Shown one piece after another: positions 1 to 64,000 of a stretch of 64,000 nucleotides of DNA; positions within the stretch are counted from its first letter, which is position 1, and every line of letters begins with the position of its first letter. The notes beneath the pieces are model-generated. The model had not been told where the DNA came from. It did not search any database and was given only the letters and a program-made list of their open reading frames with translations. Source of the DNA: Diphasiastrum complanatum (Eukaryota; Streptophyta; Lycopodiopsida; Lycopodiales; Lycopodiaceae); the NCBI GenBank assembly GCA_029204225.1, contig CM055095.1, positions 19,801,450 through 19,865,449 of the forward strand, written 5' to 3'. A program made the position numbers and the translations under genes.

Positions 1-640
1 CGGCCTCCATGACTTGCAATTCCACCAAAAGCCTCTTCAACCATAGGATCTCCTTTGTTGTGGATGTTAGTGCCTTGTATTCTGATTCGGTTGAAGATAG
101 AGAAATAGTGTCTTGCTTTTTGGAAAGCCAAGACACTATGCCATTGCTAAGGAAGGTAACAAAAGCACTTGTGGACCTCCTATCCACCTTATCACCTGCA
201 AAATCAGCATCCGAATATGCCCTTAAGGCAAGATTAGATCCATCATATAAAATGCCAAAGTTCTTGGTGGCCGAGATGTACCTCAACACCCTTTTTGCAT
301 TTTTCCAATGACAAACCAATGGATTTTGCATAGATTGGCTTAGTTTGCCTACACTATAACTTAGATGAGGTCTAGTTATAGTAAGATAGATCAAGGAGCC
401 TACAAGTCTCCTATATAGTGTGATGTCCTCAAAGGATGCTTCATTATCACTATTGGAAACTTTTACATTTTGCTCCATAGAAGTTTCTACTCCTTTACAA
501 TCTTTCATTTCAAACTTTTCTAAGATAGAAGACGCATATTTGGATTGACAATTAAAACTCAAATCTTTGCCTCTTGAAACTTCTATTCCTAATATGAAAT
601 GAAGATTACCAAGATCCACCATCTTAAACTCCTTAAACAA
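1..640 (-). pseudogene. copia RT C-terminus and RNase H
   Basis: The minus strand from about 640 to 1 encodes the end of a Ty1/copia reverse transcriptase, with a YRRLVGSLIYLTITRP-type connection motif, and the start of RNase H. RNase H motifs visible are YSDADFAGD (first catalytic Asp), VDRRSTSAF and the SLSSTESEYKAL block carrying the second acidic residue. The reading is broken by in-frame stops upstream of about 311. The C-terminal part of RNase H and the 3' LTR lie outside the window. It joins the protease fragment at about 640 with no integrase between, so the polyprotein is a deletion derivative. Confidence 0.85.
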
Positions 641-821
641 TGCTACTTTCACTTCTTGTATACCATACATTATCAAGATCTACACTTTTAGAGGATCCAA
701 GACTTAAGGAAATAGTTCCCACTCCATCTATTCTACATTCTTGATCACTTGCTGTTAGAATAGACTTTTTACAACCTACAAAAGGTACAAGAATTGAGAA
801 AAAATCCTTTTGGAATGTCAT
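633..821 (-). pseudogene. copia protease-region fragment
   Basis: A 62-residue minus-strand reading frame contains the stretch GVGTISLSLGSSKSVDLDNV, which matches the segment downstream of the aspartic protease site of copia polyproteins (the G.G.v.l....l.dV pattern before GAG-pre-integrase). The catalytic D-S/T-G itself is not seen in it. It sits between truncated gag and truncated RT and is best read as the scar of two internal deletions. Confidence 0.6.
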
Positions 822-1357
822 GTGGAAATAGCAAAGCTTTGTACAAGATTGGAGAACTCATCTCCAAGACCATTTAAAATTATTTGAACAAGTTCATCAT
901 CATGAATACCCTCACTAATGATGGAAAGCTCTTTGTTGAGAGATTTTATTCTCAAGACATACTCTTGAGCACTCTCATCACTCCCTCTAATGCTTTGAAG
1001 AACTTTGTTTCTAATCATAAGCACTCTAGAGGTATTTTTGGATTCATAAATCCCTTTGAGGTAGTTCCATGCCTCCTTGGCCGAGGTACAAGATGCTACC
1101 TCCTTTAGAAGTTCATTACTAACATTCATTTTCAAACAATGTAATGCTAGTCTAGCTCTCTTTTTGTACCTCACTTGATCTTGCCCTCCTTGAGGTTCTT
1201 CTTCCTCTCCTATGACAAGATCAAACATATTTTGGAGCACAAGTAGTGACTCCATTCTTACTTTCCAAGTTGAATAATTATTATAATTTAGCCTTTCACT
1301 AGCCTCAAGAAGATAGGCTCCAATTGAACCCATTCTATCTAGTAACAAGTACAACAA
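818..1357 (-). pseudogene. copia gag (nucleocapsid domain missing)
   Basis: A 179-residue minus-strand frame shows the copia gag (UBN2 / retrotran_gag) core: YSTWKVRMESLL near the start, KEAWNYLKGIYES in the middle, and ESAQEYVLRIKSLNKEL followed by LVQIILNGLGDEF. The expected C-terminal CCHC zinc knuckle is absent because the frame ends just before it. The related plus-strand gag at 4772-5612 keeps its knuckle, which shows what was lost here. Confidence 0.85.
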
Positions 1358-1943
1358 ATGTACTATTCAAAGGCTCTCCCTTCTTCCTTTCTCAGAATTT
1401 AGCTAAAATGCTACTCTCTTGAATCTCACTAGACTCAAGAAGCAAGATCTATAATGATCTTGAACTCAAAAAGATTTGGGAAAGTGTATTCTACACAATC
1501 TATTCACTTAGAACCTTGGATTTGATTTTTGGAAGTGCCAATGCCTTCCTATGGTGTTTAGAATTGGTTTTAGTTTCACTCTTGAACTAAAAACATAAGC
1601 CTCAAACTCTCTCACAAGGATTTGTAGGTTTAATAAGATTCTAACACCATTCACTCATTCAATCTATAATGGAAACAATGGTTTTTCATAAGCACATCAC
1701 TAGTTTCACTCTACACAACTTGTTTGAAGCTCAAATATTGAAAAAACACAAAGTTTTGGTGAAAGTACAACTCCAGTATCCTCTCACACGTGTGAGAAGT
1801 ACATCTGAACTTTACACACTAATTTGAACCTCAACATCACAAGTAAACTATTAGAAAAGGTCGCCCTCCTTCAAAGTGACTCTAGCACCAATGCTTTCAC
1901 CAAAATGAAGACTTTTGGATCATCAACTAAGCTCTTTGACTTG

Positions 1944-1955
1944 GCTTTGATACCA
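1944..1955 (-). other. retrotransposon primer binding site
   Basis: On the minus strand this reads TGGTATCAAAGC, one base off the usual copia primer binding site TGGTATCAGAGC, which pairs with initiator methionine tRNA. It directly follows an LTR-like end in ACA (plus-strand TGT at 1956). It fixes the direction of the element to its left. Confidence 0.75.
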
Positions 1956-2200
1956 TGTAAAATTTCAGAGTTTAAGGACTAAAATTGATCTACAAATGAT
2001 TACAAAGAGTGATTGGTAGCTTGGGATCTTGATCTATATCAAGACTAGCTTCCAAATCTAGCTTCTACTTGACAATCTTTGTGATTCCAAGCGAGAACAA
2101 TAAAAAAAGATGATCCACGGCTTCACACCTGTGAAGTACAGCTTCTGTACGGCCTGATAAGAGAGAAATAGTTTACTCATCATTTACAAAGCATTCATCC
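1956..2200 (-). repeat. copia 5' LTR (outer end not resolved)
   Basis: The LTR ends in CA next to the primer binding site at 1944-1955. Its last 60 bases resemble the last 60 bases before the primer site of the plus-strand copy (end 3966), including a shared CCAATCACTCTT block. I could not find the other terminus; the stated limit is approximate. Confidence 0.5.
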
Positions 2201-3323
2201 ACAAAGAAAGTGCTTAAGAGAGTCAGTCTAATCCCTTGTTAAGCATCGAATTTGAGCTATTCCAAAATGGGAGAAGTGCCAAAATGGGACTTTTTACATT
2301 GACAGACATCAAGTTTGAGCTATCTCATGTGATGTTGGTTAATTATGATTACTCAATGAGCTATGTCAAGTAATACGGACCAAAATAGAGTTGTTTCACA
2401 TGTAAGTATCAAATTGAAGTTACTTAAATTTCCAAAACTTGTGATTTTGATGATTTTTTAAAAATGACAAATATGTATTAATTATTGCTTAATTTCCTAA
2501 ATAGTTAAAAGAAATCACACTTCTATTTCATAGTTTGCTTGAATGTGCTCCTTTTCTTCGTGAATTGGACAATGTCATATTCGTTCAAGCAAATTGAGAT
2601 TGGTGAGGTATCTGAATGTTTTAGTTAGTAAAGATATTTGTGGATCTTGTTAACTTTGTGTGTACATCAATTTTAATTGTATATTTGGATAAATGTATTT
2701 TGTCAATATCATTAACATTCTTGTTAAAAAAATTGCAGATAAAATTTAATCATTGACTAGCGAATATGTCTTCTGTTGAGGAAATGTCTTGAAACAGGTA
2801 TATTTATTTAATGTACAGTTAGTAGATATTATGTACTTAACATTTGGATAAGAAGATGCAATATTATCACAAAATGAAATCACGAAAAAGAGCACAAATG
2901 CTTGAGCAAAGACTTCGTGGAACATCATTGTCATCAAGTTATGGTGCCCAGCCTTGACCTAAATCGTAGGTACTATATATTTATTTGTTTAAAACTTAAG
3001 ACTGTATGTATACACATATAAATTAGCTTGTAACATTAAGCTAATCATTCTTGTAATTGTAAAATGAAATTAGTATCAACAGAGGTACAATGAAAAGATA
3101 TATTGTGAGTGCAAACAAAGCAAAGCAAAGCTTCATCATGGTGGCAAGGTTGAACAAACTACCTAGCTTGAATTCCAAATGATTTTCCATAAAGCATTTT
3201 TAGTCATGGATGATTCTAGCTATAAGAAGTTTGTATCTTGCCAAATGGGTAACCACAATCTGGATTGTGAAGAATTACCAAAAATTGGCAAATCTAGCTT
3301 GATCAAAAACCATGAAGAATAGT
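2200..3323. other. AT-rich intergenic DNA, no gene seen
   Basis: No ORF with recognisable protein similarity is visible on either strand. It lies between two oppositely oriented copies of one copia family and may include unrecognised outer parts of their LTRs. Confidence 0.5.
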
Positions 3324-3966
3324 GTAAATTTTGTACATAATTGGGTTCCACACATGTATGGCCAAAATGCCACGTGGCAACCCACTCCTAATGTAGGTTA
3401 GGTGAAGTCAAGAGAGTTGGCCATGTCTATTTGGTGGTCATCCCTACTTTATAGGACCTACACCTAAGTTTAAGGTGAAAATTTGACCAACTAGCTACCT
3501 ACCAAGCATAACTCTAGAATCTAGGCTAGGGTCTCATTTTAGGGCAAGAAGAGTGAATTAACTTCCTTATTACATGCTGGAAATCCACCTAACTTCAAGA
3601 AGGAAGTCGAATTTGCTATGTATTCCAATCTCCCATAGTGAGAAGATAGAATATTTTTGGAGCTCTTTGGCAATCTCAAGCTACTCCACTATGTACATTG
3701 AGTTTCTGTGATCCAAATGCAACCAAATCAATTTCTACTTGTTTCTCAGCTTGAATGTCATACTACAGGCTGTTTCTTACATGTGTGGTCTTGGATTTCA
3801 TTGTTCATCAGTGGTTTTGATTGTTAATGCTTGTTGTTTGTCAAATTGCCAATCTAGGTCAACTTTTCTGTGTCTAGTTTTTTGATATATTGTTAAGCAA
3901 GCATCCAATCACTCTTGTGGATCTTTTGTAGATTCATTTATGGAACTAAAGTACAGTACTTTCACA

Positions 3967-3979
3967 TGGTATTATATCC
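3967..3979 (+). other. degenerate primer binding site
   Basis: TGGTATTATATCC follows an LTR-type end in CACA. It matches the tRNA-iMet site TGGTATCAGAGC only in the first six bases and a few later ones, but its position and the LTR similarity to the copy at 1956 support it. Confidence 0.45.
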
Positions 3980-4403
3980 AAGTACAAGAGCATTAACCAT
4001 TGATCCTATGCAAATCCATTTTTAGCAAGTTTTGGTGCTAAAAACTAGTATTGAGAGGGCAAGCTAGAATCTTGATTTTGGTGAGGAGATTTGATCCCAA
4101 ACTTGGTAGGTGACCAAATCCATACTGTCCACATGTGTGGGCACCTCTGAACTTGCATTTAATTCATGGTATTCATTTTATCCAAAAAAATTCAATTTGT
4201 GAGCTTTTGATGTAATTTTTGGTGGAAATCTTAGGATAAGCTACCAAGATTGAGTGCCATTGATTAGATTTGACATAGGGTCATGAGATTTGATTAATCT
4301 AGGCTGAAATCAGGTCCTATAAACTTGTTTTACAGGTCTTGAAAGTACATCAAAAAGTGTGAGGGAGATTTAGTCATGTTATTGTCCAAAAATAGCCAAA
4401 ATT

Positions 4404-4751
4404 GGCAAGATTTGATTGTAAGTAGATTTCACATCATCTTATCTTCATTCCAACTTTGTGAGGGAGTGCTATAACTGAAATTATAAGTCCATTTGTTGGA
4501 TTAGAAATCTAATTTGAGTGAAACACTACAAGAGAGAGACCTTAGTGAGTTTCTAGAGACAATCAAATCCATTTCTTGGCAAGATTTGTTTGAAAATAGT
4601 TTTCACTTCATCTTATCTTCATTCCAGCTTTGTGAGGGAGTGATAGAACTATGATTATAAGTCCATTTGTTGGATTAGAAATCAAATTTGAGTGAAACAC
4701 TACAAGTGTGAGACCTTTGTGAGTTTCAAGTCAATCAAATCTATTTCTTGT
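4404..4751 (+). repeat. tandem duplication, about 174-base unit, in copia leader
   Basis: Two units starting at 4404 and 4578 share long stretches such as CATCTTATCTTCATTCCA and CATTTGTTGGATTAGAAATC. They differ by scattered substitutions and small indels. The pair lies between the primer binding site and gag. Confidence 0.85.
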
Positions 4752-4771
4752 TTGTAGAAATCACTGGTAAG

Positions 4772-5612
4772 ATGGGATCTGCTAGAGCATACCTTCTAGA
4801 AGCTAGTGAGAGATTGAATTCTACAAATTTATGCTATTTGGAAGGTTAGGATGGAGTCACTTTTGGTGCTCCAAGACCTTTATGAGTTTCTGATTGAGGA
4901 TGAAGATGAACCTTTAGGTGCACAGGAATTAGTGAGATACAAAAAGAGATCTAGGCTAGCACTTCATTGTGTGAAAATTAATGTGAGCAATGATCTTTTG
5001 AGAGAAGCATTATCATGTAAAAGTGCTAAAGAGGCTTGGGATTCTTTAAAATTAATCTATGAATCTAGCAACACTTCGAGGGTTCTCATGCTTAGAAATC
5101 AGATTTTGCAAAGCATGAAAAGAAGTGAGGAGAGTGCACAGGATTATGTACTCAGAATCAAGTCTCTAAATAGGGAGTTGGCTTCCATTGGAGAGAAGAT
5201 TCATGATGGAGAGCTTGTATAAACTGTTCTTAATGTTCTAGGAGATGACTTTGCAAATTTGGTCCAAAGTTTTGCCATCCAAGACACTTTGCCAACTAAA
5301 GAAAAACTTCACAATGTATTAGTGGCTGAAGAGTGTAGGATGCTTCATGCAAAATCTCAAATGAGTTCCTTGTCTTTGCAAGATGGTGATGAGAAAGCCA
5401 ATTTCTCATTCAAGGGCAAAAATAAGACCAATGGAAAGAAGAAGCATCCAAAGGAGGCCAAAGAAGAGGATGATGCATCAAGCTCAAAGGACAAGTCAAA
5501 GCAGAAATGCTTCTTTTGTGGAAAGAAGGGGCATTATGCTTATGAATGCTATAAGAGGCTAAGAGCACAAGTGGAGGAGGACAAACAAGGAAACCTTGCA
5601 AAGGAGGAGTAG
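4772..5612 (+). pseudogene. copia gag with CCHC zinc knuckle, frameshifted
   Basis: The likely start is the ATG at 4772 (MGSARAYLLEASERLNST). A frameshift at about 4826 separates this from the main frame at 4851 (MESLLVLQDLYEFL), and a stop at 5220-5222 separates that from the last frame starting near 5238. The final part ends in a basic linker and a CFFCGKKGHYAYEC zinc knuckle (C-x2-C-x4-H-x4-C) that binds the packaged RNA in active elements. The order, the KEAWDSLKLIYES block and the RIKSLNREL block match the gag at 818-1357. Two breaks make it non-functional. Confidence 0.85.
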
Positions 5613-6180
5613 GAGTATGAAGTAGATATCTAAACATACTCATGCTTCGGCCATATATGGCAAGACGTATAAACAGGTACTATACACAACAATTATACGA
5701 TGAAGTTGATAGATGCTCAGTCCAGTGGGAAAGAGAAAAGAGTAATAACTCAATTTTCCTTGCAAAATGGACTCTTGTTCGGAGATGGAAAGATATGCAT
5801 GCCTGATGATGATATGTAAATGTAAAATCTCTATAAAAATGTCATGATACATGATGTGCTGAACACCTCAATGTACATAGGACTATTGATTCAATACAAA
5901 GGGACTTCTATAAGCAAAGATAATACATGATGTGCAGAACACCTTAATGTACATGGGACTATTGATTCAGTACAAAGGACTTCTATAAGCACAGATAAGA
6001 CATTCATAGAATCATATGTCCTTAATTGTAGAAATATCCCAACTTACAAAAGCTATATGATTTAAGGCTACAGGTCTACTACATCAATTAGGGATCCCAG
6101 ACAAGAGGTGGAATAGTATTCCGTTGTGTTAATTTGTAGTTGGCCCTTTCTAGGACTCAAAAACATCATAGTACTATAAT
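5613..6180. other. intergenic DNA with a short tandem duplication
   Basis: No coding similarity is seen. It holds the 76-base tandem duplication listed separately at 5849-6001. Confidence 0.5.
5849..6001. repeat. tandem duplication, 76-base unit
   Basis: Units begin at 5849 and 5925, each opening with ACATGATGTGC. They share GGACTATTGATTCA and CTTCTATAAGCA with few differences. Confidence 0.9.
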
Positions 6181-6330
6181 TTGGGTAAGAGTTGATCACT
6201 TGACCAAGCTAGCAAGATATTTTTCTTACAAGATTAATGCAGAGGCATCTAACTTAGTGTAGATATTCTTAGAGTGGCTTTGTTAGTTTGAGCTTCCTAT
6301 AGAACGTATGCCTTGCTAGATCATCGATGT
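6181..6330 (+). pseudogene. Ty3/gypsy integrase scrap
   Basis: From 6185 the plus strand reads VRVDHLTKLARYFSYKINAE, then a stop-broken stretch ending in FELPIER. This follows the start of the gypsy integrase core (vvDrLTK.a.f....t......a..f......lhG.P..ivSD). It is about 50 codons with several stops, a small decayed remnant upstream of the permease gene. Confidence 0.55.
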
Positions 6331-6736
6331 GTCATTGATTGTAGTAAAATCCAAATAATTGGCTTCTTTGCATCTGCGCCCACCTTGTCACCCTCACCAC
6401 CATATCTACCACTATCACATTGCCCATGGATGTAGAATTTACAGCCTTAGGCTTATTTCTTGTAAATTTAAAGTATTTGGGCATAATTAAAATAGGATAA
6501 AAAGGAAAACTAAGATGCATTACACAAGTTCCACCAAGTTTTTGGTTCTTTTTTGTTATATTGGACTGCACTAAGTATTTTAAGGAAAAACATTCATGAC
6601 CACTCAAAGTGCAGACACAAGGACAAATGTGTAAATGATTGGAAGAAGCTTAATAAACTCAAAATAAGAGGCAAAAGAATCTAAAAAATGGGCATGTATT
6701 GGGGAAGTTCCACCCTGCTCATTAGGGATTAAATCC

Positions 6737-6743
6737 TATAAAA
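6737..6743 (+). promoter_or_regulatory. TATA box of the amino acid permease gene
   Basis: TATAAAA lies 198 bases upstream of the start codon at 6935 and just upstream of a pyrimidine-rich leader. The position fits a plant core promoter with a 5' UTR of roughly 160 bases, containing a (CT)19 tract. Confidence 0.5.
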
Positions 6744-6803
6744 CCCCACAACAAGCACTATTATGCTCACACCGCGCCTCCCATTCTCGTAGCAGCCCTC
6801 GTG

Positions 6804-6805
<2 letters not shown>

Positions 6806-6843
<38 letters not shown>
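6806..6843. repeat. (TC)19 microsatellite in presumed 5' UTR
   Basis: A pure TC run lies between the TATA box and the permease start codon. CT tracts are common in plant 5' leaders and some act as GAGA-type regulatory sites; whether this one does is unknown. Confidence 0.85.
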
Positions 6844-6846
<3 letters not shown>

Positions 6847-6934
6847 ATAGAGAAATTGTAGCACTTCACGAGACTTACCTTCGGTTGGTCTGCTTTTGCC
6901 TGGTTCTGGTGCAGGAGGAAAGGAAAACAAAAGG

Positions 6935-9900
6935 ATGAACACGTCAGCATTGCGAGTTCCTACCGAAATGGAAGTCAGCAACAATTATAATAATAATATG
7001 TCACAAATTGAGAATGGCTATGGGAGCCATCAGCTGCCCACCAAATCCATCACTATAGACTCGCAAATGAAAGTCACCGATGACGATGGCCATGCTCTTC
7101 GCTCTGGTAAACTGATTGTCTCTTCTGGCTAGTGCCTTCTGCTTTTTTTCCAGCTCTAAAGAAATCTGCTTTTAATAATAAAACTAAAAACTAAGCGGCC
7201 GAAATTATCTGCCCCAAGAGCAAAACATTATTCCCGGTGTTGCAAATGATCTGCCACTTGTTTGCTTTATTTTTCTGTGATGCTGTTTCCTATCGTGAGT
7301 AGATTCACAGCTGAATTTCTCTTTTAGTTGCAACATAGCATTGCTGAGCTGCGAGAATTATATATGCAAATAATGAAGTGAAAAAGTAGCATCGCTTCTA
7401 GTGGTAATTTGAAAATGTCACAACCATATTGAGGATTAACTTGCCGTTTTCAATGAGATCTTATCCTGTTTATTGATTTTCATGCAAAAACTTAGTAGAA
7501 GTATAGTTGCATTCCATCTTGCTTGCACACATTAGGTTGAATGAAAAGAGCATATGCTTTTGGAAAAACAAATTGCCGAGTCATTGTGGCAATTTGCACC
7601 TAAAGGTTTCCAGTTCTTTTTGTCCCAGCTTGCATTCGTCTCGTCTAGCTACTCACAAGAACCTGCTGCATAATGAATATAAAAGCTTACATATAAGAGA
7701 TAAGATAAATCGAGCAGTTTTTTTTGTGGCATCAAAAACCAAAAGTAACAACAATCACACGGCCATTGGTAACTGGTTGCAGGAAATCTGTGGACTGCTT
7801 CTGCTCATGTTATAACTGCTGTCATAGGCTCAGGTGTGCTGTCATTGGCTTGGAGTATGGCTCAGTTGGGATGGATTGCTGGTCCTCTAGTCCTTCTTGC
7901 CTTTGCACTTGTTACGTACTATACTTCACTACTTTTGGCAGATTGCTATCGATCACCTGACTCCGAGACTGGAAAACGGAACTACAACTACATCGATGCT
8001 GTCAAGGCTAACTTAGGTCTATCACAAACTATTCAATCTTCCTATTTGAGTTTTCAAATTCGCAGATGAGCATGGACATATGTCCATGAACTTATTTCCA
8101 CAGAGCTTATTGTATTTCTTATGATCATACATTTCCTTCATGTTTGTTTCTTTATCCTTTATAAATTTCCAATCTATCTTCTGATTTTTATCTTTTCTTT
8201 TGCGAAACTCTGGTAATCCATAAATGCATGAAAAGGAAGCAAGATAATCTGCTTGCTTTCTGTGTTGCTGTGATGTAATTGAGGCACACTGTAATCTAGG
8301 TAAGGTCAGCAAAGACTTGACCGTATACTGTAACTTTGCTTTCAAAGTACGAAGTTTTCCCACTTCTAACCTCAAAAAGTAAAAGGGCGTAAAGAAGGAC
8401 CTCGGCTTGCTTGTAACTGATGAAATTGATATTTTTCTTCAAACCGGCATGACATTGTGCAGGCGGGATAAATACCTGGTTTTGTGGTGTAGTGCAATAT
8501 ACTAATCTAGTTGGAACAGCAATTGGCTACACAATCACTGCCTCCATCAGTATGGTGTAAGTTAAAAACTTAAGAAGTTTGCTTAACATGCCAAATACTT
8601 AAGAAGTTTGCTTAATATGCCAAATACGCAATCAAGTTCATCTTTGTAATATGTATCAGGCATAAAAAAATTCGTCTTTAAAAAACAACTGGTCTATGTG
8701 TGAATGTCTAATACAGGGCTATTGGCCGCTCCGACTGTTTCCATGAGCAAGGGAATCATGCACTTTGCCATATATCAAACAATCCATACATGGCCTTGTT
8801 TGGAGCTATACAGTTAGTGCTTTCACAAATACCAGATTTCAGTAGGATATCTTCATTATCGATTATTGCAGCAGTTATGTCATTCTCCTACTCCTTCATT
8901 GGACTGGGACTTGGAGTCCACAAAACAATTGGTATGGAATCACCCAAATCTTCTATTTACTGGATCTTTTATAAAGCAGCAAATTGGTCATATTCCATGT
9001 TTGTTATAAACATAGACTTGAGGCCTACTTTTCACTTTGCATCTGTAGATTCGCATCACCGGTTGTGATCCATACAATAGAAATGTTTAAATTACAGAAT
9101 TTATGATCAATTCTTAGCTTAATGACATTTTCTGTAAATATCAGAAAACGGCCGTATTTTAGGAAGTGCAAATGGCCCGAGTATTGGTGATGTGAGTCAA
9201 GAAGATAAAGTTTGGCAGATTTTTCAGGCTCTTGGTAACATCGCATTTGCGTACACGTTTTCAAATATCCTTATTGAAATTCAGGTATTCATGAACCAAA
9301 TTCAAATTTTTTGGTCAATGCAAGCTGTTCTTAGTGCTATCTGTGTATCCAAAGTACAAGCTCATGTACTTATATGAAAATACTACTCATGGGATGAAAT
9401 ATTTGATTAGCGGCTGAGTACTTCTCTTGCAATTTACTGTTTAGGATACGCTTAAATCACCGCCTGCTGAATACAAAACCATGAACAAGGCAACGCTTTT
9501 GGGAATTTCGACCACAACAATGTTCTACATGTCTGTTGGATGTTTTGGTTATGCCGCATTTGGAAACGATGCTCCAGGAAATTTGCTGACAGGATTTGGA
9601 TTCTACAGTCCGTTCTGGCTTGTAGATTTTGCCAATGCTTGCATTGTGGTTCACTTGGTTGGTGCTTATCAGGTAATTCAAAGCCCATTGTTTCTGCCAA
9701 AATTGTTGAGTGGTTGCATAATTTTCTATACTTCTTAAAAGCTGGAAGGCTACCTTGTCAGCCTGTCCTAGAAGAAACGTTTAAATGCTAACTTTCTATC
9801 CATGAAGCTTGTAGCCACCTAACATTGCCTTCAATATGTAGGTTTATAGCCAACCAATATTTGCCTTTGTCGAAGATTGGGCTTCAAACACATGGCCAAA

Positions 9901-10267
9901 GAACAAATTCCTCCAAAAAGAAGTTCCAGTCAACAGCCTACTTTGCGGTCCTCTTCCCATCAGTCCATTTCGACTCATTTGGCGATCCTTCTTTGTGATC
10001 TTTACAGTTATAGTCGCTATGCTTCTACCTTTTTTCAACGACATCGTGGGGCTCATGGGAGCCTTCGCTTTCTGGCCTTTGACAGTCTACTTTCCTGTGG
10101 AGATGTACATTGCGAAGTCAAAAATTAGTCGATGGTCATCGAAATGGGTTGCATTACAGATTCTGAACCTGATTTGCCTAGCCGTGTCTATAGCAGCTGG
10201 TTTGGGATCAATAGCTGGTGTCATCAAAGATCTGAACAATTACAGTCCATTTAAGACAACCTACTAA
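6935..10267 (+). CDS. amino acid permease, AAP type (AAAP family), 7 exons
   Basis: Plasma-membrane proton-coupled amino acid importer. Exons: 6935-7106, 7783-8016, 8463-8556, 8717-8931, 9145-9284, 9445-9672, 9842-10267; together 502 codons plus stop. All introns are GT-AG and the phases agree. Diagnostic stretches are DDDGHALRSG before TM1, GNLWTASAHVITAVIGSGVL, SLAWSMAQLGWIAGP, GVVQYTNLVGTAIGYTIT, AIGRSDCFHE, NPYMALFGAIQLVLSQIPDF, EIQDTLKSPPAEYKTMNKA, GNDAPGNLLTGFGFYSPFWL and FRLIWRSFFV. Length and order match plant AAP1-8 proteins (about 480-490 residues, 11 predicted membrane spans) rather than LHT or ProT. The ATG at 6935 is chosen because it opens the first in-frame hydrophilic N-terminus after the TATA box and leader. 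Nothing looks broken. The substrate range cannot be read from sequence. Confidence 0.95.
8569..8626. repeat. 29-base tandem duplication in permease intron 3
   Basis: Two near-identical 29-base units start at 8569 and 8598, each opening CTTAAGAAGTTTGCTTAA. They lie just inside the donor side of the 160-base intron 3. Confidence 0.9.
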
Positions 10268-11243
10268 GCAAATTTCGTTGCTACCCATGTCAAGATTTGT
10301 CTCTGAGACAGAGCAGGAATTCCTGAAGGGGCATGTATGCTCCCCTTTGAAGTTCAATAGGGCTGGTCATAGAATTTTAGACACCAGTCTTAACTTAATG
10401 TTATCTGTCTGGAGCATTATGCTTTAAGTGTAAGCTGCTCTAGTTCCACAGGAAAAGAAGAAACCCATAAAAGAAGAGGTAAGACTGGTAGAGGAAACCT
10501 GCTGTGCTATGTAGAGATCAAGAACACAGATCATAAAACAGGCAAGGGGTCTTCCGGCTTGGAGTTTTTGGCAGAGTTGAATGATCCATGAGCTGGAAAG
10601 CTTCCATTTGAAAATCAAGTGTTCTATGATCTGACAGATACTTTAATATCTAAGATATGAATCCTATATTTCTGTTTGTAACATATTTTCCTTCAGGTTT
10701 GTCCTGTGCTGACTAATTGATTTCATTTCTGTAAATTTGTGATCATACTTACAAAAATCATTGTCCCATACAAATCCAAACATAGGGCTGTACAGGAGGA
10801 ACGTATACCTATATGGGTCATCTGCCAGCTAAATAAGCATAAGCAGCGGGATGTGCTCGGAGGGGTAGTAGGGTTTTTTTTTTTTTCTTTGAGTGGGAGG
10901 GAGGGGGGGGGAATTGTGGCGCATCTCAAAGGCAACTCAGCATTTTCAGCCCCCCGCCACTAATTCTCTGTCCCTTGTCCACTCCCCATTAAGTGTTCTC
11001 TCCTTTTTCTCTCCCCCTTAATCTGAATTCTTGGGGGCTGAATCCTGAGCATGCCTCCAAGCCCCCTTCGCGGGGAGGGGAGTGTTTGACATCTACACAA
11101 AGTGGGAAAGCAACTGGGGATTCTTCCATTAGTTATCCAACGTGTCCTATTAGGTAAGTAGTTGGCAAGGGGGAGCCATTTTGGGCTCCATACCTTTCTT
11201 CATATCAAATCGTTCAAATGAAAAAGAGAGAGAAATGATGAGA

Positions 11244-11297
<54 letters not shown>

Positions 11298-13789
11298 ACA
11301 ATCACAATCTACTTTCAGAAAAAGACTTCTATTGAATGAAAATGCCAATTGTATAAGCATGCAATTACTAATAGCTTATTGTATTGAGTGCCATATGGCA
11401 AAAGGTCATTGGGGGTTGCCTGAATTACCAACTCCTATTACAAGTAGTATAAGGTAAAGATCATGTGTATTACTTTGGAACCATATACATTACTTTGGCA
11501 TACTTCAAATTCTCTTCTGGGCATTTGGGACGTACAAGGTGTAAGGAAGTACAAATGTAACATTGCTTGCCATTGAGCATAAGTTTAATATGTTTACGAA
11601 TTTTTGGAAAATTACACAAAAAAGCTACTATTCAAAATTTATCTAAACATAATGCATATCAGGAATGATTGTTTATGCATTTGACTATATTAGAATTTCA
11701 TTTGCATATTAAGGAAAATATGTGCCTCATCAAATGCAAATCTAACAAGTAATAGGCTTGCATGACCAAATTGAATACCCCGCTCACCACATAAGTACAT
11801 TCAATGTGAATTCAACAAGAAAAACTTGCCTGAAATATTTCTGAATAACCAAGATTCGTCTAGTAGCATAAATTATTGTTTCTCTCTTGTATGTCTTCAT
11901 TCATGCAATGGAGTGGAATAGGACTCGTGACCTTAAGGAGAGGATATGGAGTCTTACTAACCAGCTCAAAATTTATATAATTACTTATTTAAATTATCTT
12001 TACAATGTCAAATTTGAAGGGGAAAACCTTGTATATAGCAAATTGGGTTCCATACCTAATGTGCATCAAAGGAAAAGAGTTGATGATTCTAAGCATGCAA
12101 CTCATCATTTTTTTGAGAATTTAATAACTCGAAAAGTTTCTATGATGGTGATGTAGTTATGCACTTGCCATGTGGAGACACAAGGCCTCACAGGGCCTCA
12201 TTGGGTCTCATGAGCAAATGGAGCACTTAGAATGGACTAAACTTAAAGAAATATTAAACAATGCATGGTGTCCCCTAGTACCAATCATTTGGGGTGCTCA
12301 CAAATTAAGCAAGTGGCTAGGAGGCTGGGATGGGATGGAATCATCATAGCATAGCCCATAGGTCACATCTTCCAACATGTTATCAAAGTCAGTCCATCTC
12401 CAAGGCTTAACCTGAAACTCTAAGCATGTCTTGTTGCATGCCAAGAGGGACTGTGAAAGGTGTAGCTATGAATCTACCATCTTGAGGCAAAAGGCCTCGT
12501 TGGGACCCATAAGCAAATGAAACAAAGGCCCAAGCCATGTCTCTTAATAGCTTGCCTACAATTTTAGCCTATCATCATTGAGACAACTTTTGAGTTTTGT
12601 CGTCTCTCACTAAACAATTTATAATAGGCAATGTGACACATGGTTGATATCAAAGTTTGAAAGGCCTGAAAGTTATAATCTCATGAAGTGCCATGTAAGG
12701 CTAAATATCATATAAATCTAAGCTTTATATGGTACATATAGCAATGGGCTAAGGGGTTACACCACAATAGGACCCAGATTAACATGGATGCCATTTAGTA
12801 TCTAGCTATAAAATAAGGCTAAAGTCCCATATTTTTCAAGTTTTACAACATCGTATATTAGGATGCAATGTTACTACTTTGCAATTGCATCATTGTGTAG
12901 AATATTTACATTACACATTCACAATTTAGCCAAAGTTGATTTTGGATCCATGAGCTCCTAAATTTCCTTTTTCCACATGTAGATCCAACTTTGAGTTGGG
13001 TATGTGGAAAAAGGTCATAATCTATCCAACTCATACTAGAATGACAGTCCACACTCTAGAAAGAACCAACCAACAAGGTGGACAAATCAATGGTAGTGTC
13101 GGAAATGGTTCCATCAACCAATATACATTGAACATTAAATTCTGATATGCTATTACGAACAAGTAGAAACTTGTCTAGTGAAAATATAGGTAAATAATGT
13201 TGCAAATATCATAGATAATTGAAATATCTCAAACAACCATAACATCTTCTAGCATTCAACTTGATATACAGTGAATCAGGTGAGATAATTGAGGCATCTA
13301 AGATAGCCATAATATCTCCATCATTTAGTATGATCTGTTTACCTTGGTAAATGAACATGCATAAAACATATGGTCTACAATGACAAGAAGACATTGTTCA
13401 CAAATGGCTCGTGGCTGATTTATATGAACTAGAAATGCAAAAGAGATAATGATTAAAAGAAACACTTGACAAGAATTATGAGAGAATAAGAGTGTTCTTG
13501 AATTGAATGCTTCTTGAATGTACATGCATTGTGACGGAAGCACATATAGAATGTATAGTATAGTTTTCTATCACAAAGAAGCTACTTCTAATTATTGAAA
13601 TTTCACAATTCTAGCTTGTATAGTTTGATAAAATTCCACTTGTAAGTAGTGATGTGGCACATGCCACATGGCAAGATGCCTAGTTGTAAAGACCCTAAAG
13701 GATTGCGCCTAAGATGAGGATAGCAAAACACAATAAGAGAGACTATGGAGCCAAACCGCCCAACCAATCCTAGATCAAGCCATGCCATG
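10268..13789. other. 3' UTR of permease, then intergenic DNA without a recognised gene
   Basis: The first 350 bases are probably the permease 3' UTR; no clear poly(A) signal stands out. Further on there is a C/T-rich block at 10860-11060, the TC repeat at 11246, and about 2 kb of AT-rich sequence with only short ORFs. No protein family was recognised. Confidence 0.6.
11246..11293. repeat. (TC)24 microsatellite
   Basis: An uninterrupted TC run of 48 bases in intergenic DNA. Confidence 0.95.
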
Positions 13790-14143
13790 TGAAGCAAGAG
13801 GAGAAGAGAGAAACTGATAACCTAAACCCAATATGTCGACGGGAGAATCCCTACCTCATTATATAGAGAGTATAGTCCTGTGCATGAAACCATGCAATCC
13901 AAATGCATGTCAACTATAAATAGATCACCTCTCTTCATGCAGCCCTCCTGCCTATATCTGTCACACAGACATGAAATACTCCATATGTCTCAATCAGAGT
14001 GTCTGGGTCCTCTCAAGGTTATTAGTCACAAAATGGCCTTGACATGGAATTAAATCATAGCGTGACCAATAATCTCGAATACTGGAGGGTCGGTCTACAA
14101 TATTAGGACTATTCCAGGTCCTTAACCGAATATGGCCATGACA
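13790..14143 (-). repeat. LTR, left copy (3' LTR)
   Basis: 354 bases, TG...CA ends. It is about 85-90 percent like the right copy by eye, with an extra 40-base stretch (TGTCACACAGACATG and neighbours) not found in the right copy. TATA motif near 13863 on the minus strand. Confidence 0.75.
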
Positions 14144-15072
14144 TTCTTCCCTCCTTAAACTGCTTCTATCCTGAGAAGCTCCTCAAAATAGGAAAGAATA
14201 ATAGGTTCGGTTCCCTTAACTTTCAGTATTAACCAAGAAAATCATTATCATTAGTCTGACATATCAAACAAGTACTTAGAGATAAACCTATTTCCAATCG
14301 TTTATCTCTGTTCTGGAGTACAACTCAAGTTTGAAAATTATATTAAGCGATAAATTTCTCAACTGGGTTAGACTCACTACAAATTAGTAACATCACCTTC
14401 ATGTAAAACACTTACATGAACCACTGAGTGCAATATTTCCTTACTTAGGAGAGTAAAGTTAAAGAAATATAATAATAATTACAGTCTGAAATTATCCACA
14501 AACTTTGATAGACAATTCAATAAAAAGCTTCCAAGTACAATTATCCTTAGAATCCAATTATAAGATATGATAATTTATTTATCTAGAATCTCTAGGAGAA
14601 TCATTAAGGTATAGAATAATTAAAACTCAACTCTGAGTATCCCAGATACTCTTTTGAGTTAAATGCTCCTTCTGTTTCTAGCACCAAATGCAAGAAAATA
14701 GCACTCATTCATTTTATTAGACTTGTCTATCTCCTAAGATAACTGGAGATCCAATTAAATGAAGAACTGTACTCAAGCATTTGTAGACCATAAACTGTAG
14801 CAAAATAGCATCCACTAGATAAATTAAATTTTTCACAAATAAAATTTTTATCTTGTGAGAATGTCTATGAGTTCCATAGGTTCTCAAATAAAATACTAGA
14901 GTAGAGAGATTCAAAACACTGATCTGAATTCTTACTCAAATAATAGATCAAGAAATAATCATCACACTTAAGAATCATCACCATTCCTTTAAAACCTCTG
15001 ACAATAATTAAGTATCTATTTATGATCCGTCAATCATTAATATTTAGATTCGTATGTTTCATCAATCATAAG

Positions 15073-15381
15073 TGAAGCAAGAGGAGAAGAGAGAAACTGG
15101 TAACTTAAACCCAATATGTCGATGGGAGAACCCCTACCTCATTATATAGAGAGTAGAGTTGAAACCATGCAATCCCCATGCAGGTCAACTATAAATAGAT
15201 CACCTCTCTTCAGGCAGTCCTCCTGCCTATATCAAAGTGTCTGGGTCCTCTCAAGGTTATTAGTCACAAACTGGCCTTGACATGGAATTAAATCATGGCA
15301 TGACCAATAATCTCGAATACTGGAGGGCCGGTCTACCATATTAGGACTATTCCAGGTCCTTAACTGAATATGACCATGACA
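15073..15381 (-). repeat. LTR, right copy (5' LTR), conserved part
   Basis: 309 bases with the same termini as the left copy. Sequence 14689-15072 may belong to this LTR as well, because a PBS-like site starts at 14688. Confidence 0.7.
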
Positions 15382-15736
15382 CTAGTCCTATGTCCAACAA
15401 TGTAAATTCCTCACACGAGGTCTTATGGCATCTTTACAATTGAGTACAAAATGTAAAATAGCATTGTAGAGAAATTGTAGGACTATTTTTAGCAATTTTT
15501 GCCTTGTTGATGGATCTAGAGATCATGAGGTCAATTCTAGGGTTGATGACCTACTTTAGGGTATTGAATTTAGAGTTAGTTCACATACGGTTGAGGGGTA
15601 AACCTAAACCCTAGATCCGAGAAGAATATGTATATATATGATTCTTGTGAAATCAATGATAAAAAAAATCAAAAAATTTCACTTCCATCAGCATTGTCTT
15701 TGAGTGACGAGTTAAAGCTATCATATGTGAGTAATC

Positions 15737-16200
15737 TTATGCATTAATTACATTGTTTGGAAGGTACTGGAGTTGATTACAAGGTGTGTAGGGACAAGAT
15801 AGCTCCTCCTTGATCCCTTCTTGATCACGAAAGTCTTTAAATTCACTAGAGATATATTCTTCAAGCTTATCACTTCTAAAAACTTTGACCTTGTGATCAT
15901 GATGCTTCTCAACAAAAGTCTTAAACTTGACAAAACTCTCAAAAACATGTGTTTTAGAGGAAAGTAGATATACCCATTCATATCTTGAATAGTCATCTAT
16001 AAAGGTGACAAACTTTGTAGCTCCAGCATTTCTCTTTGTGCTAGCAAAATGCACATCTGAGTGGATCAACTCGAGAGGATGACTTGCCTTTGTGATTGAG
16101 CTAACTTGTGTGCCTTAGCCAAGGCACAAGCTTCACATACCCTTTCCTCTTTTGCCAAAGATCTTGGAAGGCTGAGAGAAAGCTCCTCCTTGCACATCCA
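15737..16200 (-). pseudogene. copia integrase, N-terminal and core part, minus strand
   Basis: The minus strand encodes LELIHSDVHFASTKRNAGAT, FVTFIDDYSRYEWVYLL, then VEKHHDHKVKVFRSDKLEEY and a degraded SCPYTPCNQL. These are the DDE integrase core: the first Asp in HSDV, the second in FRSD, and the third acidic residue beyond. Upstream (16080-16200 minus) is a stop-broken GAG-pre-integrase zone. The rest of the integrase is found on the opposite strand from 16280, so the copy was split by an inversion. Confidence 0.8.
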
Positions 16201-16279
16201 TTGACTTGGTGTTGATGTGACCAAGCATCTTTTTTCACAAATCAAATGTGGTCATGTTGCTCCCCTCAGCTACCATCAC

Positions 16280-16954
16280 AAATTGGTTAGGATCAACAAA
16301 AGCATCAAGTCATTCTGGGGAGAAGCTCTCATGTGTGCTAATTTTTTATGCACTAGAGTTCCATGTAGCTCTATAAATAAAACATCTTATGAGTTGTTCT
16401 ATGGCGAAAGGCCTAATCTGAAGACTTGAAGGTGGTTTGGTGCATTTGCTATGTCCATGTCCCTTTGGACACAAGGAGCAAGGAGGATCCATCATCCATG
16501 AAGGGGAACAAATGTTTCCAGAGATGTCATTTTGTATAAGACTAGAATGCATAAGCTTGAAGATGATTCATCTACCCACTCTATTGGAAGAGAGGTAGTC
16601 GAGATAAAGGAAGAGCTAGATCATGAAGAGGAGCTAGATCCAAGGACACCAAGCACACTAAGAAGATTCACAAGGTCAAGGATGGAGCCATCAAGGCTCA
16701 CGTACAAGGACAAGGGTATGCAAGATGAGGAAAGTACTTCTTCTTATGCTTTCATCACATCTTTTGAAGAGCCTCCAAATGTTAGTGAAGCTTTAGAATC
16801 AAAGAAGTGGTTTCAAGCTATGTGTGATGAGTACAATGCATTGATGGAGAATGATATTTGGATGCTTGTTGATCTACCTATGTATAAGGAATCGTCCAAG
16901 AACTTATCGAATTCCATTCTAGGGGAGTTCAGGTTGAATGGAGTAGGACTCTAG
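16280..16954 (+). pseudogene. copia integrase C-terminus and start of RT, plus strand
   Basis: The plus strand reads SFWGEALMCANFLCTRVPCS and NKTSYELFYGERPNLK, the post-core part of copia integrase, then after a gap a 140-residue frame from 16532. That frame has an acidic linker, TPSTLRRFTRSRMEPSRLT, and the RT entry block EPPNVSEALESKKWFQAMCDEYNALMENDIW. It ends in unrelated sequence at about 16900. Together with the minus-strand piece at 15737-16200 it makes up one integrase in two orientations. Confidence 0.8.
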
Positions 16955-17874
16955 GGCATAACAAAAGTTTCATGCGAGTCCAAGGGATTGGAATCAGCAG
17001 TTCCATGAACTTTTGTGTAGCTAGTGACAAGGTTGTGGCATGTGGGAAGCTGGTCTGCGCTTTTGTGACCTGAACTATGGAGCCAATTGTCACAGAAGAC
17101 AGTACTGAGGAATCGGTGGTTAGGGTGATGGCAGAGGATGGGAGAATAGGTAATTCAGAGCGGGTGGTGATTGGGAGTGATTTCCAGCTGGTTGTGGTGG
17201 CTAAGTGTGATTGCTAGAGGATTCGACCGATGCTAGCTCATAGATTGCTAGCATGAAATTAGTCTTGAATCCATACACCTTTTCCTCCAAATAGAACGTG
17301 GCCAAGGATAAAGAAGAGAGACAATAGCGAACTACTTTTTGGTCTTGGATTTTAGAGCTCTCTTCAACTCTCCAATAACAGTCTTGTACCAATCATATGG
17401 TTGAAGACAATTCCCTTATCAAACCCATGATATGATTCAACCAAATAGTGGAGGATCTGTGAGGAAATCCTCTCCTTTTTGGTCTTGGATTTAAAAGCTC
17501 TCTTCAACTCTCCAATAACAGTCTTGTACCAGTCATATGGTTGTGGACAATCCCCTTATCAAACCCATGATATGATTCAACCAAATAGTGGAGGATTTGT
17601 GAAGAAATCCTCTCCTTTCATCATCACAAAATTGTTTAGGAGCTGGGCAGCTAGCTTCCTGAAGCAATCATTAGGGCCCTTTTTGGACTCAAAAAGGGCC
17701 TCTTCCTTGCCTAAAAAAGTTTGTTAATCATAATTAGGTTAGTGCTAATCAATCCTACGTGGCACTTTTACCTTGGGTTACACATAGGGTGAGCAAGAGT
17801 TAAGGGCTAAATGTAGGTCCCATCATCCATAGACTTTTGTAGGTACTTTGTAAGGCAAGACTAGGATATTCATG
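16955..17874. other. intergenic DNA with a 137-base tandem duplication
   Basis: No coding similarity recognised apart from the duplication at 17334-17604, which accounts for the ORFs here. Confidence 0.5.
17334..17604. repeat. tandem duplication, about 137-base unit
   Basis: Units starting near 17334 and 17471 share TTTTTGGTCTTGGATTT, CTCTCTTCAACTCTCCAATA, AACCCATGATATGATTCAAC and CAAATAGTGGAGGAT with few changes. Confidence 0.9.
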
Positions 17875-18479
17875 ATTCTTTTTTCTCTCTAAAATCACAG
17901 TAAGAAGGCATAGAAATCAGGCCTTCTCAAAGATGAAAATCACACCTAAAAAACAAAACCTATCTTGAAGGCCAAATTTTTCATTTCTTTTGGTTCAAAA
18001 TCATGATATTTAGTCGTTTCACTTCATCAGAGGGCCAAAAAAACGTATAGGAGCCCAAAAAAAAAAATGTATTCTGGAGGCTAAATTTTCATTTTTTTTT
18101 GGTCCGAAATCACGATTTTTGGTCGTTTCACTTCATTAGAAGGCCAAAAAAAATGTTTAGGAGCAAAAAAGAAAAGTCATAATCACAGAAGGGCATGGCC
18201 GATGGCCTTTGATTTGGCCTTCTGATGAAGTGAAACAACCAAAAATCGTGATTTCGGATGAAAAAAATAAAAATTTAGGCTTCAAGATAGGTTTTTTTTT
18301 TTTGCTGCTAAACGTTTTTTTTGGCCTTCTGATGAAGTGCTAAAAATCACGATTTCGGACAAACAAAATGAAAATTTGGCCTCTTGGATACGTTTTGGTT
18401 GTTTTTTTTTTATGTAATTTTCATCTTTCAGAAGACCTGATTTTTGTGCCTTACCATGATTTTAGAGAGAGAAAAGAAT
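17875..18479. mobile_element. foldback (long inverted repeat) element, about 605 bases
   Basis: The two ends are inverted copies: the left end reads ATTCTTTTTTCTCTCTAAAA and the right end, reversed, ATTCTTTTCTCTCTCTAAAA. The match continues inward through most of the element, so the whole unit can fold into one hairpin centred near 18190. Each arm holds two diverged copies of an approximately 120-base unit containing TCACTTCATCAGAGGGCCAA or its variants. No coding capacity. A foldback MITE is the likeliest identity; the terminal family is not assigned. Confidence 0.75.
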
Positions 18480-19360
<881 letters not shown>

Positions 19361-19654
19361 AAAGCTCCTCTTGACTAGTCAAGACCAAGTCCTTTTAAAA
19401 CCCTTTATTCCATAAACCAACAAGAAAAGACATAGCTGAAAAGTATACAGTACTAATAAAGCACCGTAAAGCAAAACATATTTCAAGACATCCAGCTGGT
19501 ACCTGTCACCATCCCACGCGCAAGTTAGCACAGTGAGGAAGACAGGTGTCAATGCCAAATGTCAGTTGTTATCCATGTACAAAATACGTTTAACTTAACT
19601 AATCAGCTTGCAATGTAAATAAAATTTTATAGTCTGATCTTCCCTTACTGAAAG

Positions 19655-20347
19655 TTGGTTATAGTGATAGGCCAAACCATATCGACACCGTATCAAGACG
19701 AATGCCATGCTGGTCAGTTTGATGGTTTTGGTCCTTTTTTTGTGATCGTGCAATTGACATTGAATAGTTTGAGTGAGACACATCAAATGTTTGTGACAAG
19801 TATAGCCACACGAAAAAATCTTCCAACCTATGAAGAGTTAGGTGGATTGCTTTTGCAGGAAGAACAATGTCAAGAGAACTTGAGTCATCGCAATAGGGGA
19901 TTTGATCAAGCTCTTGTAGTGAGAGGACATGGTGGTAGATTTGGTCGTGGAAGACACCAGTCAAGAGGTCGAAACTCAAATCATGGATCATTCCAAAAAT
20001 TTCAAGAACAATCCAATGATGGCTGGAATCGAGGCAATTGGAATCAAGGCCGAGGTCAAGGATGCGACTATTCTAGAAAACATAAGTCTAGAAATTGTAG
20101 GTACTGCAACAAACCTGGCCACTGGGAGCATGAATGCTTCAAGAAACAAATGGAAATAGAACAAAGACAAGTGGGCAATTATGCTGATCAACATCAATAC
20201 GATGATGATCAATATGAAGATAATACAGGTGAGAGTTCAAACTTGTTCATTACAGCATTAATGACAAGTAATGAAGCCAAGGATACATGGTACATTGACA
20301 GTGGTGCGTCCAAACACATGAATTCAAGGAAAGAGTGGTTTTCATAA
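19655..20347 (+). pseudogene. copia gag C-terminus and protease start
   Basis: A 230-residue frame starts inside gag (LTLNSLSETHQMFVTSIATR, then LPTYEELGGLLLQEEQ). It passes through a glycine/arginine/asparagine-rich linker and a CRYCNKPGHWEHEC zinc knuckle, and reaches the aspartic protease site DTWYIDSGASKHM (catalytic D-S-G). A stop at 20345 interrupts it; the frame continues from 20349. The first residues before LTLNS may not be gag. Confidence 0.85.
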
Positions 20348-20348
20348 C

Positions 20349-21700
20349 TCAAGAAAACTCACAATGGTGATGAAGTCGGACAAGCTGATGGTCAATTGCT
20401 ATATGTTAAAGGAGTTGGAGTGGTACCAGTGAAGTTAGCCAGTGGGAAGATAAAGCGGATAAGCAATGTACAATATTTACCTGGCTTAGCTAACAATCTA
20501 TTATCTATTGGGACGATGGCTGATCAACAAATCAAGGTTGAGTTTGACAGCGACAAATGTCTCGTCAAGGACACCAAAAATCACTACAAAGTGATTGCTA
20601 CAGGAGCTAGAGTCAATGGGAATCGACTCTACAAATTGAATGCAAGATCTTTTACTCAAGCTATGATAAGCACTATTGATAGTCGAAGTGACCTTTGGCA
20701 TCAAAGTTTTGGTCATATTAGTGCTCAAAGCTTGCAAATCCTTAAAAGAGGTAATCTAGTTGTTGGATTGCCTGATATCTCTTTTGAAGGAAAAATTTGT
20801 GGGGGTTGCATTTTGGGAAAACAGCATAGAGAGAGAGATTTCCCAAAGGTGGAGCAAGAAGAGCCAATGGCATTCTTGATCTTGTTCACAGATCAAACTA
20901 GGTCCATTAGTGGTTGTTACTATTTCATCAAGTAGACATTTCTGGATTTATTTCATAAGCATGAAATCTGATGTTTTTGCCAAGTTTAGAGAGTTCAAGG
21001 CTCTAGTTGAAGAACAAACAGGTTGGTATATTAAGACTCTCAAATCAGATGGTGGCGGTGAGTATTTTTCAGCAAAATTTATAGATTTTTGCAAGGATTA
21101 GGGGATCAAGAGGCAAACTACTGCACCCTGTTCACCACAACAGAATGGAGTTGCAGAACAGAAAAATAGATCCATTGTGGAGATGGCTAGGGCAATGCCT
21201 AAGAGCAAGGGTCTGCCAAATACCTTTTGGGCAGAAGCATGCAACACAGCTACTCATATCTTGAATCGGTGTCCTACGAAGTCTGTGGATGGTAAGACAA
21301 CTTAAAAAGCTTTTACTGGAAAGAAATCTAATGTTTCTCATTTACGAGTATTTGGTTGTGATGCTTAAGCTCATGTGTCTGATGAAAAACGAAAGAAACT
21401 GGATGAAAAAGTTGTTAAGTGTATTTTTTTTGGATATGATGAAAAAGCCAAAGCATACAGGATGTATGACACAGATGCACAAAGGATCGTGATTTCCAGA
21501 GATTCTACTTTTGATGAGATGGGTCAAAATGACCAAATGAAACTGACAATTGATTCCTTTGATGATAAAGCCAAAGTACGGGTGAAGAAAGAAGTATATG
21601 TCAATATGGAAGAGCCAATGGAAAAAGACAGGGTTAATAATGAGACTCCTAGGAGAGTGCCTAAGTGGTACTTGTCAGTAATAGGTGACTAATAAGGGAG
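20349..21700 (+). pseudogene. copia protease end and integrase, broken
   Basis: Frames at 20396-20935, 20910-21101 and 21375-21692 carry, in order, the protease tail (GVGVVPVKLASGKIKRISNV, YLPGLANNLLSIG), GAG-pre-integrase (LWHQSFGHISAQSLQ, CILGKQHRE), and integrase pieces with KTLKSDGGGEYFSAKF and GYDEKAKAYRMYDTDAQRIV. Integrase is interrupted by a frameshift near 20920 and stops near 21100, 21305 and 21368. The catalytic SDGGGEY block survives. Confidence 0.85.
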
Positions 21701-22954
21701 ATACTCTCGAATCAAGTGAGCAGGGAGAGCTTAAGAGATCAGTAGAAATCGAAAATCTCCAGCTCAACTAGAAATGAATCTAGCCCTAATGGGATCCATG
21801 TTAACGACTCAAGAACCTAAATCTTTTGACGAAGCAAAAGAACACAAGGAGTGTGTGCAACTATGGAAATAGAAATGGAGGCTATATCGAAGAACAAAAC
21901 ATGGGACTTGGTTGAGCTATCTGATGGTAAGTTTCCTACCAAATGTAAGTGGATCTACAAGGCGACGTATGGAGCGGATAGGCAACTCAACAAGTACAAG
22001 GCATGACTAGTTGCAAGAGGTTTTGAGCAGCAAGAAGGTATAGACTTTGAGAAGACCTTTGCACCTGTAGCCAAAATGGTAACTATTCATTCTATCATTG
22101 CAATTTCTACTTTCTATGATTGGAAAATCCAGCAAATAGACGTCAAATCTACTTTGCTTAATGGAGTGTTGGATGAAGAGGTATATTTAGAGAAACCTCA
22201 AGGGTTTGTTGAGCCAGGGAGAGGTCATTTGGTTTGTAAACTCAATAAAGCCATATACAGATTAAAGCAAGCACCACGAGCGTGGTACGCTTGATTGATG
22301 AACACTTCAAGCGAAGGGGAATGGTAAAGAGTGATGTTGATCCTAACCTTTACATTCTTAGACAAAACTCAGATATAGTGTTCGTTGTCCTCTATGTTGA
22401 TGATTTGATTATTACAAGAAGTAATATGGGCTTAATTGATGAAATCAAATCATACCTTTCCAATACCTTTGACATGAGCGATTTAGGGTTGATGCATTAT
22501 TGTCTTGGTATTGAAGTTTGGCAAAAAGAAGACAGTGTTATTCTTATGCAAAGCAAGTATGCACGGAATCTATTGTATAAGTTCAATATGTAGGACTGCA
22601 AGCCACTAAGTACTCCAATGGAGGCCAATACCAAACTTTCTGCATTGGATGAAGCCGAGAAAAGTTGATGCATACTTATATAGGCAGTTAGTGGGCAGTT
22701 TAATCTATTTGACACACACATGTCCTGATATTGCTTATGTTGTTGGTGTGGTAAGTCAATTTATGCAAGAAACTAGTAAACATGCTCGAACAAAACACAT
22801 TGAGATACATCATCACTTTGTTCGAGAGAAAATAATTGATGGCGCCATTGATCTAGTTTTTTGTAAATCTGAAAATCAAGTGGCTGATATTTCTATTAAG
22901 TCCTTAGGTAAATGTCAATTTGAGAATCTTCTTAGTCTCTTAGGAATAGAATAA
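21700..22954 (+). pseudogene. copia reverse transcriptase and deleted RNase H
   Basis: RT pieces include WKIQQIDVKSTLLNGVLDEE, EVYLEKPQGFVEPGRGH, IYRLKQAPRAWYA and the catalytic FVVLYVDDLIIT (YVDD). Stops or shifts fall near 22005, 22293 and 22593. RNase H is mostly deleted: the frame jumps from VVSQFMQETSKHA straight to TKHIEIHHHFVREKI, losing the catalytic DxD/E region, and ends at 22954 with QFENLLSLLGIE, 16 bases before the polypurine tract. Confidence 0.85.
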
Positions 22955-22978
22955 TGTAATTTTATCACTAAGGGAGAG

Positions 22979-23200
22979 TGTTAGAAATCAATAATAAACT
23001 TCATTGTTACACTTCTTAGTTATTGTTCACGATGTACTTTATTATTGACTAATAGTCTACTCCTAGGTTTTTTCTCTCTATCAAGGTTCAGGGTTTATTT
23101 GTACATTTTACATTCAGTATGATTTAGTGTGATAGAGTGATATTGCGTGTTTTTCTTCTGTTGAATTATTCTCCTTCTTACCAATCGACTAATCGGTTTT
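22979..23200 (+). repeat. copia 3' LTR (right end diverged)
   Basis: It opens TGTTAGAAATC directly after a polypurine tract. It shares ACGATGTACTTT, GACTAATAGTC, TTTCTCTCTATCA and ATTTTACATTCAGT with the LTR at 41099-41345 (reverse strand). It differs after about 23120, so its exact end is not known. Confidence 0.65.
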
Positions 23201-24333
<1,133 letters not shown>

Positions 24334-24484
24334 TGTTGGAAATCGATAGGCGTAGTCATGCATTGTGAAAGAGAAAGATACTTTATTCCGCCATGCACAA
24401 AAAGTTTTCTTTCTAGACACTCGAATTATTTTCATTCATTTTCTTTTCGAACTAGACCTATTATCTGCACACGACTTTCCGACA
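24334..24484 (+). repeat. copia 5' LTR end region
   Basis: The LTR ends in CCGACA at 24484, directly before a perfect primer binding site. The nearest upstream TG start is TGTTGGAAATCGATAGG at 24334, giving 151 bases; this is short for copia, so the true start may lie further upstream. Confidence 0.5.
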
Positions 24485-24495
24485 TGGTATCAGAG
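24485..24495 (+). other. primer binding site
   Basis: TGGTATCAGAG, the standard copia site for initiator methionine tRNA. A second near copy, TGATATCAGAGC, lies at 24530-24541. Confidence 0.8.
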
Positions 24496-24690
24496 TAATT
24501 TCACTACTTCTTTATTTGATTCCAACATGATATCAGAGCAAAAGCTCTAATACTTGATATCTTTCACGATATCAAATTAATATCATATTCTTCAGTTATT
24601 TTCAACCTTTCAATATCAGAGAATAAATTTCCTATTGTTGGCATTACTACATCTTAGCGTCATCAATACAAACGACAAACTAAGTTCTAG

Positions 24691-26470
24691 ATGAATTCTC
24701 AAAGAAAAGTTGGTCTTATCACAGACAAGCTAAATGGATCCAATTATTATTTGTGGAAATTTTAGATGAAGACCTTGCTAATTGTCGGCGACTTATGGGA
24801 TGTTGTTACAGGTACAAAAGTAAAACTTGAAGACGACAACTCAAAGTGAAAATCGAAGGACGGTAAAGCTTTCGTGCTTATTATCCTCAATATATCATAT
24901 ACACGGATTGGACAAATAGCTGAAGCTAAAATGTCAAAAGACTCAAGGATTGCCAAATTCTCCAAGCGAAGAATGCAGCCAAGCAACCTAATTAACAAGC
25001 AAACACAGTTTCATCATCTCCCCAGGTCGAAGTGGACGAAGGCGCATTCATGGTCAAAGATCAAAGGACATTTTTGGATGATTCATGAAGCAACTCAACA
25101 TATGACCAATCAATGTGGGATCTTCAAATCTTACTTGTCTTACAACACGAAGGAATTTGTTCATCTTGGTGACAATAGTACTCACACTATTGAAGGTGAA
25201 GGTACTGTAAAGTTGCGGTTCCAGCATGATCAATTCAAATTACTATCAAAGAGCTTATATGTTCTTAAATTCTCTACAAATATGTTATCAGTGAGTAGAA
25301 TTACAAATTTAGGTCATAAGGTAGAATTTGAATCTGATCAATGCAAAATTATTGATAGGAGTAATAAGATCCTTGCACTCGGCAAGAGGCAAGGTTACTT
25401 GTATAGATTGGCACATTGTTATTCTGTGTCTAGTCAAGTCTTGAAAACCTCTGTTCTGGTCAATAAAGCATTACTATGGCATCATCGCTTAGGACACTTG
25501 AATCACGCATTTGTTATGAACATGTCCAGACACATGGTTCTTGATCTCGACTATCCTTCTGGCAAGGTCGATCTCCCTGTCTGTCATAGCTATATCTTTG
25601 GAAAGCAAGCTAGGATTCCTTTTAGATCAAACCATATGCATGCAGCAAAAGATCTGTTAGATGTTGTTCATACATATTTATGTGGACCTATGCAAACTCC
25701 CTCATTGCTAGATGCAAAGTACTTCATTACCTTTGTTGACAAATTCTCTAGAAGAACAGTCGAACCTCAAAGGTCAACGAGACAAAGAAGACCTCCAGAC
25801 CGCTACTTTGACAATCTTCAATGGAGCGAAGACATGTAGTTTGAATACTGCAGCTTCATAGAAGAACCAGCAACATACCAAGAAGCCATCCAGAGCCTAG
25901 AGGGAGAATTCTGCAAGCAGGCAATGTCAGAGGAGATCGAGTCGATGAGGCAAAACGAGGCATAGACATTAGAGCCACTGCCAAAAAACAGAAAAGTAGT
26001 CGATTGCAAGTGGGTGTACAAGAAAAAGCTGAAATCAGATGGCACTATTGGCCACTACAAAGCAAGGCTTGTCGCGAAAGGCTACACGCAAAGGTATGGT
26101 ATTGACTATTTTGACACATATTCGCCCATGGTCAAGATGACAAGCATAAGGCTACTCCTTGCATACGCCACACAGTACAATCTGGAAATTCACCAAATTG
26201 ACATGAAAATAGCCTTTCTCCACAAAGATCTAGAGGAGGAAATCTTCATGAAGCAACCTGAAGGCTATGAAGACCCCGACAACAGACAATATGTCTGTCG
26301 ATTGCATAGATGCATCTACAGTCTAAAACAGGCATCACGAGCCTGCTACAAAAAGCTTGATGGTCTTCTAAAGTCTCTAGACTTCAATCCTACTTAGTCA
26401 GACTGCAATGTCTACATCAAAAGAGTAGGAAAGGATTTTGTGATACTGACCATTTTCATGGATGATACGC
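24691..26470 (+). pseudogene. copia gag-pol with deletions in gag and integrase, no 3' end
   Basis: Gag opens with MNSQRKVGLITDKLNGSNYY at 24691 and is soon broken. A deletion then joins early gag to the protease zone in a 321-residue frame (24874-25839): VHLGDNSTHTIEGEG, LSVSRITNLGHKVEFESDQC, then GAG-pre-integrase LLWHHRLGHLNHAF and integrase start CGPMQTPSLLDAKYFITFVD. A second deletion removes the rest of the integrase core, jumping from DKFSRR to the linker RSTRQRRPPDRYFDN. RT follows at 26014-26397 ([40 protein letters not shown]). The copy ends abruptly after IFMDDT at about 26470. The protease D-S/T-G is not preserved. Confidence 0.85.
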
Positions 26471-27200
<730 letters not shown>

Positions 27201-27209
27201 GATCCTTTA

Positions 27210-27890
27210 TGGGATCACATCACTCTTAATTCAGGTTATGGCACATCAGGCACGAAGAAGTAGACTTGCAAGTATTGTAAGAATACTTATGGAGGTGGCC
27301 CTGTTCGAATAAGGGTGCATGTTTTGCATCTTCGAGAATACAAGATCGTTGTTTGCACTTAGGCACCAGAGTCATTGAGGATTGCCGGGATTGGGGACGA
27401 CTCTCATGATACTACTTTAGCCACATGTGATTCTTGTTTGATCTAAAGCTAAAACTTCAAAGTTCAGTCTGCCAGTTGGTGCCATCATGAATCATGATTC
27501 AAATTTCATCTATGTATTGAAGTCTAAGTTAGTAGTAAACATTTATTATTTACTATTTGGAATGGTGATAAATGTTGAATGTTCAAGACCGAGCGCCTCG
27601 ATTTCGGTTGTGAAACTGCCATGAAGAGGGAATGGAAATGATGTTCCCAAATTTCAAAAACTTGCCATCTGTGTCCTCACAAGATTGTGCAGCAGTTGCA
27701 TGTGAGAGAAATTGGAGTGTGTTCTCTCTTATTCATACAAAAAGGAGGAACAGACTTTCTACTACGCAGCTGGAGAGGTTGGTGTATGTGCATGTCAACC
27801 TCAACCGTGAGGGCGTGAATAGTGTCAAGCTTCATGGAGTTTTTCGGAGAGGCAATGTTGGTAGAGAAAGAACAAGCAAATCTAGATAAC
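27210..27890 (+). pseudogene. hAT-family transposase remnant (BED finger and C-terminal dimerisation domain)
   Basis: Two parts of a plant hAT transposase are visible on the plus strand. At about 27202-27380 the reading DPLWDHITLLNSGYG, a stop, then TCKYCKNTYGGGPVRIRVHV has the BED zinc-finger pattern (aromatic, CxxC, then HxxxL). At 27632-27889 a frame holds ACERNWSVFSLIHTKRRNRL and LERLVYVHVNLN, the hallmark of the hAT C-terminal dimerisation domain. The catalytic region between them is deleted, leaving only about 250 bases between the two domains. Stops interrupt the first part. Terminal inverted repeats and an 8-bp target duplication were not identified. Confidence 0.85.
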
Positions 27891-28340
27891 TCCTGGTAAC
27901 TTTGAGCAGTATCAATAGACAAAAAATCAATTGCTCTCAAAAAAACCATTCTATTGATACCCATATTGGCATCGTAAACCTTTCTATTGATAGCCAAATT
28001 GGCTCTCCTGAACTCCAACAATTTCATTGGCTTTCTAATAGTTTCACTACCAATTGTACAGTGTGCACAATATTCAACAGAAATAGGGCCGATCCAGTAA
28101 ATATAATTTGTTGACAATAGTGTTTAAATTTTTATTAAGAAACTACCATATTGATGGGGCAAGGGAGATAGGAAGAACGAGAATGGAGAAGAGAGCAGGA
28201 ATATTGCGAAACAGCTCTCCCCTTCTAATCAGCTGAACAGTCTAATAGACAGCTTATGCTAAATGTAATCACAGCTTTAAGTGTTCTAATTGCCCAACAT
28301 GATCTTAAAAATTGATTCATACTCTAAAACAAGAGTGCAG
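27890..28340. other. intergenic DNA, no clear gene
   Basis: A 146-residue minus-strand frame (28117 to 27677) crosses this stretch but overlaps the hAT domain in antisense, and I recognise no family in it. Confidence 0.4.
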
Positions 28341-28349
28341 TCCACCGAA

Positions 28350-29095
28350 GAGATTAGAGATGAAGTCTCTAGATTACATTCCTACACAACTAGACTGTAA
28401 TGTCTATATAAAAGAAGTAGGAAGTTTTTTTTTGTGATTCTGACTATATTTGTAGATGACTCCCTAATGATAGGAAATTCCTTGATGCTAATCAAGGAAA
28501 GGAAGAGTCAAATTTCTAAAAGTTATGAAATCACAGATCTAGGAGAAGCAACAAAATGTCTTGGGCTGGAAATCAGAAGAAATCGAATGAGAAGAGAAAT
28601 GCATCTAAGTCAGTCATAGTACGCCGAGAAAGTGCTAAAGTAGTATCAAATGATGGACTGCAAAGAAAAAACCACACCAATGATAGCTGGAGCCAAACTA
28701 ACGAAATAGGATTGTTCGAATACATATGAGGAGAGACAGAAAATGGAAGGTATACCCTACCAAAACCTGATCGGTAGTCTGATGTACCTCACAATCTGTA
28801 CCACACCCCCTTTGGTCATCTCTGTCTATGTTGTAAGCCAATTCTCTTCAAATCCTGGCATGGCACATTGGCAAATGGCGAAACGAATTCTGCAATATCT
28901 GAAGGGTACCCAAAACATGGGATTATCTTACAAAGCAAACAAAGAAGACAAAGGATTCGAGCTGCAACACTACAGTGACGCAAGTTGGGTGAGCTGCAAA
29001 GACGATAGCAAGTCCGTAACAGGAGGATATTCGATTGTGTGCGGAGCAACAATCAGCTAGACATGCAAGAAACAAACCTTGGTGGCTCAGTAAAA
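28350..29095 (+). pseudogene. copia RT end and RNase H fragment
   Basis: The fragment begins with KSLDYIPTQLDCNVYIKEVG, shifts frame in a run of T at 28430, and continues with VILTIFVDDSLMIGNS, a variant of the YVDD region. Next come EITDLGEATKCLGLEI, PYQNLIGSLMYLTI, LQYLKGTQNMGLSY and the RNase H site YSDASWVSCKDDSKSVTGGY. It ends near 29095. It is the same family as the copies at 24691 and 37030 but separate from the first, since both hold the segment around the catalytic Asp pair. Confidence 0.85.
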
Positions 29096-29099
29096 TCGC

Positions 29100-29422
29100 T
29101 ATCATAAAATGTTGAATAGCATCCCATCGCTATCATTTGGTAGAGCATCACTATCATTTGATGTTGAATGTTTTAGCAATACATGCTAGTTAGCCATCGA
29201 TGCAGGGATATGGTGAAGAAATCTCTCTTTTTGAGAGTCCTTGACCTACAAGAGTAGCCTCGCATGATTCTTGATAGGTTCTAAACCTACACATCACTAT
29301 GAATACTAAAAAATGTAACTTTACTCTAATTAAGAAATCGCTTGACTAGTCTACCTCAAGTTTGGATAAACCCCAAAACTTGAATCTCTAAGTTTAATAT
29401 TATTTAATTCCATACTTTCACA
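29100..29422 (-). repeat. copia 3' LTR (end not resolved)
   Basis: The LTR begins TGTGAAAG on the minus strand right after TTTTAAGGAG, a polypurine-like run 60 bases past the RNase H frame. The far end is uncertain. A group of CAAATGATAGTGATGCTC-type repeats at 29100-29160 may mark it. Confidence 0.45.
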
Positions 29423-29483
29423 CTCCTTAAAATGAAAATAATATTTACAATATTAAAGACTTGGAGATCAAGCCAAGATTTGA

Positions 29484-29960
29484 TCAATGTCTTTCAAAGT
29501 CCTTCTTGGCTAGAGGCTTGGTGAGTAAATTTGCATAACAATTTGAAGTTGATACATGTTCAAGAAGAATCTCACCATTCATAACTTTTTCTCTTACATA
29601 GTGGTGTGCTACCTCTATGTGTTTACTTCTTGCATGGAAGATTGGATTACTTGCAAGATATTGGGCCGAGATGCTATTACATTTACAAGGTAATTCCTCC
29701 TCTTGAATGATCTCGAGCTCCACTAGTAAACTTTTGATCCAAATGACTTCCTTTGTTGTAGTAGTCAAAGCCCTATACTCGGCTTCACATGAGGATAAGG
29801 AGACGGTGTCTTGCTTCTTAGATTGCCAAGAGACAAGATTACCTCCCAAAAATATTGTGTAAGCACTTGTGGACTTTCTATCCACCTTATCACCTACAAA
29901 ATCTGAATCTGAAAAGGCAACAAGGCTTAAATCATGTCTTTCAAAACAAAGTCCATAGTC
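29484..29960 (-). pseudogene. copia RNase H
   Basis: A 133-residue minus-strand frame carries DRKSTSAYTIFLGGNLVSW, then SKKQDTVSLSSCEAEYRALT (the second acidic RNase H residue), ARSKHIEVAHHYVREKV and LLTKPLAKKDFERH, the normal end of copia pol. The upstream D.DFVGDKV piece lies before the first Met. It resembles the RNase H at 1-311 more than the other copies. Confidence 0.9.
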
Positions 29961-31200
29961 TCAAGATCCTCTTTCCCTTTTTCCAATCATGGACCTTTGG
30001 ATTTTGCATGCTTTGACTAAGCTTATGAACACTAAAACTAAGATCAGCCCTAGTGATTGTCGATTGTCGGGGTCTTTGAATCTTTCACGTTGCTTTATGA
30101 AGATTTTTTCTTCTAGATCTCCATGGAGAAAGGCTGTCTTTACATCAATCTGGTGAATTTCCAAATTGTATCATTAGAGAAAATTTGGCCTTGGAAAGGG
30201 CCCTATAAGGATTGCCATGTAGGATGACAATTTTTTGGCAATGTAAAATACTAAAATAAAATCTTTTTTTGCCCGCAGTCCAGCCCACACAATCTTCGAT
30301 GATTAGCTATTATGTGGGTAGTATAGTATGTGACTGAAAAAAAAAAAAAATCATAACTTTTGAATGGCAACTCGGATTGAGATGATAACGGTGCCATTAA
30401 AAAGCCCTCAACGAGAGCTTTTCAAGGACACCAACATGACCCAGTTCTGAGCTACAGTGAAGAAGTTATGGCCAGTCAAAGTTTTGGTTGGTCAACACTT
30501 GGTCAACCCGATATCTCTTTCAAGCGCAGTTGACCGGTTATGGCCAATCAGACCGGTCAACTGCGCTTGAAAGAGATATCGGGTTGATCAAGTGTTGACC
30601 GACCAAAACTTTGACTGGCCATAACTTCTTCATCGTAGCTCGGAACTGGGTCATATTGGATGTCGTTAAAAGCTCTCGTCGAGGGCTTTCTAATGGCACT
30701 GTAATCATCTCAATCTAAGTTGCCGTTCAAAAGTTACACTATTTTTTTTTTGCTGAGTTGCATATTATACTATAAAATGGCTTATTTACGGGCTGCCCCC
30801 GATGCAAAATTATAGTTCTTTTAAAAAGAAAAGAAAATCAATTTGAAGGAGCTACGTTACGTAGATTTCAAATTTGAGTGTTTTGATTGGACCATGTGAA
30901 GAAACTTTTGAGAAAAATAAATAAAAGGTATCTTTTTGAAAGGCCCCTTTTCTGTTCAAATTTTTTCTAATGTGAGTTGCGTATGCAAAGAGCAGTCGAA
31001 TGCTTGTCATTTTTACCATTGGTGAATACATATCAAAGTAATCGACGTCATACCTTTGTTTGTAGCCTTTCGCGACGAGCCTTGCTTTGTATCGTCTGAC
31101 AGCCATCTGATTTGATTTTTCTTTTGTAGACCCATTTGTAGTCGACAATCCTTTTATTTTCGGGGAGTGGCTCTAGTGTCCATGCCTCGTTATGCCTCAT
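29961..31200 (-). pseudogene. copia reverse transcriptase split by an insertion
   Basis: The right-hand part (31200-30973) encodes [20 protein letters not shown] and [17 protein letters not shown]. The left-hand part (30171-29961) resumes with YNLEIHQIDVKTAFLHGDLE. Removing 30172-30972 restores YATQYNLEIHQID in frame, as in the other copies. The catalytic YVDD half of RT is missing because the sequence drops from KDPDNRQ into RNase H-linked sequence. Confidence 0.85.
30172..30972. mobile_element. 801-base foldback (snap-back) element inserted in copia RT
   Basis: The ends are inverted repeats of about 32 bases: CATTAGAGAAAATTTGG at the left and, on the other strand, CATTAGAAAAAATTTGA at the right. 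Inside, a near-perfect palindrome spans roughly 30345-30760, with arms including GACCGGTCAACTGCGCTTGA and its complement. No coding capacity. The flanks join back to a continuous RT frame with no added bases, so no target duplication is evident. It probably belongs to a palindromic MITE family; the mobilising transposase is unknown. Confidence 0.8.
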
Positions 31201-31385
31201 TGATTCGATTTCCTCTTACGTTGCCTACTTCTAGAATTCACCTTCTGGACTCTAAATAGCTTCTTGATATGTAGTTGGTTCTTTAGTGAAGTTGTAGTAT
31301 TTGAACTCTGTTTCTTCGCTCCATTGAAGGTTGTCAATGTATCATTCTGGAGGTCTTCTTTGTCTTGTCGACCTGCTTGAAGACG

Positions 31386-33238
31386 ACACAGACGACTCGA
31401 AATGGAAGTCAAAGGATGGTAAAGCTTTCGTGCTTATTATCCTCAATATATTAGATACTCAGATTGGCCACATTGTTGAAGCTAGAACTTCGAAAGAAGT
31501 TTAGGACATCCTGAGCTCACTATATGATGTGAGAGACATTTCTTCACACTCAAGATGTCGAATTATGATTCTCTTCAGAATCATATTAACTAGTTTAAAA
31601 ATCTCTTGCAACAGATGGCTGCTGTCGGATCAGTCATAGACCATCAAGACACAATTATGACATTGCTTTCAAGTCTGCCCTCTACATATGAGAATTGGGT
31701 GATGATCATCACGACACACTTAGATTTAACTCTTACCAGAGTTATCACTATGTTGCTACAAGAAGATAATCGAAGAAGTCAATACACTTCATCTACCTCT
31801 TCGTCTCAAGGGCTCGAAACGACAAAAGCAGAAAAGCTCGAAGCAGTCTACATCGAATCAGAAACAGACTCAAGGTCAAGAACAATCATCGAATCCACAT
31901 TCGTCGAAGAAGAAGATGTTTTGCAGGTATTGCAAACGCAATAACCATGAGATCCAAGATTTTCGAATTCTCAAAGCGAAGAATGCAGCCAAGCAACTTG
32001 ATCAACAAGCAAATATAGTTACAGCACCTCTTGAAGTCGAAATGGATGAAGACACTTTTATGGTCAAAGACAAATACGCGAATTCGAATTATTCGTGATT
32101 TCTGGATGCCGGAGCTACTCAACTTATGACCAATCATCGCGATATTTTTCAATCATGCATGAAGAAGTATGTTCATCTTGGTGACGATAGCACTCACACT
32201 ATCAAAGCTGAAGGTACTGTAAGATTAAGGTTCCAACATGATTAATTCAACCTACTGTCAAAAGTCTTGTATGTTCCTAAACTATCTACAAATCTGTTAT
32301 CAGTAAGTAGAATCACAGGTTTAGGTCATAGGGTGGAGTTTGAATCTAACCAATGTAGAATTATTGATAGGAGTAATAAGATCCTTGCACTCGGCAAGAG
32401 GCATGGATACTTATATAGATTGGCACATTCTTATTCTAATTCTAGTCAAGCTTTGAAAACCTCTGTTCTTGTCAATGAAACATTATTATGGCATCATCGC
32501 TTAGGACACTTGAATTATGCATCTATTTCAAACATGTCCAGACAATCCCTAGTACTTGATCTCAACTATCCTTCTGGTAAAGTCGATCTCCCTGTCTGCC
32601 ATAGCTGCATCTTTGAAAAGCAGACTAGGATTCCTTTTAGATCGAGTTATAGACATGCAGCAAAAAGTCTGTCAGATGTTTTTCATACAAATATATGTGG
32701 ACCTATGCAAACTCCTTCATTACTAGATGAAAAGTATTTTATTACCTTCATTGATGAATTTTCTAGAAGAAAAGTTGTTTACTTCATCAAACAGAAGTCA
32801 GAAGCTTTCAAGTTCAAACAATTCAAAGAGCATGCAGAAAATCAGACTGGTAAACAAATCAAAGCACTGAGATCCGACAACGAGGGAGAATACATCTCCA
32901 TCGAATTCATGGATTATTACCTTAACAATGGCATTGAGCAACAATACATTACCTCCTATTCGCCTCAGTCAAATGGTGTTGCTGATAGAAAGAACAGAAC
33001 CTTAGTCGAATCGGCAAAGTGCATGTTATCATAAGTGACACTTCCAAAGTCCTTCTGGGTTGAAGTTGTTTCAATAGCAGCCTATATTCAGAACAGATGT
33101 TCTACTAAAGGTCTCTCAAACAAAACGCCATTCGAAGTTTGGACAAGTACCAAACATTCTTTATCAAACTTACGAGTTTTTGAGCATCAAATGTATTCGT
33201 TAGCCGGGATGTCCTATCGAGTCAAAGATATTCATTAG
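31386..33238 (+). pseudogene. copia gag, protease and integrase, plus strand, no RT
   Basis: Gag begins truncated with KWKSKDGKAFVLIILNILDT and is broken by stops. A frame at 31606-31944 holds TLLSSLPSTYENWVMIITTH. The zinc knuckle at 31916 reads CRYCKRNNHEIQDF, its last Cys replaced by Phe. The protease site is FLDAGATQLM (D-A-G instead of D-S/T-G). The 255-residue frame 32267-33034 has GAG-pre-integrase LLWHHRLGHLNYAS and the integrase core with CGPMQTPSLLDEKYFIT, ALRSDNEGEYISIEF and YSPQSNGVADRKNRTLVESA. It continues after a stop to 33238 (SFWVEVVSIAAYIQNRCSTK). RT is missing. Confidence 0.88.
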
Positions 33239-33239
33239 C

Positions 33240-34100
33240 CGTGATGTCATCTTGATTAGATGACAATGCTGATATGAATATGCTAGATTTTTCAATCTCA
33301 CCCTCATCGACAAGGTTACCTGCTTGCTTTGGTTTTCCCTTACTTGATTCCGCCAGGAATTTCCAACATTCACTCTTCCAATGGCCCTTTTTATCGCAAT
33401 GGAAGCACTTGCCCTTCTTCTTGGTCTTGCTAGAAGATCCCTCATCCTCCTAAGTCTTGGCGAATTGCTGCTTAGACTTCTTCTTGCCCTTGCCCTTGCT
33501 TTGTTTTTGGTGTGTCGCAAGTGCCTAATCATCTAGCTTTCACCATTTCTCGTCGTTGCTCTTCCTGCATCAAGATTCTTATGAGCTCGTCAAAGTTTGG
33601 CAATCTTTCTCTTGATGATATTCCGCTCACAAACATTTGATAGGGTTCTACAATGTCGCACAATGCATTGTGCACCAGCTCCACATCACGTATGCGCTCA
33701 CCAATAGAGTGCAATTCATCCCTCATTGTCTTGATTCTGGTCATGTACGTCTGAATGTGCTCTCCTTGCTCCATGCAGACACTATTCAGTTTTGACTTCA
33801 GAAACATGATTCTTGATGGATTTGATGTTTTGAACTGCTCCTTTAGCACATCTCATGCATGTCTAGGTCACAAATGTGGGTAATGATGTGATCCTTCACT
33901 AACAAGTTAATGAAGGACAAAGCTTTCCTCACCTTCTTATCGAACACTTTGATGTTCGCTTCATTTGGCGGTCTCCTCTCCATCAACATGTTTTTCATTT
34001 TGAATTTCGACACTGCATAGTTGGAAATCCCGTCCAATTTGCTACTTTCACTCAAAATGGACTCTCCCATGTTTGTCATCGCAAAAGTTTGAAACTTCAA
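33240..34100 (-). pseudogene. copia gag with zinc knuckle, minus strand
   Basis: Minus-strand frames at 34100-33843, 33849-33529 and 33532-33240 give, in order, gag start (ESSKLDGISNYAVSKFKMKN), the middle block (FLKSKLNSVCMEQGEHIQTY, MTRIKTMRDELHSIGER) and a KR-rich linker leading to a CFHCDKKGHWKSEC zinc knuckle near 33400. Frames shift between pieces. It then abuts the plus-strand integrase end at 33238. This gag differs from the other families here. Confidence 0.85.
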
Positions 34101-35394
34101 CCGTAGGCTAAAAGCTGTATGTCGAGGCCAACTGTGATGTCATAAATTGAAAATAATGACCTGCTATTTTTTTCCTTACCAAGCCACCCACTGCTTTTTC
34201 ACCAAATTGAAAGCCAAATCGACGTCGCCTTCCAAAATGCACTTTGTCGCCAACTCTCAACTACGTGCCCAATGGAATGGTGAAATCGCTTTTGACATGC
34301 TCTAAGCACTTTCTCTACTGCAATCACTTTGTTTTATGGTATTGTGCTTGCAGGTATAGCCCGGGTGCCCTTCATTTGGAGGTTATAGCCTTTCGTTTGG
34401 GTCAAAACGGATAAAAGTCCCAAAAATAAGGACTTTTCTAGTTTTTGAATTGTTTTTTCAGAGTGAAGAAACTTTACCTTTCATAAACTTGGGACCCAAC
34501 TTTTATTTCATAGTGAACGTTTTTATTGAAGTTGAATGGCCAATTTTTTTTCAATGGCCTTCAGGTCCCTTTCAAGCCAATCTAATGGCTTCTTCTCATC
34601 CAACGGCCTTCATAGCTTTTCATCAGCGCGATCTCCACCGTCAATGGTTAGTTCTTTTGATCTAACGGTGATGCATGATCTGGTGTGCTAATAAAAGCCC
34701 CTCCAACCGCTGGCCACTCAAATACACCAGGGATTGGCAAGTGTGAGGGCGCGTGATCTGACTCCTCCTTCCTGTCTATGGTTGCGCCCTCCCAATCCAA
34801 TTTTGGCCTGAACAAATTCATTTTTTGATCGATTTGAGAACGCTCTGAGGCCTAGAGCAGGGTCGCCCTACTGATTCCAAGATTACAGAGTACTTAAATA
34901 TGAAAATTTGTGGAGAAACGGTGATTTTAGCTCAACTTGAAAAAGTGGCTTTCTTTCACCTTTTACCGCAAATATGCTAGGTTATTTGTCTGTAGACAAA
35001 TCTTTGACACAAAGCTCAGAATCTCTCCATGGCTGGTTGACAATATAATTAGCTTCCTTCCTATCTTTACGGCATCCAAAACGGAGCACAAACAGCGAAG
35101 AAATCACCAGTTATGTATAGAAAACCGTAACCCCAAACCGGTTTCAATTTTTCAACTGGCTTCAAAATTGTCAATTTTCCACCAAATTGTTCCCTGTCTG
35201 ATGCTATGCACAGGCTAATAAGCCCTCTGTTGAGCTTGGCAAGCCTCTATAAACTAGAAACCGTGCACCAATGCTTTACTTTCCGTCTACAACCCGTCGT
35301 AAACCCCGAACTCTTAGAAGACTGCTCTCCTCTCAAAGCTCTCTTCAACAACGACACTGTACTAGTGTACACTCCCTATACAGCTCTGATACCA
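34101..35394 (-). other. possible 5' leader of the minus-strand gag element
   Basis: No gene is seen. A primer binding site in minus orientation at 35383-35394 suggests that this 1.3 kb is an unusually long leader, or several unrelated fragments. Confidence 0.35.
35383..35394 (-). other. primer binding site, minus strand
   Basis: TGGTATCAGAGC on the minus strand is a perfect match to the copia/gypsy site for initiator methionine tRNA. The base pair before it is GT rather than the usual CA of an LTR end, so the LTR itself is not confirmed. Confidence 0.65.
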
Positions 35395-35669
35395 ACTTAG
35401 AATTTGCTTTGAACAGGAACACAGATCATGTTACATAGTAACACAAACAAAAAACACTCTCCACAGCAAGCTCACATAGCAACTGTATTTCTCAAAATGA
35501 AAATACACTGTACATATAGTCCTTCAGGCAACCCATGCATGACCCAGGTTGTCGTTGATGGGACGCGTGTCCCATCAACTCGCCTCGTGGCGAGGCCAAC
35601 TGATCCTTATCTACTGATAGGACCCACAGTACAGTAATGCAGTGATTCTACTTTAATTCTAACTAAGAC

Positions 35670-37015
35670 GATAGTGCATCAATCCTAGATCGCTCATGTC
35701 AAAAGCATTGAAAAGATCTAATTTGATTTCATCAATTAAGCTCTCATTACTTCCTGTAATAATCAAATCATCAACATACAAAACAATGAACACTATATCT
35801 GAATCTTGCCTTAGAATGTAAAGATTAGGATCGGCATTGCCATTCCCCTTCGCTTGAAGTATTCATCAATGCAAGTACCATGCCCATGGTGCTTGCTTCA
35901 ATCCATAAATAGCTTTGTTGAGCTTACAAACAAGATGCTCTCTTCCTGGCTCAACAAATACACCTCTTCATCCAGCACTCCATTTGTTGGATCTTCTAAC
36001 CATAGAAAGCCGAAATAACAATGATAGAACGTATAGTTACCATCTTAGCTACAAGTGCGAAGGTTTTCTCAAAATCAATACCTTCCTGCTACTCAAATCC
36101 TCTCGCAACCAATCGTGCTTTGTGCTTGTTGAGTTGGCCATCCACTTCATATTGATCTTATAAATCCATTTGCAAGTGATAGGCATCTTACCATCAGGTA
36201 GCTCAACCAAGTTCCACGTCCTAGTTTTTGATATGGCTTCCATTCATATTTCCATAGATGCATGCACTCCTTGTACTCCTTTGCTTCATCAAAAGTTTTT
36301 GGTTCTTGAGCCTTGAGCATAAAACCCATTAGGGCTACATTCCTCTCTAATCTTGCAGGAGGTTTACGATTTCTTCTTGACCTTCTAAGCTCTCCTTGCT
36401 CACTAGATTCAGGAGTATCTCCCTTCTTAGCATCACCTGCGATTGATATGTACCATTTAGGTACTCTCTTAGAAATTTCAGCATCAAACTTGCCTTTGTC
36501 CATTGATCTTCCGCATCAAATTCCACTTCCTTTTTTACCTATACTTTCGCTCCCTCATTAGATGGTTCAGTGATTATTCAATTTGTTCACCTTGACTCAT
36601 CTCGTCAAATGTAGCATCCCTAGAAATCACAAGCTTCTATGCATTCGTGTCATACATCCTGTATGCCTTGGCCTTCTCGTCATATCCAAGGAAAATACAC
36701 CTGACAGCTTTTGCATCCAATTTATATGAGCATAGGCATCACAACCAAATACTCTCAAATGAGAAATATTAGATTTATTTCCAGTAAAAGCTTCATGATG
36801 TGTCTTACCTTCCACATATTTCATAGGACACTGATTCAGGATGTGCGTAGCTATGTTGCAAGCTTCTGCTAAAAAATGTTTGGCAAACTCTTGCTTTTGA
36901 GCATTGGTCGGGCCATCCCAACAATGGATCTGTTCTTTCGTTTGACAATTCCATTTTGTTGTGGTGAATAAGGTGTTGTAGTTTGTCTCTTGATCCCTTG
37001 ATCTTTTGACTCTTT
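35670..37015 (-). pseudogene. copia integrase and RT, minus strand
   Basis: Minus-strand pieces in order: integrase around 37015-36625 (TTTPYSPQQNG, SHLRVFGCDAYAHI), integrase tail and linker 36503-36290 (KRVPKWYISIAGDAKKGDTP, RRSRRNRKPPARLERN), RT entry near 36243 (TWNLVELPDGKMPITCKWIY), and RT active site near 35790 (VLYVDDLIITGSNESLIDEI). Frameshifts separate them. The nearest relative in the window is the plus-strand copy at 19655-22954, which shares IDEIK and FDMSDLGLMHY. Confidence 0.85.
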
Positions 37016-37029
37016 CAAGAAGTTCGTGG

Positions 37030-39469
37030 CATTTGTAGAGAGAAACACTTCAAAGAAGATTCAGATCATCAAATCTGATAATGGAGGTGAGTACAAGAGC
37101 ACAAAATTTTCTAAATTCTGCCAAGAATAGGGGATAGAGCATCAATTCACTCCTGTGTACACACCCGAATATAATGGTGTCACAGAAAGAAGAAACAGGA
37201 CGCTAGTCGAAGGAGCCAGATGCATGATGGCACAGGCTCGACTGCCAAGTCAATTCTGGGCTGAGGCAATAGCTACAGCAATACACATGTTGAACAAATC
37301 CACACCGACAGCCCTGGAAAACAAGACACCGTACGAAATGTGGATAGGTAGAAAGTCTGATCTATCATACATGCGTGTGTTTGGATGTGCAGCATACAAG
37401 CACATTCCAAAAGAAAAAAAAAACAAGCTCGATGATAAATCAGAGCAAACAATCATGGTCGGATACTCGAATGGATCACAAGTGTACAGACTCCACAATC
37501 CAACTACGAAGAAGATTGTTTTGAGTAGAGATGTGAAGTTCGATGAGTCCACATTCCCTGGACTGAAGGATGAAAAAGGCCATGAGATCTTCACATTGCT
37601 GCCAATTTAAGAGTGATATTGAGAATAGACGTCAAACCAGAATGGTGAGCCCCAGACTCCAGAGCAGCAGGAAGCAGAGGATCAACCCCACAAATCAGAA
37701 ACATTCGAGCAGCGACGAAACAAACTTAGAAGGTCAACAAGACAAAGAAGACCTCCAGATTGATACGTTGACAATTTTCAGTGGAGCGAAGACACAGAAT
37801 TCGAGTACTGCAACTTCACTGAAGAGCCAACTACATATCTAGAAGCTGTCCAGAGTCTAGAGGGAGAATTCTGGAAGCAGGCAATGTCAAAGGAGATCAA
37901 ATTAATGAGGCGAAACGAGGCATGGACACTAGAGCCACTACTCGAAAACAAAAAGATCGTCGACTACAAGGGGGTATACAAAAGAAAAATGAAATTAGAT
38001 GGCATTGTTGGACGTTACAAAGCAAGGCTTTTCGCAAAGGGCTACACACAAAGGTATGGAGTTGACTATTTCGACATGTATTCGCCAATGGTCAAGATGA
38101 CAAGCATTTGACTACTCCTTGCATATGCTACACAACACAATATGGAAATTTACTAGATTGATGTAAAGACAACCTTTCTCCACGGAGATCTAGAGGAAGA
38201 AATCTTCATGAAGCAGCCTGAAGGATTTGAAGCCCCCGACAATCGTCAATATGTCTGTTGGTTGCAGAGATGCATTTATGGTCTGAACCAGACATCACGA
38301 GCTTGGTACAAGAAGCTCGATAGTCTTTTGAAGTCTCTAGACTTCAATCCTACACAACCAGATTATAATGTCTATATAAAAAGAGTAGAAAAAGATTTTG
38401 TGATTCTGACTTTTTTTTCATGGATGATTCTCTTATGATTAAAAAACTCCTTGATACTAATCAAGGACACGAAGAGTCAGATTTTTGAAAATTATGAAAT
38501 CACAGATCTGGGAGAAGCAACAAAATGCCTTGGGCTGGAGATCAAAAGCGATCGAATAAAAGACAAAATACATTTGATTCAGTCAATTTATGTCAGAAAA
38601 GTGCTGAAGCAGTATCGAATGATGGACTGCAAAGAAAAAGCCACACCAATGATAGCTGGAGCCAAATTGACGAAGCAGGATTGCCCAAAAACAGAGGAGG
38701 AAAAACAGAAGATGGAAGGTATACCCTACCAAAACCTAATTAGTAGTCTGATGTATCTTACAATTTGTACCAAACCCAATTTGGCTTTCTTTGTCAATGC
38801 TTTAAGCCAATTCTCTTCCAATCATGGCATGGCGCATTGCAAATGGCAAAACGAATCCTACAATATCTGAAAGGTACCCAAAATATGGGATTAACCTACA
38901 AAGAAGACAACAAAAATGAAGGATTCGAGTTGCACTACTACAGTGATGCAAGCTGGGTGAGCTACAAAGATGACAGCAAGTCCGTAACACAAGGATGTTC
39001 AATGGCGTGAGGAGCAACAATTAGCTGAATATGCAAAAAGCAAACCTTGGTACCTCAATCCTCATGTGAAGCTGAATACGTCGCAGCTTCAAAGGTGGCA
39101 AACCAGATAGTTTGGTTGCAGATGATATTGGAGGCAATTGGCATACCACAAGGAGAACCATGCACAATAATGATGGATTCTCAAAGTGCCATATTTCTGT
39201 CCCAGGATCTTGTCTTCCATTCAAAGACAAGACACATACCTTTGAAGTACCATCACATTCGAGATTTGATTTTGAAAGGAGAGCTCCAGGTCCAGTACGT
39301 AAAGTCTGAAGACATGATTGCAGATCTTCTCACGAAGCCGCTCGACAAGCCACTCTTTGCAAAGCAAAGTAAAGCAATTGGATTAAACATACAAAGTTGC
39401 AAGGTTCAAGAGGGAGTGTTAGAAATTGTGAACTCTTGCAACTTTGTCGCGAAGCGAAGCAAAGGTTGA
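37030..39469 (+). pseudogene. copia integrase, RT and RNase H, plus strand
   Basis: Integrase starts mid-core with IIKSDNGGEYKSTKF and continues in a 151-residue frame (37155-37610) with YTPEYNGVTERRNRTLVEGA and MRVFGCAAYKHIPKE. RT pieces at 37884-38111 and 38208-38438 have KARLFAKGYTQRYGVDYFDM and MKQPEGFEAPDNRQYVC; the YVDD site is lost to a frameshift in a run of T at 38411. The connection and RNase H follow (PYQNLISSLMYLTI, YSDASWVSYKDDSKSV, then a frame 39047-39469 with SSCEAEYVAASKVANQIVWL and DMIADLLTKPLDKPLFA). The frame runs past the polypurine tract into the LTR. Several stops make it inactive. Confidence 0.9.
39407..39416 (+). other. polypurine tract
   Basis: CAAGAGGGAG directly precedes the LTR start TGTTAGAAATTGTG. 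It is the plus-strand priming site of reverse transcription. Confidence 0.7.
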
Positions 39470-40000
39470 ATGGCGAACAATTCGCGAAAGTCAAACGTAC
39501 CTTGAAAACCCTAAGACACGAAACGAAGCGAAGGTCGAAGGTCGAACAATTCGCGAAAGTCACCAAACATACCTCCAGGACCAAAAGACACGATAGGAAA
39601 CGAAACGAAACGAAAAGAAAATGAAGGAAAAACTTTCGCGCTGGCAACTCAACGGGCGTGGTGTCTTGAACTTCACGCTCAGCTGAAATAGTTAGCAATA
39701 ATAGAGAATAACTAACTAGTTGATTAGCATTAACTACTCTTGTAATTCTCTGCTTAGCTATCTTGTCAACTTCACACAGTGGAGGTATAAACGCAATTTG
39801 GGATCAACATTCAGTGAGAGAGCAAAAGAGAGAAAAAGAGTAGAAAAGAGAAGAATAGAAAAAATAGTGAATCGAAAATAGTTGTGCATGAAAGTCTGCC
39901 AACGAGTAGAACATAGCGATAGACCGAGTGTCAGGCCGCCAACAAGCGAGACACTAATCATCTCGCTCCAAAACACAAAAACTGATAATACAGTTGCTCT
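39417..40000 (+). repeat. copia 3' LTR (right end uncertain)
   Basis: It begins TGTTAGAAATTGTG after the polypurine tract. It contains repeated AATTCGCGAAAGTC and CGAAACGAAGCGAAGG motifs and a TATAAAC box at 39786, with a purine-rich stretch after it. The end could not be fixed; the GA repeat at 40148 lies beyond. Confidence 0.55.
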
Positions 40001-40145
40001 CTCTTGTCCATCTCTTTGATTTTCGTTGTCTTGATTGCTAGGATGATTTATGTTCTGTGATCTGTAGTCGCATGTCTAGAATCCTGAAGGCTTCCGCATA
40101 AGAAAACCAAAACAATCTGTTCACAAAAACAAATCCATTTGCGAC

Positions 40146-40307
<162 letters not shown>

Positions 40308-40308
40308 T

Positions 40309-40551
40309 GGTAGCCATGGAGGAAAGTGAGGATTTCACCTCCATTTCTCTCACAAAATCTGATTCCGCTTGGGCGCCCTCAGATTGCGCCCCAGTGAGTG
40401 CTGCTGCTTCACAATATTTCTCTCTTAATGATGCACATTGCTTCGTTTTTCAGCAGAATGGTCGAATTGACAGTTTCAGCTTCTATCAGACTATTCTCAC
40501 TCTATGCTCTATAGCCTTCCACGACGATCTGAAATTAGTTTTGCATCTCTA
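40309..40551 (+). CDS. unrecognised short ORF after a GA repeat
   Basis: From ATG 40309 a frame of 80 residues runs to a stop at 40552: it starts MVAMEESEDFTSISL and has SDSAWAPSDCAPVSAAASQY further on. I recognise no domain. The composition is protein-like (mixed, not repeat-derived), and the GA tract before it could be a 5' leader. The sequence to the right from about 40560 belongs to a minus-strand retroelement, which may have cut a real first exon. It could equally be chance. Confidence 0.2.
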
Positions 40552-41086
40552 GGGCCTAGATCATTATAGCATTGCTTCACCAAGAATGTTCTCCTACAGC
40601 TTGAGATCAACGATTTTCTCTCTGAAAATCCTTGCTTGAGAAAACAACTTACTTTGGAATTTCTTCCACCAAACACTATGTTTTTCTTTGCAAGTTTGAG
40701 TTCCTTTAAGGTTGATCTACCTCTCAGCTCTTGATTGTAGCTTCCAGCACTCAAAATGATCTAAAACTGATGTAAATAGAGTTTGTTTCCACTTCACACT
40801 CTCTCACTATAGCTTAAGCTGCAAAATGCTCAAATGTTCACCAAACTGATCCCAATCAGTTGCTAATGGATTCCCCACTGTATTTGTCTCCTTTTCCTTT
40901 GAATAAACTCTTTGAATAGTGTTCAAGCACTTCCTACCATGCTTCAATGCCTACAATATGCTCAAGAGACTGTTTTCATCAACATTGTAAGTTCTCTTGC
41001 TTTCACCTCCTGTGGAGGACACTCTCACCTTAGTACGAAGCCAGTGACAAGCCGAAACCAGTAGTCAGGCACTCAGGATCAGAAGA

Positions 41087-41098
41087 GCTCTGATACCA
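41087..41098 (-). other. primer binding site, minus strand
   Basis: A perfect TGGTATCAGAGC next to an LTR end in ACA, which fixes the LTR as a 5' LTR in minus orientation. Confidence 0.85.
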
Positions 41099-41345
41099 TG
41101 TCAATAATGAGATAAGCAATATCAGTCATTCACCATAAGCAATCACCACAAGGAGGAATAAGAACACACACACACACACACCATCACTAAATCACTGAAT
41201 GTAAAATGAGTACAATAAACTCTGATAGAGAGAAAAAAAACTAGGAGCTGACTAATAGTCTAGCCTATAGCACTGGTAACAGCTGACAACAGTCAAAGTA
41301 CATCGTGCAAAAGTAACATATGAAGTTTATCATTGATTTCTAACA
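41099..41345 (-). repeat. complete copia LTR, 247 bases
   Basis: Both termini are clear (TGTTAG...TTGACA on the minus strand). It includes a small (CA)n tract and gives the reference length for the family seen truncated at 22979. Confidence 0.8.
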
Positions 41346-41638
41346 TTTTTTGATCCAACATATTTGTTTCTCACTCTCCATATTGTCTCCACAATGGGAG
41401 GAGTACCACATCCTTCATTATCGCCTTGATGATTTTCTTGTGGTGGTGGAGTTGCTTCATCCTCACTGAGAAGCTTGGATAGTTCATCACTACCCCTTTC
41501 TTCATCTCCAAACCTATGGATCTCATCAAATAATACGTCACGACTTATGTGCATGCATCGTCCAAGTGGATCATAGCATCTATACCCCTTTGTTTGCTCA
41601 TCATACCCTATAAAGATGAATTTCAAGACCTTCACCTA
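41346..41638 (-). pseudogene. copia integrase C-terminal fragment
   Basis: Minus-strand reading [20 protein letters not shown] and [20 protein letters not shown] is the end of integrase, followed by a proline-rich linker ([12 protein letters not shown]). It stops at the LTR boundary, so the LTR element seems to have inserted in, or recombined with, an older copia. Confidence 0.8.
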
Positions 41639-43038
41639 CACTTTGGTCAATAAAAAACATAAAAATTCTTTTTGTTAGATTAACGAGAAAATGGGACAAA
41701 AGAGACTGATTTGGCAAAAGAAATGTCGCTATATTGTCAAGTATAGTAAAACAACAACTAATAATCACAAAATAACTTTTGCTATAACAGGCATCGCACA
41801 ATTGTCAAGTGTCATTGTTAAATTGTTTAAATGTTGTAGAAATGGCACACAAAAAAACCTTATCCTAAAAAGCATTCCAATAACAAAAATGAATTTTTTT
41901 GTGGCTAGCTTTTCATTTATGTTGCTAAATAGTAATCCTATGTCACTTAGGGAAGCTCCTTTTATAATCTATAAACTTGATGTATATACATAGTTTTTTC
42001 TCATATCATCCTCACATTTCTTGTTGCTATCTTCTTGACTTCTTGCCTTTATGCCTACATCTTTTTAGTACCTATATTTGGTGATCTACAATTTCTAGGT
42101 TTTATAGTTTATAGTTTACAATCTACAATATTTTGAGTTTAGTTCTAGTGGTTCCAAACAAGACCTTGTGTGTGCTTGACCATGTCAATTGGCAAAATGT
42201 TTTTGGTATTGCCATGAGAGGTATCCAAGATCAACCTAGCGAAGCACCTATCCTATATGCAATCGATAACGATGGCTTCATTAACTTGGTCGACCAACGA
42301 CACAATCTAGTCATGAGAAGGCTAGTTTTTGGCAAAAAGACTTGCATTAATGAAAAGATTCAATGCTCAGGTGAAAAAAGAAAACGTCAATTACTATGCC
42401 AAATTTGTGTCTTGAAAAATCTATTTTTCATCCAATTTGGATTCGTGATAGTTTCTCATTTCAAATACGTATGACAATGCAAAATATCACCATCATCGCA
42501 AAGCCTTTGTAGGATATCACAAAATCCTTGTGTACATGTATACCATTCAGATCTCATTATGTGAAGTGACTTTCCATGATAGTTGGTCAAGGAAAGCAAT
42601 TCATTCGCCCAAGAACTTGCCACATGGCAAACTGGTGCAATATTTCCATGCATAGAATGCTTGTTATGCCGATCTTCATATTAAAAGCAATTCAGACTTG
42701 TACAAATGTAGCAAGCTTGTCAACATGTACGCAAGGGTAGTGTGTTGTGTCACACTTCGGCATGGCATGGCATACCCACACAATTGAGAGCTCCATGGTG
42801 ACATGCATGAAAGATAAGGTACACTTCCTAATTATATTGTTCACTAGTGTGTTTTGCATTCAAGCAAGCAAGTTCATACACTTGGTACTTCCATTCCTTG
42901 ATCAAGTGCAATGTGGGTGGATGGCAATCCAATTCGAAAGTTCTCAAAATCTCGTATACAAACGGAGCCCGTTGATCTCTATGTAGATCTTCCTTTTCAT
43001 CCCTCTACGCTATAGACACCACCCACATCACATCAGAG
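41639..43038. other. intergenic DNA upstream of the COA1-like gene
   Basis: Only short ORFs without recognisable similarity, for example 42133-42474. The last few hundred bases may hold the promoter of the COA1-like gene, but no TATA box stands out. Confidence 0.5.
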
Positions 43039-46000
43039 ATGGGCATGAAGCTCCTTCGGCTAAGGCGATGGGCTCCCACCTTTGCACTGGCTGAAGGTGG
43101 GCACTCAAATTGGAGACAATTCTCATCAGCGTGGGTGTTCATCCCTTTCCTCAGAATCGCTCTCTTTTCAAAGTCTTCCTTCTCCATTTGTGTTGCAGAA
43201 ATTCATTGTTTGCTTGAGAGTATGCCCAATTATTGTGAGTGATTAAGGCTTTTTTGATAGGTTTGATTTGTGGTGCTATTATGTAGGGGTGCTGAACCAG
43301 CTGAGGGTTTATGGAAAAGCAGGGCTATGAGATATGGGCGGCCGTTGGGTGCTGTGTTGCTGCTGGGAGCCACGGGTGTTGCTGCTGCCAGTGCTCTTAA
43401 AAACATTCTTATTTATCATGGATGTAGCAGGTGGATGTTGAGCTTCACATCTACTGCCTAATTTTTTTTCAGTTGAAATCAAATCGCAAAAATGGTATTT
43501 TGTCTTTCTAGGAGAAAGTTCAACTGCAACAAATTTATAAATTTAGTGGGGCATGACATGCTCACGAATTCTCTTGCGCACTCGCAGCTCCAGAAGGGCA
43601 GCACATTTTTTGATGGTGATGCCTCCGAAGCTGACTGCCCTTCAATCACCATCACCACCACGTCGAGGTCACTCATCCTTGATGTCTCCATCCCTAAATA
43701 AATCGAACAAGATCTGTACAGTGCAGGATTCAATGTGCACCAAACACAATCAACTACACATATGGGAAAAGATTGGCTTTTTTTTATACAACCTGGGCAC
43801 TTCAAAAGAGAACAATGAGCAAGATTCCTAGGATCACAAACTATCTAGCTGCACATGCCATCACAAAACAAGGGCCACTTGGGAGCTTGACTCCAAGGAG
43901 ACTTACGTAGACTAGACAATTATCAATATGTAATAGAACTAACAAACTTCATGCTAACAAGCCATTTCATTCCTGCCAACATGCATGCACTATGTAAAAA
44001 TCTTATAACAAACTCTCTGTGATAAATGGTGCCTTAGGACTAATTTTAAGGTTCTCTACTAGCTGTTGGGTCCTATGGAGGTCCAAGGTCGGTTAAACTG
44101 TAGGAGGCCCAAATCATGATGTAATTATCATGTGTAACTCAATATACGAGGGAAATTGTCTCATGACTAAAGTATTGATTGTTGATAGTCCTAGAATACT
44201 GTAAATCAGGCAAACTTTGTACTTGTAGCAACTTTTGGTGAGAGATTTGAGCCTACCTTGGGAAATGTGCATCGGGGAAAGATGTACTTGTATTTGTGCA
44301 GTGTAAGTTGTGTTGTGCTACTATTCATAGATTGTCAAAGCTGTGAGCTTTTTAGGATGCTTGCCAAATTTATGAACACAAATAACAAATATGGCATCAC
44401 ATAAGAGCAATAGACCATCAAAGATGAAGCAATGACAATCTATGAGTTTTTTAGGATGCTTGCCAAATTTATAAGCACAAATAACAAATATGGCATCACA
44501 TAAGAGCAATAGACCATCAAAGATGAAGCAAATAGCATTCTACAGCATAGGATACCAAAGAAAATCAAAGTAGTAAATAGTTGGTCCCCTATAAGGAAGA
44601 GTAATGAGTCTACTACATAGAGGAAAAAGAATATTCTAAAACATAAGTGACTGACTGGATGTCTTTGCTTCTTATTTATACTCTATTGAAATTAGGACTG
44701 AAATTCTAGATCAAAAGCTGAAGAGGCCGTGTGACATAAGCAACCCTGCCAAAAAGTGTGCCCTGTAAGTTGAGCTCATCTCCTTGTGAATAAGATGATT
44801 ATTGTTCTGTAATAAAAAATAGTCATTGGTCCATGTAAAATGAGTTTTGGGTCCTTTTTGTCAAATATGTGCTACTAATTGGGTGTTCCTACCTTTGCCT
44901 TCTAGAAAAAAAATATTGCCCCTAATATGGGTGTAGAGTGTACTTACAAACTATACAACTGCAAATGTTTGTATGTGGAAGTTGCTGTCCTAAAAATGTC
45001 ATTGTCATAGCATTGATCGCAAACTCCATAAGTGAAAGGTGCATGTATCTGCTGCAAAAGTACCCAGGTCCCATGCTAAAGCGTAAAGTTGCAGTATGAA
45101 ACTGGGAGTCATAAATTGTTGTTACTGAATTGTAACAGACTGTCTCAAGCTATATGGATGGTCTATGAATGTCAATGGGAGGGATTTTAAGGATTCATCG
45201 AAAATAAATTTTGGGTCCTCTCTTCAGAGCTCAGTGACCAAGCCTAAAACAAAGAATGATGTTGTGAACATGTATGTACCAAGCTATTCTTATGGGCCAA
45301 GAATGCCACATAAAAGCATAAGCTAGAACATCAGGGCACCAAGCAATCCATAAGGACCAAGAGAGTCATTCACCATTTGCATGAGGTGATGTAAGCTTCA
45401 GAGACTAAGTGTAGGCTTAAGCTCACATACATGAAAAACATGATGTAAAAACCAAAAAGCTAATTTTTTATTATACTTTTTCGCTTGGCTCAAGTGCAAT
45501 CTCAGGGGTAGTAAGAAGCAGCCCACAGTGAGACTCTCCTCCATGGAAGCTGAATTTAGGGTAGCAGCTGCTGCAATAACTGAAGCCATTTGGGCTCAAA
45601 GAATTTTTGGAGAAATTAAGGAGTTCCAAGAAAGTGCAACTACTATCTTTTGTCATAATTTAAGTTCTATAACCATTGCTAAAAATCCTGTATTACATGC
45701 AAGAACAAGGTTGAAGCACATTGAAATGCATTATCACTTTGTAAGAGAAAAAATTTAAGCTAGCAAAGGAGAGCTTCTTTATTGTTCTACAAATGATCAA
45801 GTAGTTGATATGCTCACAAAGGGAGTGTCTTTGGCTTGCAGTGTATCTCTGTCTATAATTGACCAAATCAATATAGTTGTAAGACTATCAAGAAAAAAAT
45901 TCAGCCATTAGTCGTTTTTCCACAAAAAAAAGAAAAAATTCACAATCCGGGTCACCAATTTCTGATGTGTTGGAATGTTTCTGCAACGAGTCGCGATGTG

Positions 46001-49000
46001 CTGTAAATATATTGATATCAATGAAGAACAATGACTAAAGCCTTACAAGCAATAGCTAAGCATAGACAAGAGATCTCCCACAAAGAGCCCGAGCTATACC
46101 TGTTGAAAGAGAAGGAATACGATAATCTACCTAATTATTGAATGATAGCCCTATATATACTATCTAGAACCCCTTAATGGAACCCCCTAGATAGTAGGGC
46201 AAATTAGGGTACTCGGGTCTCATAAGGACATGCCCTTAGTGCTAACTAGCCCAGTACGCAACGGTATGCTAATTAGGGCAACTAGTGATTAGGCCTAGGG
46301 GAGGACGAGTCCATAACATCGAGGAAGCATATGCGACACATGACTCTGAAGAAGAAGAAAGTCAAGAAGCAAAAACTTTGAATAAGGAAAAGAAGTAAAA
46401 TCATTGTTTACTTTGCATAAAACAAGGACATTTGGCTAAAGCATGTCCTTAAAAGAAGAGGAAGTCTACCTCGAGAATTACCAAGTGGGAGGTAAGATCT
46501 CCTATGTGGAAGTTTCACCAATAGAAAGATGTTGTTGCTCTATAGCCCAACTAATTTTGGACCTAACCATCTATGTTGATTGAAGGGAAGATCTTAGGTA
46601 AGGTAGTCAATGTACTATTAGATACTCGGTCGACTCACAATTTCTTGAATTCTTGATTGCTATATGGGATCAAAAGATACCCAATTTAGATCTACAATTG
46701 CAAGGCTATTCAAAGTTAGTTAACTTCAATCTTGAGAGAACAAATGTTATCGTAAGGCATAAATGGTTCTATGATAAGTTTGATACTTTGCCAGTTGAGT
46801 GCAAGTATCATGTTTTCAATTTTTTTCATGGTGAAAAGTTCCTCCTTATCCTTGTATTTCCTCTATTGAAGTAAGGAGAATCTTTCTAGTTTTTGAGTAT
46901 AAAATATTTCTGTAACCAACTTAACCTGGTTGGAAGGCTAGATGGGCCAAACTCATGCAATTTTTTGAGTATGAGATATGGTATATTAGGCACATAGATG
47001 CACAGAAACGCTTTTCGGAAACCGCGTTTCTCAGACCAGAATTGTACTAAATTATTATTATTATTTTTTTATTTTTATTTTTTTTTGGAAAAATAGCTTA
47101 TGGCTGAAATTTTTTTAGGGGATCAATGGTCAAACCAGCGTTTTGCCTCTCAGAAGTGCAGTAGATGGGGCACAAACAGATCTTATTTTCAATAGCTATT
47201 TGGTTGGTATTTGCTCTGGTTTTCAATAAATGCTCAGGGGGTTCAAAGGGCGGTATCCTCCCCATGGCTTCTCTTTCCTTTCTCTCTTGCTGTCCCATGA
47301 GTTTTGTGAATGCCATTCTTCTTGCAAGTATATTACGGATGATTTCTACCTGAATTTTGACAGCATGATAAAACGCCTGTTGCCAGATTTATTAGCATGA
47401 ACCAACTTTGCAACTACGCTGCTCTGATGTTTCAAAATGTCACTAAGAAAGAACAGTTAGCTTAACAAGGTCGAAGATGAGTTGCTTCTATTCAATACCA
47501 ACCATAGGAGTGTGGCATATTGCGCTAGAAGGACTTGGATACACATAATGGGAGGCCTTGGCAAAGGGACCCTATCTATGTTGATGCTTAGAGGCAATCA
47601 ACGATGTCATAGCGACACTTTTATAAGGGATGCGCTTCTATTTTCAAGGGCCCACCCATTTAGGTATTCTTGTAGCACTTGCAAGCTCACCTTTTGTGCC
47701 CGAGCTTCCATACCCCACAACAATTGGTGACATGATCCCAAGTGAGATCTCTTGACCCCATCATGGTGGCTCAAATTTCCTCCTCCTATGCCCCAAACTG
47801 ATTTCAATTTCCTCCTATGAGCTCTTGAATTGCCTCTCAAGTCCCGAATCTTGATTTTTGAATCCCATTGTTACCTCTAAGCTTCGAGCCTCTTCCCAAA
47901 TTCCCTCTTTAACCCTCTAAGTTCTTCCTCCTCCTTGAGGCTTGACTCTCTCCTTTCAAGTTCCTCCACCTCCCTTCCAAGTTTTTTCTCCCGAGTCCCT
48001 TCAATGTGTTCCTAATTTTTAACCCTTGACAAGTTTTCTTCTTCTCCTTCTCCCTTGCTTTCAAATTTATGTTGCTTAAGGCTTGGCTCCCCCTTGACTA
48101 AGGTTTGCTCTCCCTCTCGTCCTTCTCCTTTCAACTTTCAAGCCTCCTCTTCATCCTTAGGTTAAAGGGCCTAGGCACTTGCTCTCTTCGTCCCCTCTTC
48201 TTCTCCCCTTGCTCAATGTTCTCATTACCTTGCTTACCTTTCTCTTCTATAAGCTCTAGCCTTCTCTTTCTCTCTCCATGTTTGAGCCTTTTCTTTTCAA
48301 TCGGTTGAAAAAATGTTAAATTGAATTATAATTGGTATTTGATTCTCATCAAATTGCGATATGATGAAACATTAAATCTCAAGTACAAACCCTGGCGTTG
48401 GGACATCACAATTGCTTGTCAAGTTGGGGGTGGTGGGGGGGGGGTTTGTTATAAAACAGACCTAAGTTCTTAGAAGTTACTTTACATGAACAATGGAGTG
48501 AAATTTTTTTTTTTTTTTCCGTTGTGGAAGGCCCGAAAAGTGCTCTGATACAAAGTTGCAAACAATTTATATTTATGGCTTCACATAAAGCAGAAAAGAC
48601 TAGAAGGCCGAACATTAGAGAATTTCATTTAAAGAGTAGCAAAAGATCGATGAGTTCTCCCATGAAGAGCTCAAGCATCTCAATAATCAAATAATGAGTG
48701 TCTTTAGCCGCTAGTTATAGTCGTGGCATCCATGAGGGACCTTCCAAGAAACCCTAATGTGTAATGTGAAAAATAAGGAGGCAGCACTTTTAAAGAGAAA
48801 TAGTGCACCCATCAGCTTGGTGCCCTAATATACATGATAATGCTTCTTGGTGTCTAAGGGGAGGCTCGAACAATATACATGGTAATGAACCCATGAGCAC
48901 TGTATGTGCTTATTAAATTGCACTCTAAAGCAGGACCTTTCCAAGGTCTGCATGAGATAATAATAAGAAGCTGAGAGAAAATGGTGGATGAGTTGCACTG

Positions 49001-50064
49001 CTTGCTTGGTGGGGGTTTGAAAGCTAGAGCTTATGGGGAAAATTGCAGTTATTGAAGAAAGGTACAAATATGACCATGCAATTTAGCATCATGTTCCTGA
49101 CCCATTGAAACTGTGATCACTCATGTAAAATAGCCGGTATGTCAATTAAGCAGATTGAAACTTCATCTCAGTTTTTTAGGCAATAGCAGAAGCTGATGGT
49201 GATATCAGTAGGTTCAAGAAGCCAAAATAGCACAGACCTGCTATATTCTTCCAGGATGGTGTTGTTGTAGTTATTTGATCTTTTGCCACTTTTTTTTGTT
49301 GTTTTAACATACCATAAAATGATTTGTACTGACACTGATGTGATCAAATTTGAAATCTGTAGTAAGGCGATGGAAAGAGCAGCAAAGGATCCGAGAATGA
49401 AGAAGCTTTTAGGAGAAAGTATTGAAAAAGGGTTTTGGTATGAAGCTTCACTCGGACTCTCCCATGAAGGACGTTCTGCGTCATGCAGCTTTCCAATCTA
49501 TGGTAATCAAGGACATGCAAATCTTCACTTGAGGGCGGTCAAATATGAAGGTGAAGCCTATAATGTGGAAGGTTGACATTCCTTAGTTTTTTCAGTTTTC
49601 AACATATCTGCAAGAAATTCCTCATGCTTCCAGCCTTTTTCAGGAATCAATAGAAACATGCTTGTTGTTATGTAAGATGAATTTAAATTTTTGGTGACAA
49701 GAAGGTAGTTATTTTCTGTTAATAACGAATGTGCCAGGTGACATGAAATAATGCTTTCTGGTGTTGACAGAAAATGCATCTCATTTTATATTTTATGTTT
49801 TATTTCTTGTTTGAAACTCTACAACTGTTTAACATTTTATACTGTCATACAGAGACTGGAAACAAATTGGCCAACCTGAACATTTTTAGTCAAGGTAACT
49901 GGGAGGTTCTTGTCCTTGAAGCTCTTGTACCAAGTTCAAGTTCGGAAAGTGCTAACAAATTGGATCGTATCAATCTGATGGAGGAAAATAACGCTCCTAA
50001 ATCAGGAGACTGGGTACGCGGAAGTCCTGGTCCTTGTAGATCTGCTGCAATTAGGGAAGTTTGA
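43039..50064 (+). CDS. COA1-like mitochondrial inner-membrane protein, 4 exons
   Basis: Probable cytochrome c oxidase assembly factor of the COA1 family, which helps Cox1 maturation in the inner mitochondrial membrane. Exons: 43039-43130, 43287-43430, 49363-49550, 49853-50064; 211 codons plus stop, phases 2, 2 and 1 agreeing at each junction. The N-terminus is arginine-rich (MGMKLLRLRRWAP, then WRQFSSAGAEP), like a matrix-targeting presequence. Exon 2 has one membrane span (GRPLGAVLLLGATGVAAASA). Exons 3-4 carry KDPRMKKLLGESIEKGFWYE, SHEGRSASCSFPIYGNQGHA and NWEVLVLEAL, the DP..lG.pi / ipv.G..G / W.v..l.. pattern of the family. Exon 1 and its donor AGC/GTGGGT are the least certain part. Intron 2 is 5.9 kb and full of retroelement debris, yet the exons are intact. 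Confidence 0.75.
44345..44533. repeat. tandem duplication, 99-base unit, in COA1-like intron 2
   Basis: Units starting at 44345 and 44444 share TTTTTAGGATGCTTGCCAAA, AACAAATATGGCATCACATA and AGAGCAATAGACCATCAAAG. They are nearly identical, so the duplication is recent. Confidence 0.95.
45530..45850 (+). pseudogene. copia RNase H fragment in intron 2
   Basis: The plus strand reads SSMEAEFRVAAAAITEAIWA, then KHIEMHYHFVREKI, a stop, and DQVVDMLTKGVS: the second half of copia RNase H and the end of pol. It is embedded in intron 2 of the COA1-like gene. Confidence 0.8.
45941..45958 (-). other. possible primer binding site, minus strand
   Basis: The minus strand reads TTGGTGACCCGGATTGTG just after an LTR-like end in CATCAGAAA. 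It is a candidate only; the primer tRNA was not identified. Confidence 0.35.
45963..46318 (-). repeat. LTR-like unit (solo or 5' LTR), minus strand
   Basis: 356 bases bounded by TGTTATGG and CACATCA on the minus strand, with a TATATATAGGGC promoter motif inside. The architecture resembles the LTR at 13790 but the sequence does not. It sits between a copia fragment and a gypsy fragment. Confidence 0.5.
46330..46875 (+). pseudogene. Ty3/gypsy gag end and protease remnant
   Basis: Near 46400 the plus strand reads LCIKQGHLAKACP, a damaged CCHC knuckle. Further on, ILGKVVNVLLDTRSTHNFLN is the gypsy aspartic protease site (LLDTRST in place of LLDSGAT). The last frame (46653-46874) has NVIVRHKWFYDKFDTLPVEC, matching the gypsy VILGMQWL block after the protease. 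Several stops. Confidence 0.7.
46876..49362. other. rest of COA1-like intron 2
   Basis: No further gene recognised. It has poly(T/A) runs, a CTT/CCT-rich pyrimidine tract on the plus strand at about 47860-48290, and a short G-rich run at 48424-48445. Confidence 0.5.
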
Positions 50065-50125
50065 TGATTCCCTTGAAGATATGGTTGGGAGCCTTTTGCG
50101 ACAGTTGGTATGGTTGGGAGAAGGG

Positions 50126-50193
50126 GAATTTAGACCTTGCTGGCCTGCTTTGGAGATATGGTTGGGAGCCGCGGGCCAGCGGGGTCTAAATTC
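50126..50193. repeat. 68-base imperfect palindrome
   Basis: GAATTTAGACCTTGCTGGCC pairs with GGCCAGCGGGGTCTAAATTC at the right edge; the loop holds GATATGGTTGGGAGCC, which also occurs at 50079. It may be the end of a MITE or a hairpin in the 3' flank of the COA1-like gene. Confidence 0.75.
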
Positions 50194-51172
50194 ATTTTTT
50201 TTTTTATTTACATGAACTCGTTCCGACCCAGTACGTTCCGGAACGTATGGAACGGAACGTTCCAACCCATTTTGCTTGGAACGGGCTTTTAAGATTCCAA
50301 GCAAGCCAAGCAAGATTGTTCTCAAGCTAGTAAGATCCCAGTCCATGTGGACTAGATCTTCACATATCTTTTTGTATTGCATATATGATAGAGAGAACAT
50401 ACAGAGATTCTCTATTCCTTCCATCCAAATTTGAAGTACTTTTTGATATTGATAATTATTATATGCTCTCTGCTTGTGGTTTAATCCTCATATTGATCTT
50501 GAATGATTTGATGAATGTGGTTCAAGCATAATCAAGACTAAGTTTCTAAATTGTTTTGTGTTTGTGATAGCATCATTTAGCATCATTCTGGGCTACTTTT
50601 TCACATTTCATTAGAGCCTTGTTAGGTCTGATTTTAAGATGAATTTCAGGTACAATTTATAGCCGTTAATAAGCTTTCAAGTGTGTTCCAAAGTTGGGAT
50701 CCAAAGGAGAGTCAAAATTGCATCAAAATAGTACTTTTCTGGGCATTGTTTTTCTTGTTTTTGAGGAGCGACTTTCACAATCCTATTACTACAAACTGTT
50801 AGCGAGGCTATTGGGATTTACAGTCCTTTATAAGAAAAGGAGGTTTTGAATGCGCCCATGTGTTGCTAGACTTTTGAAGGTACTATCAGAATCATGTTGG
50901 CACCATTTCTGTACACTTGAATTGTTCTAAAGAACGTCTCTTGCTATGAGCAGCAGATTTGAGAAACCGCTAAGTGCTTTAATACAAAGTTACTCGTGTC
51001 ACTCTCTGTTAGATATATCACTTGCAAGGCAGTTGTATGCTCTTTCATCAGTCCCTTGGTTTTATAGGTGGGGCTTAGAAGCAGCCATGGTGTTTTTAAC
51101 ATGTGTTCCTACATGTCATTGTGTGGCTTCTTCCACTGTCATAACATATGTGACCTTGATTAACTAAAATTG

Positions 51173-51174
<2 letters not shown>

Positions 51175-51244
<70 letters not shown>
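51175..51244. repeat. (TC)35 microsatellite
   Basis: 70 bases of uninterrupted TC. Confidence 0.95.
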
Positions 51245-51247
<3 letters not shown>

Positions 51248-53059
51248 AAAAATTTTCTTTCTCCCTCTAGGAGCTTAAGCATATTGCAAAATGAAAGTCA
51301 GCTTCAAGGTAATTGAGTATTTGTTAACTTCAAGATGTAGGTCTGCAACTTTGAAGTGAAAGGGTTGTTGTAATTGGCAGCGTTCTAATAATGATAAATT
51401 CAGATGAAATCTTTTGACCTCAACGTTGATGCTTGAAGCTAGGCATGATTATTGTAGCTTGTCATTCAATGATATAGTTACCAAGGAACGTGTTCCCCTT
51501 CTTGGGAATGGGGGAATACATCTTGAGCAGAGGTCCCGCTCGACAAAAATGTTCTTGTTTCCAAGAATGTTCATGTTTCACAGGGATAACAATCCCAGCT
51601 CTTCCCCATTGGTGGGACTACCATGCAATCATCAGGCACTTGAGGACCTAATTCGATGGGCCTTAAAAACCTAATCTTTACGAGAACAATTATCTGGTTA
51701 CATTACAAACCTGTGTGAAAATGACAATGCCTTACGCAATAGGTGTTTTTTGAGTTTATGTTTTAGGGTAGTTGTGGATTGGAGATCAAATAATCTTTGG
51801 TAGGCAGTTTCCAAGTTAGAAATTGTTTTGATGTGGCGTTCCCTCGTTCCCAAGTTTCTCCTTTCCCAAAAAGCGTTCCCATCTCCACAGTTCAAATGTT
51901 TCCTTGTTTTCATTTCTCGGCAACTATGATTTGAAGGTTTAAATTTTGATTATTCACTAAGATTGATTGAAAAATGCCAATATTCAAGGAATAGCATATG
52001 CTTTTGGGCAGCCATTTCTTCTTCCTTTTGTACATGCTTTAGCTATTTGTCACCAACTTATTTGGTGGGATTGTTCTTGACATGTTTGACTTGCTACAAA
52101 TCTAGTTGTGCCTTACTTTGAGCTTCATTTTTGGGGACTATGGTTATTATATTTTGGATAGAAAAGATTCTTGGCAATCACGAACTCGGTGCATTGACAA
52201 TGGCTTGCAATTTTGCCATTCATAAGAAACCTACTAATGTAAGCTATGACATCCTCGAATTCTAGATGCTTATAGTAGTGATTCACTTGCATACAAAGGA
52301 TGCTTTGCTAAAAGGAATGCTTTTTAGAAACATGTTGCTTATGTGTCGCACTTGTTGAGATCTGCTGAATTTTTGTTTGTGCCATTTGCATCAACATTGC
52401 AAGAATTCTCACTATTGAAAGTATTGCAAAACTCAACACACAATTCATGCAGATGTGTGGCTTGCAATGCTGAAATTTTATAGACTTAGAAATGCTTTTT
52501 GTTAAAAATGCACATTTGAGGATCTTGCAATGATCTACCACAACCTACATGCATGTGAGATTGCACATCTATCAAAGATGGATGGATCAACTCGGATTTT
52601 GAAGAGCTATCTATCACACTTTGAATCTAGGCAAGAGCTCAATCACACACAAGTTACAATCATCCAAAGACAAGCAAGCTTTTTACATTCACACGAAAAA
52701 ACTACGTGAAATTCACTATGTTGGGTTGGGAAAAATACGATACTGGATTTTTCGACCTTATGAAAAGCTCGAGCCTTCTTTTTTAGGGTTTTGTACAACT
52801 TTTGGGATGCTCATCATTGAGGCTGAGCATCGAATTCCAACAAAACACATATACATACCACATACATGAGCGACATATTCACTTTGAACTGTGAGCCGCC
52901 CGTTAACAGATATTTGCAAACATAGATCACCCATCCACTTTTTATTAAGATACTCCCTATGCTATTGTTGAACATGGTTAAATTTTGACCCCTACTATGG
53001 CCGAGATGTGTGAGATATGTTAGATATTCGAAATGCGAGATGTGTGAGATCGGCCACCA

Positions 53060-53245
53060 TCCAAATCATTGACTGTCACCCAAATCGTCGGCGGCCACCT
53101 AAATCCGCATAATATTTGTACGATCATTGGTCGTCCACCCAAACCATTGGCCGCCACCCGAAATTTCAGCTAATTGTCACTGACAACTTTTGACCCAAAC
53201 CATTGACCTTCGACCCAAACCATCGATCATAGCCCAAATTGTCGG

Positions 53246-53282
<37 letters not shown>

Positions 53283-53480
53283 ACCCTATCGGCCGCCCGC
53301 GCCATCGGCTGGCACACTTCGGCCACGTACATACACACACATACATCGGCCACCCATCAACGACCAAATTGTTGGCTCGCACACACACACACACCCCATC
53401 GGCCGCCCGCGCCATCGGCTGGCACACTTCGGCCACGTACATACACACACATACATCGACCACCCGTCAACGACCATCAG
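53060..53480. repeat. minisatellite block with a 130-base tandem duplication
   Basis: The left part has degenerate units of about 20 bases built on GGCCACCCAAACCATT. The right part is a 130-base unit duplicated at 53236 and 53366, each with AAATTG(T)CGGCTCGC, a CA run, CGGCCGCCCGCGCCATCGGC and CACTTCGGCCACGTACATAC. Much more GC-rich than its surroundings. Confidence 0.9.
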
Positions 53481-53507
53481 CTTTCCTCCTAAACCATCGC
53501 TGCTCTC

Positions 53508-53529
53508 CCGTCAACGACGGCTTTACTAG
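53508..53529 (+). mobile_element. possible Helitron 3' terminus
   Basis: CCGTC-AAC-GACGG forms a 5-bp hairpin at 53508-53520, followed after 5 bases by CTAG (53526-53529) and then T. A short hairpin just before CTRR, with T as the next host base, is the 3' signature of Helitrons. No 5' end or helicase gene is seen, so this is a weak call. Confidence 0.3.
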
Positions 53530-54137
53530 TATATATATATAACTATTTGTGCACATGTGGTGCGTATGTGTATGGGTGCACCCATGCATCCTCCTCTCCT
53601 CACCCATGCATACTAATTTCTTAACGAAAAATGATAGGGAGGGGGATGCATGTATGGGGAAAGTGCATATCCCCATACATTCGCACATAATGTGCATTGA
53701 GGGGTGGGCCCCAAAAAAATTCCCCACCCACTCCCTCCCACCCACTAAATTCAAATATCTTTCTCTAAATTCAAATATTTGAAGTTTGAAGTTAAGGTTT
53801 TATTTTCTTCACACACTTCAAGGTGCTTTAAACTTCAGCCAATAATCTTTATTACATGGCTTTCTTATTTATTTATTTCAATTACCAAAGTTTTAACCAT
53901 AAATCATGAACAAAAAAAATCTCTTGACTATCTTAACATGCTTTTTTTTTTTCAATCTCCCAAACTCACTAGCTTTAACTCCTAAATTGTTACCCACAAG
54001 CTTTTATCCATGGGCCAAAAAATGCATAGTTGAAAAAAAAGGAGGGGGATGGGGTGAGGGGAGCAAAAGAGACAATAAAAAGAGGAAAATTGGGAGGGGG
54101 GGGGATATTTGAAACACACGTGCATGTGTGTGCATGC

Positions 54138-54172
<35 letters not shown>

Positions 54173-54207
54173 CCCCGACACATCGAATGTGTGTGTGCAC
54201 GCGCGTG

Positions 54208-54240
<33 letters not shown>
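53530..54240. other. intergenic DNA with CA/TG tracts
   Basis: Short ORFs only. It contains (TG)15 at 54141-54170 and (CA)15 at 54211-54240, separated by alternating GTGTGTGTGCACGCGCGTGC. Confidence 0.6.
54141..54240. repeat. (GT)15 ... (CA)15 inverted pair
   Basis: A GT run and a CA run flank a palindromic core GTGTGCACGCGCGTGCAC. The block is almost all alternating purine-pyrimidine and self-complementary. Confidence 0.9.
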
Positions 54241-54242
<2 letters not shown>

Positions 54243-54419
54243 CTATATAGTATAAAACTATTTAGAGAGAGTGTCTGTGTTTTGTCGTAAAAAATGTCAC
54301 ATTGTGTCGACAAAAATGTCACGCTCTGCCAGCAAAAAATTGCACCAATTTGCAAAGAGAAAAGCTAAAAAAATGTTTGAAAAAAAATGTATATAGATTT
54401 TTTTCTTGGTTTAAAAATG

Positions 54420-54421
<2 letters not shown>

Positions 54422-54473
<52 letters not shown>
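54422..54473. repeat. (TG)26 microsatellite
   Basis: 52 bases of TG followed by CGTGCAC. Confidence 0.95.
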
Positions 54474-54477
<4 letters not shown>

Positions 54478-54642
54478 CACTAACTATTTGTCATCCTTTT
54501 GATGACAAATCTGTGCCCTTCTCATACCCTTCTCACCCCTCTCTCCCCCTCACTCTGATTATGACCATCCATTATGGCTACTAAAGACTCTCTCCTATAC
54601 CCTACTTTCCCCCCTTTCACCCAATTTGAATTTTTCCCTCCC

Positions 54643-54644
<2 letters not shown>

Positions 54645-54724
<80 letters not shown>
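54645..54724. repeat. (CT)40 microsatellite
   Basis: 80 bases of uninterrupted CT/TC. Confidence 0.95.
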
Positions 54725-54726
<2 letters not shown>

Positions 54727-55230
54727 GGATGCTCCTTTGTTCAGTTTCACCCTACTGCATTAAATAGAAAAGTGGACAGATAGTGACGTACCGCTACTTC
54801 AAACTTACAAGGTTTTTATTGTTGTACCCTTGCATATGATGAAGTTCCATTTTTAACTTAGAAGGTTTCCCACAAATATTTGAAATGGTTTGGTTTGTTT
54901 AAAATAATTTGGAGGGAAATGGAATTTCCCACTCCCACTCTCTCGTTCCAGGTTACTACCTTACTGGGCACTATAAGTGCATGCTCTTTTCAACCCTTTT
55001 GTTTTACAACACTGGTGAAGAACTCTGCTCCTCTGTCACTCACTGAAAGTGTGCCCTCCTACCTACGGATCAACGATTTGATAGCTTACGGTATGTATTT
55101 GCTTCTCTCTTACACTCCGCTCGTATTTACTCTACTTTCCAGGAGAAGGATGCTTTAATAATGCTTTTTTAATATGCCACTCATCTCTCTTTACCATGTA
55201 AAGGCTGTGATAGGTCAAGAACACATTGAG
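54725..55230. other. intergenic DNA, nothing recognised
   Basis: No coding or repeat signal before the hairpin array that starts at 55231. Confidence 0.5.
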
Positions 55231-55753
55231 GTCCAGCGATGGACAAGAATATCACTTTTTGATTCTTGAAACCGTCCAACCTGTCTCAATAGGCAGCGAT
55301 GGACAGTTTTGGTTATGTGATAATTTTCTGAGAGCGCATGTGATAGTAATGATATAATCACGATTTTTCCATGCTTTGGCTTGCTCCTTATGGCTCAGAG
55401 CAGCGATGGAGGGCTGCCTCACTCTTGCACATACTATATGCACTTTTTGGTGATTGGAATGGGTGCTGTCCAGCGATGGACAGATCACTGCAAACCGTTC
55501 AAAAGATGAGTGTTTATCAATATTGCTATGTTCAATCCAACGATGGATTGCATAGGCATGATAGACTCACATTTACTCACCAAATCTACACATAGAGACC
55601 CTACTGTTCCAGCAATGGACAGGAGAGTGGTCTCCTTTTCAAATGTTAATATTGTAAATTCATTTATGGCTAACTGTCCAGCGATGGACCATGAACTTAT
55701 GCTATCTGTTTATAGACTTCTTCACTTTATTAGCCTCCTCCAACCAGCAATGG
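55231..55753. repeat. array of eight short hairpins around CCAGCGATGG
   Basis: Copies lie at 55231, 55294, 55401, 55466, 55533, 55604, 55676 and 55744. The best are CTGTCCA-GCGA-TGGACAG (55466-55483), CAATCCA-ACGA-TGGATTG (55533-55550) and GTCCA-GCGA-TGGAC (55231, 55676). Loops are mostly GCGA or GCAA, of the GNRA tetraloop type on the plus strand. The spacer sequences between copies are unlike each other. A further relative is CAACCC-AGCGA-GGGTTG at 57320-57336. The function is unknown. Confidence 0.75.
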
Positions 55754-56376
55754 AAGGATGGACACATTCAAGCTTAGCTCTTACATATGTGCTCTCTTTA
55801 CAAGTGTTCATAGATCTTGTGATCTCATAGTATGAAGCTAATGATATCTCATGTTGTAGCTTCATTATACTGCTCCGGCTTCGTCAGAATATTACTTGGT
55901 TCTTTCCTCAACCGACTACTCACTATTGAAAGGTATGCAGCCAACTGGATATCTGCAATGTAAGTTAACTAACATAGTCAAAAGATGTCTTGTAAAGTGC
56001 TTTCTACATAACTTTTCGAAGCAATATGCTCACTCCACAGTTTCTTGGCTTTCTTATAATCTAAAAGAGTAAGAACTTAGTCGCTTAAAAACTACTATGG
56101 CTACCTCTCAAGAAGCTATGTCTACAACTATTCAGGTATGCTTTCCGAGTTTAAATATATTCTTCACAACTTCGGTAAGTATGGTAGTTTTGGTCCCATA
56201 AAGGCTATAATATACCTTCACTCTACATAAATTGACTTTTTCTTTCCGCTTTTTTACTTCCCTTGTTCAAAACTAAGTAACGACATAAGACCACACTCAA
56301 ATCAAACTAAAATACCTTGAAATAAGAATTTATCACCAAAAGTAACAGTAAGGACTTCATTATTATGATCTTAGAT

Positions 56377-56695
56377 AGCATGGATATGCATAAGAATCAT
56401 AGTTTATACTACGAGATTAGAATAGCACGGATCTGCCCTACTACCCAATATAAACATTAGTAGTCTCTTACTCTGTTTTAACCACATCTTTCCTATACAT
56501 TGTCCTTATACCGTGGATGTTATATCATTTTGATATAACATTCAGGGTAATACTTCACCTTTCTTCTATTAGTGTTACTTTAGACTTTTGGTGAGATACA
56601 ACTGGAAAGCATGGATATGCTAGGAGTATGAATAGCAGTGCGTGACATACCTTATGCCGTAAGGGTCACTTGGGTCAATATAGCATGGATTTGCT
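56377..56695. repeat. second dispersed hairpin motif, AGCATGGATATGCT
   Basis: Copies at 56377-56390, 56425-56434, 56608-56621 and 56682-56695 share AGCA.GGAT.TGC with inverted arms; 56608 is a perfect AGCAT-GGAT-ATGCT. The last copy runs directly into a sequence that is the complement of the TGGTATCAGAGC primer site. A separate perfect hairpin (TGTTATATCA / TGATATAACA) lies at about 56519-56543. Confidence 0.65.
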
Positions 56696-56704
56696 CTGAT
56701 ACCA
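56693..56704 (-). other. primer-binding-site match, minus strand
   Basis: TGGTATCAGAGC on the minus strand. No LTR end in CA is next to it (GTGC precedes), so it may be a decayed element or chance. If real, the hairpin arrays to its left would be the leader of a minus-strand retroelement. Confidence 0.4.
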
Positions 56705-57780
56705 GCACACGTGTTCACACCAAGTCTTTTGGCTAAATAAAACTCCTAATGATAAAACCGATTATTTCATCAGTTTTTCGTTGGTCGACTTCATAGTCAA
56801 GTCAAGATGTGAATTCTATCTTAAATCCAGTTTCCACTATCTTTATGCTGAAGAAATAGAGAACTGTTATAAAAATTTCTTTGTAATTCATAAACGTATT
56901 CTAGATGAGAGTACGTTGATTTTTGTCTTAAAAAGCAAAGTTGATCACAAATGCGTCGTGTATGATAGCTGAAGTTGAATTTTTTTATGGTAATGTTTTC
57001 GTCTTTTTATTGCAAATGGACCAAATTGTAGCTTATTTTTGTTTACAAAGCTCAAACAAAATCATGTGATCCGTTTTAAATCTATTGGTGCTTTTGGTTT
57101 TAATAAGCCTTTGCGACAATCAAATTAGGATAAACATACATTATTGTTGGTCGCTGATAGTATCCCTATATTGTCCCAAAACGGACTTGAAAATCACTTC
57201 AAAGCTCTAACTCATCAGCTAGGATGCTTTTGTGTTCTTATCTTATGACACACGATGCTTCTTAGCATTGCTTGGAATTTCTTTACAGCTAATGCATTGG
57301 TCTGCTTTCTTTCTGCCCCCAACCCAGCGAGGGTTGTAGCCTTCTGTGGTGTTGATAATCACAAGCCAATTATGTCTTTGAGACCAAGTAAAACAAATAG
57401 TAAACATGGCAGAATAGCTTTGAAGTAATTAGAATGTGCATCGATTTCGAAATTGGATATTATTATGCACATCCACTGTGGCTATTAAAGCTTTCTGGTT
57501 TTAATTCGTGTTCAAGGAGGAGTTGACTGGACTTAAAACATTCCAGCCACTTATTCAAAAAAATTTAAGTGCTCTCCACATAGTCTACTTTGTTTTAAAA
57601 AGGTTATTGATCTACTTGCAACATTAAGCTTTCAAAATAATTTTCTAAATATTTGTGGTGATGCGTTATTCTTCACTCTTTTATTTATTCCTTGAAGCAT
57701 TTTATAACCTCCCTCTCTTATTTATTCCTTGAAGCACTGTGGGTGATTCTTTCACTACAAGAACGAGAGTAGAAACTACT
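56705..57780. other. intergenic DNA, no gene recognised
   Basis: Contains a two-copy direct repeat ending TATTTATTCCTTGAAGCA at 57683-57700 and 57719-57736, and the stray hairpin CAACCC-AGCGA-GGGTTG at 57320. Confidence 0.5.
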
Positions 57781-57809
57781 TCCACCTTTGCAAATTTGAA
57801 ACCCTGAGA

Positions 57810-58118
57810 TTGTCTGAACTTGCTTATCCACCTCAAAGAAGTGCTATTTTCAGGCATAGTAAAGGATTGGCTGAGGTGGCTGATGACTTCTCCCAGTTGT
57901 CCATTTCAAGCGTTTCTTGTCCACAAGACTATGAGCTTCGCGACAAAGCAAGAATGTATTTCTTTTTAGGAGCCCTTTCTATCGCGTCATTCAGGCCAAG
58001 ACTTGATTCTGAAGGAGCTCCTATCTCCACTTTGATCATAGGAGATAGTATTCAAATTCCAAGAGGGTGGATATTTCCAAGAACTGTGGACCCTCTGAAC
58101 ATTGGTGTGCCAAATTAA
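57810..58118 (+). CDS. unrecognised ORF, possible exon or gene fragment
   Basis: A 102-residue frame with protein-like composition: SKGLAEVADDFSQLSISSVS, CPQDYELRDKARMYFFLGAL, then TLIIGDSIQIPRGWIFPRTV. I do not recognise the family. The stretch after TTTTCAG at 57855 could be an exon with an acceptor there, which would make the first 15 residues intronic. No companion exons were found on either side within 2 kb. It could be a retained gene fragment. Confidence 0.35.
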   Translation: MSELAYPPQRSAIFRHSKGLAEVADDFSQLSISSVSCPQDYELRDKARMYFFLGALSIASFRPRLDSEGAPISTLIIGDSIQIPRGWIFPRTVDPLNIGVPN

Positions 58119-60095
58119 CAAGGCTACAAGGGATTTATTGAAGTCACACAACGTTTACAAAACAAAACAAATGCTATGGAATTTTGCATTGTCATTTGTT
58201 GGGAAGCCAAAATGTGACTTCCACATCGTCCATTCTAATCTATTTTACCCTAGAGCATTTATTTTGGTGCAACACAAAATCCTAAGTAGCTGCTTCATTT
58301 TTTTATATTTTAAAATTTTCTTTTTATTTGGGAGTGTATCATTGCATTAGTTTATAGAGGAAAACTTAATTGCCACAAACTTTCTTTAGTTTTGTGCTTG
58401 TAGATAAACTATTGACATGAAGACATTCTTATTTACATTAGATGTTGTATCACAACTTGCTCAAACAAGCTTAATTTGTTCAGATGTTGGAGGTTTCTTT
58501 ATCATCAGTCACTATTATGATTTGCTTTTTCGAATGCAAGAAATCATCATATATCATGAAGTGAGTCTAATCAACATACGCTTTGAACTTTGGCACTGAA
58601 TAGATTGAACTACACTGATCAGAAATAAGAGAGTTGTGTTTATTAGTTTCAAGTGTAAACTTTATAATCTAAAAAAGTGTATTGACATAGACATGTTTGT
58701 GTTTATCATACAGGTTAACAACTACGAAGTTTAATGTTTAGGCCTATTTATATTTAGAAGTTCTTTTGGTAATTTCAATCAAAAGCATATTTTGATGTAT
58801 AATTTATTTGTTGCAAGAATTGATTTACAATTTGTTTAAAACAATTCCATTTCACAAGATATTGGAGGTTGCATTATGAGTTGTAGGATCAGATTGTTCA
58901 AAAACTGTCTACTATTACAATGCTCATTAAATTTAATCCATCAAATTTTTCTTGCACAACTTTTAGTCAGAGAAATGACAATTTCCTTCAACAACTTTCT
59001 CACACAACACGTGGTAATAACTATTTGGTGTATAATGTGATAGAAGCCTGAATTACCACCCATATATAATAATCTGTCATCATCGAACTTCACCATAAAA
59101 GATTAGTAAGAAAGAAAACCAAATCCAATCCCGAAAGTTGTATAGTTGATGACCATTTGTTAGGAAAGTAGAAACAATTCAAGTCATATTGTAGGCTCTT
59201 TATACAAGTTTATTGGTGGATCAACACCACAATGAGTTTGCATGTTTCACATAGGTGGTTTTGGAGTTGATTGCTATCCTATATGAACAAGATACAAAAG
59301 CAATATTCAACTTTGCAATTTAGCAAATTAGAAAGAAATAAAATTTATCTTTGATTGACACATGTGCATATGCCACACATAATATGCAATCCACTAGGAC
59401 ACTATACAAGTGTAAACAAGGCTCAAGCTTCAAGATTATATGACATTTTTTAGGCCCTTTGGCTAACCCCACAAGGAAATGATTGGATATACTTGCAATG
59501 TCCGTCTTCATGACTAAGCATACACTTTATCAAGCGAAAGAAGATACATTTCAGAATACATCACCAAAGATCCATATGAGACTAAGCATGTGACAAGTAT
59601 TGTTTCAGCAAATGTACAGATCATTCAAATGAGATCCATCCCCGAGGACGTGCAACAAACTTGATGAACACTTGTGAGATGCTTAAGCAAAATCAGCTGA
59701 AATAGCATTATTTGAGCTGCCAAGAAAAGACCCAGTTGATCCCACAACATTTTATTTACACTCTCTAGTTTGTAATTTGCTGCACAAAAATAAGCAATCC
59801 CGATCCTCTGAAAACTCATCTGTTATTGGAATTTCATTGGCTAACAGCCCACACTCCATATCTGCAGATCTTCTCATTGCTAGACAACTGCTTATCTCTG
59901 TCTCCATGCCTTTATTAGATTGCTATTTACATTTGGCAGATCAATGATTCTTTCTCTCTCCATCAAAAGAGTGATCATTCAATAGTGAGAAGTTATCTCT
60001 TCAATTGTTATGTCTTCTTATTCGGCAAGCTTGCAGCTTGCTGTAGTCTGGATGATTAACCTCAATGTCTCAGCTTCCTTGCTGGTATCTACATT
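58119..60095. other. AT-rich intergenic DNA and 3' flank of the hydrolase gene
   Basis: No recognised coding similarity. The right end must hold the 3' UTR of the minus-strand hydrolase gene. Confidence 0.55.
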
Positions 60096-62439
60096 TTAGT
60101 TTGCTGTCGCTGTAGATATTGGCTCCGGACTCCTTTTATCCAGCCAGGCAATAATGTCGTTGAACACATTCCTGATTTTGTCATCGGTTTCACCAACAAA
60201 TATTCCATGCCATGTGTCTGGATAGAGTTTGAAAGTTTTATCAGTGCTACAGGCTGCGTTGTAGAGAGCTCTACTGGTGTCTGGATCGGTGATTATGTCG
60301 TCTTCTCCATGTAGTACAAAAAAAGGCAAGGACACCTGAAAATGGAATCAGTCAGAGAATCACCATAGTGCTCAATATACTATAATTTTATCCGTGGTTC
60401 TTGGTAGCGTTTCATGTTGCATGTTGACTTGTTCTTCAGCAGAGCCAAATGATCCATATCGTCCTGATGCGTATAGTAAGTACTATATTGTAATTCTTTT
60501 GTCATTGCGAGATTAAATAATATAGACACAAAAGAGGAGCATCAGCGATTTTGAAATTTGTTTCTCGCTGTAAGAAACTTGACAAGAAAGAATTGGTTTT
60601 ACCTTGTCAAGATTTTTCTGGAGGCGCTTGCTCGCCTTTATCGCCTCTAAAACAGTTTTCAGACGGGGTCTGTCTTGGTATGCATAAGGATTAGCCCGCA
60701 CCTAAGAACAGCAACATTCTATGAGAATTTGGAACTCTCCTATTGAACAATTACGTAACAAAGTTTACAGCTACACTCTAGCAAAAATCTATGAATGGCA
60801 AATGGGGGCCAGCATATTCAATCCAGTTACGGAGAGTATACATTGGATCGAGTCCTACCTGCAATCTTTTCTCGGGTTCCTTGAATGCTGTATCGATCAC
60901 ATCATTTGCAGGCACAATTTTCCAAGTTCCAATGAATGGTGTCACCCAATCCAGAGCAGTCATCAAGAAGTCTGGCGGCATTCTGGTTTTCTCGGATATC
61001 TATCATGTTTTGATAACAACGCAGGCACGGGAGACATTAGCAATAGTCATCACGAAGTCTGGTGGCATTCTGGTTGTCTAGGTTATCTAGACAATTTTAT
61101 AACTTACAACGGGGACAAAAGAGACAATAGCTATATAGTATATAGTGAACAATCGGCTAGCTGTGAATTTGAGCATTGTCAAAGTCCAACGGAAAAAGAT
61201 TACCATAGGAAGCTAAGTTTGGCTGGAAATAAATTCTAGTCACACACTACACCTAACGAATTCTACTCCACATTGAAGACTAGTTGGTTAAATGAATGAA
61301 AGTATCTTCCAAAGGAAAAAGCAATGGGTGTACTTTTTATTACCTTACACATGGGCACAGCAAATACACCGCCATCCCAAAGGGTAGGCTCTTTCAGGTG
61401 AATGGAAAGTGCCACACAGCCTCCCATGGACTCGCCAAGGATATATTTGGGTATGTTCTTGTACTCTTCAAGCTCTGCAAAGATCAATAGTAGGTGGAGT
61501 GAGATTCACCAGAGGTCATAACTAGATCGAAAAGACTCTTTATTTACCTGGTGTCTGCATATCCTCCTTAAATCCGATTGCCACATCTTCTTGATATTTG
61601 TTCATGTGAAACTGATTAAGCAGCTAGTATAGTTGAAAAGTGGACTGATTTTCTGGTAGCAATACCCCTGATAGTTTTGTAATATGTTCTCGTGTCGTCT
61701 ATAAGACGTGTAAAATCACTGATGTAACACTGCAACCCATCGGATCTACCATGGCCTTCATATTCTATGCCGTGCACGGCATACCCTGCCTCTCCGAGAT
61801 AAACACCAGTTCCTGTCATCGCAATGTGATTCATCGTTCTTTTGTTAGTCTACCTAGTCTAAGCTCTTCTTCTTACTAGAAAAAGCTTGCAGAAACTGAT
61901 CAGTTAGCCACTAGGAAGCAATATATATCGCTCGGCCTGCACATTGCACAAATACATTAATGTTAAATTCTGGGCGTCGTTCAGATCTTTGCCCATGTCA
62001 ACGTACCGATCATGAACCTACTCACATCCATGGCATACCCTGCGAAAAAAACCAACAATAAATAAGAATTAAACTGCATTCCAGTAGGATCAACAGGCAA
62101 AATCCTGACCAAGTAAGCATAATCACAGCCATACGAAAGACTATATTGGTTCTAGCTGCTAGCAATACTTGCCATGACAAAGGCAAACTACACCCCGGAT
62201 CGGGCGGTGCTTTGGGATCCATTTGCAAGTGAGAAATTTGACCTCACGAGAATTCGTATAGAATTCCTGCAATACACAAGGCATACAGTAAAGATCAGCA
62301 ATTAAGTTGATAGATCTGATTTGAATTTGGGATAAAATTATATTAACGGTTTAAGAAACTGAATCTTCTTCCATTTTAGTGCTGCAACAAATATATTCAC
62401 CTCGTCATATTTGATGTAGCTTGGCACTTCTAAATCCAT
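60096..62439 (-). CDS. alpha/beta hydrolase, monoacylglycerol lipase / caffeoylshikimate esterase family, 8 exons
   Basis: Serine hydrolase that in plants cleaves monoacylglycerol, lysophospholipid or caffeoyl-shikimate (lignin pathway). Exons, 5' to 3' on the minus strand: 62439-62401, 62266-62173, 62039-62007, 61812-61666, 61474-61344, 60999-60859, 60701-60603, 60335-60096; 307 codons plus stop. Start MDLEVPSYIKYDE. Motifs: CHGYAMD (oxyanion HG), GYAVHGIEYEGHGRSDG, LGESMGG (nucleophile Ser in GxSxG), FAVPMCK then ISEKTRMPPDF, WKIVPANDVIDTAFKEP, FFVLHGEDDIITDP (catalytic Asp) and YPDTWHGI (catalytic His). Length fits the family (about 310-330). The intron after the HG codon uses a GC donor (GCAAGT); all others are GT-AG. 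The sequence cannot separate lipase from caffeoylshikimate esterase. Confidence 0.93.
60961..61134. repeat. 87-base tandem duplication across the hydrolase exon 6 acceptor
   Basis: Units at 60961 and 61048 share AGTCTGG.GGCATTCTGGTT. The left unit contains the true exon 6 start and acceptor; the right unit is a diverged copy in intron 5. Confidence 0.8.
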
Positions 62440-63330
62440 TTCCTATTGACCTGGCAATTACAACCAGAACCAAATTATCTGATCAGCTTTTGAGGTGGAT
62501 GTCTTGGTTCTGGAAACAGTGAGACAACAACAGCCCACAAAAAGCAGCCTACCACCAGATGAGAAACAATATAGCATACAGAAGGAGCTGCACCAGATAA
62601 TCACTATTACTATCAATAGTTCATGACGTAATTAAATGCTCTGGTTTGAAGTAGAACGAGCATGAACTGGCTCCCCTTTATGCTATCAGTATCAGCCTCC
62701 TAAGATTAGTGCCACATCAAACAAGAAGTTAGCGGTCTAGTATGTAGATTCTAGAAAGATGTTCTACTAGACTAGAGCTAGAGCACCTGTATTGGAAATG
62801 TTAAAAAGGAGGTAGATTGTGTAGGTTTATTGGGTGGACCTACACCATGCCAAGGGAATGCATATAAGGCTGAAAACTAAGAGCTTGGTATAAGTTTTTC
62901 CTTGATTCTCAGCCCTTGATGCACTCCCTGACATGGTGCATGGTGCAGGGTGAGGGTGCTGAGATTAAGCAAAAGCCCAAAAAATCTTGCGGGTCGATTG
63001 GTCCGAGGAGAGAGCATAGGTAGTTGCAAGCCATGGGGACGGCGGCCAGATTATTTCAAAACCAATACAACCCATGGACATGATTAGTTGACATAATAGA
63101 TTTTTTGGCTGTGTTCTACCATTGATATGCCGGATGCAATAATTCTGTCAAGAGTCACAAGAATCATTGAGGTCTCAAGATAGAGCAAGAGCTTCACAAG
63201 TCACAAAAAAATGTATGTTTTTTTTCTACGATGTTGAAAAAAGTTGCAAATTGCACGATGGAGCAAGAGTAGCAAGAGACGCGTAAGTCTTATTTTCAAT
63301 GGTAATTTGCTAGTTGAGGAGTCTATACAT
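62440..63330. other. 5' flank of the hydrolase gene and intergenic DNA
   Basis: It should contain the promoter and 5' UTR on the minus strand; no TATA box was convincing. No other gene seen. Confidence 0.5.
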
Positions 63331-63339
63331 TTGGTCTGT

Positions 63340-64000
63340 AGGTCCTTTTAAAATTGCAATTTTTCTTTTTGCAAATATCAACAATGTCCAGACCACCAAA
63401 AGTTATGTCGTATAAACATATAGGTCTTGCTCGATTCTTCGAAGAAAAATTATTCAACAACAGAAAGGGAAGCACTTGGAATGATTTTTACTGTAGAAAA
63501 ATTTCGGCATTATTTGTTGGAATACGCCTTTATATTTCATGTTGATCATTATGCTTTGAAGTATCTTGTTAATAAACCTGATTTATCTGGCCGAATTGCT
63601 CGTTGGGTTTTGTTGCTACAAGAGTTCACTTATCAAGTTGAGCTTCGTCAAGGAAAATATCATACTAATGCTGATTATTTTTTTTGACTTTTCACAAGAA
63701 AGATTGAAGAACCGTTAAATGATGACTTTTCATATGAAAATTTATTCAAGATATCTTCTATGAACTCTTTATATTCTGATATTATTATTTATCTCAAAGA
63801 TCATATGTATCCTGGCGGGTATGACTTGGAGATGAAGACAATATTTCTATATAAAGTCACACCTTATACCATCATCAACAATGTCCTGTATAAGCTTGGT
63901 GCAGATCATCAGCTACGAAGGTGTCTTAAACCTGAAGATATTCTAAAGGTTATTCGAGCCTTACATTCCGAAGATGCCAGTGGACATTTCGCCATGAAGA
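63340..64000 (+). pseudogene. Ty3/gypsy RNase H and integrase start, runs off the right edge
   Basis: A frameshift near 63430 splits the RT end (PRPPKVMSYKHIGLA) from RNase H, which reads KNYSTTEREALGMIFTVEKF, HYLLEYAFIFHVDHYALKYL and GRIARWVLLLQEFTYQVELR. The line NADYFF replaces the usual ADxLSR, then a stop at 63685-63687. Beyond it the plus strand continues with YPGGYDLEMKTIFLYKVTPY and ILKVIRALHSEDASGHFAMK, the integrase zinc-binding start (HxxxxxGHF). The rest lies outside the window. Confidence 0.88.

Follow-up and report, generated by a model that had tools for sequence, protein, structure and literature searches.

Within a 64,000-nt stretch of the Diphasiastrum complanatum genome (contig CM055095.1, positions 19,801,450 to 19,865,449; hereafter the window), a row of short hairpin-like motifs raises the question of whether an RNA structure, a sequence or neither has been kept there.

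Eight oriented sites in the window

The array exists, with eight sites of the CAGCGATGGA type at about 55233-55754. Its core is clustered as described in the initial annotation, because 8 of the 11 window matches of CCAGCGATGG (at most 1 mismatch) fell inside 55233-55753. Only 1.3 such matches were expected in the window, and 11 were reached in 0 of 100 shuffles. The looser core CARCRATGGA gave 8 copies at 55234-55754, every one on the plus strand, and one extra exact match at 36919, and with one mismatch allowed it showed no window-wide enrichment (21 vs 16.5 expected).

All eight sites lie on the plus strand; site 5 was placed by alignment, and sites 1 to 3 and 6 to 8 by core match together with the alignment of copies. 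Sites 1 (55233-55243), 4 (55470-55480) and 7 (55678-55688) read CCAGCGATGGA, sites 2 (55293-55303, at the end of CCTGTCTCAATAGGCAG) and 3 (55400-55410) read GCAGCGATGGA, with a G.G mismatch in the small stem, site 5 (55537-55547) reads CCAACGATGGA, and sites 6 (55609-55619) and 8 (55744-55754) read CCAGCAATGGA. The spacings along the array were 60, 107, 70, 67, 72, 69 and 66 bp, so that of the 52-107 bp originally given the upper limit was right and the minimum was wrong, the actual range being 60-107 bp. This evenness was matched by about 0.2% of random placements. A supposed ninth relative at 57320 was indistinguishable from chance in a covariance-model search of the window (E 1.9), since unrelated window matches scored 1.6 and 1.7.

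The spacers had been called unrelated. Within the array this was upheld by the global alignment score (-8.47 vs -8.48 for shuffles, fraction 0.51), by in-register identity (fraction 0.27) and by the best single local pair (fraction 0.11), but the mean local alignment score was slightly above that of shuffles (13.0 vs 12.0, fraction 0.017). Units including their spacers could thus not be aligned in the manner of a satellite, as judged by global alignment and in-register identity in the window array. The initial annotation had named alignable spacers as evidence for a diverged satellite; spacers do align between copies of the element described below, whereas those separating the sites of the window array do not align with one another. 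Another locus, L010, appeared by eye to be an exception, with similar flanks. No description of this array was found in the literature, in which subscription journals were thinly covered, and a search with the core letters gave nothing on plant repeats among the papers listed.

The array is part of a dispersed element

Across the genome (1.745 Gb), CCAGCGATGG had 6,243 exact matches (3,003 + 3,240), against 292 (145 + 147) for a reversed control, and core pairs with 45-75 bases between them numbered 661, against 1 for the control. When core pairs were listed with a pattern allowing 55-85 bp, 31 of the first 40, some of them duplicates, had a spacing of 66-72 bp. With the 591-bp array as a DNA query, 466 first-look candidates were obtained; every one of the 40 that were scored matched, the 39 besides the window with 87-93% identity. 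Twenty regions were also hand-picked from 100 listed core places, core clusters being favored, and among these CARCRATGGA was present in 14 (six were without it) and 9 could be aligned to the window element.

The order of sites recurred in these relatives. Counting cores with at most 1 mismatch, we obtained spacings of 60, 111, 67, 67, 71, 69 and 66 bp in L017, 60, 109, 66, 67, 70, 69 and 65 bp in L023, 60, 110, 69, 67, 65 and 120 bp in L012, and 60, 111, 69, 22, 22, 67, 71, 69 and 66 bp in L018, where site 4 has been amplified locally as 22-bp repeats. The spacings in L014 (62, 120, 71, 67, 69, 122) and L020 (61, 121, 67, 70, 53) were similar to the window pattern. A second array layout was seen in L009, L013, L019 and L022, with two arrays each in L013 and L019, and L010 held what appeared by eye to be a young tandem array of about 69 bp (five spacings of 68-70 bp). 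At 2858-3019 of L016 (reverse-strand positions), six exact cores are clustered at intervals of 17-49 bp; here CAGCGATGGA is reused in the manner of a minisatellite, outside the 69-bp arrays. The array is part of a dispersed high-copy element and not a stand-alone hairpin family; the whole leader has spread, with site order and spacing preserved at other loci, in place of the single mini-palindromes that had been proposed.

In the window, the element is a truncated leader-region copy at approximately 54725-56765 (plus strand, BLAST), whose right end varies between copies. It matched L012, L017, L018 and L023 with 72-83% identity (BLAST), and also the sister copies L039-L047. A (CT)n microsatellite at 54646-54724 (plus strand, TRF) abuts the element start, CATGGATGCTCC. 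Such a tract lies immediately upstream in 8 of the 9 copies with a recognizable start, of which L040 and L041 are near-duplicates and L017 is the exception, and it is also present upstream in L042 and L043 (mutual near-duplicates) and L054. The right end runs into (CT)n in L042, L043 and L018. The tract may be the insertion target or may be carried by the element. Positions at which element ends enter (CT)n are about 4900 onward in L018, 3392 in L042 and about 2040 in L054.

Reading the alignment of relatives, we place the putative TATA box (CACTATAAGTGC) of an element promoter at 54972-54976 (plus strand); among five aligned relatives, L018, L012 and L023 have the TATA-like box, L017 has lost it by deletion and L014 lacks it. 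The alignment also suggests a putative first coding exon at 56097-56135 (plus strand), reading MATSQEAMSTTIQ with GT directly behind it, and this exon would join an ORF found in longer copies and missing here. The sequence CAG|GTA after this exon is shared by the window and 5/5 aligned relatives, and the ATG is present in 4/5, being deleted in L012; a possible partner exon in L029 starts after TTTTAG. As for a further intron around the array, candidate splice sites were not conserved in the aligned relatives. On this reading, the array lies downstream of a putative TATA box and upstream of a putative start codon.

Longer copies contain, in the same orientation, the ORF (4,071 first-look candidates, 150 scored) and a reverse transcriptase (RT) piece (3,751 first-look candidates, 150 scored). 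Their ORF pieces had no Pfam match above the curated cut-off. The RT was recognized by motif reading together with a sub-threshold Pfam match: DISKCYENIP, IRGIPMGFSCSP and YIDDICFINNP were read by eye in L013, L052 and L054, and the piece matched RVT_1 with E 7e-4 and 19.7 bits, under the 29.6 cut-off of that family. Searches of PDB gave no RT match, one profile search gave nothing better than E 0.42, and an NCBIfam search and a plasmid tblastn with the RT yielded nothing useful. The array precedes the ORF in L029 and L032, and by eye it also follows an RT match at four places, at 1,259 bp (C12), 1,257 bp (C1875), and 1,142 and 98 bp (C10). In L054 the order is RT, (CT)n, leader-like start. 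An array both before the ORF and behind the RT is the pattern that head-to-tail copies or pseudo-LTRs would give.

Several other features were seen in the window. An open frame at 57747-58115 has a weak similarity to plant glutamate receptor 3.4 at its end (E 0.05) and is possibly a gene fragment beside the element. A 110-bp repeat in two copies (95% matches), with (CA)n and GGCCG blocks, lies at 53270-53476, and elsewhere there are Ty1/copia-like frames and an amino-acid transporter.

The core outlasted the spacers between subfamilies

We compared the decay of the core and of the spacers in an alignment of the window array, its nine sisters and six more distant copies. Within the window subfamily (28 pairs among 8 copies, after two near-duplicates were removed), identity was 90.6% for the 11-bp core and 90.9% for the spacers; with transitions set aside the core was slightly better kept (98.2% vs 97.0%). 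This near-equal decay indicates that the core is hardly protected, if at all, once a copy has inserted.

Between subfamilies (15 pairs), core identity was 86-94%, or 97-100% with transitions set aside, whereas spacer identity was 41-77%. Here "subfamilies" are single representatives set by identity, of which L014 and L020 align poorly in the spacers, and the relatives were chosen by holding an exact core somewhere, a slight bias toward the core. When 2,000 random sets of 8 x 11-bp blocks were drawn from the spacers, the core value was never reached in 5/5 distant relatives, and it was reached in 40% and 22% of draws in two sisters. Among the aligned cores, many differences convert CG into CA or TG, or CAG into CAA, which would be expected of methylated-cytosine decay. 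The seven arm-flank positions were 46-84% identical between subfamilies and exceeded the spacers in 14 of the 15 pairs, mostly slightly, and for this reason the arm flanks may have a weak structural role. Because the core is kept between subfamilies and decays like the spacers within one, selection thus acted on a sequence signal within mobile lineages, and not on the arms. The initial annotation was therefore right that something is kept; the kept feature is the asymmetric sequence CCAGCGATGGA, not the hairpin arms.

The array is probably best explained as an 11-bp signal, CCAGCGATGGA, that occurs eight times in one direction and is kept in a retroelement leader for recognition by a protein. 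The array would most likely have originated when a unit of about 69 bp was duplicated in tandem, after which an element-encoded or host protein would recognize the signal, either during transcription of the element or during packaging of its RNA for reverse transcription, the array presumably being transcribed. Many sites would give stronger, multivalent binding, whether the signal is read as RNA or as DNA. The window copy itself would be dead, truncated and drifting freely.

A possible form of this explanation, to which we give a good deal less weight and whose likelihood is already counted in that of the whole, is a DNA enhancer or insulator, in which clustered sites for a host transcription factor would drive the element. 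The core is near-palindromic, eight sites lie just downstream of the putative TATA box, and sequence rather than structure is kept, all of which suit it; but enhancers have no need of one orientation for all eight sites, and the sequence by itself reads the same for a DNA site and for an RNA signal.

The arms are not coupled

We consider it unlikely that the unit is a short-stemmed RNA hairpin with a GCGA tetraloop, which would dock an element protein and whose pairing would be selected. The core can form a GNRA-type hairpin (CCA-GCGA-TGG) and the array folds better than shuffles as RNA (z -2.76), but the minus strand folded as DNA gave the same value (z -2.75). The initial annotation had taken matching changes in both arms as pointing to a kept structure or to mini-palindromes repaired by arm-to-arm copying. 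The arms at 55466 and 55533 are indeed both perfect in the window copy (7-bp arms at the former, site 4). The claim was not confirmed for the family: 142 of 500 shuffles attained the covariation score, and left/right half swaps among the eight window sites gave fractions of 0.02-0.15. Of 10 close copies, the window copy is the only one with the perfect arm at 55533 (site 5). In all nine sisters (L039-L047) the arms there are CTATCCA/TGGATTG, which leaves a T.T mismatch, and CCTTCCA is found in L017 and L018. The simplest reading of this alignment would be a single substitution that perfected the arm of the window copy. At sites 2 and 3 (55293 and 55400), the G.G mismatch falls on the third pair and leaves the hairpin with two pairs. 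Because a C at this third stem position was found in 0/16 aligned copies, the small hairpin is not kept at these sites, though the core is.

The arms were also permuted. When arms were permuted freely in a different and larger data set, 110 distinct sites of several subfamilies, 171 of 440 outer pairs were formed against 145 expected (fraction 0.002); the search pattern for these sites admitted only CG-to-CA and CAG-to-CAA changes, so that the core tally there says nothing on decay. When arms were permuted within the same site only, in the 14-copy alignment (near-duplicate sisters L041 and L043 dropped, 9 of 112 site-rows lost to gaps), 195 of 412 outer pairs were formed against 195.5 expected. 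The excess under free permutation is likely due to shared descent of the sites, which the within-site control removes.

It is very improbable that the array is the neutral remnant of an ancient 69-bp minisatellite, with a likeness among cores that comes only from their use to anchor the search and the alignment. The 69-bp period and the young-looking tandem array of L010 suit a minisatellite origin, but drift along active lineages should erase the core like the spacers, and the core outlasted them. Mini-palindromes that spread independently and were repaired by arm-to-arm copying, of which the 22-bp amplification of site 4 in L018 and the core cluster of L016 at 17-49 bp are reminiscent, can practically be dismissed, because whole leaders spread with order and spacing kept, and arm-to-arm copying is not needed when the arms are uncoupled within a site.

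A multibranched RNA fold with compensating changes

A conserved multibranched RNA fold of 36 pairs with two GGAT-loop motifs lies at 56588-56723 (plus strand), 0.8 kb from the array; part of the D2 motif family belongs to this domain. In 4/5 relatives no other stretch of the element is as well conserved as this domain with its surroundings, and L014 is without the domain. Across 14 of the 15 distinct copies (L042, in which part of the fold is deleted, was omitted), 97.2% of pair cells form, compared with 24-47% when the partners are slid. Changes on both sides were observed in 13 cells of 5 pairs; in shuffles, 13 cells were reached in 0/500 and 5 pairs in 33/500. The covariation score of the fold, 0.158, was likewise reached by 0/500 shuffles; shuffling of this kind does not correct for the shared descent of the copies. 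Compensating changes thus occur in this fold and not in the array. The region matched no Rfam family at gathering score, and a lax threshold gave chance-level matches only.

An exact 12-base match of TGGTATCAGAGC, which we take to be the usual tRNA-Met primer site, lies at 56693-56704 (minus strand) and overlaps helix 7 of the fold. Further exact matches at 35383 and 41087 (minus strand) may belong to copia elements. A minus-strand LTR retrotransposon, as TGGTATCAGAGC could suggest, was rejected, since there is no LTR pair and the ORFs of the element are on the opposite strand in other copies. A cluster of snoRNA, tRNA or miRNA genes was rejected as well, ARAGORN giving no match and Rfam none at gathering score; the best weak match of the region, snoR8a (E 0.45), was below the cut-off.

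Relation to known retroelements

The closest kind to this element would appear to be the Penelope-like elements (PLEs). In PMC11167929, PLEs are described in tandem or partial tandem with pseudo-LTRs, and PMC9033089 reports plant PLEs, namely Dryads in conifers and EN(-) PLEs in spike moss and conifers. The element resembles these in its diverged RT and in a leader that precedes the ORF and also follows the RT, an arrangement like that of tandem pseudo-LTRs; the tandem copies and pseudo-LTR feature of PLEs are thus found here. It differs in that its leader is long and contains an eight-site array and, separately, a multibranched RNA, and in having neither a GIY-YIG nuclease nor a hammerhead ribozyme. 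For the GIY-YIG endonuclease, a Pfam scan of 13 ORF pieces gave no match, and the RT end of L054 was read to the stop without one; EN(-) PLEs also have no GIY-YIG. For the hammerhead ribozyme, which many EN+ PLEs carry in the pseudo-LTR, the window and 12 loci matched no Rfam family at gathering score.

The Naiad/Chlamys PLEs, the subject of Craig et al. in 2021, reportedly have a CxC motif before the RT, pseudo-LTRs and a microsatellite bias, and their N-terminal GIY-YIG is said to be linked to the RT by the CxC domain. Here, FFKCRCGDKC precedes the RT and (CT)n lies at the element ends; unlike in those PLEs, the CRC motif of L049 is in a 467-aa ORF with no GIY-YIG match. Retrozymes (PMC4918200) are reportedly plant retroelements carrying a noncoding structured RNA, as this element does, whereas no ribozyme family matched at gathering score here. 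The element would work like a tandem PLE-type retroelement, but we do not file it as a PLE, since no GIY-YIG nuclease was found in the ORF pieces scanned.

More speculatively, and with rather low expectation, the element could represent an undescribed plant branch of PLE/telomerase-like elements, with thousands of candidate copies, an ORF before the RT, (CT)n insertion and an intron-bearing long leader, in which a docking array of CCAGCGATGGA with a 69-base period and the multibranched RNA would mark unspliced RNA for reverse transcription.

In a mobile family of this kind, a kept sequence and a kept structure can be separated, since dead copies provide a neutral clock and subfamilies show selection. 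An abundant retroelement whose RT is diverged and whose conserved RNA is absent from Rfam would make the choice of its own RNA by a retroelement testable in a plant.
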